Origin: Tomocerus qinae
Taxonomy: Eukaryota; Arthropoda; Collembola; Entomobryomorpha; Tomoceridae
Length of the DNA: 64,000 nucleotides
Assembly: GCA_020055645.1 (NCBI GenBank)
Contig: CM034546.1
Span: 105,855,812 to 105,919,811, forward strand
Direction: 5' to 3'
Positions 1 through 64,000 of this stretch are shown here, piece after piece; position 1 is the stretch's first letter; every line of letters begins with the position of its first letter. The notes under the pieces were generated by a model that was given only the letters and a program-made list of their open reading frames with translations, was not told the origin of the DNA and did not search any database. A program made the position numbers and the translations under genes.

Positions 1-143
1 GGTTGTTTTAACCAAGTACGTTGGAATATTCAGCATTTTTACTTCCGGTTTTGAGATATTAATGTTTTTGTGGAAAAAGAGGCAATATCTCGCAACCATA
101 GGTAAAATTTTAAAATTTTCCAACGTACTTGGTTAAAACAACC
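1..143. mobile_element. short inverted-repeat element (MITE-like), possibly starting left of window
   Basis: Bases 1-26 and 118-143 are perfect reverse complements (26 of 26), with about 91 bp of AT-rich sequence between them. The copy begins at the very first base of the window, so its left edge and any target-site duplication cannot be seen. No coding potential. The structure fits a miniature terminal-inverted-repeat element, or the hairpin end of a longer one. Confidence 0.7.
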
Positions 144-723
144 TTTTCTGGAATTTTAGAGTCCAATCTTGTCTTTCTACGAGCAGTATTCTCGGAGGAG
201 TTACAAGTTTTCCAAAAAAGTATTTTTCAGTAATGTCATAGAGTAAATTTCTATGCCTCTATGTACTTTTAAAACGTAGCCATAGATACTTCCCCGTAAC
301 CTTTACTTGACCTTTTTTAATGAATTTCCCAGGATTTTGGAAATACCTGAACCTTAATAACGTTACTAATTGACGGAATATAAATAACTTAGCGTCTCCG
401 TCAATCTATAAAATACCTACCTTGATAGACTACATCTATGTATACGCCTCCAAGATTATAAGTATAAGCTTTTTCCTATTCTTTTTCCATGGAGATCGTC
501 ACATAGGTTTAGGTTACATAATAAGCGTTATGGCATTAGAAATGTAGTATAATACTTTTGCAAACTAATCTAATGATATATGAGAGGAACAGAATTTCTT
601 GACCACAATAATGAAAAGATATTATGCAATTTGGGCCACTTGCATTGTAATTATTTGCAAATATTTATAGTACATGATAATACTTTATTGGGAAACAAAG
701 TTAACTTACGTAGCTCTTATACA
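144..723. other. 5' flank of the F-box gene
   Basis: AT-rich and non-coding as far as I can see. An ATG at 580 is in frame with the F-box protein and would add 48 residues. These lack any recognisable feature, so the ATG at 724 is preferred. Confidence 0.4.
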
Positions 724-2383
724 ATGCGTACAAGAAGCCAAGATACAAATTTTATGGATCTTCCAATTGAGGTGATACGTAAAGTAATTATTGCAAAGCT
801 AAAAAACCAAATAATAATGACAAATAGGTGGTATGGATTATGCATCAGGTAATCATGAATCATGAGTTTACAATTTAGGGATATTCAATCGTTTTCAGAT
901 GAAGGCGGAAATCTTTCACTACTTGGATAGAAAAAGCTGTCTTCAGGTTCGTTTCACATGCTCTACCTTCAAAGCTTTAATTGACAACTACATCGGACTA
1001 ATTATTGCAATGAGTGAAAGCGACTGGCCACAATCCCGAATAATTCGCAGTAAGAATGGATCACTGCTAAAAATTGTCAAAAACAAAAAGTTCTGGAAAA
1101 CGGAATTTTTTAAAAGGATTTGTGTGAAAAGAGCTTGGCTGACAAAGTGTACAATGACAGATTTTTTTCGCTACCCACTTAATTTACAAAGCATTTTGCT
1201 CGGACGAGGCACAACCAAAGAGGTGGTCACATCCTTAATAGCGAATTGCAAAAATCTTGTGGATTTGCAAATGCAAACTATAGTCTCAGCAAGGATGACC
1301 CCTGCAGATTTCAACAATTCTGGCCCTTCTCCGCACATTATGCTACGAAAACTTCGTACGCTATCATTTTTCATGGATCCTATAAGCTCTATTCTACAAT
1401 GGGACACGGGGGCGTACAATGTTCTGCAAATGGTCCAAAGAATTAGATCCCCGAAACTACACCGATTCTATATGGATACATGGACTAGCTCGAGAATAGG
1501 AATTGTTGAAACTATGGAAGTATTGATTCCATTTTTAGCATATCATGTCAGTTTGAATACTGTGATCATCGGCATCAATCACATGAATGGGGACGACACT
1601 ACTCGGCCATCGGAAATTGATCTTATAAACAAACTAGCAAAAACGTTCATTGAACCTATTTTCCGTGATGTCAAATTGACTCAGAAATATATAACGTTAT
1701 CCAATCTAAAAATGAACGAATTTCAGGCTTTGTATCCATATCTGAAAGCTCAAAATCAGCTGGAAAAATTAACTGTGACGAATTGGTTAGGACGCACTCA
1801 GAATTGGATGTTGTACATTCCTATTTTCGAAGCGAATTCGACGAGTTTGCGACGACTTCACCTGTCTGTCGAAACATCTACACCTTTTGACTTCCGGATC
1901 GTCTCTGGTTTATACGGATTGAAGGAATTGGCACTATTTGTAAATGGAGTTGCTCTGGATCCTGAAACTATCAATGCAGTGAACATTAATACAATTCCGG
2001 AAGGTCTTGAATTACTTATCCTTAGTAATATTCTGATGTCTACCCAAGATGTTATGACAATTCCAGTGCGTATGAAGTCACTGAAAATCATGGCGCTAGT
2101 ACAAGTAAGAGGAACTGCTTCGGTTTTGGCGGGAATGAGACTCCAGTTCGTGAGACAAATGTTAACTATACGAAGTCTTGAAGCTCTGCTTCTGTGTGGT
2201 GTCTATTTGCCAACAGTGACCAAAAAAACTATAATGCTAAATATTACCATGCTCTTAACTGGACGAAAGGAATATTATCTTATCACAGATCATGATCCGA
2301 ATGTTCATAGTTACTGGAATTTGACCAGATTGGAAGATAATCACAATGCGAATTTAAGTTTTCATCTCCTTTTGCCATATTAA
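724..2383 (+). CDS. F-box protein, 2 exons, about 510 residues
   Basis: Probable substrate-receptor subunit of an SCF (Skp1-Cullin-F-box) ubiquitin ligase. Exon 1 is 724-771 and exon 2 is 899-2383. The 127-bp intron (gtgata...ttttcag) splits the F-box itself: joining gives LPIEMKAEIFHYLD followed by RKSCLQVRFTCSTFKALI, which matches the LPxExxxxIFxYL consensus and the later R-x-C-x-x-F-x-x-L part. The remaining 440 residues hold irregular leucine-rich stretches like the LRR-type substrate-binding regions of F-box proteins, but no consensus repeat can be assigned, so the substrate is unknown. A start at 580 is possible. A candidate poly(A) signal AATAAA lies at 2860-2865. Confidence 0.75.
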
Positions 2384-3813
2384 ACGCACACAACAGCATC
2401 CTTCATAATATACAAACAAGTGCCCATATCTCTATATACTCTATATTCCTAAACTAAACTACTTATACGAAACAACCATCATCAATGTGCTGTACATTTG
2501 TAAAATTTTATTTTAAATGCAATTTATTTTCTAGCTTGATTGTGGAATGCAGTCCACATAAAAATATGCTCTTTAGACGCTGTTTTCGGCCCAGAGAATC
2601 ACTGGATATCAATGATATCATATAAACGCATCTTGGAAATGGAAAAGTTGGAATACTATTGGTGGTTAATGTCTTCCAAATGCATGTGGATAATCTTAAT
2701 TAGGGAACATAATGAACATTTTGTGTAATCGAACAGAGAATTAGCATTATTGCTAACTCATTGTCAATTGCTTCTTGTGTAAGCAATTTGTTACTTGGTT
2801 ATGTTGAAAAAATTTGTAACGTGTACTTATTTGTCTAAAATGTTTAATTTGTTTGTTCCAATAAAATACAATTTCTGCAACTTACAAAATACTAAATACA
2901 TAATACTAAAAGCGAGTAAACTAAAAGCATGAGTATGGATTATTGTGATTCAAATGCTGCTGCTGTGATGAGGTATAAAAGCACTAATGGCTATAGGACT
3001 AATATTTCTTATCGTCAGTAGAATAAAAAAAGTTTTGTCCATATATGGCGAAAAAATAATTTCTCAATGAATGAATAAAGTCTTGTTACGTGAATCTATA
3101 ATATATTATGAAATATTATTTTCTTCATCTACTGTCGATTAATTTTATGTGAAGATATCACGTGAGGTTTAGAAAGCATACAATATGTATTGTGTAAATA
3201 ATTATTACGATTTTTTTGTTGAATATTAATTATTACTGCTCGATGATTATAAAATGACGGAAACAACATTTATTTGAGCCTTAATTTCTTTTCACACATT
3301 GACAATAAATACACACACTGATTATTAATGAACTCAACCATATCATCACAGTATTCGAATTTCTAAATGAGTAAGTTAACTGTAACGGATTTTTCCTATG
3401 CTATAAATTTTTGTATTCAGCTGTATTAGGCAATTAGCCAAGAATATCAAATGTGTAATATACACATACATTATATACCATTACTAACTGAAACATACAA
3501 AAACAATAAATCCTAGATTGTTCTCTGCCATAATTACACTACACAAAGATATTGATCTAAATCCTAAAATGCTCTACTTTCTTATCATTACATGTTCCAT
3601 TAAAATAGCACATTACCACAAGTATTGTTTCAGTTTTCACAGACAATCTCCTAACACAATAAAACAATAAATACGGTTACACCTAGCCTATTAATATTAT
3701 GTGGTTCCATACAGTAAAATATGTCAAAAAGACAAAAAGTTTTTTCTTTAAGAAATAAATGCGATTATGTTAAGTATCAAGAGGTACGTAGACGCTAGAC
3801 CTACTTTAAAGCA
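2384..3813. other. convergent intergenic region (3' UTRs of F-box gene and CPSF2)
   Basis: AT-rich, no gene seen. Contains the AATAAA at 2860-2865 for the F-box gene and a perfect CArG-type sequence (CCATATATGG) at 3039-3048 of unknown relevance. Confidence 0.4.
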
Positions 3814-6800
3814 TTATAAAATTGCAATTTGTCCATAGAGTAGACTTCTAATGAGGTAATATTCATCTGACAATCCTTCCACATTGATAGCAACTCTGCC
3901 GTCTGAAATCTGTATCAAAATCGGACATAAGCAAACGTTTGAATATAAAAGGTAACATCAAAGAGTTGCAATTAATTGGATAAATAAAGACATACTTTAA
4001 CTGAAACAACACCATTGGCACTAGTACATCTCAGTTCATCATCCTTTAATTCAGATTCTAATCCATTTTTTGATAAAAGCTTTTTAAATTCATTCAGTTT
4101 CAATTTGTTTACGTACATTGCATCGTGCGGACTTGTCTGTTTAGTAAAACGTTGATTTAAAATGTGAACATGATTGCCTCCACATTATGGGTATCTAGAA
4201 ATTAGGAAGAGCTAAAAGCCTTTGGTTAACGAAATATGAAAATACTTACCTCGGAAGAAGTTAAGGGTTTTAAAACGGGCACCAGACTTTGCGACTCCTC
4301 AGATGAATCACTACCTTTATCGGGCAAGCTAACTGTGCCTTCACACCAAGCCAGTTCCATCCCATTAAGCTTCTTGAAATTCAGAGACCCCATCATTGTA
4401 TCGCTTATTTTCATCTGTGGATAAAAATTTGTGTGAATTGTAATAGCTCAATTATGTTTATAATCATTTATAATGTTTGAGATATGAGACAATATTATGA
4501 GAAGTGAGAAGAAGAAACTGACCTCATAGATTTTTCTGTCTTTAGTTAAGTCTACAGTAATTCTAAATTGCGGTACAAAAACAGTGGAAACTGGAATAAG
4601 TTTATGTGTCAGGGCTTCCAATGCTGCAATTGACTGTATAGAGCCTTTGACGAGCAACAGCTTCTTTGGCTGTATCTGTTAAAAATTATAAGTAATTATA
4701 ATTAAGTAATTAATACTAAAAGTTATAATCTGTCAACTCACATCGGATAACATTTTTAACATGGATTCTATGTCCGAACGTCCTTCGAAGTCAATAAAAT
4801 ATACTTGGCAGTTGACAGCAAAAGGCTGCTTAAAACAAATTGCTTTAGTAGGATTCTCGTCATCGGTAACAGCAGAGCCTTTTCCATTTCTTTTGTCTCT
4901 TTTGCATTTACTTCCACCACTGTAATTTAGTTTTTAAAGCAAGATAAAGATTATCATTCATAGAATTTGAATCAATCATAATATGCAAATGGAATGGGGA
5001 ATAAGGCTGACCTATCAGCATTTTTCATGTGCTCAGTCTGTTTTCGATTACGATATTCTTCTAGCTCTCTTCCTTGCAAGGGTATTTTCTGTCTAACATC
5101 CAATTCGATAAATTTATATGTGGCAGGGTCATCTATTAAATTACGGCCTAGAGTTCCAGGGCTAGTTCTACTTGTAAGAATGACACAACTTCTCGGATCA
5201 TGACACCATTGCATGAAAAGGTCTCTCGAGAATCCACACTCCAAATCCGGAGTGCTTGCTAATACAACCTGAATTTATAGTAAAGATTTTATCAGAATAA
5301 ATAAGACATTTTACATAATCTCTCTCCTAAAAAAGACTCACCTTTGGGGCAGGAATTTGACTAAGTTCAATCAGACTATGACATAGAATAACATTACGTA
5401 GAATGAAAGGGTTTGGTTTCTCCATGGTACAACTTTGACGTAGTTTGTCACTCATCCAATCCATCTTCATGTAAAACATAATCATATTCATGTCATTTTG
5501 CATACATTCTGTAGAAGATTGGATTTTAATGTAGAATTTCAATCATGATTTCCAGCTTATTGACTTACCTGTAATTTAGCCATTTCTATCAAACTAAAAG
5601 CAACATTACTGAGCAGCACTATGGAAAACGGTGCTAAACCAGCATCTTTCATTCTCCACATTTGATCTAACAATAACGTGAGTTCCAATACTCTTCCAGC
5701 ACTGTCAACAGCTACAAGTGCATTACCCCCACTCCGTAAAGTTCGACCAAGAGCAGCTGCACATATATTATTAGCATTCATATTATTAACACCTTTAGCA
5801 GACGCGTATAAGCTTCACTGTTCTAGCCTAATGCGAATTACCTTCGCGAAATGTAACAATTCAATTCATATTCATATTATAATATCCTGTACCTATAAGC
5901 ATTTCATCCCTATGTCTACGTTTTTCTTGAGTATATAAAGTGTTAAAAGCATTAGTAATCAAAATTCCGGGTCTTTGAATTTTATCCCATTCACAACCTG
6001 CAAGATATACAAAGAACAGCAATATAATACAATTATTATATTGAACAAAGACCAATAAAATTTGAAAAGTGAGTATAATTAAGTTTAATTACCGTTCAGA
6101 TGTCTTTCCTTTTTGTTATTATGGTCAATAGCATAGTAAATATCTTCTTCGCCGACTTTTGCGATTCTCCATATACTTCCTCCTAACATATGCCCAGCAG
6201 GTAATGCCGTAATGGAAATGCCCTTGCCTGCAAAAACCAAAGGTGCGATGAGACTTAGGTAACACAGTTATAGGCAAGCATTTAAATTTTACTGCACAGA
6301 ATACTACTAACTGATATTTATAATCTTACCTTTGAAATTGTAAGGGGTATTGTACTCCATTTGGTGAATTTTCCCAAAGGCTTCGTCCACGTCATCCAAA
6401 TTAAAGAGCTGAAAATCTTCTGTATTGTTCCTGGACAAAAACCAATCGTACATGAACATTTGTCCCATCTTGAACACAGGTTTCGTGGCATAAACCGGAC
6501 AAGAGAATCCGCATTTGGACACAAGGTACGGAAGAGCCCCTAAGTGGGATGTATCGGGATGTGACAACAATATTGCATCGATTTTTCCGGCCATTCTAGA
6601 AAATTCAGTGTATATTTTTGGATATTTGCATTATAGCTTATTTATATTCGGTTTTTAGTCAGTTGTGCATAAGTAAACGTATTTGCTTTTATACTTTTTA
6701 AGCTCTTTGATATACTCCATGTCAAATTTTTCATCCCATCCGCAATCCAGGAGGAATCTAAATTCATCTATTTGGAGTAAAAAGCAAGGCGGAGTTTCTG

Positions 6801-6843
6801 ACATAGCTCCAGAAATTGCATGAAATCGAATTATTGAAGTCAT
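3814..6843 (-). CDS. CPSF2: cleavage and polyadenylation specificity factor subunit 2 (CPSF100), 12 exons, 663 residues
   Basis: CPSF100 is the catalytically inactive partner of the CPSF73 endonuclease in pre-mRNA 3'-end cleavage. Exons (minus strand): 6843-6695, 6595-6330, 6227-6093, 5997-5893, 5792-5569, 5464-5342, 5268-5012, 4919-4742, 4675-4523, 4414-4250, 4136-3996, 3909-3814; all joins keep frame. The N terminus MTSII...[13 protein letters not shown], the degenerate metallo-beta-lactamase motif [12 protein letters not shown] (metal ligands missing, as is usual for CPSF100), MGQMFMYDW, the beta-CASP segment and [10 protein letters not shown] are all clear. The C terminus LLYGQIAIL matches the family end. 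It is about 120 residues shorter than human CPSF2; most of the loss is the linker between ELEEY and the C-terminal domain, where the CPSF160/WDR33-binding motif normally lies. The first exon is preceded by an ordinary AT-rich flank. Confidence 0.92.
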
Positions 6844-7782
6844 TGTTAGTAATACTGTCCCCTTTCACGTTGGGAGGGTGGTTACGAAATGATGAGATGA
6901 AGTCCTCGAAAACTACCTACAGTTTCTAATACGCTATCTCGCTAATTGTCTAAATCTAATAATTTATACAAAGAAAATAAAATACTCAAGGCAAACAGCA
7001 ATTAATTTACAATTACACTATTGTAATTCAGCTGGGCCAAAATATACCTTAACCTATGACCTGAACATACTTTTATATTGCAAACGTAGATATATATAAC
7101 TCATAAAACAAGATCAACAGATTTTCTTTGTGAAACAGAAAACGACTTGTTGTAAATAAAAACCTAAATAAACCTTTTCCTCATGATAAAATAATTAGTT
7201 GAGATTCTAAATTACAGCACAAACGACAGAATTTTCTTCATTTACATCAAGTTGTCAATTTCAAAACAATGTCAATGATAATTTCCGTCAGTCTGTGTGC
7301 GAACAGATGATGATTTCCTTCTCTCTATGTGAATGTGCGCTGTGAGTTTGCGATGCAGAGCTCAAGATCAAGTTTTACATTCACTTTACCTAACTTCCAT
7401 TGCGCGATATTTAGGAACACTTTGTCTTCACTCGAGGATAACCTATTATCTATCTTCCTTGGTAGGTCTTCAGTCAGTTATAATAATATTTTATACTATA
7501 ATAGGTAAATAAAATTCTGTGGTTGTATCTAGTCTAGCTAGTCTAGCATACTCTATCCGTTTGTTTTACGATCCAGGTTACTGCTGAACAAACCAGGAAT
7601 TTTATAGTTTATCGGGAATGATAGGTTTTTATAAGATTTGACTTTATACTGCCTTGAATTAATTTAGCACTACCACTTGGCAATGAATTGGAAATCCCTT
7701 ATGCTTTGTTTTGACGGGTGTAAAGTGTAGGGGTATATATGGTGCATAGGATGTGGAAAAATATAGTTTTAATAACAAATGT
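6844..7782. other. intergenic, CPSF2 promoter side and zinc-finger gene 3' side
   Basis: No open frame of interest and no repeat recognised. Holds the CPSF2 5' flank (6844 upward) and the 3' UTR of the zinc-finger gene (7782 downward). Confidence 0.4.
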
Positions 7783-9262
7783 TTAACTTTTCCATTTATG
7801 TACACGTATATGATGATCTAAGTGATTAGCTTGTCGAAAAGAAACATCGCAGAAAGGACACTGAAAAGGTTTGATTCCTTGATGAATTAAAAGATGATCT
7901 TTAAGAATGCCGACATGAGAAAACTTTCTTCCACATTCTTCACACTGTACTCGTTTGTAACTCCCATTTTCTCCAGCATGATTGTGAACTCTTTGCATGT
8001 GTCGCTGTAGTTCTAACTTGACTGTAAAAGCTGTAGAAAAATTTTACCATTCACTTGTATTAATTACACTCATCACTTTGTGTTGTAATTTGTAATCAAT
8101 AATCTTACCTTTATCACACTCTGTACATTTAAATGGCTTCTCGCCAGCGTGCCGCCGCAAGTGAATCTTAAGAGTTCGGGCTACTGAAAAAGATCTTCCG
8201 CAGAGATCACAGCTAAATGGTTTCTCCCCAGTATGTGTCCTCACGTGTAATTTTAACTCTGTGCTATTTGGAAATTTTTTCCCACAGTAGGAACATGAAA
8301 AATCCTTATTATCTTTCCGTCCAATGCCCAGATGACAGGCTCTATGTTCCTCCAGAAAACAATTTCGAGTAAAACTTTTTCCACATTCGTCACAGTAGAA
8401 TGGTCTTTCTTTACTATGGGCTGTTGAATGCTGTCTTAGTTGTGAAATATACCTTTAGAGAGCAGTTTTAAACAAAAATTAATAAATGTTAACTAAGTTG
8501 TTTTTTAATTTAAATAATTTTTATATCCCCTTTACCTAAATGTTTTAGGACAATGGGGGCATGGAATAGGGTCCCAAGGCGTACCAGGGCTTTTTCTTAT
8601 CGGCTTATTAGGATCTCGGATTTTAATCGGCTTTTTCCGCTTCGGTCCTCGTTTTTTACCTTTGTATGGCAACACTGTCAGGGGTTCTATAATTTGGGGG
8701 GCTTCTGTTAAGCCTTCAATCACTTTTACAATTGGAAAGGAGATAAGTTCTGGTTTCTGATCATTTTCTTCGGAAGATGTAGAACTGCTGCTATCAGAAT
8801 CAGATTCACCTTCAGAACTCCCAGACACTGAAGAATTTTCAGTTTCGCCGTCTGAGGAAGACGAATCAGATGAAGATTCTGAATCAGTTTCAATTATTTC
8901 CTTTTTTATTTGTGCTTCCGTTAAAATTGGAAAAGGTAGCTGACTTTCAGGGCGATGTAGTTCTAAAAATATAAATTGATGATATTTTTATTAATACAGC
9001 CAACAGCTAAACTATATATTTGTGGTATTGATGCTTGTTATTGCTTGTGTATACCATTAAAACTCCTATCATCTTCTGCATTAACCTGACTACTTTCATT
9101 TCCATCTTTAAACTTGGGAATCAATTCTTCAATCAATGGCAAGATCGGCACATCTTTTTTCTTTGTGCAATTTGGACCTCTCCGTCCTCGTGTGCCTACA
9201 GAAGATAAAAAACCAATTGATGAAATTATCATCGTAAATATTGTCTTCCTGAAATAATTCAT
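7783..9262 (-). CDS. C2H2 zinc-finger protein, acidic N-terminal half, seven fingers
   Basis: Probable nuclear DNA-binding regulator. Coding exons: up to 9262-9055, then 8962-8536, 8452-8109, 8030-7783; all joins keep frame. The N-terminal half is a Ser/Asp/Glu-rich acidic region followed by a basic patch (KKRGPKRKKPIK). Fingers follow in order from CPHCPKTF, which is completed across the 8536/8452 junction, to CPFCDVSF, with classical TGEKPF-type linkers. The finger at CTECDKAF is split by the last intron and becomes intact on joining. The start is uncertain: ATG 9262 gives an odd hydrophobic leader, and a good acceptor (ttatcttctgtag) just before the TRGRRGPNC coding stretch suggests the true first exon lies upstream. 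Candidates are a short exon near 9380 (MKYKKAVLEDSL) or an open stretch at about 9600-9467. The target is unknown. Confidence 0.75.
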
Positions 9263-9717
9263 TTTTCCTCAACATGCATCACTTCAAAATAAAAGCTGTT
9301 ACGACAGTTGACAGTTCAGAATTCAGATCCCAACCGAGAGTTTCTGACTCTGACCTAAACTATCTTCCAACACAGCTTTTTTATATTTCATCGGTACTAC
9401 TTAAACAGAGATTTAGTTATTTAATTAAATAATTTTAAATAGATAGGAATGGGAAATATTATATACTCTGCCTGGTAGGTAACTTCTTATAAGTTTTTAC
9501 AATTTCCTTCGCAGGAACATCAAGATCAGCAATGATGTAGTCATCATCTTCAGCATGGTAGTAATTCCTAGCAGTGTTATTAAGAGCCTTCAGCCCTGGT
9601 ATTTTAAAAATGATTCAATCATTATTAAGTTACAAAAATATGAGGGCTGCAATGCAATAGTATTTTGTTCACCATCAGCAAGTATTATTACTAAAAACCT
9701 ACAGCAAGCCGTAACAG
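9263..9717. other. 5' region of the zinc-finger gene
   Basis: Contains possible 5' exons of the minus-strand zinc-finger gene. One minus-strand open stretch at about 9600-9467 (reading ...YYHAEDDDYIIADLDVP...) ends at a donor whose phase fits the acceptor before 9200. No ATG was found for it. Confidence 0.3.
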
Positions 9718-10692
9718 AAGCTCGCCTGAGTAAAGGTTACCGTGTCGTGTAAACATTTTGGTAGAGGAAAAGTCGCACGTAACACAAAACCGAACGTATG
9801 GATTTTGATCAAGCTTTCAGAATTGAGTCTTTATATATGTAGCTACGACATATTAAAAATTCAGACATTGATATTATAAGGAAACGAACCTATATCATTT
9901 GAAAAATCAACAGAAAATCAAAATAGATAATTGTTGACTATGAAAATCAGCAGAAAATCAAAATTGATTAATGTTGAATATCAAAATCAACAGTAAATCA
10001 AATTTGATTAATCTTTACTATCAAAATCAATACAAAATCAAAATCGATGAAACATAAATTCAAAATAAATTTGGTAGAAACGGAGTGAAATATTTTATAC
10101 TATCATTCTAACAATTTATAGGAAGCGCAATTTAACTTTTTAATGCCCATTTTTCACTTTGACTATCAAAATGAAGACAATGTGAGCGCACGGCATCTCA
10201 GCAACTAATGGAGCGATTTGCCCGAAATCAATAGAGATCGTCACCAGCCCATAGGTATGGTTTTTACCAAGTTTAATTAATATCCGTCATTGCATTCGAA
10301 AGTTATGCGAAAGATTTTTTTCAATCGTATAATAGTTATTTTCCTATTTAATTTGCTTTATTATAAAATCTTAAATATGGTCGAAGCAGAGTTAAATATT
10401 TTATACTATCTCGCTAACAATTAATAGGAAACACAATTGAAATTTTTATGGCCCATTTTCTGCTTTGACTATCAAATAAAGACAAAGTGAGCGCGCGGTA
10501 TCTCAGCAACTTATGGACCGATTTGAACCAAAATCAATAGGGTTCGTCACCAGTCCATAGGCATAGTTTATGCCAAGTTTGGTCAATATCCATCATTGCT
10601 TTCGAAAGTTATCGTGGGTACGGACGGACGGACGGACGTACGGACGTACGGACAGACTGTGCGGTTCTATAAGCTGCCTTATTCAGGCGAGC
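9718..10692. mobile_element. non-autonomous DNA element, about 975 bp
   Basis: The ends carry an inverted repeat of about 15 bp: AGCTCGCCTGAGTAA at 9718 and its near complement ending GGCGAGCT at 10692. The inside has three or four degenerate 41-bp AAAATCAACAGAAAATC-type repeats (9890-10060). These are followed by two diverged direct copies of a roughly 305-bp unit (about 10078-10382 and 10383-10620), and then a GGAC/GTAC microsatellite (about 10620-10655). No transposase frame and no clear target duplication, so the superfamily is not assigned. Confidence 0.5.
10620..10655. repeat. (GGAC)n microsatellite
   Basis: Runs of GGAC changing to GTAC-GGAC near the right end of the element that spans 9718-10692. 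Confidence 0.8.
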
Positions 10693-13091
10693 TAAAAAGT
10701 AGCACCTGTTTGTTGATCAGCGCTACGAAGTAATCTTTGAGACCTAGGCATATCGTCCCGATCCCGATCCAAAAGACTTTTCTTTTCAAAGTTTCAAAGC
10801 TTAAAAACGTTTAGATACTCAACTATTATATTATTATGTATGTGTCCACTGTCCAGTCTAAAATATAGCCGTTTCATTCAAGGTTGTAAAAATCTCAAAA
10901 ACAAGTCGTATAAAATCAATCCTATGCTATCTATAGAATTTTAAGACGTTGGGTCAGAATTAAATCTATTGTTTCGCTTATAATTCGTAGTTTCGTAGTT
11001 CCGATTCAAATACTAAAAACATTATGGCTTTTCATTTCCAGTAGACGAAAAAATGATTGATAATGTTATATTTATTCTAAAATGATAAAATTTAAAACGA
11101 TCAATACAAAATGATACCAGAAACAAGCAGAATTATTTATTTACAAAATTGTGCACTACACTGTCACCCGTGTATATTTGTGTGGTTAGTCTGTAGTGTG
11201 CTGCATAAAGTTATGCATTTGTTCGCTCCAAAACTGTTTCTCGCCGGGCCGAACTTAGCACAAATGTACATTCTACTCTACATCCTACATCATGGACATT
11301 GCATTTTGTAGTTCGTCCGTAGTATTATTTACATAAACTATCCTATGACAAAATGCTATAAATTGTCTTAAAAGTACACTGATGTGCAGCTAATCGGAGA
11401 GCGTTTGTGAAAATTGTTGTAAAATGTAAACCTATTTATATCAAGGTTCCTACTATGAAATACATAGCATAGTGTAGACTATGAACTTAGAACATCCAGC
11501 CAGATACATATGTGGGATAAAATTATCTCAATATTGTATGCAATTTAATATTATGTTTAAAATTAAACACTATTTTATGCTTTAATGAAGAATTTTATTT
11601 TTCAGTTATGAAAGCCAAAAAATCATTGTACTTCAAAATGTGGAGGTACAGGATACACGAATGTTAAAGTTTTAGGAGCTTTGGGCTCGGTGACAACTGA
11701 CGACATTTAAGTTACGTTACAAATTGTAACCTATAAATTATCAGACAATATTATACATTTGTATGAGAAAAGATCGACAAATAGACGAGATTGTATAATG
11801 TCAGTAATACATAAATCTATGTGATTATCTCCTATTCTTATATATGCCTAGCTAATTCTGATGACTAATACCGTGATTGTTATTTGTACAATCATAGAAT
11901 AATTAAATGTCACGGATAGGCATAGGCTTAAATGTTTGATTGGCCTACAGAATTGTTACCAATAATAAATCTCAATAAACACATTCTTGACGCATACTAC
12001 TCTAAATGTTAAGACTGAAGCGACTCAAAACGGTTAAGTTCAAATGATAATAAATCTTTGATGGCTAAACAAGAATGTTACATATGTACGATAAATTATT
12101 ACATTTGCAACTCAACTACACAATTTTTAACCACTCAATCATTGTACAATTTCCATTTGACAGTTACTGTCTGTTTCTTGAAAAAAATAAACTACTTAAT
12201 AATATAGGACATCAGAAGTAACATACAACACAAAAATGAAAAACACATTGCACAAATACACAGCAGTTAATTAACTAACAGATTCAGATAAGTAACACCA
12301 CGGAGCGGAAGTATATACTAATAGTATTTACTATAGTAGCATTCACTTCTTTGATTTGAACACACATGTCAGTAAACAAGCATACTACCATAAACATTTT
12401 CCTGGAATACCGACTTAATAAGGCAGTTTTAAGTTTTAAGCATAATATTGAGATGATGTGGGAAGAGTTGAAAATGCATATAATACTAATCATTCATTTT
12501 CTACAATAATTATAATTACAAGACCTACTGTCATAGAACAGAATTATTAAGAATTAAAGTTACAAATTATTATTATTACTATTTATTACAAAGAGATAAA
12601 TTGATTAAATATACAATTTGTCGTTTCTCATTTTCATATAAATACAGGTCAATTAGATTTGGACTTTCACATATACTCTAATTTGTTTAGACATAACTAA
12701 TTGTGACAAAAATTAAAGAACAGAACAGATAATTATATTTCTAGTCCATAGTTCGGTTATCATATCATTTACACGAACATCTTTGCAACTGCGTCCACCC
12801 TCCCTTAAATGCTAATCTGTATCAACTACACTTATAAATATACGTTTGTGAACATTTCAAAAAAAAACTGCACTTGGTTGGTGCTTAATTACTTAACTTT
12901 TAACTACCCTTTTGTATACAAAATGTTAATTACTGCTCTGAAGATACTTTACAGAATAAAAGTGCAAGGCTGTTGTGGTCAGAAATAGTGTACTCAGCCA
13001 CAGCAAAAAACAAAAAAAGCTAACAAAAATAAGTATCATTTTCACATTGAGTTTATAGACTAAACCCTATCTCTTGAAAAATTTCTAGACA
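10693..13091. other. intergenic, probable long 3' UTR side of zinc-finger gene 2
   Basis: AT-rich, about 2.4 kb. No convincing gene, RNA gene or element was seen. The part next to 13091 is probably the 3' UTR of the minus-strand gene. Confidence 0.35.
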
Positions 13092-15490
13092 TTAACAGTG
13101 CTGTGCGTTTCTATGAGCTGGGTTTGTCTTTAAGTGGTACTGAAGTCCTCCTAATTGTTTAAAGGCTTTAGGACAATCAGCGCATTTAAAAGGGCGCTCT
13201 CCCGTGTGAATTCTTTCGTGTGCTTTCAAATTACCCGAATTCATAAATGTTTTTCCACACCATTCACATGCATATCTTGTATGAGTTGCCTCATGTTCTT
13301 CCATAGAAGCATAGTCATAAAATCCCTTCCGACAACCTCTGCATCTAAACATACCTTCGTGAACTGGCATATGGGCAACTACTGCTGCATTTGTGGCAAA
13401 ACTTCGGTAGCAAATCCGACACTGCAAACCAGAAGCATTGCACTTGGGACTGTTTTTCACGTGTTCATCCAACTTTGCCTGATCACTGAACCCCATCTGA
13501 CAAACGGAACAGATTTGCATTTGTTCATGGGTTTTCTCATGTCGATACAAGATAGTATACGTTGCAAATGTTTTATTGCACACTGGGCACTGAGGAACTG
13601 TTTTCTTACTAATCCGCTCTCCAAGTAAAGGATGCTGGGGATTATTAGAACTACTACTACTACTACTATTATTATTATTATTATTATTACTAATTGCAGG
13701 AAGAATAGTTCTGTTTTGGAAACTCTTTTGAAACATTCTGGGATTAGGAAGTCTTTCTATTGCAATTTTCCCCGATGGTCCTATTTTAGGTTGTAATCTT
13801 GGCATTGGCTTTGAACTTCTTAGAATTTGCTCCAGAGAAAGTTGTACTGGAGGGGGTTTTTGACGACTAGTACTCTGAGATTGACCTGTGGCAACACTAG
13901 GACGTCTAGTCAACGGCGGAGGAGGTGGCATCTTTTGAACAGCTGTACAAAAATAGTTAAAATAGATTTTAGGCCCCAATAAAATATATAGGCAGAGTTT
14001 GAAAATTTAAATCATAAATTTATTACTGTTTAATCCCATTTTTTTGTTTAAAATGTTAGGCTTCAGAGGATCGGCTGGTAGTATTCTTTTAAAATAGCTT
14101 TCAGCAGTGAGGACTGGCTTTTGAAACCTTGATCGTCTTGAATTTACAACTTCAGGTTGTTGGAATTGCTGTTGTTCTTCCACTTGATCATCCGAATCTG
14201 GAGTGGAAATTTCTTCGATTTCTACATCTGGGATTAAGAATCTATAGTTTTCGTCATCTGTGTACAATGAAAGAGTTTACTTAGCATACTTTTACAAACA
14301 AATAACCTTATAATATGCTATCTTTATCAACCTGAAGTCCTTTGAAACTTTGAAAATCAAGACACCAGATACACAGAAATTATGACTTATATGAAAAAGA
14401 TAATCAGTCAATATCCAACAGGCAACACAAATATACAATAACACTGTATGATTAGCTTCACAAAACGCCATGTAATTTAGTAATGAAGAGTCAGAGTGTG
14501 TATTTAAGTTTATGATTTTTAAATGATATGGTCTTTACAGTATGCAGTACACTAATTACACATAGACTATACACCATACATGAAGTACGAAGGTATCAAT
14601 AGGCCAAATAAAATATGAAACCTAATAATTATTCATTGTAAACATTCTACTACTTCACCTTCGTCTTTAACCTATAAGCACAATCCACCACGCACGCTTC
14701 TAAAGAACTCATTTAACTGAAACATATACTGCTACCCTTGTTTGACAGTTTGCGTATGGCCAAAGAGTTCAAAATTCCTATTACATAAATTGATAAGCAC
14801 TCAAATTATTTGTAGATGTGCAACATGTATTATACCATACACTATTAGTATACAAAAGCTTCTAGTTTCTGGTCATTTTGTTCTTAAACACAATCAGTCA
14901 AATTCGGAAATATTGTGATAGTAATCAAAGACATACCTCCTAAGGAACCCTCATCTCCTTCTTCGTCATCGTCGTCGTATCTATATTCAGTTTCACAATT
15001 TTCCATCAGGGATTCAGTGCTAACGATTTTAATTCCAAAATCATCTGAATCGTCAACTTCTTCATTTAGTGTGCTTGAGCTGGTTGAAGGTCCCTCGTTG
15101 TCATCTGTAATTATTCCACAATTAGTCATTAGTTATCATCAATCAATCATATTTACAAAACTATTACAAAATCATGAAACTCATCCTCCTGGACAATTCA
15201 TTTAAATAATTCAAAATTTAATAATTTAAAATAATTTAAATAATAATTAATAATTCAAAATGTCAAGTTGATATGATAGTTACTTAGTTAAAACAGACCA
15301 AATGAGACTTACCGTAATGACATTGAAAGTTATCATAGTTATGTTGTTCAGTCTGCACATTCCCCGAGCTATCCATTGTGGATTTGTCAAAACCTGGTTG
15401 TTGTATCTCTTCGTCTTCGTAGTCGTCGTCATACATGCCATATAAGTCTAATACGGTGCCATCACTTTTAGTCCCCATTGAAACACTCAT
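13092..15490 (-). CDS. C2H2 zinc-finger protein with acidic N terminus, 4 exons, 475 residues
   Basis: Probable nuclear nucleic-acid-binding protein. Exons 15490-15313, 15104-14937, 14257-14027 and 13942-13092 join in frame. The first three encode acidic, Asp/Glu/Ser-rich sequence (DDDYEDEE, YDDDDEEGDEG). The last encodes a Pro/Gln-rich basic linker, then six C2H2-type fingers beginning CPVCNKTF, ICSVCQMGF, CRICYRSF, CRGCRKGF, CEWCGKTF and CADCPKAF. The second finger has an atypical final spacing ending in Cys. A trinucleotide run (TTATTATTA, 13657-13690) encodes poly-Asn next to poly-Ser. Start ATG 15490 has a good ACC context; an ATG four codons later is an alternative. If the exon 3 donor is skipped, translation stops at 14007, giving a finger-less protein. 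I do not recognise the orthologue. Confidence 0.8.
13657..13690. repeat. trinucleotide microsatellite inside coding exon
   Basis: ACT and ATT triplet runs on the plus strand. On the coding (minus) strand they read as a poly-Asn then poly-Ser tract in the zinc-finger protein, and are likely length-polymorphic. Confidence 0.8.
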
Positions 15491-18400
15491 GGTGAGAGTA
15501 TTCACAAAATCAAAACTCAAATGTTAGGATTCAGGATTGGGAGTTTAGGAGATTCGAAGAGGAAAGGAAACGGCTGTCTGAAAAACGAATAATATTATAC
15601 ATTAAATTAACATTTTAATTTGACGCAATGAAAATCGCGAATGAATTTAAAATCTACAAATTCAAAATCGTTAATACGACGTTTGCTCTGCTACATATCT
15701 ACATGAATCATCATGAGCCCATGATGAAGCGATGTAAGTATATGCTAAGGAATGTATAAGAATATTTTAAAATACGTGAATGCGTAGTGGTATATTTAAA
15801 TTGATTACCTAAGTGTGAATTCAGTTGAAATTGACTGTTGTAGGTTGAAAAAGGGTTACAAGGAAACTTGTGCTTTAAATCTCACTTGGCCTTGGGAGGC
15901 TATTGTCGTCATTTACGAGGAATATTAAATTGTGTATGTAACGTTTATGTTAATTAGAAGTAGTAAACAATAGCTATATCTATGGGACTTGAAATGATAT
16001 GAAAAGTTGAGATACAAGTGTTTGAAATTTCGAAAAGGAATTCGAAATTTGAGTGTTGCTGCAAAGAACTAGGAGTGCTTTTAAAGTTTGAAACTTTGTG
16101 CTCTGCTTTCTCTTCGAAGTTTGAAAGCGGACAATGACTTTCAAATACAGATACCGCTCTGCAAGAAAATACATAGCTTGACTTGGCATACTCACTCGTC
16201 GTTTCGAGTTGTACGTACATATCCACCATACTACTATTCGATTCGAGAGATTATCCCTCTTGCTTCACTATTCCCTGCTGCCTGCCTCCTGTCTACCAAT
16301 TCAAATACCTTTTTCGTCCACAATTTCCTTCATATTCTCCTCTCTGTCTGTCCATTTTTACATTCGTAATGCTCAGCAGAATAACAGGAACCAGTCAGCA
16401 CAGCAGTTTTCTACGTATTTCGATTCCCCTGCATTCGCTGTCTGCTTCGATGATATAATTCATATAATATGCACGATCGAAGTAGTCTATATATACCACA
16501 AAATCAAGTCATTAATTTTTTCCTTATATAGCCCATTATCATCTTTCCGTAGTGTGCTAGAAACTCCATTTCAACTTCATCTTAAACCTTCAAAATATGT
16601 CCATATACTCATAAGTACGCATTTATTTATTTTCTAGTCTAAACATCACATTCATAGTCTCAAATTATTATCCTATTAATAATACACAGACATGCACACA
16701 ATAACAGGTACTTGCTTCTCATTTAAGTTTTTTGAACTATAGAGATACAATACAACTACAGATTAAATCCTAGGTATTAACACAGCTATATGCCTATCTC
16801 GAGCTGGAAAAAAAGATGGAAATCTGCCTCAGTAATTAATTCTGTCCGTTAATTAGTAATATTTACCCTGTTAGCATTTGGCTTTTGAAATATCTTATAG
16901 TAATCAATTTAACATTGAAATAAACACTATAAATAATATCATCATTAAAACTTGAATGCATCTAGCATTATAGAACTTATTTCCCCTTTATCGAGTAAAT
17001 TCTTTATTATTGGTATTTGCTGTAGCTTATATCGTTAAAGTTATAGTATGAAAAGTATGAATTATTTATTTACTGAGTTATTAATTTTTAATCTTTACGT
17101 GGAAAAGCTAGATAGATTTTCACAACTGTATATGTAGTAATATGTGTATTTACGTAGGAAGTTGGAGATCGTAATGTTCAGAGCATTATTTTTATTATAT
17201 ACCAAATGCGAGCATTCGCATGGGAAAATAAATTTTTATGTGACTTATTGAACCGTTTCCTTTCGCACTGCAGTCTACACTATCCGTTATGTAAAACACT
17301 ATACTACAATATTATTATACCTAGACTGAAAATGCAAGACCCCTGTTTGGTTTCAAGTTTCAATTTCATCGTACAGCATTTGTAACGTTTGTATAGATCC
17401 TTAATATTTGTCTTTAATAATTCTTATAACACAAATACATATTACATTCTTATATCTTGCAATTTGAAACTAGATATAGAAATCATGCCATATTTTCAAA
17501 TAGATATATTTTTGTAAGATGTATTTTTAATTGAAGGTAGGTACACTACACCCAATCACTATTGTACATCGTACAAAAGCAAAAAGTTATTTGTGTGTGT
17601 TATTATGGTAGGTACCTAGCGTATCTTATTGTATAAATACACATTAAGCATCGTATAGATATAATATATTATAGCTATATAACTAGTAATTAGCACTTTG
17701 AACTAAAACAGTGAAGCCAAGCAGTTATGAACGTATAGATAATTAGCTTTACATCTAGTGAATTTTAAATGATAAAACTTAAGACAATCAAACAAAATAG
17801 CTATTTGTTTGCACAAGTAATTAATCTATACCGATATCAATTGTCTGCAGACAAACTAGAGTGCATAATATCTAAAAAATTTAACTGATGAGATAGCAAG
17901 TTATTAATGAAGTTCCAATTGTAGCTTATATTATGCTAGCAATAGCCACACTATTATACACTAGTAAATAAATACTTACATATCAGACTATAAACCACCT
18001 TTATAAGCACTACTACTACAACTTACATGCAGTTGTTTGAATTAGAAATTGCTTAAGGGAAATACCAATTTCCCTTCCACTTAAATACGTATACCTATAT
18101 ACTATGTACTACGTACTTCTGTTTTAAACGCATTTAATATGACGTAGCTTAATTAATTTAGAAGCATTATGTTGGTGTACTTCAAGTTATGTTTTATATG
18201 ACGAGTGTGTGCTGTAAGCAATTGCTACGTCCAGATAATATTTTTCTACTTCTAAAGTACACTTACAATACAACATGCTTCACGCAAATAGTATTGTTTT
18301 AAATGGGGGCTTGTGGTCTGTGGTGAATATAATTCCTATAATAACGTAGTACAACGAGTATATCTGCTTTAAAAGTGTTTCAGGTTGAGACTTATCCCTT

Positions 18401-21114
18401 ATGACTGTTATGACTCTATCCATTTATGGTAATTAGTACAAAGCGTTATAAATATCGTCTCTTCTACTCAAAACTAGAACTTCCTTATTCCCCAGCCTAC
18501 TATAGATTTTAAAACATGTCATATAAAAGTTGGATAATGGCTATATTATACCTATATAAATTACTATATGTACCTTAGTATTTGTAAAACTAGATATTCA
18601 AACACATTGTACAGTGTGTACCATTTTTGATGTACTTTCAAATTCCTTTTTAATCATGCCGTTCAATTTTCAATTATCACCAATAGAGAGCCAGAAAAAT
18701 TAACAGAGTAACGTTAATTAGATAAGATTCCATATTCCATCTAATTAATCTTCATAAACGATTAAACTATTTCCATTACAAAAGTGGAAACATAATAATA
18801 TTATCTAGGTCTACTGTCTACATAATATTCAATATTTACCTAAGGTATTTTTTAAATCATTTCTAATGATTATGATAATACTTGATTTGTGCGATTATAA
18901 TAATCAAAGATTATGTAACTTTTGCACTTATCTAATCGTAGAAACTAGAAAGTATAATAATTTGTAAGCATTTCTACTAAAAGTATAAATAAAGCAAGTT
19001 AGATAAACACAAGGAGACATTCTTTTATTGATGAGAAACAGGAAATCTTATACTTTACATAATATTATGGGCATGTTATGGGCATTTCTCATTCACATAT
19101 AAAACTATACATAATACAGTGTTATTTAACGTTGGAAAAAACCGTTTTAAGTGCTGTGGGTGTGGGCCGAGGATAGGATAGTTGCAACAGTTTTTCATGT
19201 AAACATGTAGCAAAGGTATATATTGGACTGAGGTTTGCAATTTAAGTTAATTTACCAATAAATACGCTCGTTTATGGATACTATATTAATTAAGGTGCTA
19301 GTGGGTATTATAATCACAGTTAGCAATAAAGTTTATCCGTTTTAAGTCAGAGTTTATTTAAACTGTCCACTATCCATTTAGTGGTAAATCAGTCACACCC
19401 TAAGATTTTATCCTCTTGAGCTTTGAAAAAATTTATAAAATATATTTTTGTCTGCCTTTCATGTATTATGTTAATATCATGCATACCAAAATTGTTTGAA
19501 ATCTCCCGTTTCCTTCTGAAGAAGTAATGATTAAAATTACTCAGGAAATAATGATTCCTTTTAATTAGAAAAGTTCAGATGCATATCCTAAATTAGTTTT
19601 AAATGATATTGACACAGTTCCAATGTAATGACGTGATTGATATCCCAGAGCGAATTAGATAATGCTTCCAAGAGAAGAATTTGACCATGAAAGGAATCAG
19701 TTGAAGTTAGGTAATAATGTGACTTATAGAGGTTGTTACAAACACCCATTTGCATAACTGAAGTAACTGAGCATTGTTAAAAAGGTTCTAGCAGATTTCT
19801 ATAAACTGGTATATAAGCAATGCTCCAAGCTTTAGTATACCTTCCCAAATAATATTATGATGTTTACATCCTCAAGTTCTTATGAACAATATTGTACGGA
19901 TAGTTTCGTAAAATATAGCACATGATTCCCCAACAAGGCTCAATGCTCGATTTGATACGTTTTGGCAACTTTATCTGTGACATAAATGCAATAATAATAC
20001 AGAGATGCTATAGTGAATTATAATATGCTACTCTAAAGGTAAATATTGATTCATCGACCAAGATCAGGTTTCCTTTGACCGTGGGCATAAAAATATTCAA
20101 TGACGAAAAGTATGAATATAGAGAAAATATTGGATTTTCGTTGAGCTATATAGTGCCCCTATCCTCTATAATTATACTGCGTATATCCATTGATAATGTT
20201 ATTTCAGTACAAGTACACACTCCCCTAATGATCGAATGTAACCTGAGATCTGCGTTTCTTCCAAAGTGTTTTTGTCTGCCTTATCTTTCCCATCTGCGTT
20301 ATTTACGATCTACTGCGATGACTATATTTACTCTTCTCTGACTATTATTTGAATAATGTTTTCTTGGAGGAAAACTGAAAACGCGAGGAGAATCATCAAA
20401 CAATTTCCACGATGTTGAATCTACTATCAATGCAAATAATGATATCTTTTCCAACCAAATCTTTTGCCTTCGTCACGGCAAAAACATTGACATTTTTGGG
20501 ATGTCCTTCCTATATACTTATAATAAAATTCAAACATTATGTCTATACCTTCCCCTGTGTATTTTAATAATTGGATCTCATAGCTATATAGAGATCTATT
20601 GTATTCTATCGACCATGGCTTCAGGAAAGTATTGCTAATGATATTATGGATATTGGATACTTTCTGTTCATATACATCTGTAAATGGATAGAGCATTATT
20701 ATAGACTTGTAAATGCAGGAGTAAATATTATCAAATGAGTATTAGGTCAGCTACTTTGAATTTTGGATGAATTATGACCATCATCATTATGCACGCGTAT
20801 TTATGTTATAATATTTTATATAAAGATCATAAAAGTGTATTTTCATGCACATAATTAGTTTATAATATGATGATAAACTTTATGCGCGTATCTCTATTTC
20901 ACAGGAATATTCAGAGAGATAGAAAATGAAAACCTTATCTAATAAAAATACAATAGACATTATTTAACTTAAATGAGCTTAAATAGATAGCAGATACAAA
21001 TGTTTGACCGAGCTGTGGAAATGGTGGTGCAAAAAAGGGTTCTTATCGATATCTGACTGTCGGATGTGTCAAATTGGATTGGGTCCAGTATTGATAAAGT
21101 GCTCTTATGAATGT
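15491..21114. other. long AT-rich intergenic region
   Basis: About 5.6 kb with no supported gene. Short open frames around 15954-16637 and 20075-20341 have no recognisable domain, codon bias or splice context. No tandem repeat or terminal-repeat element stood out. Confidence 0.4.
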
Positions 21115-21124
21115 CCATATATGG
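21115..21124. promoter_or_regulatory. CArG box (candidate SRF site) upstream of actin
   Basis: CCATATATGG is a perfect CC(A/T)6GG palindrome 404 bp before the actin start codon. Serum response factor binds this motif in animal actin promoters. Function here is inferred from position and sequence only. Confidence 0.45.
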
Positions 21125-21521
21125 TCACAAACGGAAAGAATAGTCAGCAATTGGCTGGTATTTTGCTTTGGTTTGTTAATTCACGATAAATATAATTCTG
21201 TTGATTCCGACATGTGCTCTTGAGAAATCGAGTAAAAGCATAGCAGAACCATGAATCATTATCTTTCTATGATATTGGCTTGTGTCAACATTGTTCTATT
21301 GTTTGACATGGAAAAGTATTCCTGTATTTTTATTGTACATTTAAGTAGGTATGCACAATTACCTATATTGATATAGTTGTGCAATCGAAAAATCGGAATT
21401 ACGTTCAGGTTTATAAAAGCAGATGCTACTTTCCTAAGTCTTTCACTCCAGGTAATTACTCCTTTTGGTATTGAGCCAAATCCTTTTAGTCTTTTCATTT
21501 CCGAAAAACTTATACCCATAA

Positions 21522-22924
<1,403 letters not shown>

Positions 22925-23158
22925 ACCTGCAACCAATACTAATTCACGTATCCATTACTATTTATTAATATTTATGCCGGATTTATTGTAGCTATTAAAG
23001 ATTTTAAATATTGGAATGTGTAAGACAACATTTATGATTTGTAATATCCTTTACCACTCATAAATTAATCTTTCTAAATTGTGTATAACTAGTCATTACA
23101 CCTGTTCCCCCTTATTTACATTACTCGAACCCTACGCCCCCGTATCGCATTAATTGCC

Positions 23159-23174
23159 AATAAATGCAAATAAA
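23159..23174 (+). terminator. poly(A) signals of the actin gene
   Basis: Two AATAAA hexamers (23159-23164 and 23169-23174) lie about 235 bp after the actin stop codon; probable cleavage/polyadenylation signals. Confidence 0.5.
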
Positions 23175-25370
23175 ACTGCCTATAATGTTTTTCGATGTAC
23201 ATACAAACAGCATATAAACACTAGGACACCATTTTTATTCTTCATTGCTAGAATTGCATTTTTATTTTAGGAGAACCTTCACGGGACAAAAACAACAACA
23301 AATAGAATAGAACAACAAATAGCATCCATCCTTGAGATGCATATATTCTGTACAGAGTGGAAAGTTACAAACTCCTCATAGAACTTTCTCCATGTATAAA
23401 TACATGTGCTTTCCCATTTCTGATCCTAGCCATCTGTTTATATCTTCTCCCAGTCTTCTCGACTAAAAAAATATTCTCTAAGGCTATAGTTTAAACTTAG
23501 ATTTTATGCCACTTGGTAAAAGTTTAATTGTAGCAACAAAAACTTAATATATATTGGCAAAAAATTTCTTTACGATTTTTACTTCCCCCAAGTGGACCAT
23601 TTCAAATAGGTAAACTCTCACTACCTCAGATAAAAACGATAGGTATAGTAGACTGCTAAGAATAGATGCATGGTGAAAGTATTATTGATCGCTCCAGCCA
23701 GCAGCGTCTCATGTTGATTCATTACTACTATAAAATACCTAAAATAATGTTAGCCTAAAATTAATATATTTATTCATTTCAGTCATTTCTCATAATTGTG
23801 AATATACATAATTCACTTTTCTTTAGTAAAAATATGACAAAACACAACTAACATAATTAATAAACTTTATTTACAGCTTGACACTGCGTTTGTGAGTTAT
23901 AATGACAGTAAAAAAATAAAACATCAATGAAAGCTGAGATGATGGGCATGTATTGCACTATTACTATTTATGCACCTTAAAAGTAATTAATTGTCTAAAA
24001 ACTAAAATGCCAAGACAGATACCATACACAAGCAAGTCAGAATATTTTCAATAATCCATACTGAGTTGAGAACTGCGACTCTCAACTCAACAGTCTCATC
24101 TCACCGTCACACCTGTAAATTGGGCATGCAATGTAAAGGTGTGATCTCCCTTATATGGCTTGCACACTAATCTTTCGATATCTACTATCTACCATACCAG
24201 TTTGATATACATATGCTATGTTCTTACTATAGGAATAAATTACAAGTATATACTACTAAGTATAGTATAAATATACACTTAATTGACTCAAATATAATTT
24301 ACGCAATAAATTACAATTACAACAATTTTAATGTTTCACTTTTGTGATAATGTATGAATGTATGATGGTTAATTTTTTTACGATCGTGATAGTTGTAGCC
24401 AGTAGCGTATAGCATACATATTCTACATGTTCAAATTGGTCAACTGATTATTTTAACATTAACATCACTTACATGGAAAATTAATTTTGAATTTGTGTTG
24501 CTGATAGGAAATATTTTTTGTAGTTGGTAGAGGTGACTTTCAAGCCATGAGTGTAAGATGGGTCCAACCCAGAATCATAGCCTGTATTCAGCAAGCAGGA
24601 TTTATTCTGACATAAGGACTAGCAATGAACTAGTTTGTATTACAGATAGCACTTTTGCAGTTTAGTAACTAACATTACCTAAAACGATAACGGGACTTGT
24701 TCAAAAATCTAACTTTAACTATATGAAAGTGTCGAGTGATAAATTAGTAAGCGTTTAGTATGCAGATTATAACAAAACTAAATCGATGTTGATGAGTCGT
24801 AGTAAAATGTACTCCAAGGTGCAATTTATGTTCAAAACCTTGTATATTTGCATCCATTTATATTTGCCCATCTATGCTTTTCATTTTATCAGTTACTGAT
24901 AGGATGAGTTTCAGGGTGTCTGTATATGAAATCATTTTTCACTTTACTTCATTATGTGCATCATGTAATAATAATTACACTTTATTACAACTAAACTATC
25001 TATACCTTTTGTTTGGGCTACACTGCAGCATACACTTACAGTATACACTATTATACGTACCTACTGTAATAACTACAATTAATAACCCTATTTAACCTGT
25101 AGCAAAAAATTAAACATTTTATGACTATGCATATACTTTGGCATTTTATGTTTATAGTGTTACGCCATAATCCACTAAAAGAAGCAAATCAGCATGACAT
25201 CAACACATACCGTGGTTATTAATTTGGAGGTAGTTTACATTTAACCATATTATTACTACATTGAAGATTTTGGGGCTAGAAGTCCAGTTTAATCCTCTCG
25301 ACAGGTTACAACAGGACAATTAATCCCTTTTGCAATTCAAGTAATTATCGGCATATCTCGTTAATCAGTA
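23175..25370. other. intergenic region
   Basis: AT-rich with no supported gene. A second perfect CArG-type sequence (CCTTATATGG) lies at 24149-24158, downstream of actin. Confidence 0.35.
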
Positions 25371-25373
25371 AAA

Positions 25374-26558
25374 ATGTAAGTACAGAAGCTTAAATGTGAT
25401 TTATTGATATCCGGGAGTTATTAAAAATGACCTCAAAAATCTTGTGACGATTTAAACTTAGATAAAGTTATTGTGCACTTTTGTAATGATGTTTGATTTT
25501 GTTGAAGGGATGGTTATCCAAAAGCACGTCCAAGGAAAAAGCCCCCAAGACGACCTGTACGTACACTGATGCCACAACCAAGGCATCCACAAAGTTCCAT
25601 CAATGGAAATATTATCTTTCTCGGTACATATGGTGGAGGCAAATCTACTACTGTGAGTCAAGATACACAAAATCACTTACCACAACACTAACAAAACAAT
25701 TTATGCTTGGAAAACATTATTTACTACTTAATATAATTTTAAGTTATTTTTCATTTGCAGATTAATACATTATTTGGGAACCGAGAAATATCACCAGTAG
25801 AAAGAGAAGATGGGACAATTTCAATTCTGGAATTCATGACGCATTTCCAAGATGGAATAAATATGAGAATAATAGATACACCTGGGCTAGGAGCCCCGAA
25901 CAGTTTGCAATGGGATTCTCAGGTGGTAGCCACGATTAAAAAGTATTTAGACACAGACGAAGAATTTTCTTGTCAGATTCCTCACGCGATTGTGATAGTA
26001 GCTAAATATGACGATCCGAAAATAGGGCATCCCAGTTCAACTTTAGTAAAGACCCTGAAAGCTATTAATCAATTAAATCAAAGACTTTTTGACAAAAACT
26101 CTTGCAATGTTGTCATACTTTTGACACGCTTTATGAATGGCAAGAAAATCGAGAGACTGAATCCACAAGTGAAATGTAGTATGATCATGGACTTGGTGAA
26201 AACTTACACGGATTTTGCACAAATGCCATACATAATTTACGGCGAGAATGAGGCTGACGATTGGGAGTTACCAAATATTAAGGAAAAGAGTCAAGACGGC
26301 TATTATTATGGCAGAGCCTCTCAACTTCCCACAGGAGATATTTATCCTACCAATTTAATCGAATTGTTGATACGCATTAGCGGTGGATCAGCCCGAGGTG
26401 CAGTCGGACCCGATTTTTTCAGACATGTCTTTAGAAATAGAAAAAATGTTTTCCTTTGGCAACGATTGTCTCTACCCATCGTCCCTTTCGAAAGGAGTCG
26501 ATGTCAAAAGGTTTACCAAATCTTACAAGAAAATTACGCTCTTACATTTACCAAGTAG
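25374..26558 (+). CDS. AIG1/GIMAP-like P-loop GTPase, 3 exons, 314 residues
   Basis: Probable GTPase of the AIG1/septin-related class. Coding exons: 25374-25375 (only the A and T of the start codon), 25508-25652 and 25761-26558. The N-terminal 35 residues are basic and Pro/Arg-rich. The P-loop GTYGGGKSTT follows (residues about 40-49), then INTLFG, and the G3 motif IIDTPGLG in exon 3. The G4 base-recognition motif is weak (LLTRFMN instead of TKxD), as in several AIG1 relatives. The C-terminal part has no recognisable domain. The frame upstream of exon 2 is closed by a stop, while joining the strong donor AAAAT/gtaagt at 25376 to the acceptor gttgaag creates ATG exactly across the junction. 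Other exon-1 solutions were not seen. Role unknown; relatives act in immunity or at membranes. Confidence 0.7.
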
Positions 26559-27112
26559 AATGGCATTGCAAAATCTATTTGTAATATTCAAAATTCAATA
26601 ATATAATATTGTGATATAGTTTAGCTGGCTCTTAGCTGCTGAGATGGGGTTTTCTTGGTTCCCCATTTTACTTATACTATCCTTGCAAGCCCACCATATT
26701 ATTATTACTATTACTCAAAGCCTTAACCCAGTCCAAACCATATTGGCCTTATGTCGCTAGCTTCCAACTTATAATCTCCCTATTTTCAAAACTTGCCTGA
26801 ACTACTATAAGATGTCATAGTGCAGGCACTTTTACACGTGCAAACTGGGGATAGGGAGGTAAGAAGTTAGTTGCTGGGAGTTTTCCTTTTGTAAAACTGG
26901 TAAAATAACTTTTCAGTAGTCCTGTCAACTTATAAGACAACAAACTAATCAGTATTATCATAGTTACCTCCACGAAACCTGACCGTACAGGGCTGTATAC
27001 GACTCATGCTCACCATGTTATTGTTAACCGCAGAAAATGTTGACTTTGTCAATGGACTGACATGGCTGACTACGTCTATTATAGTCTATGGACAGAGCTG
27101 TCAACCGTAATA
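26559..27112. other. intergenic
   Basis: 3' flank of the GTPase gene; no gene or repeat recognised before the inverted-repeat cluster begins. Confidence 0.35.
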
Positions 27113-27282
27113 CTTGTTTTATACTTCTCACTTTAACTTCACTTTCAAGTTTTTTAGTGATGTCAAAATGACGTCATTACGTTGGAAACCAAGTTGGAAA
27201 CTTATTTTCGCTAATTACAAATTAACTGTAGTGACGTCATAAAACGTGAAAGTGAAGTTAAAGTGATAAGTATAAAACAGGC
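27113..27282. mobile_element. MITE-like inverted-repeat element with CRE motifs
   Basis: Arms 27114-27147 and 27246-27281 are reverse complements over about 33 bp with very few mismatches (GTTTTATACTTCTCACTTTA against its complement at the right end). Inside lie two TGACGTCA palindromes (27169-27176, 27232-27239); a third is just outside at 27413-27420. No coding potential. Confidence 0.65.
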
Positions 27283-27564
27283 AAGGCCTGTGTTAAAGTG
27301 AAAATGACGTGTTATTTTTATTAATGTCAATGGAGATGAGAGGTCACCCGTTGTCACCCCCGAGGAGAGTAATGCGCAAATGCCATGTAAACCCCCCAAG
27401 TATGACTTCGAGTGACGTCACTGGAAATCAAAATCCCATATAAAGTTCTCATAAAATCCACCCACTTTTCTGTTGCATAGGGGATGTACATGGGTTGCAG
27501 CCCTGCACAGTCAGGTTTCGTTGAGGTAGCAATAAGAACGGAATGTAAATCTAAATTCAAATTA

Positions 27565-28570
27565 CTGATAGTTTCAGTAGTCCGTGAAACCGCTATTTGG
27601 GAGTTGCACCTGGATACGCATTCTGATTGGTCGAAATTTTTTGAATCCAGCGATCTGATTGGTTATTGCAGTAATGAATATTCTATAGATTCCCCAGATG
27701 GGGGAATTTTAACAACATTTTGCAATTACTACAAAATACAATACATCCATGAATATTATACACAATGTTTACAAAGTTTAAACGTTGCAATATACAACAA
27801 CGAAGTCGAATCATTATGAATCATTTGCCCATAGTAATATAAACATTCGTTTTGCAAAACACCAGCTATAAACAGAAGCACAAATCGATGTAATGGGCTA
27901 AAAAACGTTGATGTTGAACTGCGAATTCAATAATACTTTTCTTCATTTGGTTACAACTGATCACATACATTTACTAAAATTATAATAGCAAAATAGCAAT
28001 AACCAGAACAGAGGAAGAGTTCGGCTGAAATTAAGCAGCAGTACTTCGTTGCCGCCGGAGGTATCGGAGGTTAGTGGCAACAGCGGAAACGAAGTACCGC
28101 TGCCTAAATTCAGCCAAAGAGTTCTACAGAGTTCTGTCTGATGTTCTTGGGATTGCTATGTTATCAATTTAGTAATATGTAGTAAAATTATAATATTGAA
28201 TTCGCATTTCAACAACAAGGTTTTAAATTACTATGTTCATATAACATCGATTTGTACTTCTGTTTATAGCTGGTGTTTTGCAAAACGAATGTTTATATTA
28301 CTATGGGCAAATGATTCATAATGATTCGACTTCGTTGTTGTATATTGCAACGTTTAAACTTTGTATACATTGTGTATAATATTCATGGATGTATTGTATT
28401 TTGTAGTAATTGCAAAATGTTGTTAAAATTCCCCCATCTGGGTAATCTATAGAATATTCATTACTGCAATAACCAATCAGATCGCTGGATTCAAAAAATT
28501 TCGACCAATCAGAATGCGTATCCAGGTGCAACTCCCAAATAGCGGTTTCACGGACTGCTGAAACTATCAG
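27565..28570. repeat. large palindrome A (about 370-bp arms)
   Basis: Arms 27565-27933 and 28192-28570 are nearly identical inverted copies, and weaker symmetry continues toward the centre. The centre holds a small inserted element (28023-28115). Each arm contains two copies of the CCAAT-type motif CTGATTGGT. Each arm also keeps one open frame of 90-110 codons, but since the arms are copies of each other this is not independent evidence for a gene. Confidence 0.85.
28023..28115. mobile_element. 93-bp hAT-like MITE inserted at the centre of palindrome A
   Basis: The ends GGCTGAAATTAAGCAGCAG and CCGCTGCCTAAATTCAGCC are inverted repeats. The 8-bp sequence AAGAGTTC precedes the left end (28015-28022) and recurs one base after the right end (28117-28124), the target-duplication length of hAT elements. 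Same family as the element at 35880-36354. Confidence 0.7.
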
Positions 28571-28638
28571 TACAATAAATACTAACACAAATACATTACC
28601 TTGATTTTCTAAAATAAAAAGTTTGATTTAATAAATAG

Positions 28639-29998
28639 CATATAGTTACAATTATCGCTACGCGATATTTTTCAAATAATAACCGCAGTGAAAATCGCTC
28701 TGATTGGTCGATGCATTTTTTAAATTGACCAATCAGAGCACAGGATTCCATAGCAAAATTTTATATGATTTCCATAGATCATTCCCAAGGGAAATATTTA
28801 TTTTAACACTGAACTTTGAACTACAGACTTGTGATAGGATAGGAAAATACGGACTCACACTTTTAGCATAATCGCAAACTAATACACTGCACTCAACTCT
28901 ATGATGCTTACTTGCTGAACAGAGCAACTGCTTTCATGTGTTACAATTGATTATTACTTCACTAAGCAGTCTGAACAAACATATAATCATAACATTTTGC
29001 ATAAATATTATCACCACTACTACACTCCGTACTCCGTATTCATCTTTCTCTATGAAGTAGTACAAACTAATTAATTAGATTTACTTTTAAAATTACAATT
29101 ACAAGATATGATTGAAAGTCAAGTGGGATAAGTCAGTCTAGTGGGATAGGTCAGTCTAGTGGGATAGATCAGTCTAGTTGGATAAGTCAGTCTAGTTGGA
29201 TATGTCAGTCAGATAGTACAGGTCTGTCAGGTGGTAGATATTTAAATACTTAAATTGTGCTTAAACATCGTACTATGTAATAGTTACGTCTTAGTATATA
29301 CTTTAAAGTATCTAGTACATAATAATAGTTTTCAAAATGTTATGATTTTGTATGTTCAGACTGCTGATAATAGTGAAGTAATAATCAAATTTGTAATACA
29401 TGCAAGCAGTTGCTCTGTTCAGTAAGTAAATTAGTTAGTCTGTAATTTAATTTAATTTATAGTACACTGTATTAGTTTGCGATTATGCTAAAAACATTTA
29501 TGCAAAATATTTATTTTCAAACCTATCTTGTAATTGTAATTTTAAAAGTAAATCTAATTAATTAGTTTGTACTACTTCATAGAGAAAGATGAATACGGAG
29601 TCTAGTAGTGGTGATAATATTTATGCAAAATGTTATGATTATATGTTTGTTCAGACTGCTTAGTGAAGTAATAATCAATTGTAACACATGAAAGCAATTG
29701 CTCTGTTCAGCAAGTAAGCATCATAAAGTTGAGTGTAGTGTATTAGTTTGCGAATTTTGCGATTATGCTAAAAGTGTGAGTCCGTATTTTCCTATCCTAC
29801 CACAAGTCTGCAGTTCAAAGTTCAGTGTTAAAATAAATATTTCCCTTGGGAATGATTTATGAAAATCATATAAAATTTTGCTATGGAATCCTGTGCTCTG
29901 ATTGGTCAATTTCAAAAATGCATCGACCAATCAGAAGCGATTTTCTCTGCGGTTATTATTTGAAAAATATCGCGTAGCGATAATTGTAACAGTATAGC
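28639..29998. repeat. large palindrome B (about 470-bp arms)
   Basis: Arms 28639-29105 and 29527-29998 are inverted copies with few differences. The spacer holds an 18-bp tandem repeat (29123-29212) and a partial, more diverged third copy of the arm (about 29336-29480). Near each outer end a smaller hairpin carries CTGATTGGTCGATGC and its complement, giving CCAAT-type motifs as in palindrome A. No target duplication or transposase recognised; resembles a fold-back element. Confidence 0.85.
29123..29212. repeat. 18-bp tandem repeat, 5 copies
   Basis: Units of the form GTGGGATAAGTCAGTCTA repeat five times with one to four changes, in the spacer of palindrome B. Confidence 0.9.
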
Positions 29999-30071
29999 AT
30001 AACCATTCTCAAAAACTGTTTATGAGAAACTAAAAATACTCTAATGAAATGATCCAATTCCGACCTTGAAA

Positions 30072-33000
30072 ATGGAGAAAAAAGGAAGAGAGAAAAACAA
30101 TAATAAATCCATGGTTGAATCTAAGCCTAAGGGTACCAAATATTCACTGAGTTCACCAAGATATTCACAGTCAGCTAGATATTCCCATTCCCATTCACAG
30201 AAAAACTCGCCCAGGCATTCACGCTCACGGCCAGGTTCAAATGGCAATTTACCAGCAGATTCAAAAGTGCATACGCATACTAAACACAGACCAAAATTTG
30301 TTGTCCATAAAGCTAAGAAAATATTAGCGATTTGGGAGCGAAGTTATGTTTCCGTTTCTTATGTCGTTTACATATTCTCTATGGTAAGGTTCTATGTAAT
30401 TGTATTCCAAAAATACTTTTAAACTTTTAAGGGTACATAAATCATAAAAATGCCAAGTGATTAAACAGAGGCAGAAGAATTAAGATCGTTTAATTATGCC
30501 TCATAAATAAGTAACAATCCATTTCAGTTTTTTGCGATTTTCTATCTTGGATACATATTCGGAGTGCAAGCTGACAGAAAATTGTTACTTAACTATAAAC
30601 CTGTTAAGGAATACATGGGTCTTAATTCATATTCATTGCTTACTCCTCTGTTGAGTATCATCCGTAAGTCAAAATACTTTTAATTAGTAGTCCATATTTT
30701 TGGTACCATAAGCTTACTATTTTCATAGACATTTTTTCAAAATTATCTTAAACAAATCAGGATTAAAAGGAATTCATATTGCCAAAATTACGTAAAAATT
30801 CCCATTTTCTGCATTAGTTGCAATGCTTCTTGGTTACTCGACAAAGAGCAGAGTGAGACTAAGTGACGGCGACTTTTTCGGAACTCTTGGTGTCATTTTA
30901 TTTCTGACTTGTATTACTCTACACGATGCTGTCGGCATTCAGCGTCTACAACTCAATAAAAACATGGTTCTGGAGGAACCGAAGTACACTGGTAATAACG
31001 TATAATATTCAGCCTACGAATTCCGACTCAAAATTGAAGCTATTATCAATTTTTATCATGCAATGACAGTCAGATAGTTGGAGCATCTTCCCTGAAAATA
31101 AAAATGCATGGGTTTAATTAAGAGTAGTTATTGTATGTAGTAACGGATGATAAGTTGGAATTCTGGCAGTCCAACGTCCAACTAATCAGAATTTTGCCAT
31201 AATATCTGTCAATGAAGCTAACAGTAACAGTATATTATAGGTGACGAGTGTTCGCTGTCGAAGGAAGTTGAAAAACCATCCGAGTGGAAAACTTGGGAGA
31301 GCGCTTGGTCCACAAGACCGAGTTGTGTAAAGGTGTATAAAGAGCACAAAGTGGACGATCCTATACCATCAGATGCAGTTCTGGACTGGATCGACACTAC
31401 AATACCAGACGTGGTTCTGCTTTACCCAACATCAAGTTTGAGCCCTGCTTTGGGTTCTGAAGAGTATAAATTTGACCATTTGATAAATAAAACTCGTGGT
31501 GATCCCGCCTGCTGTGCGATTCACGGCAGAGAACCTGTGTCCCGCCCACGTTTATGGATGCAAGCTATGCAAATTGATGTACAATTTCCAAATATTTTTT
31601 ATTAGTGAAACAAAAATTAAGACTAAATAATAAAAGAACCTAATTGTTTACACTTCTGTTGTCTAGTTGAAGTGCTGTGGGCCATATGCAAACATCAGCA
31701 AATGGAAAGAGTTGGTACTAGATTCAATGTGTGACAATGGAGTGACACAGGTGAAGGGGCTTCCACCTGCAATTTACTCGTTTTACTACAATCTATTATT
31801 TTCGTCATTTATTCTTTATAATTTTTAAACGATCAATCCTTCTGTTCGCCCGAATGTCCTCATTCGTAGCCTGGCCATGGCACAATATGACATATTATGT
31901 GCATATGAAGAAATATGAAAAATTTTTTGAAAAATCCCAATTTCGTATCTACCTAAAATTAAATTTTTCCCAATAATAGTAATTTTTCCCAGTAAAGGTA
32001 ATGTTTTCCAATAAAAGCAATTTTTCCCAATAAAAGTAATTTTTCCCAGTAAAGGTAATGTTTTCCAATAAAAGCAATTTTTCCCAATAAAAGTAATTTT
32101 TCCCAGTAAAGGTAATGTTTTCCAATAAAAGCAATTTTTCCCAATAAAAGTAATTTTTCCCAGTAAAGGTAATGTTTTCCAATAAAAGCAATTTTTCCCA
32201 ATAAAAATAATTTGTCCCAATAATAATTCCCCCCAGTTAGTAATAACATTTTCCCAGATAACAGAAAATGTTTCTCCCAAAAACAGAAAATGTTTCTCCC
32301 AAAAACAGAAAACGTTTCTCTCAATAACAGAAATTGTTTCTCCCAAAATCAGAAAATGTTTTTCCCAATAACAAAAAATGTTTCTCAAAAACAGGAAATG
32401 TTTTTTCCAATAACAGAATAAATGTTTCTCCCAATAACAAGAAAATGTTTCTCCCAATAACAGAAAATGTTTCTCCCTAAAACAGAAAATGTTTCTCCCA
32501 ATAACAGAAAATGTTTCTCCCAATAACAAGAAAATGTTTCTCCCAATAACAGAAAATGTTTTTCCTAATAACAGAAAATCTTTTTCCCATATCCAGAGTT
32601 GCGGAGTGCCATTCATAGACTATATCAACCGCATTTTCCATTGGACAGAAATAATAATGTTTACGGAAGCAACTTTGCTGCTTTTTATGGTGGTATTGTA
32701 TACTGTACATTTTGTTGTTATGAAAAAGGAGAAAGTTAAAATCTCAAAGGCATTTTCACTTCTAAGGTTTGTTAACGTTTTTGACTGTTATGTGAATTCG
32801 TTCAATATTAAAATGAATACTGACTTGAAATATTATTGGCTGGCCAGCAGCCATTATTTAAATCTTATCAATAATCATAATAATCAACAACAATAGTTTT
32901 GTTCACTGAGTTAATTGCCCTTTAGTTAAAATTAAATTATAATTTTTCAAATAATAGAATAACATCACTAACTGTACTTCACGGGTACCAAGATATTCAC

Positions 33001-33564
33001 AGAGAACACCATCTTCAGACCCAACACTACAAGCAACATTTGCACTATACTGGTCATCCCCATTATCATCGCCATCCAAAGAAACACAGAATCCAAAGCA
33101 TTGTAGCAGACCAAGTGGAAGTTATTGAACCCCCACGTTTAGAAAATTATATGCATTTTCCGCCACGAGACAAAGAACATGAAGAGTTGGAAGCCATGTT
33201 TTTATCGAAGAGTGTTACCAACACTAATATACCAGCATTCCCTAGGGCGGATTCTTTAGAGGATCCACCCTCAGGTCAAGACCATATTATTCCACTTCAG
33301 CGTCGGCGAGGGCACTCTTTCGCTACATCAAAAGCTACAGTACATCAGCAAACTCCAGCTGAAGCCCGGATGCAAGCACAAATAAGAGCGAGTAGGGCAA
33401 TGGCATTGGCAGAATGGAGTTCCAGTGATGACAATAAAGGAAAAGCTTCCACTTCTACAAAAAAAATGCGTGGAAATGAGACCCCTGAACGAAAACACCG
33501 AAAAAAGTCTTTCGGGAATGAGTCTCCTGGGCAAAATGGAAAAAGATCTAAGTCTGGACGCTAA
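30072..33564 (+). CDS. tetraspanin with long N- and C-terminal tails, 7 exons, 591 residues
   Basis: Four-pass membrane scaffold protein. Exons 30072-30383, 30528-30663, 30818-30991, 31241-31578, 31667-31750, 32597-32766 and 33003-33564 join in frame. The first 80 or so residues are basic, Ser/Tyr/His/Arg-rich (SPRYSQSARYSHSHS) and cytosolic. Then come TM1 (YVVYIFSMFFAIFYLGYIFG), TM2 (SLLTPLLSIILVAMLLGY) and TM3 (LGVILFLTCITLHDAVGI). The large loop is unusually long before the diagnostic CCG motif, which is formed by exon joining (MQIDLKCCG); it continues to a second cysteine motif SCGVPF, and TM4 follows (about FTEATLLLFMVVLYTVHFVV). A 180-residue basic, low-complexity cytosolic tail ends at GKRSKSGR. 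The usual PxxCC motif is not obvious, so part of the loop may be misjoined or truly reduced. Intron 5 is swollen by a minisatellite. AATAAA occurs near 33763. Confidence 0.72.
31964..32590. repeat. minisatellite with 19-bp and 57-bp periods, then 22-bp units
   Basis: Lies in intron 5 of the tetraspanin gene. At 31983-32210 a 57-bp unit repeats (starts 31983, 32040, 32097, 32154). Each unit is three related 19-bp pieces (TTTTTCCCAGTAAAGGTAA and two variants). From about 32240 the array changes to 22-bp units of the type ACAGAAAATGTTTCTCCC. The minus strand stays open for 263 codons only because of the repeat. Confidence 0.92.
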
Positions 33565-34122
33565 GGCTGTAATATATGGTATGAACATCTTCTTTAACCA
33601 TGCAGAGGTAACCCTAAATTCCCTCAAGATTGTGTAATAATTATTACTAAACCGTTGAAATAAGACATTTCATGAACATGCGTTTCATTAATTTTTATTA
33701 AATGCTGGGCTGACTCCAACTCCAGAGTTTGGTTTGGAGTTTAGACTTGAGACAATGAAAAAAAATAAAGAGGGCATTTTGTCACATTGCTTAATTATTA
33801 TGTCGTTTGATTATATTATCATTGTATCTGCAATATTTGCAATATTAAGTAGAGACACAGTATAATTTTATACTCTTTTACAGAAAGTAATACAGAATAC
33901 CCTACAATGTAAAGTAACAAAATATACGTAAATGATGGGTGTGTGTGTCCTGGTCCTGTACTGTATGTGGAAAATAATCCCTAGAATATTAATACATTAA
34001 AGTGCCCTTGTTGTAATAAAAGGTGAATTATTAGGATATTTATATGACTTATATTATGACTCGCATAACTGAAATGCACTATTTTCTGTTTACAATAGTC
34101 ATCACAATAATATAATTAGTAA
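33565..34122. other. convergent intergenic region
   Basis: 3' UTRs of the tetraspanin (+) and ALR (-) genes; AATAAA near 33763 on the plus strand. Nothing else seen. Confidence 0.4.
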
Positions 34123-35482
34123 TTAGTCACATGAGCCGTCATCCCAGCCATCTTTCCATCTTTGATCTACAAGGCTACAATCGAATTCCTCCTTCCCCAA
34201 TTTACGATTCACTTCATTGTGCATTTTGCATAGCCATTGGCATAAATTCCATCTGCTATTTGTTTCTGGAGGACTTTGATTTATTCTAAAATTCAATAAA
34301 AATTAATTACTGCATTATTGATTAATTACAATACAATACAGTCAATGGAGATAAATTAAAATAAAGTACGTATCGTATCGTATATTCATTAGGACGTTTT
34401 CTACATAAGAGCCGGCCTATAGGTAGTATTGACACCTAAATAATACTAAAACTTTTTTCCCATTTTCCGCTAAATTGACGTAAAGAGTCGAAGTTTGTGT
34501 AAGAGGCTATGAAAATCAAATGTATACAACGATTCGTGTGGAGCTTGAAAAATTTGGGCCATTTTTTGGCTAAAATTATTAGAAGAAAACTAGAAGGAAG
34601 AAGAGAACTATCAAGTAATATGTACAATATCATCAATTATTAAACAAGTTAAAAATCTGCCCCCTTTTGAAGATCTCTAGATCTACTGATTTTTCATACA
34701 ATTCATTTAATTTTTAGACTATAGGTATAAGAACCAGTATGGAATTTTATTTATAAGTAAGATAAATATTTAATTTTTAGCTACTAAGATTCATTTTCAT
34801 TTAATTCATTTTACTATTGGCAAAGGGCAAGTAAATAAATACTAGCCTTATGATGAATTTTGTCATACGAAACGTCTCTAATTAGGAATGAAATCGAGGG
34901 GAAAAGTTAACAATAAATACTAATTACTTCAAGATAGGCAGGACATAGTAATTGAAATTGTATGCATTAATGTATATAAACTTTACGATTTTCTGAAGTC
35001 CTTAGCACAATGGTCACATGGGTAATACTTAGCAAATATTTTCATGAAGACAGTCATCTCTTTTTCTTGAGTTGCAGTAGGCTTTTCAGGATAGTATGCT
35101 GCCATTGTATGCAAAAATGACCAAGTATTCCGTCCCAAATCATCTTTATCCAAAGGACAATGTTTTCCTTCCAAACTAGAAGAGCCGTGGCTAGGATCCT
35201 CCTATTAATTATACAAAACATTGTATTGTTAAACTCAAATCCTAAAATTTTACTTTACTACAGTTACATTTTTAACCACCATAATTACAAAAATAAAAGC
35301 AATAAAAGATCAATACGAAAGAATCTAGCCTGTGAAATTCCAGACGACAAGGAACTGTCTTTACTTCGCATTTTGGATTTGGACCAAGATTTGAAATCAG
35401 TGCATGCTCTACATGGCTTACTAGTAGAACTCTCTGGGGGTATGTTTTCCATATTCAAAAGCACATACGATAGACGGTACAT
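34123..35482 (-). CDS. GFER: FAD-linked sulfhydryl oxidase ALR/Erv1, 3 exons
   Basis: Re-oxidises Mia40 in the mitochondrial intermembrane-space disulfide relay. Exon 3 (34285-34123) and exon 2 (about 35201-34987) join in frame; exon 1 begins at ATG 35482 or 35452. Exon 1 encodes the family's N-terminal PCRAC motif ([13 protein letters not shown]). Exon 2 encodes [20 protein letters not shown] and the redox-active YPCDHC. Exon 3 encodes [17 protein letters not shown], with an HNxVN FAD contact, and the terminal DGWDDGSCD. The exon 1/2 junction is unclear: a GC donor (ACAG/gctaga) joined to GAGGATCC keeps frame, whereas the obvious GT donors do not fit the best acceptors. The extra ten residues from ATG 35482 ([10 protein letters not shown]) could be a short targeting segment. 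Confidence 0.88.
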
Positions 35483-35879
35483 TTAATTTCTTGCCATATC
35501 TTTCTATTTACATTAGATAGAATTACAATTTTATTAATCAGTTAACGGGCAAACAAATTATTTTATTTGAAAATGTTTTAATCACAAACTTAATAATAAG
35601 GTGTTATGACTATGACTCACTTAATAAGTAAGGGAGCGGTAGCGAAAGATACTAGCCGTGAAGGCCGGCAGGACCCTCGGGTTTTGGCGAGTCCAACCTC
35701 AAACGTCAAACCGACAGACCCAGACTTCTATATCGGAACAGAAGTCGGAAGCTCTTTTTCCTAAAAGGCCGGGCCCGTGTCTATATATTGTGTTTAGGAT
35801 GATTTTTTGTAATCTGTCATTGCAGTTGTACAGCATTAACAAAATCCTCATACATCATATAAAATTATATTAAATTTGA

Positions 35880-36354
35880 GGCTAAATTTAGGCAGTTTGA
35901 TATTGTCTCCTCCTCCGTTTCCTCCAATCCCGTTTCCTGCAAGATGCCACCACATAACCTATATCCTAAATATTGCCTCCCGTCACTATTTTAGCCACTT
36001 TTCTAACCTAACCTAATAAAAAACATCGCTAACAAACTAACAAGTAACATGTTAATTTTTTATTAGGTTGTAGATATAATGAGACATTAGAGGCAAAAAT
36101 AATGACGGGGACGGGAGGCAATGTATGTTAGAGTATTTTATTAAGTTTGGAGGAAACGGATAATAGGTTAGGTTATGTGGCACCTTGGAGGAAACAGAGG
36201 AAACGGATAATAGGTTATGTGGTACCTTGGAGGAAACAGGAAACGGATAATAGGTTATGTGGTACCTTGGAGGAAACAGAGGAAACGGGATTAGAAGAAA
36301 CAGGAAACGAAGGAAACCGGAGGATAAACGATATTCCGCTGCCTAAATTCAGCC
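35880..36354. mobile_element. 475-bp hAT-like MITE with internal tandem repeats
   Basis: Terminal inverted repeats GGCTAAATTTAGGCAG (left) and the complement of CTGCCTAAATTCAGCC (right). Flanks AAATTTGA (35872-35879) and AAATTTCA (36355-36362) look like an 8-bp target duplication with one change. The inside is also partly inverted-repeat, and contains about three 40-bp units of the type GGAAACGGATAATAGGTTAT (36150-36300). An open frame across it is repeat-derived. The ends match the element at 28023-28115. Confidence 0.7.
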
Positions 36355-36656
36355 AAATTTCAAATTTGATATTACGGTCAGTTTACATAACATTTATTTA
36401 TACAATACAATTTGCAATAATTATTATTACTATTACTATTTTGATTTATTTTACCGTATTTAGTATTTTCCCTTTATTGGACAATAATGTTTTAAGCCAA
36501 AACCACCTATATTCAAACTTAACCACCTGATAATGTGTTAAAAATCGTAAAAACTAGAGTTTATCCTTTTCCCGCTTTTCGTAGGGAAGGAAGAGCTACT
36601 ATTCAAATTGCTGGAATTCATTTATTGACTACTGGAATTCAAAAATTCTGAGTAAA

Positions 36657-37988
36657 ATGGCAGCCCCTGCAGCACGAAAATCTTGTAAGAAAATTGAAAG
36701 TTTCAAATGAATTATTCATTTTTATTAAATAGTATTCATTTTTAAGATTTTGCTAAAAAATTCTTATTACAAAAATGTATTACATTTTTTTCCTTACAGT
36801 GGGCCAACTTTGGAAACAAGGTTGGAATGAAATTCCGGAGATCATGGGATCTTCGATGTTCGGTTTATTCGGTAGGAAAAAAATTATTATCATATAGTTA
36901 ATAAATCTAATGTTTTTGGTTGGGTTGGTGCAATGTGTCCCTCTAAGTTAAAGTACCACGGACCCTCTATATCTCAGAATATTTAGACATGACCCCCCAA
37001 TTTTCGTCGGATGTTTATCGGACATGACCTGAAGGTCACGTTTACACCCTCCCCACCCCCGACGGGGGTATGGGGAAAAATGACATTCCAGCGGTTTTGG
37101 ACCTAAAATCGTTTATTATGTTTATTTCATTTAGGTTAGGTTAGGTTAGGGGTGCGGAGGGTGGAAACGTAACCTCTAGGCCATGTTCGATGAAGATCCG
37201 ATGAAACTTTGGGGGGTCATGTTTAAATTAATATTCTGAGATATAGATGATAGAGGGTACGTGAGTCCGTGGTACTTGAACTTAGAGGGACACATTGCAC
37301 CAACCCAACCAATGTTTTTCAACCATTACTCCGTATAAATTATTGTTATTGTTGGTTTAAGAGTATTCAAATTAATTTGGTTTCATCTTTTTTTCCTCCA
37401 GGAATTGGATTGGGCATATACAGTTGTAATAAATATTATAAGGAAGAACAATACAATCACCGTTACAAGGATGTATATTTAGGTAAACTATTTTGAAATA
37501 CACAAGTTTTCTACAGTTGACAGTGAAGGATAGTATTTTTTAAATATATTATAATATATAGATCATTTCCATGTTTCAGTTAGCAAATTGACAACAAATT
37601 ATTGTCAAAAGTTTTCGTAGGATTTAGTTAGGCGGGGTACTGTACATTTAAAGCTTTATACCTGGAAAGAGGTTTGATTTTACGTGACCATAAAAAATAA
37701 AAACTGTTTATGAAACCTGAACCTTATAATATATTAAGGATATCGATATTTCATTCAAACATCAAATTCAAACCAAATTAAAGTATAAACTACAGTAAAG
37801 TAAATTATTATAAACTAATATTTAATTCATTATCTTTTTGACTGTTTCAATATTTACTGTATTATTGTTAATAAAATGTGTCTTTTTTAGTATATCGCCC
37901 AGAAGACCCTCGTGCGGCACGGATTAAAGTTTTTTCTGACAGTCCTCCAAAAACAAGTAGCACCCGTGCACCTTGCGGTTGTAAATGA
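36657..37988 (+). CDS. 92-residue single-pass membrane protein, possibly a respiratory complex I accessory subunit (NDUFA3-like)
   Basis: Exons 36657-36684, 36800-36871, 37402-37482 and 37891-37988 join in frame to 92 codons. The protein starts MAAPAARKS, has GQLWKQGWNEIPEI, then one hydrophobic span (MGSSMFGLFGIGLGIYSC). A basic, tyrosine-rich segment (NKYYKEEQYNHRYKDVYLVY) and RPEDPRAARIK follow, with a short Cys-containing tail. The size, N-terminal WxEIP-type motif, single helix and basic matrix-like ends resemble small accessory subunits of mitochondrial complex I such as NDUFA3, but I am matching from memory and the resemblance is weak. Intron 2 carries a terminal-inverted-repeat element. 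Confidence 0.6.
36918..37310. mobile_element. 393-bp terminal-inverted-repeat element with 9-bp target duplication (MULE-like MITE)
   Basis: The ends GGTTGGGTTGGTGCAATGTG and its exact complement at 37291-37310 begin arms that pair loosely over more than 150 bp. The 9-bp AATGTTTTT flanks both sides (36909-36917 and 37311-37319), a duplication length typical of Mutator-like elements. It sits inside intron 2 of the 92-residue protein gene. No open frame. Confidence 0.8.
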
Positions 37989-38495
37989 AATAATACATTG
38001 TTAACAGAACCGTGACAAATAGTGATGTGTCTCATTCGAAATGTTTGTTATGTGTAGTTTTGTAGTCTGAAATAATACAGTTTAAGTGCTTTGTGAAAAC
38101 TCAGTACTTACAACTTACACATTACTGTACAAAAACAATTCGTGTAAAGTATGTAATAAATCTTGTGTAAATGCATTTTACGTTTATCTGTATATAACGC
38201 ATAATTACGATGATTTTTTTCAATTAGTTGTACTGTGTTAATTAACGGTTTATATATTATAAAACTCACAAAAATTCTATAGTTCGGATGTTAAATCCCT
38301 ATGAATGGTCCGGAATTCCCGATACGCATACGGTAGATCTGGCTGTCCGGAAGTCCGGAATCACAATCACAAAGGATGGATAGGTATTTCATTTTCATTA
38401 TTTCATGAAAATAGTAGTCACAACACAATGACACGTACACGTTGTGTGTGATTCCGCTTGTACTACTGTTGGTGCCGTGTTTTGGAAGCTTAAGG

Positions 38496-38655
38496 TAAGA
38501 GGTTACGTGGCGGACGGAGTAGGCACTAGGCAGGCACAGTTTGTACCGCTGTTACCGCGCATCGGCACCTTTAAGATAAGAGGTTACGTGGCGGACGGAG
38601 TAGGCAGGTACTACTTCTACCGCTGCTGCCGTGCATCGGAACCTATCAGATTTGG
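38496..38655. repeat. 81-bp direct repeat, two copies
   Basis: TAAGAGGTTACGTGGCGGAC begins at 38496 and again at 38577; the copies diverge toward the right. Confidence 0.8.
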
Positions 38656-38689
38656 CCCCACCTTACACACAAAGTATGGACGAACCTAC

Positions 38690-39470
38690 GTACTCTTAGT
38701 GTATGTACCAAACTCGCGTGAAATTTACGCTACTTTAAAAAACTTTACATACACAAATAGCATGTACGAATCTACGTACTCATAGTGTATGTACCAAGTT
38801 GCGTGAAATTTACGCTAATTTAAAAAACTTTACATACACAAATAGTAGGTACGTTCGCCCGTGCTATTTGTGAATGTACCACTGTTGCGTACATTTACAC
38901 GCTCGTTTTTTCCGAACAGAAAAAATACGTCGCCGGGTCGTCCATACTATTTGTGTGTGAACCAAAGTAGCGTGCGTATATTTCACGCAACGGTGGTACA
39001 TACACAAATAGTACGTAGGAGCGCCTATACTATTTGTGCATGTACCAAAGAAGCGTACATTTCACGCAGTTTTGGTACATACACAAATAGTACGTAGGTT
39101 CGCCTATACTATTTGTGCATGTACCGAAGAAGCGTACATTTCACGCAACTTTGGTACATACACAAATGGTACGTAAGTTCGTCTACACTATTTGTGCTTG
39201 TACGGACGAAACGTACATTTCGCGCAACTTTGGTACATACACAAATAGTATGTAGGTTCGTCTACACTATTTGTGCTTGTACTGACGAAACGTACATTTC
39301 GCGCAACTTTGGTACATACACAAATAGTACGTAGGTTCGTCTACACTATTTGTGCTTGTACGGACGAAACGTACATTTCGCGCAACTTTGGTACATACAC
39401 AAATAGTACGTAGGTTCGTCTACACTATTTGTGCTTGTACGGACGAAACGTACATTTCGTGCAACCATAG
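38690..39470. repeat. 79-bp satellite array, about 6 regular units plus degenerate ones
   Basis: GGTACATACACAAATAG recurs at 38995, 39074, 39153, 39232, 39311 and 39390, exactly 79 bp apart. More diverged, longer-spaced units lie at 38690-38995. Each unit has an internal inverted repeat (ACACAAATAGT ... ACTATTTGTG), so every monomer can form a hairpin. Several plus-strand open frames cross the array but are a by-product of it. Confidence 0.93.
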
Positions 39471-42225
39471 TGCATCCAGTTCCGGGAAGGGCTAAAATTT
39501 CATGTAGACAAACGACAAACTGCCTAAGTGTATTTTTGTGCGAATCAGAAGATGTCCAAAATAGAAAAATATCTGTGTTTTGGGCTGTAACAAGGAATTG
39601 GAAAGATATCAGTAATCTAATTATTCTTTTCTAATGTAAAGGCTGATGTTGTGTGAAAAGCTAAGTCTATGTCTTTGGCGAGCTTAGAATTAATTGAAAT
39701 GAATTGATGACTTCTAATTACTGAATACTGAATAGAATGATGACTATTAGCAATGCAAGTAAAAAGACTCAAAAGAAACAATACAAAATTTGTTGTCAGG
39801 TTCTCAGTTTATTTGGTGTAAATGAGAGCGTAATTTCCTGACTGACTTGTTCAATCAAATACTTATCTAAGACTCACACTAATACATCGGTCGGAGGTTG
39901 TATTTATAGACTCCGGAAAATACATGACAAAGTTACAAGAAATACAAAGGAATTCAGACGAACATGAATGCGTAATGAGGTTTCTTGGCGTCAGTCGAAA
40001 GTTCAACATGCACAAATTGAGTTGGTTTCATATAACTTCTTATAACATAAAGGTCAAAACTATATAAAAAGTACATACAATAAAAGCGTACAACTTTTGA
40101 CATCGGTGATTAAGATAACAATTTTCTTACATTAATTAACATAATGTCTGGACACGAAAGTACAAGAATATGAAACACATCATAGAATACATTACATTAC
40201 ATGGATAAAGTTCATTGTATCGTACCTTGAAAGGAATGAAGTTTCCTGCATACTAATTAGAGTCAACTGAATATTAACTTATGAATATATTAAAACACAA
40301 ATATTACAAGTCATAAACCGCCTACTGAAATACACTGCTAAAGTTGGACATGACCACGGCGGGTTTCGTCATCTCCTTGTCCTTACTCTATGTATAAGAT
40401 GGTCTCCACATTTATGATGGTCTCCGCATTTATGAGATGGTCTCCACATTTATGACATGAAACATTATAAGATGGTCTCCGCATTTATAACATGAAACAT
40501 TGAAAAGGTGGCCTCTTACAGTAAGGTGGCCTCTTATAGGTAAGATAGGAAGTGGCCATCTGCAGTAAAGTCAATTACAAATACCTCTTACACTAAAACT
40601 TATAGAATAAATACAGAAGTCATATAAAATTAAAGATTCATGGAAAATTAACATATGACCGCCCTAACAATCTGGATGTCTTTGAAATTACTAATATTAT
40701 TGATAACGATCCAATCAATCAATCAATCGTTAATGTTAGCATTAATGTTAATGTGCCATGCCAACTAATTCATAATTGGTTTGCGGGCAGAAAAACGTTT
40801 TCTGTATGCCTGGCGTCGTCGGGTGGGTTGGTTTCGGGTGTCCTTTGGTTAGATGTCGGGTAGTTAGGTTGTCAGGTTGCCTGTCGTCGGATGTCGGGTA
40901 AATAGAATAAGTCCCACTTCGGTAGCCAGACAGAGTCTCTCCCGGCGGCGACCTTTACTTTTAGTGTTTTAGTTCTCCAGCAGCTAGTTCATAGTTATCG
41001 AACATAAACAATAAAAACATGAATTTTAATTCATACTTCATTATTATCCAATCAATTACTGCTTAACAACTGACGGACGCTGCGGACACTGGATTAAAAC
41101 TGCACAGCTACGTAAGCAGATCGGTTAATGAAGAAGGTCAACGTTTTGCTGAAAATTAGACTGACTGACTGAGGTGAGACACAGACATTAATTGACAAGT
41201 TAGCAAAAGCAAAATAAAAGGTTGAAGGTGAAGGTATAAATTAAAAGAGCGTTTAAAATTTTAGTCTTCAATATATATATATCACCTATACTGTTTATAC
41301 GTGAATTAAAAGATAGAATGCTATTTTGGTTAATTTTGAATTTATTTTATTTGAAGCGTAACTACAATATTATATGATAATATGATTTAACTAACTAGCA
41401 TCTAATGCTGAATGCATTAATGATCAATCATCAATGAATATTGATCATTGATGTTTGATAAGATTGAAGATAACTGGTTAACAGTTAATGGACTTCAATT
41501 CAAAAGTTCATTTCCATTGAAATAAAGTTATTAAACATCAAAACATAACCGTCACTAATAATTAATCACCATTCTACCATCTACAAATGCTTTTCCATCA
41601 TTCTCATTAATTTTCAATGCTGATTAATAAAAAATGCTAGTCTAGTAAATAGTGTGTGTATAGTTTTAGTAGTTTACTAGTTAGAAAATCAAGTAGTTTA
41701 CTAGTTTAGTGCTTAGTATGTCATATTATGTTTATCTGTTTTTATATGTTTTTAATCTTGCTTGAATGGCATTTCTTAGGTTCAAAGTTCAAGCTTAGCT
41801 GATGAGAAGTCTTCGCTTCAAACATTGAAAGCCAAAAGCACGACATCATAATTCAAAATATGAAGATACTGACGTATCAATGAAATAGGAGTTTTGTGGT
41901 ATCTGTCTCCAAATAAGTAGTTTGTGAAAACACCAGTATTAAAAGAAGTTACCGACGTTTATAAAACGATGTTATTTACGTATTGTTTATTAGGGGTTCA
42001 TGGTTAATGCTAGTTTATGACTAATGAAGTAAATCTGTTAAAAGACTAAAAGTTGTGTCGTGACAAGAATTGTGTAATGTCAATGTTATAAGTTAAAGTA
42101 GGTCATAGGTTGCATTGCCATAAAATTAATATATAACTACATACGTAATAGATACATTGATGGAATTGCAAAGTATATTCCTCTAACTGTGAATTTTTAT
42201 TAAACATTAATATTACTATGAAATA
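39471..42225. other. non-coding region with short repeats; possible LTR remnant
   Basis: A 20-30-bp imperfect repeat containing GATGGTCTCCACATTTATGA lies at about 40395-40540. A GC-richer block at 40790-41080 ends in an ACAATAAAA signal and looks somewhat like the R/U5 part of a long terminal repeat, but no partner repeat was found. No gene seen before the PDPK1 start. Confidence 0.35.
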
Positions 42226-45211
42226 ATGTCGACGACAATTAATCCAACTCCTCCAGCCCCAGAATTGGGAAAGGTGGAAGCAATTAGCCAGTTAAGCCCC
42301 CAAGAAAGAGGTGAAGATACTGACCCCGAGACTTCTACAGTAATCCCTACATCAAGCAATCACCAAAATGTAGTGACCCAACTACACCAACCAGAGGTTA
42401 AACCACCTCCCGCAAAAAAATGTGCTAAGGATTTTGTGTTTGGAATACTTCTAGGAGAAGGATCATTTTCTTCCGTAAGCATCCTCAGATATCTATTATA
42501 TTGTCAAACTGAGGGATAGTTATGTAAGCTGATAAGCATGTTTTAAATATTAAAAATTCAACAACCTGTTTTCCTTGATTATTTACTTTTAATTTAGGTG
42601 TACTTGGCAAAAGATGTAAAAATTGGGAAGGAATATGCAAGTAAGGAATTTATTTCTGTTAAGTCAAGAAGTTTTATGCTATTTTATTAGAAGTAATTTT
42701 TCAAAATCCATAGCTCGTTTTCCTCGTTGGAAGACTGATATCTACGTATGATCACATCGTCTATTTTGAAATGTTTTCCTTAGCTTTCGCGTTAACTTAT
42801 GTCGCAAAACTTACCTTTTTTTCTGTTTTGTAGTCAAAGTATGTGATAAACAGCACATTATAAGGGAAAGAAAGACAGAGTCCATTCGACGAGAAAAAGA
42901 TGTGCTGGCAATACTATCAGCCAACCGAAATGCCACAGCTCCTTTTTTTGTCCATCTATACGCTACATTCCAGGACTCGCAACGCTTATGTAATTTTGAA
43001 ACAGTAATAATAATGTGCATCTCCATCAATGGAGGACTCCATTCACTCCGCAAAATTTTTTTGAAATGCTATAACAGTGTTACAATTTTATTCTGTAGAT
43101 TTTGTCATGACTTTTTGCCACGGAGGAGAATTGTTAAAATATTTAAACAAGTTTGGATGTTTCGAAACTAAATGCTGTCGTTTCTATACGGGAGAAATTT
43201 TACAAGCTCTCCGCCATTTACATCATTTGAAAATAGTTCACCGTGACTTAAAACCAGAGAACATTCTATTAAATGAAAAGGGTCACATTCTTGTGACTGA
43301 TTTCGGTTCAGCAAAGGTGTTAAATGTAATTAACGTTGAACAGGGTAAGTTTTGATGAATGCTCTATGAAATCTATTCCTATTTTTAACGCTATATATAT
43401 TTATTTAACTGAACTATATAATTTACAATTTTAAGATAATATTGTGAAATATTACTTAATTTCACACAGAAACCGTCCAGAATCCAGAAGATGCAGGGCG
43501 CACCAGAAGCAATAGTTTTGTCGGTACTGCTCAATATGTTTCACCTGAAGTCCTTAGAGGAAAGTATTCGGAAGTTGGTCCTGCTGCTGATTTGTGGGCT
43601 TTAGGATGTATTCTGTACCAACTAACTACAGGGACTCCTCCCTTTCAAGCTCCGTAAGCATTTTACTTTCTAGTGTTATTTTATAATTAGTTTTTTTATT
43701 ATGCTTAATGGTGTAAAATAATATTGTTTGGATTTTAGGAACGAATTTTTGATATTTCAAAAGATTCTGAAACTAGAATACGATTTTCCTGAAGATTTTG
43801 ATGTGGAGACTCGAGATTTAGTTCGAAAGTTACTGGTACGGGTTATATTTGAATGTTTGTTTGCATTGTAACAAAATTATTGGTAACATTACCAGTCGAA
43901 TACATTGAGGCATTGATTAACTGCATTAAATACTACTAGTTTAGTGCTATAACATTTTCGTAAGTAAAATTAATTAAAGAATTATTTTGTCATTAGATGT
44001 TAGAACCGGAAGAGCGATTGGGATCCAATGATAGCGAGCCTTACACATCGATACAGTCCCATCCATTTTTTAAAGACATTAATTTAGATACTTTGTGTGA
44101 TGAAACTCCGCCTCAAATGTTGCCTTCCTCTCCTACTGGAGAACCACCTTCATCTCCACTTAGAAGTCAGCACACAGTAAGGGATCTGAATTATATTTGC
44201 CCACGAGTAATCCTGGAGCACATCTCTTTATACAAATCAAATCTTTTATATTTTTAAAAATTGGAAACTTTGAAAATTGCAATAATTGGTTACCGTGAAT
44301 GTGTTTAGATACCTGACAGTTTTGAGCCGGGTTTTAACCCTCGGGTGATTGCTGAGCGTGTATTGAGAAGTGAAGATGATTTTCCGTGGGAAATCAATCC
44401 GCAGCAACAGCTGTCTGAAAGCTCAGTAGACACTCCTGACAGTGATGGTAGTCACGCTACTTCTTCCCCGAACAATAGCCGACGAGAAAACAACAATGAA
44501 TCAATTACACCGACTACATCCCTCATGGAAAGATTGGCTGTGTCTCAAAGCTTTGACAGCAGCAAAAAGTCATCCAATATCCAAGAAATTGAAGAACCTA
44601 GACTCAGCAAAACTATAATTCCTATTGACAGTGAGGATAGAAAAGTCAGATTACGCGAGCAATCGAAAAATAATCCATGGCATGCAGCAGTAAAAGGCAA
44701 CCTCATTTTAAAACAAGGTCTAGTCAGCAAGCGAAAGGTAGAATTATAACCAAAAGTATTTTAAAGTCTAAAAAAATTTATGTTTTAAATTTTTTTAGCT
44801 GGAATGTGTTGATAATAGTCGTATTTCATTTAAATTAATTTTAGGGCTTATTTTCCCGGAGACGAATGATGCTGTTGACTGAAGGCCCACATTTATATTA
44901 CTGTGAACCAAGTAGTATGGCCATTAAGGGCGAAATTCCTTGGTCTCCTACCTTAAAGACAGAGGCAAAGGATTTTAGGAACTTCCTTGTTCATACGGTT
45001 CGTAAATATTTAAATGTACTAAAAACTGTGTTTAATTTATGACAACGTTGTAGGTTTCTTAATTATTAATTGATGATTTGTATGTAATTAGCCTAATAGG
45101 ATTTATTACTTGGAGGACCCTGAAGGCTATGCTTTGGAATGGTGTAAGGCTATCAACGAAGTTCGACAGCGGACCTATGGCGAGGAGAATCAACCAGAAC
45201 GAAACTATTAA
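42226..45211 (+). CDS. PDPK1: 3-phosphoinositide-dependent protein kinase 1, 10 exons, 618 residues
   Basis: Master AGC-kinase kinase: phosphorylates the activation loop of Akt, S6K, PKC and others, recruited by PIP3. Exons 42226-42474, 42598-42640, 42834-42989, 43099-43344, 43470-43653, 43739-43835, 43997-44176, 44309-44737, 44845-44997 and 45092-45211 join in frame. After a 65-residue Pro/Thr-rich leader come the glycine-rich loop [14 protein letters not shown], the lysine in [19 protein letters not shown], and the activation loop [15 protein letters not shown] with the autophosphorylated serine. [18 protein letters not shown] and the lower lobe follow. A 150-residue Ser-rich linker leads to a C-terminal PH domain ([19 protein letters not shown] ... 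[17 protein letters not shown]) with the basic residues that bind phosphoinositide. All catalytic residues are present; it appears functional. Confidence 0.96.
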
Positions 45212-48200
45212 CATTGTAACATATCCAATTTTTTCCATGTCCATGACAGTTTTAATAGGACGAAGCCTTATGCAGCCCTAAAATTAGGGGTAGGTACGAC
45301 ATGATGATGCAGATTATCTCAATCTACACCTTAGATTACCTGCTTTCACAAAGACTAATCCTTACTCAAACTATTTTTGGCCAAAAATCATTGTTATAGC
45401 AGGTGTAGAGGAGATATTACATTTTTAGTAAAATTGGTTTACTAGCTAGTTTTAATTTATATTCGTCACCATTTGTTAGAAATCTACGTAGAGCGCTAGT
45501 GCGTTGTCACAGCTAGGTTCAATAGTATACCCTTAAACATATCTATCTGATATACTTAGTGTGAAAAGTATATTAAAATTAAATCAGACCTTGTCAATTT
45601 ATAGACTTTACAAATCAGTAAGGGTATTTTTCATGTTCAGTCGCAATAGTTGCATTTCAATGTTTAGTTACCTAACGTAACTGCACGACCGTAATTAAAT
45701 GTCATTTGTACGACGATGTGGTGTACACATATTATTGCATACCTTCGTTTTTAGGCCAAGATTCGAGAAAAGTGACATTTTTAAGCAAGCATTGAGATTT
45801 TTGGACTCGTGTTAAGCATGTGGTCAATCCAAAAATTAAGAGTATTAACGTAATAATGATACTATTATTACATAAGGTGCTATTGTTAAACCTAGATTTC
45901 TGCATTTTCTTTTCATGTTCAAGTAATTTCAAATAAAATATTTGTTGAAAGGGTAAATAGGATAAAGTAAAAAAATATAATTGTAATGAAGAAGTACATA
46001 AATCGAAGCTAACCAGCCCCATCGAAGCGACTGTCGACTTTAATGCCATATTAGCCACTAAATGCATGGCTAAGGGACATTAGTGTATATCAAGATATTA
46101 TTGACAACTATTACTGACCTAACTGACAATTTTGTTGGTATTTTGTATTGCTCGCATTAATTTGGCAAAACCGCCTAGTAATAATTAAATATACTTTCTG
46201 TGACAGAGTCACTGGAATCTTCGTAATTTGAATTTGGGTAATCTAGGTAATGCCTATTAGGTATTATGTACTGTAATAATAGAAATTTGACCCAAAATAT
46301 GGTTTGCGAAACATTTGAATACGCTGGACGTATTTGAAGGTTCTGCAATTAACAATTGTTTAACCTCTTGTAGGCATCGTTAAAATCCCTAGCGTATGTA
46401 GTTTACAACGTAGCTAATTCGCATAAGTTCGCATTTACCGTTAAATTATTAAAACTCTACTCTTCGTAGTATATTATTATATATATATAATTGTGTAAGT
46501 ATATAGGAATAGCTTAAGAGTAGGATTTTGAAATTCAACCTTTGACATCTATCCAGCCAGTGCAGTGAGTGTAGTGTAACGCTTCAAATAGACGGAAGCG
46601 CTGAATATCTGTCGCTCAACAGGTTCTAAACATAATGGATAATATTTAACAATTAATAATAATCCATTTTAACCTAGCCTAGCACAACAGTAGCACAGAT
46701 AATTGGATCATTCGTTAACTTGTTTTAATCTTCATTTGGCATAAAGTTTTAGTGGAATGTTTCACTGACATTGTTGTCAATATTATTTCACTGTTCAACG
46801 ACTGTAGTGTAGCAGATATTTAGTTGTAGTGTTTAGTTATAAACAGAAGAATCGTAATTTTATTTTGTAAATCATTAATTTATTGTTTAGCATTTAGCAG
46901 TGCTGTTTTACCACTGCCTTACTTCTTACCCGCAATCAAAAATTCACAACAAAAATCCATTGCATTTAAATGAGAAGAGATTTAAGCAAAATGTGGAATT
47001 AAATTATTGTATTTGTTGTATTTTTCACATTGAAATTCAGTATTGTAACCGTTACGTAGTTTTGTTTAGTTAAATACTATTCCGATAATTTGGGTCGCCC
47101 TTTTACATTTCAATTCGTAATATATTATGCGTATGATTGAATTAAATGTTTTTATAAACTATATTACAATCAATCAACAATTCTTCCAAGTAATACTCTT
47201 ACGACGAACTATCAATGGTTTCGTCAGGAATTATCGACGCCATTTGCCAAGACTAATTCAAAATTGATGAACATGGGAAATGATAATAAATTCAAAATGT
47301 CAATAATTGGTTTGCAACCGGAAACAGCCTTAAAATAATCACTCGCCTGTTAAAACGTGTTAAATCATTGTTAAATCTAAGTACTCTGGTTTCAGAATAC
47401 TATAATATGTTATTGGTGAATGATTTTTGAACATAATAAAAACTAAAACCTAATTTTCATTCTTTCAGGTAGAGAATGGGTTATTTTTAGATGAATTTAG
47501 GTTGACAGGCAATTAATTGGTAATAATATAATGCATTGGTTTGATGATTAGTTCTAAGAAACGTATTTATTGAACAAAAGATGTACAATTTTATTGCATA
47601 GCTATTATGCATAACAATACATTTAGTACACAAGAGGACGTGACAACGTGACATAATGTATAGAAAAGGTCTGATAGAAAGTGGAGGGTTATGTATGACC
47701 AATTGGTGGTAATTACAATTCAATAGAGCATATCGACTCATCCGAATTTTGAAATAACTACTTACTCACACAACAGAATTCTAAAGGAGGAACATTAACA
47801 TTTACTAATACTGCAATTAAAAATATTCATATAAAATTGATGTAAATACAAAAGTGGGGTAACTAATTCGGAGTTGCCTCGGTCTATAGACTTCAATCAA
47901 ATAAAGTAAACTAGTATCGCCCTTGTATACATTGGTCTCGGTCTAACAAAAGGTTCTGGAGCACTTTAGACACATCGGAGATTCATTAAGCCCCCTTCCT
48001 TAATAGCTGATAGTGCAGAAATTAGCAGCAGCTACATGTAGGTACATTCTAATTTATGGTCTAAGAATGATATACGACAAGACAACCAAGGCCCATAGGG
48101 AAAAATATATCTGTAAATAATAACATATTATAGCAGGCAAATCTGAAAATGCTACTTAGGCTAACGATAACAATAATGGACGTATTGTAATTGTAGTTTG

Positions 48201-48323
48201 GTTGTAAAACAGAAATTAAGTCTAATAATTTAACTAAAGACATATTTATTGCTTCACGACAGTATGAAATTCAAACTATCAAAATACTGCTTGTAAATAT
48301 TATTAGTAACTCGCGATAAAGGC
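45212..48323. other. intergenic region 3' of PDPK1
   Basis: About 3.1 kb AT-rich; includes the PDPK1 3' UTR. No supported gene, RNA gene or repeat. Confidence 0.35.
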
Positions 48324-48511
48324 TACCGTAATAATCGAATTAATACCTCGGGGGAATTATAGTTTCATGGCCATCTTTTGAGCAAGAAAAATCGATATAG
48401 TTCCCCTACCGGGGAATTATTTCGAAACGGGGAATTATTGTTTCAAAGTCAAGATTTATTAGATTATCAATGCATTATTTTAAAAAATTTAAAAGTTTTA
48501 TTAAAATGTAA

Positions 48512-48904
48512 TTAATTTTCTTCGTCAGAGGAGAGTAATACGTCCATAGGTTCCGTGATATTCACATCCATATCATCATCGTCCGAGGGCAGCAAAATGT
48601 CATCCTCGTTAATCAATGGCTGTTCCATTTGTGAAAATTGATTGCACTGCTTTAACCTTTCCAGTCCTTCACTGCAATCTTTGTCTGGTTTAAAGGCAGT
48701 GATCAAAGGATCCTCACTTCCATCCACGTCCCCAACTGTCCCACACCAGCAGTTTTTTCTGAATATATTTCTTCCAATGACATATGCACTGGGTCTTCTT
48801 GGAGTCAAATATAATCGTTGTTCTCTTCCTTCTGCCATTTCAGATTTACTGTGGACTGCAACTATTCTACCTTTCAGTACCAATGATTCCTTTCTCTTTT
48901 AGTA
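48512..48904 (-). pseudogene. truncated open frame inside the pogo-like element
   Basis: About 130 codons remain open to a stop at 48512. The frame has an internal ATG, a middle part with CWCGTVGDVDGSEDPLI, and an acidic C terminus (LLPSDDDDMDVNITEPMDVL) of the kind often found at the end of pogo/Tigger-type transposases. The upstream coding region is cut by the nested element starting near 48908 and no further coding is seen beyond it. Identity as transposase is inference from context. Confidence 0.4.
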
Positions 48905-48907
48905 CAC

Positions 48908-49198
48908 ATCAAGGCAAATAGACTGATTCCCGCCCCCTCTCCCCTCCCCGCATCAGGTGGGTTCAGTAGAGAAAGTCCCATAAGAGAGTTTGAGCTTTTA
49001 TATGGGACTTTCTTTTGAAATTAGTCCCATTCCGGAGTCCCATTCTGGTCCCAGTAGTCATGGATACCCACCCTTCAGGAGTAAATGCAAGTCCCATATA
49101 AAAGTTCAAACTCTCTTATGGGACCTCCCTCTACTGAACCCACCTGATGCCAGGGAGGGGGAGGAGGGAGGGGGCGGGAATCAGTCTATTTGCCTTGG
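48908..49198. mobile_element. fold-back element nested in the pogo-like element
   Basis: Arms of about 100 bp (from CAAGGCAAATAGACTGATTC to the complement ending GTCTATTTGCCTTG) flank a 60-80 bp loop. The arms contain GC-rich CCCGCCCCCTCTCCCC and TCCCATAAGAGAGTTTGA blocks with their complements. It interrupts the open frame of the host element, so it arrived later. Confidence 0.8.
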
Positions 49199-49417
49199 TG
49201 TTGGTACACATGTACTTTTTACTGTAAATACACCTGTACTTAAACTGTAAATACATGTTTTAGTACACACGTACCAAATGCCCTAAATTTTGACCGGGGA
49301 ATTATTTCGAAACGGGGAATTATACTTTCAAAGGATGACATTTACGGGGGAAAATCGATATAGTTCCCCTACCGGGGAACTATTTCGATACGGGGAATTA
49401 TATCGATTATTACGGTA

Positions 49418-50136
49418 TCTTAAAGTACTTCTCATGAGTTTATGAGTAATTGATGGGTTTGGAAAAGTAAGGAGGTAACAACTGTTAACTGTTCTATCAT
49501 ACAAATAATACTATCAGTAACTCTACCACAATTTTAAATTTTAATTCATTACGAAGTATGTTACATAGTGTAAATCAGTAATATGGGAAATTGGCTTGGG
49601 ATTGGACTGTGTTTTCAGAGAATCACAATTAAATACAAAGACAACCTTGTCCGGTAAACTATTTTTACATTAAAATTGGCAATTAAATTCACAGACATTT
49701 TTTGTAAGTAACACCTAAAATTGTTATTGCTTGTTTTCTTTACCCATTCCTTCCATTTCACCACTTCTTCGACTATGTTATAATTAATTATGATTAGATA
49801 CGTCTACTACATTTTAAGGATACTAACGCTGCTATAAGCTAAACAAGATTAACTTTGCTACATATACCATATTATTATTAAATGGTATTAGGTACACTAT
49901 GAACTATAGGAATGAATAGCAGTAAATCAAATAGGATATAATAATTTATAATCTATATAATCTGCACAAACTGCAGGCTTGTTGCAAAATATGGCTATGG
50001 TATAATTCTACTGATTTGTCAATATAAATATAAATTCAACAAAATGTGATACATATATTCATAAGATGGCATATTAAAAATTAACAGTCATAGTATAGTC
50101 GTCTCTACTAACTAAAATTCTTCATCTGATCTTCAC
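49418..50136. other. 3' flank of the galectin/transposase-like gene
   Basis: AT-rich, nothing recognised; probable 3' UTR close to 50136. Confidence 0.35.
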
Positions 50137-53100
50137 CTAATCTTCTTCATCTGACTCTTCATCAGATTCGTTAATATCCGCCTCGTGAAGACGATCGACA
50201 ATGAATTCCGAGTGAGGAAGATTTATAAATTCTGCATGAAATTCTTTTGGAATTATTCCATGCTCACACAAATCTTTGAGATCCTTGTACTTGTCGTAGC
50301 TGATTGGCAATGGACTGTCATACGCTTTCTTTACTTCAAAATTCACAATAGCCTTTTCTAAAGTTGGACCAAATATCTTGACCTGGGATAAAAATGAATT
50401 ACTTTGTTTAGTGTCATGTCATATAATATTATTAAGTTGTTTCTTTGTAAAAGTCAAACTTACCATAAGATCAGGACTTTCAAGAGGTGGTTTCGATAAC
50501 CTTTCTTTCTTGACCGGAAGTTCAGATTTTTTGGCATCCTCATCTCCTCCCATGACCTTATCAATGTTATTTTCCGTTCCAATAACCTGTTCGAGAGTTG
50601 CTTCGATGGCCTCAGGTACTCGAATCTTGATATTTATTTCATCGTCCATTTCTGCTGTGTTTACTATTAATTCTTCCGGAATCTCTACCTCTATCTCAGT
50701 AGAGCATTGTGGAAGAGGCTTCACATCTACAATTTCACTTTCTTCATTTTCAGTAGATTTATCTACGGCTTCCTCAACTTCGTTTTGAACTTCTTCTAAA
50801 CTAATGGCAGTGGAAGAATCTCCTTGTTTGTCTTCTGTATCATCATTGGGTTTTTCATGAATCTCTTCATCCTCATCTTGTGCAACTGGAACTCTAACTT
50901 TTCTTGGCCGTCCCCTTCGTCTGGGAAAGATTTGAATTTTCTGCAGTTTTTTCTTGGGCGCAATGACAGGAGTTTTTTTCCTATGGCCATACTTTACTGG
51001 AGGGTTGGGTAACATTGGAGCATTTAGGTTATAGTTAATCACAAACTCAGAGTCCATAAATTTTTCCATTCGAATATATCGAATTTCCTTCCATTTAATC
51101 CACTCTCCCCTTGTGTGACTCTTGGCAAACATTATTCGATTGTTCATTTCATAATTCCAGTCTTCAAAATCGTCATATAGTAGCCTGTGAACATTGTAGT
51201 CTGAACATCGTGATCGTGAATTCCTAATTAGAGCTGGCCACTCGGTGTACGAAAAAGTTTTACTTCTTCGCAAATTCTTTTCAACAGCTGCATGAGGGCT
51301 TTCAGACGGAACGTATTTATGCCCAGCGAGGTAGAATTTAATTTCAACTTTATTTACCCATTTACTATTGTTGATAAAGTAATAAAGCATACAGTAAACC
51401 ATTTTATTGCCATTGATTCCACCTGGAACATCATGCATATTCAGTATAATGCTTGAGTACTTTCCCGAAGAATCCTTCGTTTTTAGCCATTTGTGAAGAC
51501 ATGTAGAAATTTCAACGCCGGCCATATTTCCCTCCGTCTCTCCCCACAAGTAACAGGTAACTATTCTGGTTTTACTTTCGAATATTGTCAAATTATGCGT
51601 GTGATGTTTCCGACTGCAGAAAAATTCTGGACTATCCCCATTGGGACTTGGTATTACTTTCTGGATATCAAGAGAAGCTGTCAGACTCCCTTTGCTTCCC
51701 GAACTTTTCCGATCAATTAGCAGAACATCTTTGGTGATTTGCTGATCTCGGACGTGTCTCTTGTATCTCTCAAGTGGTTTTGGCATCGCTCCGTATTTAG
51801 TGCAAATGACACACTTGTCTTTTTTAGGCTGGTGAATCTTCACATCAAAATTTGATACAACTCTATTGAAAGTTACTTTGCTCACTTTTTCTATTCTGTT
51901 CTCTTCACAGTGACGTCTGTACATTCGGAAGAGCGTATCGAAATCTCCGACCTCGGTGTGAAAGTACATTTGGTTAGAACTTGACCGACAATTGTGAGCA
52001 GCTAGCACAGGTATCGTTCTTAAGAACAATTGCACTTTTTCAACATAAGGTATTCTGATTAAAGCTGCTGCGGCCGCACTGATTGCTTCTACTGCTGACT
52101 CTTCGGTTAACGTCGCCGAATTTGAGTTTTCACTGGTAACAGAAGATGCAGAATTGTGCTCACTTGCTACACTACTCTTTTTGGCTAGAGATTTGGCACT
52201 GGCACTTCGTGCTGCTTCTGCTGCTATATTGCTTAAAGCTGCAGCTGCAGTTATTCCCCGAAGTACGGCTGCTGCCGAAGGACCACTTAATGATGCTGCA
52301 GTTGGAACTCCCAAAAGTTGATCGATTCCACTCAGTTCAGCAGTTCCAGTTTTTTTTGTGCGTCTGCTTTTCCCAGCATTTCGCAAGGCATAATTCAAAG
52401 CCCCTTCTCCATAGCCCAGGGTGCTCAGGAAAAATTTCTTGCAAACTGCCATATCACCCTCCACACCTCGAGGAAGATAATATTTGTAACTAAAATTTCG
52501 TCTATCCGAAGTTGTTCTTTTTCGTTTCACTTGCACCAATTTCACATGCGCTAATATCCAATCCTTTTGCCGTGTATCATCTGCAATTCCCCAGAAATGC
52601 TCAAATATCATTTTTCTTTCCACTTCTGTCCATCGTTTGCAGTTATTCGGGCAGTTAACACAGGTTGAAGGTTTAATTTTCCGAGCTTCTACCAACTTTT
52701 TTGTCGATCTTGAAATATATGACTCTCCTTTGCAACGTTTTTGCTTCTGTTCTAATTTCTTGCTTATTTTGTTACGTGGGATTCTAGGAGATTTGGTGTT
52801 TTTCGGAGTTCTAGGTTTTCGTTTAGGCTTTTGGACAGTAGGATCCTGTGTAGTACAAAGTACAATTACAATATGTACTTTAGCTGACAGGTTTTAGTCC
52901 GAAGGTTGTTTTACCAATGGGAGAAAAAATTTATTAAACAATACCTGGTGATGTTTCTGCCAAAATTCTGGATTTGTCATATTTAAACAGTGAGATCCGT
53001 TATTTTGCATGCTACTGGAAGGCCCTGGCGATGAAGTTGAAGATGCACATTCGGAAACTGTTGAATTGAAATTGTAAAAGTTTTAAAATTAGCCTAATGC

Positions 53101-54651
53101 AATTTAAAAATACTAAATATTTGTAAATCCACTCACTTGAGGAAGACAGAAAATGATCCATATTATGCATCATGTTGTTTTCGTGGTGATGCAATTCAAT
53201 TTTCTTTCGTTTGGGCGTTTTTTGTCCATTAGCGTCTATATTCTCCGGGTTAGGCGGTCGTCCTCTCTTTTTTTCAGTCTACACAGATATTGGATTTTCA
53301 TTACCGTATGACACGTAATATGAACGGGGTCAAGAAAATCAGGATATAAGATCTACGAGGTATTCAAAGGTATTACTTACAGATACTTTAGCAAGTCCAA
53401 CAGCAGCTAGACCTCCGGAAATTAATTTCCCTACGTTATCCAATAAACCCCCACTTGTTTTATTATGCTGTGGTGGTTGATAGCCTTGCTGTGACCACAT
53501 AAAAAATATAAAAATAAATTGTGACAATTCAAAATGAGAAAATTTGTAGCAGAGATAGCAAAAAAAATTTAATACCAATAGTCCAGTTCCAGGAACAGAA
53601 TAAACTCCTGTTGGCTGTTGCGGACACCCAACTTGTTGTTGAAAACCTCCAGCTTGTTGAAGGTAGGGTCCAGGTGCCTGATTTCCATAGCCTGTTGGAG
53701 GGCCTGTTGGTGGAGAATATGCACTGGGTGGGTAGTGCACAGGGCTGTTGGATTCTTGCGGATACGTCGGTACAAAATTCATTGGTGACATTCGCGAATC
53801 ATTTCCTGTTTGGTATGAAGGTGAATAAGTTGCTACTCCCGGACCTGGCGGACTTGTTCCGGCAAACTGGATTAGAGACACACTGATATCTCCATCAATA
53901 GAAATATTTGATACTCGTTCTACAGGAACACGATGATTGTATTCCGTAAAATGTTGACCGTTTATAGAAATCTTAAAATATAAACATTACACTGTTAACA
54001 TACAATAATTCACTAATAAATACTCAAAAAGAATAGAAAAAATAAGAACCCCACCTTGAATTGCAGCTCATCGCAAATAATAATAACTTCGAAATTTTGC
54101 CCCCTTATAAATGGAAATGGCATTCCACGGATTCTTTCTTCGATTCCCCAGCTTGAATAATTTCTTGAATTTCGAATTACGGTGCTCTCGGTAATACGGG
54201 GATTTAAGTGAAGAGCAATATCGCTGAGACTTGTACTCGGGCCACATTGTAAATTAATTGAAAATCTAGGTAATAATGTCAAATTTATATCCTTCTTCAC
54301 TATATTATATCACCGCAACTTTAGGTCATATTATAATAAAAAGTTGGCTTACGAGATTGCTGCCGGATTAATTTTCCCTTGAATTCTAACTATTCTTCCA
54401 GGTCGGAAACCCCCACAAATATATCCCGTATAGGGAATTGGCTGTAAGTAAGTAAATGTGAGAAACCTTCAATTTAATCCGCTAAAGACTTTAAATCACT
54501 CACGAAACAAAGTTTTGTTTACACGATCGCAAGCAAAACATAGATGTACCAAGAGCCATCAAGTCATAACTTCCAGAGATAGATTAAAATGTAAACAAAC
54601 GGAAATTAAAGATTTAGATCAACTTACAGGATTGTACACAGGATGATCCAT
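50137..54651 (-). CDS. predicted chimeric protein: galectin domain, PPxGY-type tail, AT-hook, transposase-like domain (9 exons, 1236 residues)
   Basis: Exons 54651-54628, 54441-54353, 54265-54055, 53971-53576, 53488-53381, 53278-53137, 53057-52945, 52845-50464 and 50382-50137 join in frame. Residues 9-150 are a galectin carbohydrate-recognition domain with HLNPR (57-61) and WGIEER (77-82). Residues 150-276 are Pro/Gly/Gln/Tyr-rich and end with a Gly-rich segment (GGLLDNVGKLISGGLAAVGL). Exon 6 adds an AT-hook-like KKRGRPP. Exon 8 starts basic, has CVNCPNNCKRW, an Ala-rich spacer, then a region resembling RNase-H-fold transposase-like proteins common in insects (SLDIQK, CYLWGETEGNMA, HAAVEKN), followed by an acidic tail; exon 9 ends GIIPKEFHAEFINLPH plus an acidic end. 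The galectin and transposase parts could instead be two genes. Intron 5 retention stops at 53339, giving a galectin-only form of about 289 residues. Confidence 0.62.
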
Positions 54652-55795
54652 CCCCAACGTTTGTCCGTGAATATTATTGCACAAATGAATATTATTTCAC
54701 CCCTTCATTTAAAAATTATTGAAAGATTTTAATTGCACTTTTCTTCGCAACTTTGGTGTTTGTTATTAGAGTACATTACTTGGGCCACAATCAAATAAGT
54801 GTAAAGAGCCAACCAAAAGGCTTTCACTCTCTTGCAGGCGCTAATCCATCCTATACTCAATTTCCCTTGACCTTGTAACTAAATATACCAGAAAGAACTT
54901 TAAATTTCCAGTGACCAAGCATAGCCCAAGATAAATATTGTCATTTCATCTGGAAGCAGTGTCCTTCTGTCCAGCCAGACAGTCACTAGGGCCTTTTCCT
55001 CTTCTTCTTCCTTTAGCGTTTCTCGTGCAGAGCATGAGCATCTCGTCAAATCTTAGGCATAACATCATAAGCGCCGACTTCAAAATTTTAAAATGCCTTC
55101 TAGCTCTCTTCCTGTCACTCCGAAGACCGACATTATCTCTTGAAAACACTTTGGATCATTCTTTACTGATTATGATAACTTTGCTTTCAATTTCTAATCA
55201 TTCCTAGAATCTTTGTCAATTGCTTTATGTAAACACATGTTAATGATAGTATTAGTATATGGCAATGTAATCTCGTGTAATCTCCTGCTATACTACTTTA
55301 CCACTTTCCTTGACTTGACGCACTTGTAGATACTCGCTTTTTGTGTGAGTGATACATATTCCCTCAATTTCCCACTACCTTTTCCCTACTGTTTAACCAC
55401 GCGCTACTCAATTTTAGAAATTCGTGATAAAATGCATTGTAATTGTATGGTATGGATGATAATTTAATTGGTAAATATATTAAAGGAAAACGATAATATG
55501 ACTCATCATAAAAGTCATAAAACATAATACCTAGTAGCTGCAAATAGGAGTCATGGCTAGTCTAGCTATTTCTGTACCGCATATAAAATCCACAGTGAAA
55601 AAAATGAAACTGAAAAAATAATTCGTAAATCTGATACTTGCCATGTATTTTGCACAATTTCGGAATAAAAGGTAAACCGTATTTCGACTACAGTACCTAG
55701 TATAATTTATTATAATAGTATCTCAATCATAAATGGCACTTACATAATAAATAATTTTGGAAGGTAATCGCTGACTAGTCCAGTTTAATACACAG
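54652..55795. other. intergenic, galectin-fusion promoter side and CHMP3 3' side
   Basis: No supported gene; small open frames (e.g. around 54938-55207) lack domain or splice support. Confidence 0.4.
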
Positions 55796-56449
55796 CTAGT
55801 TTCGAAGAAGCGTTCCAAGGCGACTTTGCAATTGTTTCAATTCTTCATCTTCAGATTCAGCTGTGGTATTTGCAGATCGCGTCGGCAAATCGTGTGAAGC
55901 AGCCGCCGGAGCCTTCCCGAGTTGACCAGCAGTCAGTTGCCATAAAACATTATCAACTTCCTCATCAGCAGCTTCCTCTAAATCAACATCTTCTAAATCA
56001 TCGAATGCATCTTGGGTCATCTCTTCCAGAACTCCAGCTTTCGTCATCTCTTTAGACAATTCTCGCATGGACGCCGCAATCTGTGGAAGTTTGCACAATT
56101 TCTGAACAGCTTGCATCACCTCGGTAGACTGTTTTAAAGCCCCAGCTGTTTTCAAAATAGCTAACTGTTCTTTCATGTGAAGCTGGATCGAATTCAAATG
56201 GGCCTTTGAAGTGTAAATTTTGCTGATAGCTTTTTTAGATCGAATGAGCTCTTTCGCATAAATACGGCAAATATCTTTATCACCTTTCCTAGCTGCTTCC
56301 TTTAGAGACTTTTTTATTTTCTCCTCCTCTCTCTGGATTCCCCGAATTTGTCTGTCGAGAGTCAAACTTTCTTTACGGATCCTACGAGTCCAGTCCAGAA
56401 CTTGCGTCTTTGGGTCTTTGTCCTTGTCGGTTTTTCCGAATAATCCCAT
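55796..56449 (-). CDS. CHMP3: charged multivesicular body protein 3 (ESCRT-III subunit Vps24), single exon, 217 residues
   Basis: Forms ESCRT-III filaments with CHMP2/CHMP4 on endosomes and at membrane abscission. Starts MGLFGKTDKDKDPK and has the basic helix-1 signature IRKESLTLDRQIRGIQREEEK. ARKGDKDICRIYAKELIRSK, SKAHLNSIQLHMKEQLA and MRELSKEMTKAGVLEEM follow. The acidic autoinhibitory region and a C-terminal MIM-like helix (EDEELKQLQSRLGTLLRN) complete it. Length is close to the human protein (222). The absence of introns, unlike every other ordinary gene here, could mean ancient intron loss or retroposition. There is no disabling change, and no poly(A) tract was noted next to it. Confidence 0.95.
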   Translation of the reverse strand: MGLFGKTDKDKDPKTQVLDWTRRIRKESLTLDRQIRGIQREEEKIKKSLKEAARKGDKDICRIYAKELIRSKKAISKIYTSKAHLNSIQLHMKEQLAILKTAGALKQSTEVMQAVQKLCKLPQIAASMRELSKEMTKAGVLEEMTQDAFDDLEDVDLEEAADEEVDNVLWQLTAGQLGKAPAAASHDLPTRSANTTAESEDEELKQLQSRLGTLLRN

Positions 56450-57820
56450 CTCTTTTGTCGGTTTATATATAATGAAAGAAATTACTGTACAACGTGTTAT
56501 AATAATGGAAGCAGGTTACGAAATGTACAAAACAATCCTCCAATCCAAAGTACTATCGTTCCACTGTAGTTTAGTATAATATGAACACTATTACAACTTA
56601 AATTCGGCTTCGACCTCTCTCTTACTAATACCATAATGCTTTTACCAATCATTCATGTACTCCATGCCCAGGGCCTAGGTCTACTAATGGAATTGGAAAG
56701 GGGTTTAGTTGGCTCCATTCCAGTTGCATCCAAGTCCAGTCCAATACGAATTGAACGAATTTGTATAGATAGAAACATGACCAGGAAAATGTAGCTATAG
56801 GTGATGATTTTCGAAGAAAGATTTCAAGCGAATTAGAAATCTTATCTTACGATAAGAATAGCAAAAGATAGAAAGGAAAATGTTGATTAGCGATTTACAT
56901 GATTGGGGATGAATGTAGGAATCTAAAGACTCAAAATTACTTATATAAAATTGAAAATTGTGTAAAATATTTTAATTCACTATTCCATGATACTTATAAT
57001 TCCCAATTTTCATGACAATATCTCTGCATATACTTAGGCTATACATAAAAACAATAATTGAGTCGAAAGCAGTCGCAGTATGAGATGTGATTGAAATTCA
57101 TTTCTTTCTGACAATACATTTTTGTTTGACATGAAATAGTTAACATAAGTTAAAAACAATCTACAAATAATGTAACATATTAATATGATAATTTTATTAA
57201 TACGACCATAAATGCGATTTTAGTGTACGATAAATGTTTATTTTTATCAGTTTATGTTCTCAGATTATACAAAATAATTCTTTTAGTATTAGCACAAGCG
57301 CATCATAATTATGTGGAACTGGAAGCTTCATTATTAAACCATTTGAACGATAGAACTACTAATAATTTTCAGGTAGACATCGGCAAGGTTAATTAGATAG
57401 GATGGAGTTTCGTAAGCACAAAATACAAAAATCTCTATCGGGTATTCGGGATTACATTTACATGAAATTGTGTGTTTACTACATAATTTATAGTATTTTG
57501 AAATTATATTAGGTTTTGGTGCTATTAATAAAGTTAAAAATGATAATTTTGTCATTAATAGCTATTTACTAATACTAAGGTAGACAAGTAACGTAGTAAT
57601 AAGCACCGTTATTGTGAGAAATCAAGAATTTACCTAACTATAGTTCATTCACTCAAAAAACGATGGACTACAGATTACATAAGAAGCTCCTTATATTATA
57701 TATTAAATTATTATTTCATTTCACGAACCACAATTCAATTCATATTTTCTGTCCCCTTGATTTCATTAATTAATTCTGCTTACAGAATTACTTACAGCAA
57801 TTAGGATCGGCCAGACTAAA
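56450..57820. other. intergenic region 5' of CHMP3
   Basis: AT-rich; no gene or element recognised. Confidence 0.35.
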
Positions 57821-57900
57821 AGGGTGGGGCGCCCCATCCGTCAAGCCTAATCTAATTTATCGTAATCTAACCTAATCTAAGGATGGGGCCGCCCCACTCT
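57821..57900. repeat. short GC-rich inverted repeat (80 bp)
   Basis: AGGGTGGGGCGCCCCATCC at 57821-57839 is matched inversely by GGATGGGGCCGCCCCACTCT at 57881-57900. Between them is an AT-rich spacer with repeated CTAATCTAA. It stands out as a GC island in AT-rich DNA; possible tiny MITE. Confidence 0.7.
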
Positions 57901-58625
57901 ATAGGATGTTACTGGCAAATACGGTATTGAAAATATACTAATCTCCCCTGTCCCATTATCTTATTGCGTTCTGTCAGTCATTTCAATATTTTCTATGCAT
58001 TTTTGCAACAGTTACCTACAAAATCTTCAATTATAATAATATGTATAACTCACTTAGTTCAACAATTTTGAGCTAAATATTCTAAAAGTTGTATACTACA
58101 CTTTAACAATTGTATTTTGGACTGTCTAAAACATGCATCAATTCGACCTGGGTTACAGGATCTTATAAAATGCAATTCTTATGAAGTATAAAATAAACTA
58201 AACAAACATTTAAATTTCTGTACTATGGGTATACACCATGACTTTAAGATACTTTGATTAGATTTTAATACAATGTTATATAGTCGTGATTCCTAAAACT
58301 AGAATATTAAGGTACAAAGGGTTAAGGGTGGTTTATGTTGGTTGTATTTGGTTTATTTACCCATGCGAGCTAAGACTTTTCTTTCTTTAGTTTATAATTG
58401 TGTTATTATTAAATTCATCATATAAATAATCACGTTAAAAGATAATGACAATCTTTGCAATAGCAACTTTCTGGTATTATTATTATTATTATTATTATGT
58501 TTATTCAACAGACCATTGTGCTCAAGATGTATAGAGCCCTGATCCAAACTTACAATAAAATGTAAGGATAGGGTGAGAGAGTATAAGAAATTTAGAATGG
58601 TTATCAAAGAATTTGATTCAGGATA

Positions 58626-61373
58626 TTAGATTTGTGTAATATTATGACAGGTTTTAATTAGTGCGTTTAAACTATTGCTAATACGATTAGTGAGTGAATA
58701 TTTTGCATTGTGTAGTATGGTGGAAAATGTGGGGATTTGGAGTTGTAGATAGACATCTGTCATTTTACAATATTTGTGTTTATAGAAAATAATCCTGATA
58801 GCATTATTGTATGCTATCCGAACTTTATTGGATAGGGAGCACGAGATCGACCATAGTGCAGAACAATATATCGAACTTATGTATGTTTTAAATAATTTAA
58901 TTTTAATCAGATTGGAACAGTGGCCAAATTTACTTTGTAAACAGTATGCTCGCTTATAAAGCTCTGCAATTCTATGAAATACCTCTATATCATCACTCCA
59001 GACTTTACTATTATAGTATTTTTTAGATTGTATGGTGTATCCTAAGTACTTAACATGTTCGCTAGGGTATATTTTTTCACAGCCGAATTTCACATGATGG
59101 TTGGCAGTGGGTAGCCAATTAGGATGAAAAACTAGTAAACTAGTTTTCGCAGAATTGAAGGAGAGACCGTGTGAGGAAGCATAATCACTGCTGATTCTTA
59201 AAAGTTTTTCCAACGAGTGCACTGTTGTAGAAATTAGACAGAGGTCATCAGCATAGTTCGCGTTATTTGTGGGACAGTTGTGTACAGTAGATCCAAGTTT
59301 AGATTCATTCAGTTGGATAATGAGGTCATTCATATAAAGATTATAGAGGTAGGCCGATAAGACACCACCTTGCTTGACGCCTGATTTCACCGGGAAGGGA
59401 TCCGAAATACAGTTGTCCCATTTTATCTGAAATTGTTGCGAATAGAACCAGGAGCTTAGTAGGTTAACAATTGTAGCCGGGAAACCTCGACCTCTGAGTT
59501 TGTCTAGGAGGATTGAGTATTGAACGCTGTTGAAAGCCTTAGAGGCATCTAGGAAACAAAGATTCACTGGGGTATTATTAGATTTATAATGGTTGACTAT
59601 CTTTTTGACAGTAGAGATGCACAGCTCAGTACCATGAGCTTTTTTGTAACCAAACTGATTTTGTTCCGTAGTGAACAGGTTCATGTATCTTTGTAGAATA
59701 AGTTTCTCTAAGATTTTAGAGCAAATGTTTGCTAGAGCAATGGGCCGATAATTGTTGGATGTGGTTGGATCGAGGTTCTTCTTTTTAAGGGTGGGTAGGA
59801 TATTGACTAGAGACAATTGAATAGGGATGTGTTCATGGCTTACACACAGGTTGATGATTTTCAGTAGAGCAGTTTTAACTGTCATAGCCGATTTCTTAAT
59901 GTTCATAATGGAGAGACCATCAGGCCCAGGAGCTTTTTTCTTATTGAACTTTATCAGGACATCACTAAGCTCCGCCACAGTGAACTTAGTATGTATAATA
60001 CCATCAGAATTGTCAGACTCTGCTTGCAAAGGCCTTGGCGTTTGTAGGTTTTTATCCTCAAATTGTGACATGTAATGCCTTCTCCAAGTGTTGAGTATAT
60101 CAGCAGTGTTGTTACAATTATCGATTATAGGCGACGGGGCGCAGTTGGATCCATTTTTACTGATATAGGACCAGAAGTCATTCGTATTTCCATTAAGTAG
60201 AAGTGTAGCAAGGTCTTCATCATGCTCAGACTTGTTTTTCCTTTGGCATCTACGTAGGGCACTTTTAAATTTGTTTTTAGCTAATTTTACACTACCGAAA
60301 TCAGCATTGATGCTGATTAGGTACTTGTAGTATTTGTAAGAAGTATCTACCTTCGTTGACCAGTTGTGTAGGGTAGGGATTCCCGATTTTCTTCTAGAAT
60401 TTAAGGAGGCAGAGTTCTTTTGTATAGACTTGGCTGCGATCATCTTATCAGCACATAAAATATTTTTAATGAGATCAGAATATACTGACTCGATTAGTTG
60501 TTTGTGATCTACACTAGAGCAGCACGGAATGTTGCAGGATATGGTTGAAAGACTTGTGAGAGCTGATTTTCCAAATATATTTGTCACGAGCTCATAGGAG
60601 TTAGCATCCTCGTCAGTAATTTTATTCCAGCAGATACGTTGAGATGGAAGCTTTTTCTGTATACGGACAGGAACCATTTGACATTCCACATTGAAGGTTA
60701 ACGGTAGGTGATCACTGGGAGAGTCTGACAGAAAGGAGATATCACATATTTTGGAGCTAATAGACATACTGGCAAGTAGGTGATCAATCCAGCTTTTACT
60801 ACCAGTCGCAGCACAGGTATAGGAGTAGGTATCTTGCTTCAGCACGGATGTATCTAGCATAGTTAATCCAAGTTGATCACAGGTATCATTTAATATATCA
60901 AAATGAATTTTGTGAGAAAGACGGTCCAAGTTGAAGTCACCACATACAATAATATTATTGAATTCTGAATTTTGTATATAGCTGGTTAGTTTACCGATAC
61001 AATCACTTTGCTCTTTCCAATTATTTGCAATCGGCATATATACATTAAATAATATAAAGTCCCCGAATTCAACTGCACAAATTCTGTTATCTTCTAGCAT
61101 TACCTGATTAACAGTAAGGCTTAGATGTTTTTTCCATAAAATAGTCACTCCACCAAAGGGCCTTCCACATTTTAATACTGTGTCGTCCATCGCTGAGATT
61201 GAAGCACTATTGTAGTTTTCATTGATCGAGTCGAAAATGTGGGAGTCAGCGTTACGTAGCCAGGTTTCTTGTAGGGCTATTATATCATAATTGTGTTCAC
61301 TGTTTAAGATCCAAGGGGCATTCGTTTTTGCATTCTTACAGTTCCAGGAGACTATTTTTAGTTGTGTACTCAT
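58626..61373 (-). CDS. LINE ORF2: apurinic endonuclease and reverse transcriptase, 915 residues
   Basis: Nicks the target and copies element RNA at the nick. The endonuclease N terminus shows SWNCKNAKTN, LQETWL, GDFNLD and SDHLPL (catalytic Asn, Glu, Asp and His motifs). The reverse transcriptase shows KKAPGPDGL, NYRPIALANICSKILEKLI, QFGYKKAHGTELC, LDASKAFNSV, GVKQGGVLSAYLYNLYMNDL and the catalytic NYADDLCL. No frameshift or stop interrupts it, so this copy is young or under recent selection. Translation probably follows ORF1 by reinitiation at the overlapping ATGA. No RNase H domain is visible after the reverse transcriptase. Confidence 0.93.
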   Translation of the reverse strand: MSTQLKIVSWNCKNAKTNAPWILNSEHNYDIIALQETWLRNADSHIFDSINENYNSASISAMDDTVLKCGRPFGGVTILWKKHLSLTVNQVMLEDNRICAVEFGDFILFNVYMPIANNWKEQSDCIGKLTSYIQNSEFNNIIVCGDFNLDRLSHKIHFDILNDTCDQLGLTMLDTSVLKQDTYSYTCAATGSKSWIDHLLASMSISSKICDISFLSDSPSDHLPLTFNVECQMVPVRIQKKLPSQRICWNKITDEDANSYELVTNIFGKSALTSLSTISCNIPCCSSVDHKQLIESVYSDLIKNILCADKMIAAKSIQKNSASLNSRRKSGIPTLHNWSTKVDTSYKYYKYLISINADFGSVKLAKNKFKSALRRCQRKNKSEHDEDLATLLLNGNTNDFWSYISKNGSNCAPSPIIDNCNNTADILNTWRRHYMSQFEDKNLQTPRPLQAESDNSDGIIHTKFTVAELSDVLIKFNKKKAPGPDGLSIMNIKKSAMTVKTALLKIINLCVSHEHIPIQLSLVNILPTLKKKNLDPTTSNNYRPIALANICSKILEKLILQRYMNLFTTEQNQFGYKKAHGTELCISTVKKIVNHYKSNNTPVNLCFLDASKAFNSVQYSILLDKLRGRGFPATIVNLLSSWFYSQQFQIKWDNCISDPFPVKSGVKQGGVLSAYLYNLYMNDLIIQLNESKLGSTVHNCPTNNANYADDLCLISTTVHSLEKLLRISSDYASSHGLSFNSAKTSLLVFHPNWLPTANHHVKFGCEKIYPSEHVKYLGYTIQSKKYYNSKVWSDDIEVFHRIAELYKRAYCLQSKFGHCSNLIKIKLFKTYISSIYCSALWSISCSLSNKVRIAYNNAIRIIFYKHKYCKMTDVYLQLQIPTFSTILHNAKYSLTNRISNSLNALIKTCHNITQI

Positions 61374-62463
61374 TGTTGGTAGTTACTGTCGAGTGTACTG
61401 ATTATTGAGTAAGAACTACTTCTACGGGATGTATTAATACGATCATTTGGAGAAATACATTTCACACTCTGTGAAACCGCTATATTGTCAGGGTTTGGGT
61501 TTCGCCATCCGGTTTGCGAACGCGGGAATGTCCATCTTTTGACCAGAAGCCCTTTTGGCCAATTATTGGCATCCACAAAGTTTTCATAGGGAATATCTTG
61601 CTTCAGCAGGGTGATTCTCCACGAAGAGTAACTCTGTAACTGAGATTTTACAGGTAGCTTAGTTATTTCTTGAGGTGTCCATCCATTATCCTGTAGGATT
61701 TCTTCAACAGTTTTCGCAGTTGCATTGACCACAAATCCAGATACAAATATGTGGGCTCTCGGCGGAAGTGTTGGCTTGCGTACGATTTTATCTTCATATT
61801 TTGTTGACTCTTTTACGCCACGTACAATAATCCTGGGTCTAAAAGAGTTGTGTTCCAGACGTTGTTTTTCATTTACATCTACAGAAATTGGGGCTTGATC
61901 CTCATCATGTCGAATCCCTCTCAATAGCGCACTGCTGTAACTATCAGCACGGCGGCTTGGGTGTACACAGTTATCCATCTGTGGTGAGGTAAGATTTATA
62001 TTATTTAACTTTTTTGTCAAGTCACTGATGATAGCACTAGAGTCATTTGTCTTCTGGATTAGCTCGTCCAAACCATTTGAGTTGGCTATTAGGCTTCGTA
62101 AGGCTTCATCTTGCTTTTGTAGTCGACTGTTAATGGTTTTGAATTGCAAGGCTATGTCAGCAGCGACAGCTACACTTGGATCAGTCGATGGTAGAATTTT
62201 TGTGGCACAGAAGATAAAATGTTCATACTTAATATCATTTAGGATCTTGAAGAAGAGCTTACACAGTTCAAGAGGACTTTTATCATTATTGGTAGTTATT
62301 TTCACATGCTCCTTGGTGTGGATCGCTGCGTTCAATAATGCCAGGTTGCTGTTGATAGCTTCAGGTGAGAAGTTGGAGGTTAGGAGTTTGGACACAGTGT
62401 TAATGTCATGACCTTCTGTCACACAACAGCGAACATAGCTCAAGACATCACTAATAACGTATG
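61370..62463 (-). CDS. LINE ORF1 (RNA-binding/chaperone type), N-terminally truncated
   Basis: Open for about 364 codons to the stop at 61370, without an in-frame ATG near its 5' limit (a stop lies just upstream, around 62464). The N-terminal half looks helical with a possible coiled coil (LQFKTINSRLQKQDEALRSL). The C-terminal half (HIFVSGFVVNATAKTVEEIL ... NWPKGLLVKRW) resembles the RRM-like nucleic-acid-binding fold of arthropod LINE ORF1 proteins. No CCHC zinc knuckle was seen. Confidence 0.75.
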
Positions 62464-62612
62464 GATTTTTTTACTTATTATTAAAGTTATTTTTGTGCCA
62501 TATAGACATATAAAAATTACAGACACTTTCTTCCTGTTTGGATTCCCGAATAATAATTACGAGACAATAAGTACCAGTTAAATTTTGTTTGAGATTCGTT
62601 ATAATATTATTA

Positions 62613-64000
62613 TTAATCACTGTCGGAAGACGAGCTACTGGAAGACGAGCCACCAAAACCTTTCATTCCTTTTTTCAAAGCATAACCACCGAGCCCAACT
62701 CCAGCTAAAGGAACTCCGTACTTCAACATTTTGTTCTTCTTTTTGTGTCCTTTCAATGCTTTCCCCTTTTATAAATCAAAAAAAGTAAATAAATGCACAA
62801 TTTTGACTTTACAAGGGTTACTTAAAGTTATGACTTACCGCGACAGCGCCACCGATGCCTAAAGCAGCAGCCGACCCTAGGATACCGCCCATTTTGCCCA
62901 TTCCTCCTCCGCCACCACTATGATGTCCCATTCCCATTCCTCCACCTCCATAACCGTGACCATGACCATGGCCTCCACCCATTCCTGGAATTTTACTCTG
63001 TAAAAATAAGATAAAAGTTATACAATTTTCAGGACATCCCTTAACAATTGTTTCAATAACATAAAATATAATAGAATAATAACTTACAGCAACTTTGGCG
63101 AGACCAACGCCAGCTAATCCTCCAGCCAACATTTTTCCGGCGTTGTCCAAAAGTCCACCTCCTTTTGACCCACCATGCTGTCCTTGAGGGTATCCTTGTT
63201 GCTAAAGGATCACAGGCATAACACTCAAATTAGAGAAGTTAAAAAGGGTTAATAAGAATTTGTTTAAATTAACGTTACAAAAAAGCAGTCATGATTAAAT
63301 TATTACTTATTCACTGTATTTATTTGCTATAAAAGCTGCAGTCAGCAAAGGAGCTCATTGAGAAGAAAAAGATTCAAATATGTTACAGATAGTACAAAAA
63401 ATAGATTAAGGAAAGCGTATAATAAGCAATTTGCCTGCTGATAATATCCGAGGCCATTATGAGGCTGCGTAGGATAAGTAGGATAGCAACCGCCCCCCGC
63501 AGACTGATGCTGGTGATAAGCATTCTGTGGAATTTAGATAAAACCATTATAAATGTGCATAAATGTGATGTGAAATGTGCAAAGCTTTTATGTAGCTCTT
63601 AATCTTAGTCATATAAGTATGACTGCATAGTAAAGAATACCAAAAGCAATTTTGAGTTTCTTATAACATTAATACATAAGACATTACAAATTGACAGGCA
63701 CAACTGAAACAAAAGCCACTTTGTTTTTGAATTGAGTGAAAATATTTTAGATTTTTTTGTATACCAAAAGTGGTTTATAAGTAATTACCGGGTAGCCAGG
63801 TTGTTGAGGGTATCCTTGTTGTGGATAACCACCGGGAGGTTGATATGGATATGCTCCTTGGTTGACATTTCCTGGATATCCCGCAGTTGGAGGTACGCCT
63901 CCTGGATATCCTGCCGGAGGAATGTTTGATGGATATCCAGATGGAGGAACATTTGACGGGTAACCTGCTGGAGGTACATTTGACGGGTAACCTGATGGAG
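62613..64000 (-). CDS. paralogue of the galectin-gene tail: PPxGYP-repeat, Gly-rich protein; 5' part outside window
   Basis: Exons 64000(partial)-63789, 63524-63435, 63201-63088, 62997-62839 and 62765-62613 join in frame. The first visible exon is a run of PPxGYPSN repeats. Then come NAYHQHQSAGGG, and GGLLDNAGKMLAGGLAGVGL, almost the same as residues 250-276 of the chimeric gene at 50-54.7 kb. Next are a Gly/His-rich segment (GGGHGHGHGYGGGG), a second Gly-Ala hydrophobic stretch, and a basic segment ending in an acidic poly-Ser tail (SSSSSSSDSD). Its 5' end probably encodes a galectin domain, but that lies outside the window. The intron after 63435 uses a GC donor (CAG/gcaaat). The PPxGYP repeats resemble flexible membrane- or calcium-associated tails; the function is unknown. 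Confidence 0.8.

Follow-up and report, generated by a model that had tools for sequence, protein, structure and literature searches.

A tandem galectin gene of Tomocerus qinae probably fused to domesticated Sola2-like transposase exons

The window investigated in this study is a whole stretch of 64,000 nucleotides of DNA of Tomocerus qinae, forming part of a 140-Mb contig in a genome of 334 Mb. An exon-by-exon rebuild of its minus strand from 54651 to 50137 gave nine exons and eight GT-AG introns, of 186, 87, 83, 87, 102, 79, 99 and 81 bp in order, which together yield a single frame of 1236 codons (Table 1). Exons 1-5 of this gene, called galectin-2 here, contain a complete galectin domain with a PPxGY/glycine-rich tail, and exons 6-9 add 960 codons in frame to the TAG ending at 50137. 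A sister gene, galectin-1, lies in tandem upstream of galectin-2, and its 5' part extends past the window edge. The two galectin copies are separated by a single-exon gene of Snf7 type (Pfam E 1.9e-35), presumably CHMP3, and, between that gene and the sister galectin, by a LINE harboring an open 918-aa frame with Pfam endonuclease and reverse transcriptase domains, which is preceded by an open 366-aa frame. Approximately 3 kb upstream of the sister galectin, we also noticed an apparent tandem repeat (L018, about G000:C1:105923559-105924293), judged from repeated peptides that are open in several frames. The motif names AT-hook for KKRGRPP and NLS-like for PKRKK are those that we take to apply.

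Table 1. Features of the galectin-2 locus and its surroundings (window positions)
Feature	Position	Strand	Description
Sister galectin-1, 3' part	62614..64000	-	own terminal exons 62997-62839 and 62765-62614
LINE	58626..62470	-	
Snf7-type gene	55796..56449	-	single exon
Exon 1	54628..54651	-	galectin-2 start MDHPVYNP; phase 0 donor; counterpart in sister gene MDPPVYNP
Exon 2	54353..54441	-	galectin domain
Exon 3	54055..54265	-	galectin domain core; HLNPR, WGIEER
Exon 4	53576..53971	-	galectin domain ends; PPxGY-rich stretch
Exon 5	53381..53488	-	glycine-rich module GLLDNVGKLISGGLAAVGLAKVS; GTAAGT donor, phase 0
Intron 5 (junction)	53279..53380	-	102 bp, without AATAAA/ATTAAA
Exon 6	53137..53278	-	AT-hook KKRGRPP and NLS-like PKRKK; in-frame stop immediately 5'
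Exon 7	52945..53057	-	Ser-rich linker; coding score -1.0
Exon 8	50464..52845	-	794 codons, transposase-derived
Exon 9	50137..50382	-	C-terminal transposase-derived stretch, acidic tail, TAG

The galectin domain occupies residues 11-143 of the fusion protein and is nearly complete, covering model positions 1-131 of 132 with a Pfam E of 6.9e-39 and a score of 132.8 bits against a cut-off of 22.1. Its closest solved structure is galectin-9 (3wv6), with an E of 1.6e-55, followed by galectin-8. The motifs HLNPR, VIRNS and WGIEER were all found in the galectin-2 protein, and we take their residues to be sugar contacts. The window protein shares HxNPR and WGxEER in the galectin domain with other galectins, but here a proline-rich stretch comes after the domain and is followed by the 960-aa transposase-derived half. 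Comparatively, 106 of the 145 amino acids over the aligned codons are identical between galectin-2 and its sister, with a dN of 0.16 from the NG86 method, which yielded no dS for the saturated domain. Exon 5 was compared with the sister exon over 36 codons (dN 0.30, dS 1.56), suggesting that it has been kept as a coding exon. The galectin duplication is old, since dS is saturated in the domain and reaches 1.56 in exon 5. Judging from these comparisons, galectin-2 is both old and under constraint. Two further galectin domains were found elsewhere in the genome (L001 and L002, at G000:C4:20361541 and 20374516), in similar frames and with other open frames adjoining, which to our eye resemble beta-propeller repeats.

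The early exons of the sister gene match those of galectin-2, and its exon 5 is alike. In the sister gene, the exon 5 donor is followed after 90 bp by two terminal exons. A tblastn search of the whole window with these two exons revealed no counterpart past exon 5 of galectin-2, the good matches being the sister's own copies; the first terminal exon is glycine-rich, and a much altered copy of it could escape such a search. No separate end is thus known for galectin-2, no terminal exons of the sister type having been found after its exon 5. We infer that galectin-2 lost these exons, rather than that the sister gained them later.

The preliminary description of this DNA had proposed that exon 5 ends in a phase 0 donor, that the next acceptor, also in phase 0, opens an AT-hook exon without an ATG at its start, and that exons 6-9 continue in frame for about 960 codons. 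The rebuild bears out each of these observations. Exon 5 ends with TCT at the boundary at 53381, followed by GTAAGTAA; the acceptor ATATCTGTGTAG precedes ACTGAA at 53278 and opens the exon encoding KKRGRPP; the AT-hook codons come before the first ATG of exon 6; and the frame is open through to the TAG at 50137. The phase match by itself has a chance expectation of about 1 in 3 and is weak evidence alone, since about one third of joins would fit. The junction is raised above chance because the two halves are mutually incomplete and lie only 102 bp apart, a normal length for an intron of the galectin-2 gene (79-186 bp) and a very cramped one for an intergenic gap.

The incompleteness of the second half is seen at its beginning. 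An in-frame TAG abuts exon 6 on its 5' side, and the 35 codons of the AT-hook region before the first ATG of this exon score 16.1 bits as coding, with the other five frames at -3.0 or below; scores of at least 16.1 bits were recorded for 321 of the 19,384 overlapping open stretches in the window, true coding counted in. Since a stop abuts exon 6 and the AT-hook codons precede its first ATG, the exon probably depends on a coding exon on its 5' side that ends in phase 0. Among the 127,996 residues of the window's six-frame translation, the pattern [KR]x0-2RGRP turns up at three sites: in exon 6 and in exon 8 of the galectin-2 gene, and at 59336 on the plus strand. The acceptor of exon 6 has a weak pyrimidine tract. 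Exon 7 gains no compositional support, because its coding score is -1.0 in its own frame against 3.6 in one reverse frame.

These observations bear on the possibility of two adjacent genes, in which galectin-2 would read 13 codons into intron 5 and the transposase gene would begin with an unseen first exon. Read-through of the exon 5 donor indeed gives 13 codons and then a stop, an AATAAA lies within exon 5, and standalone domesticated transposases are, as a matter of general knowledge, common. The AATAAA/ATTAAA signals nearest to intron 5 are this one, at 53464, and one in intron 7 at 52935, so that the gap between the supposed genes would be 102 bp only and without either signal, with a stop abutting exon 6 and an AT-hook that precedes the first ATG yet scores as coding. 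In the 5.2 kb upstream, eight stretches run from an ATG to a GTRAG donor in phase 0. Four belong to exon 1 and exon 4-5 of the galectin gene; the four outside it, at 56.6-57.8 kb, would offer first exons to a separate gene; they comprise one start with two donors (57.8 kb) and two starts with one donor (56.6 kb). As 24 other stretches of 5.2 kb contain 0 to 37 such candidates each, the outside candidates are at about chance level, and the first-exon scan therefore decides little. On balance, we regard two separate genes as decidedly unlikely.

It is also conceivable that one locus gives two forms, through a promoter in intron 4 or through exon skipping, so that most or all of the galectin domain is missing from the transposase-derived product and the full fusion makes up a minor share or none. 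Within intron 4, an ATG at 53500 keeps the frame through exon 5 to its donor and would bypass the galectin domain, and the donors of exons 1, 3, 4 and 5 are all in phase 0 and hence compatible with exon 6. However, the constrained galectin domain with exon 5 would then have no terminal exon, and none was found. We consider this arrangement unlikely. The reading that we hold to be probable is that of one host gene, in which galectin is fused to domesticated Sola2-like transposase exons.

Turning to the second half of this gene, exons 6-9 are single copy in the genome at the DNA level. At the protein level, exon 8 gave 61 matches in the genome at E up to 10, including itself and split pieces of loci, drawn from the 57 scored out of 224 first-look candidates. 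Among the matches listed, the relatives of exon 8 are 20-35% identical to it, with 28% for the best-scoring one, and the alignment of 29 relative loci extends from the Cys-rich beginning across the core, several of them spanning part only. Exon 8 itself comprises a Cys-rich zinc-finger-like region, an Ala-rich insert, a DDE-like core and a second AT-hook, RRRGRPRK, and the resemblance to the transposase relatives continues from it into the C-terminal stretch of exon 9. The exon 6 part had no other match in the genome at E < 0.05, which suggests that the AT-hook exon may have a non-transposon source. No relatives elsewhere were confirmed in the viral or prokaryotic contig collections, a result without bearing on conservation in animals. 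With regard to known families, exon 8 alone matched DUF7869 with 12.7 bits (E 0.094), below the Pfam cut-off of 26, and the whole fusion protein gave no DUF7869 match at E up to 1. Two of the three relatives tested passed this cut-off, with 53.1 and 49.4 bits, and L031 had no match. A sequence search of exon 8 against the PDB found no match (best E 1).

The tree placed the window protein beside L031 and L025; its branch measures 3.45 changes per column, a length that makes its position unsure. When unconstrained change was simulated, 105 of 1000 copies were still open at 2%, 6 at 5% and 0 at 10%. That all 960 codons are open despite such a branch therefore implies, as far as the sequence can tell, constraint on exons 6-9. 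This speaks to whether a transposon has recently inserted into the galectin gene without any host function. The genome is rich in related elements, some more than 99% identical mutually, and a 34-bp match to an element end (E 0.016) lies inside exon 8. Nevertheless, the DNA is single copy, the protein relatives listed are 20-35% identical, introns separate exons 6-9 and the frame is entirely open, so a recent insertion is hardly credible.

For the source of exons 6-9, the ends of related elements were studied in 10 copies of 2350-2359 bp from two families, seven of the L035 kind and three of the L024 kind; this examination left out L033, which is 77% like L035, and the remaining fetched loci. 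Their inverted ends match end to end over about 48-73 bp at 83-92%. Perfect 4-bp duplications flank nine of the ten copies, with none at L037, and seven of the nine are of AWWT form (ATTT, ATAT, AAAT, AATT) and two are AGAT. Some related elements are more than 99% identical among themselves, suggesting that they were recently active. In PMC3627910, Sola2 is described with 4-bp AWWT target duplications. We call the source Sola2-like because the relatives combine such AWWT duplications with inverted ends, and some of them exceed the DUF7869 cut-off. A Sola2-like origin of exons 6-9 fits these data, the label being taken from element ends, and another superfamily that makes 4-bp duplications could also be the source.

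The relatives with Sola2-type ends align to much of the length of the window protein. In contrast to them, the window gene is single copy, contains introns, has a changed catalytic signature and shows no convincing element ends. When the surroundings of exons 6-9 were compared with the ends of the two families, the best match was the one in exon 8, at 50731-50764. Among 23 pairs of inverted repeats at 48-54 kb, none was convincing as the element ends of exons 6-9; a 37-nt pair with 70% complementarity, whose arms lie at 48108-48144 and at 53349-53385 on the border of exon 5 and intron 5, was taken as chance. Nested inverted repeats occur at 48324-49417, including arms of 44 and 42 nt that are 93% complementary, and amid them lies a minus-strand frame of 128 aa (48512-48898) with no Pfam match at E 0.1.

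Of the presumed catalytic acids, the first Asp (fusion residue 754) is in register with the element family in two separate alignments, and the second (833) is aligned in one and one position off in the other. The signature SDxCxGQNNN of the relatives has become HDVPGGINGN in the window protein, and CDR has become SES, with the Glu after it kept. Because of these changes, an active nuclease is not to be assumed, and the window protein has probably ceased to function as a transposase. The preliminary description had seen a mobile-element block captured as new 3' exons of a galectin-PPxGY gene, bringing DNA-binding and RNase-H-like parts. The block does sit in frame, and its source can now be narrowed to Sola2-like elements with relatives in DUF7869. 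The AT-hooks are present, and an RNase-H-like fold in the exon 8 region would follow from family resemblance alone, with its catalytic signature changed.

In the arrangement we propose, a tandem galectin duplicate without the sister gene's two terminal exons would splice from its exon 5 donor to exons 6-9, which would encode a domesticated, single-copy Sola2-like transposase. The predicted product is leaderless; its galectin domain comes first and is followed by two AT-hooks, an NLS-like stretch and the Cys-rich DNA-binding-like region of the transposase. Galectins are made without leader peptides, and some of them occur in the nucleus. The fusion protein would most likely be nuclear and serve as a transcription factor or chromatin factor. 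Its target sites on DNA, which may be the ends of transposons, would be selected by the transposase half, and partners would be bound by the half with galectin and PPxGY; enzymatic transposition is unlikely. A nuclear DNA-binding role is our best guess because of the two AT-hooks, the NLS-like stretch and the DNA-binding-like region of the transposase. More specifically, the fusion might be a sequence-guided chromatin protein of the nucleus, whose transposase half recognises the Sola2-type ends scattered through the genome and whose galectin half binds a nuclear partner that is glycosylated or has affinity for galectins. We put this forward as an unlikely speculation, which, if true, would tie the recognition of glycans to the control of transposons or genes.

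The nearest known parallel is CSB-PGBD3 of primates, in which, according to PMC3902484, a piggyBac transposase in intron 5 of CSB serves as an alternative 3' terminal exon, and which is old and conserved. The fusion proposed here shares with it a transposase spliced as the 3' end onto a host gene. The two differ in that the transposase is piggyBac there and Sola2-like here, that the fusion there exists alongside the complete host protein as an alternative form whereas the search here revealed no second end for the galectin, and that the transposase part carries its own introns here. The host partner of CSB-PGBD3 is presumably a SWI/SNF-type protein and not a lectin. Host-transposase fusions of vertebrates constitute a wider class (PMC8700633). 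The proposed capture at galectin-2 would be of the same kind, with a different partner (galectin) and a different source (Sola2-like). Cosby et al. (2021) reportedly showed that vertebrate host genes captured transposases to give new DNA-binding proteins. To our knowledge, the host-transposase fusions described so far use other partners and other transposon superfamilies, and we know of none with a galectin partner. The open-access literature, followed through titles and abstract openings, contained no work on a galectin-transposase or a galectin with AT-hooks among the matches listed; the best 12 of 1,157 matches included no Sola-derived host gene, and DUF7869 had no match.

A galectin partner with a Sola2-like source would thus be new on both sides, and the fusion would offer a way to test if chromatin can recruit a sugar-binding module. 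Since the genome contains many related elements, the question of DNA targets can be put within one organism. The same genome also harbors a locus, L021 (about 3949-4608, G000:C5:11385544), where a frame with the Cys-rich N-terminal region of the transposase alone was detected, at 27% identity and E 2.3e-10. With no match to the transposase core within the fetched 9.5 kb at E 0.1, L021 is possibly a second tamed copy.
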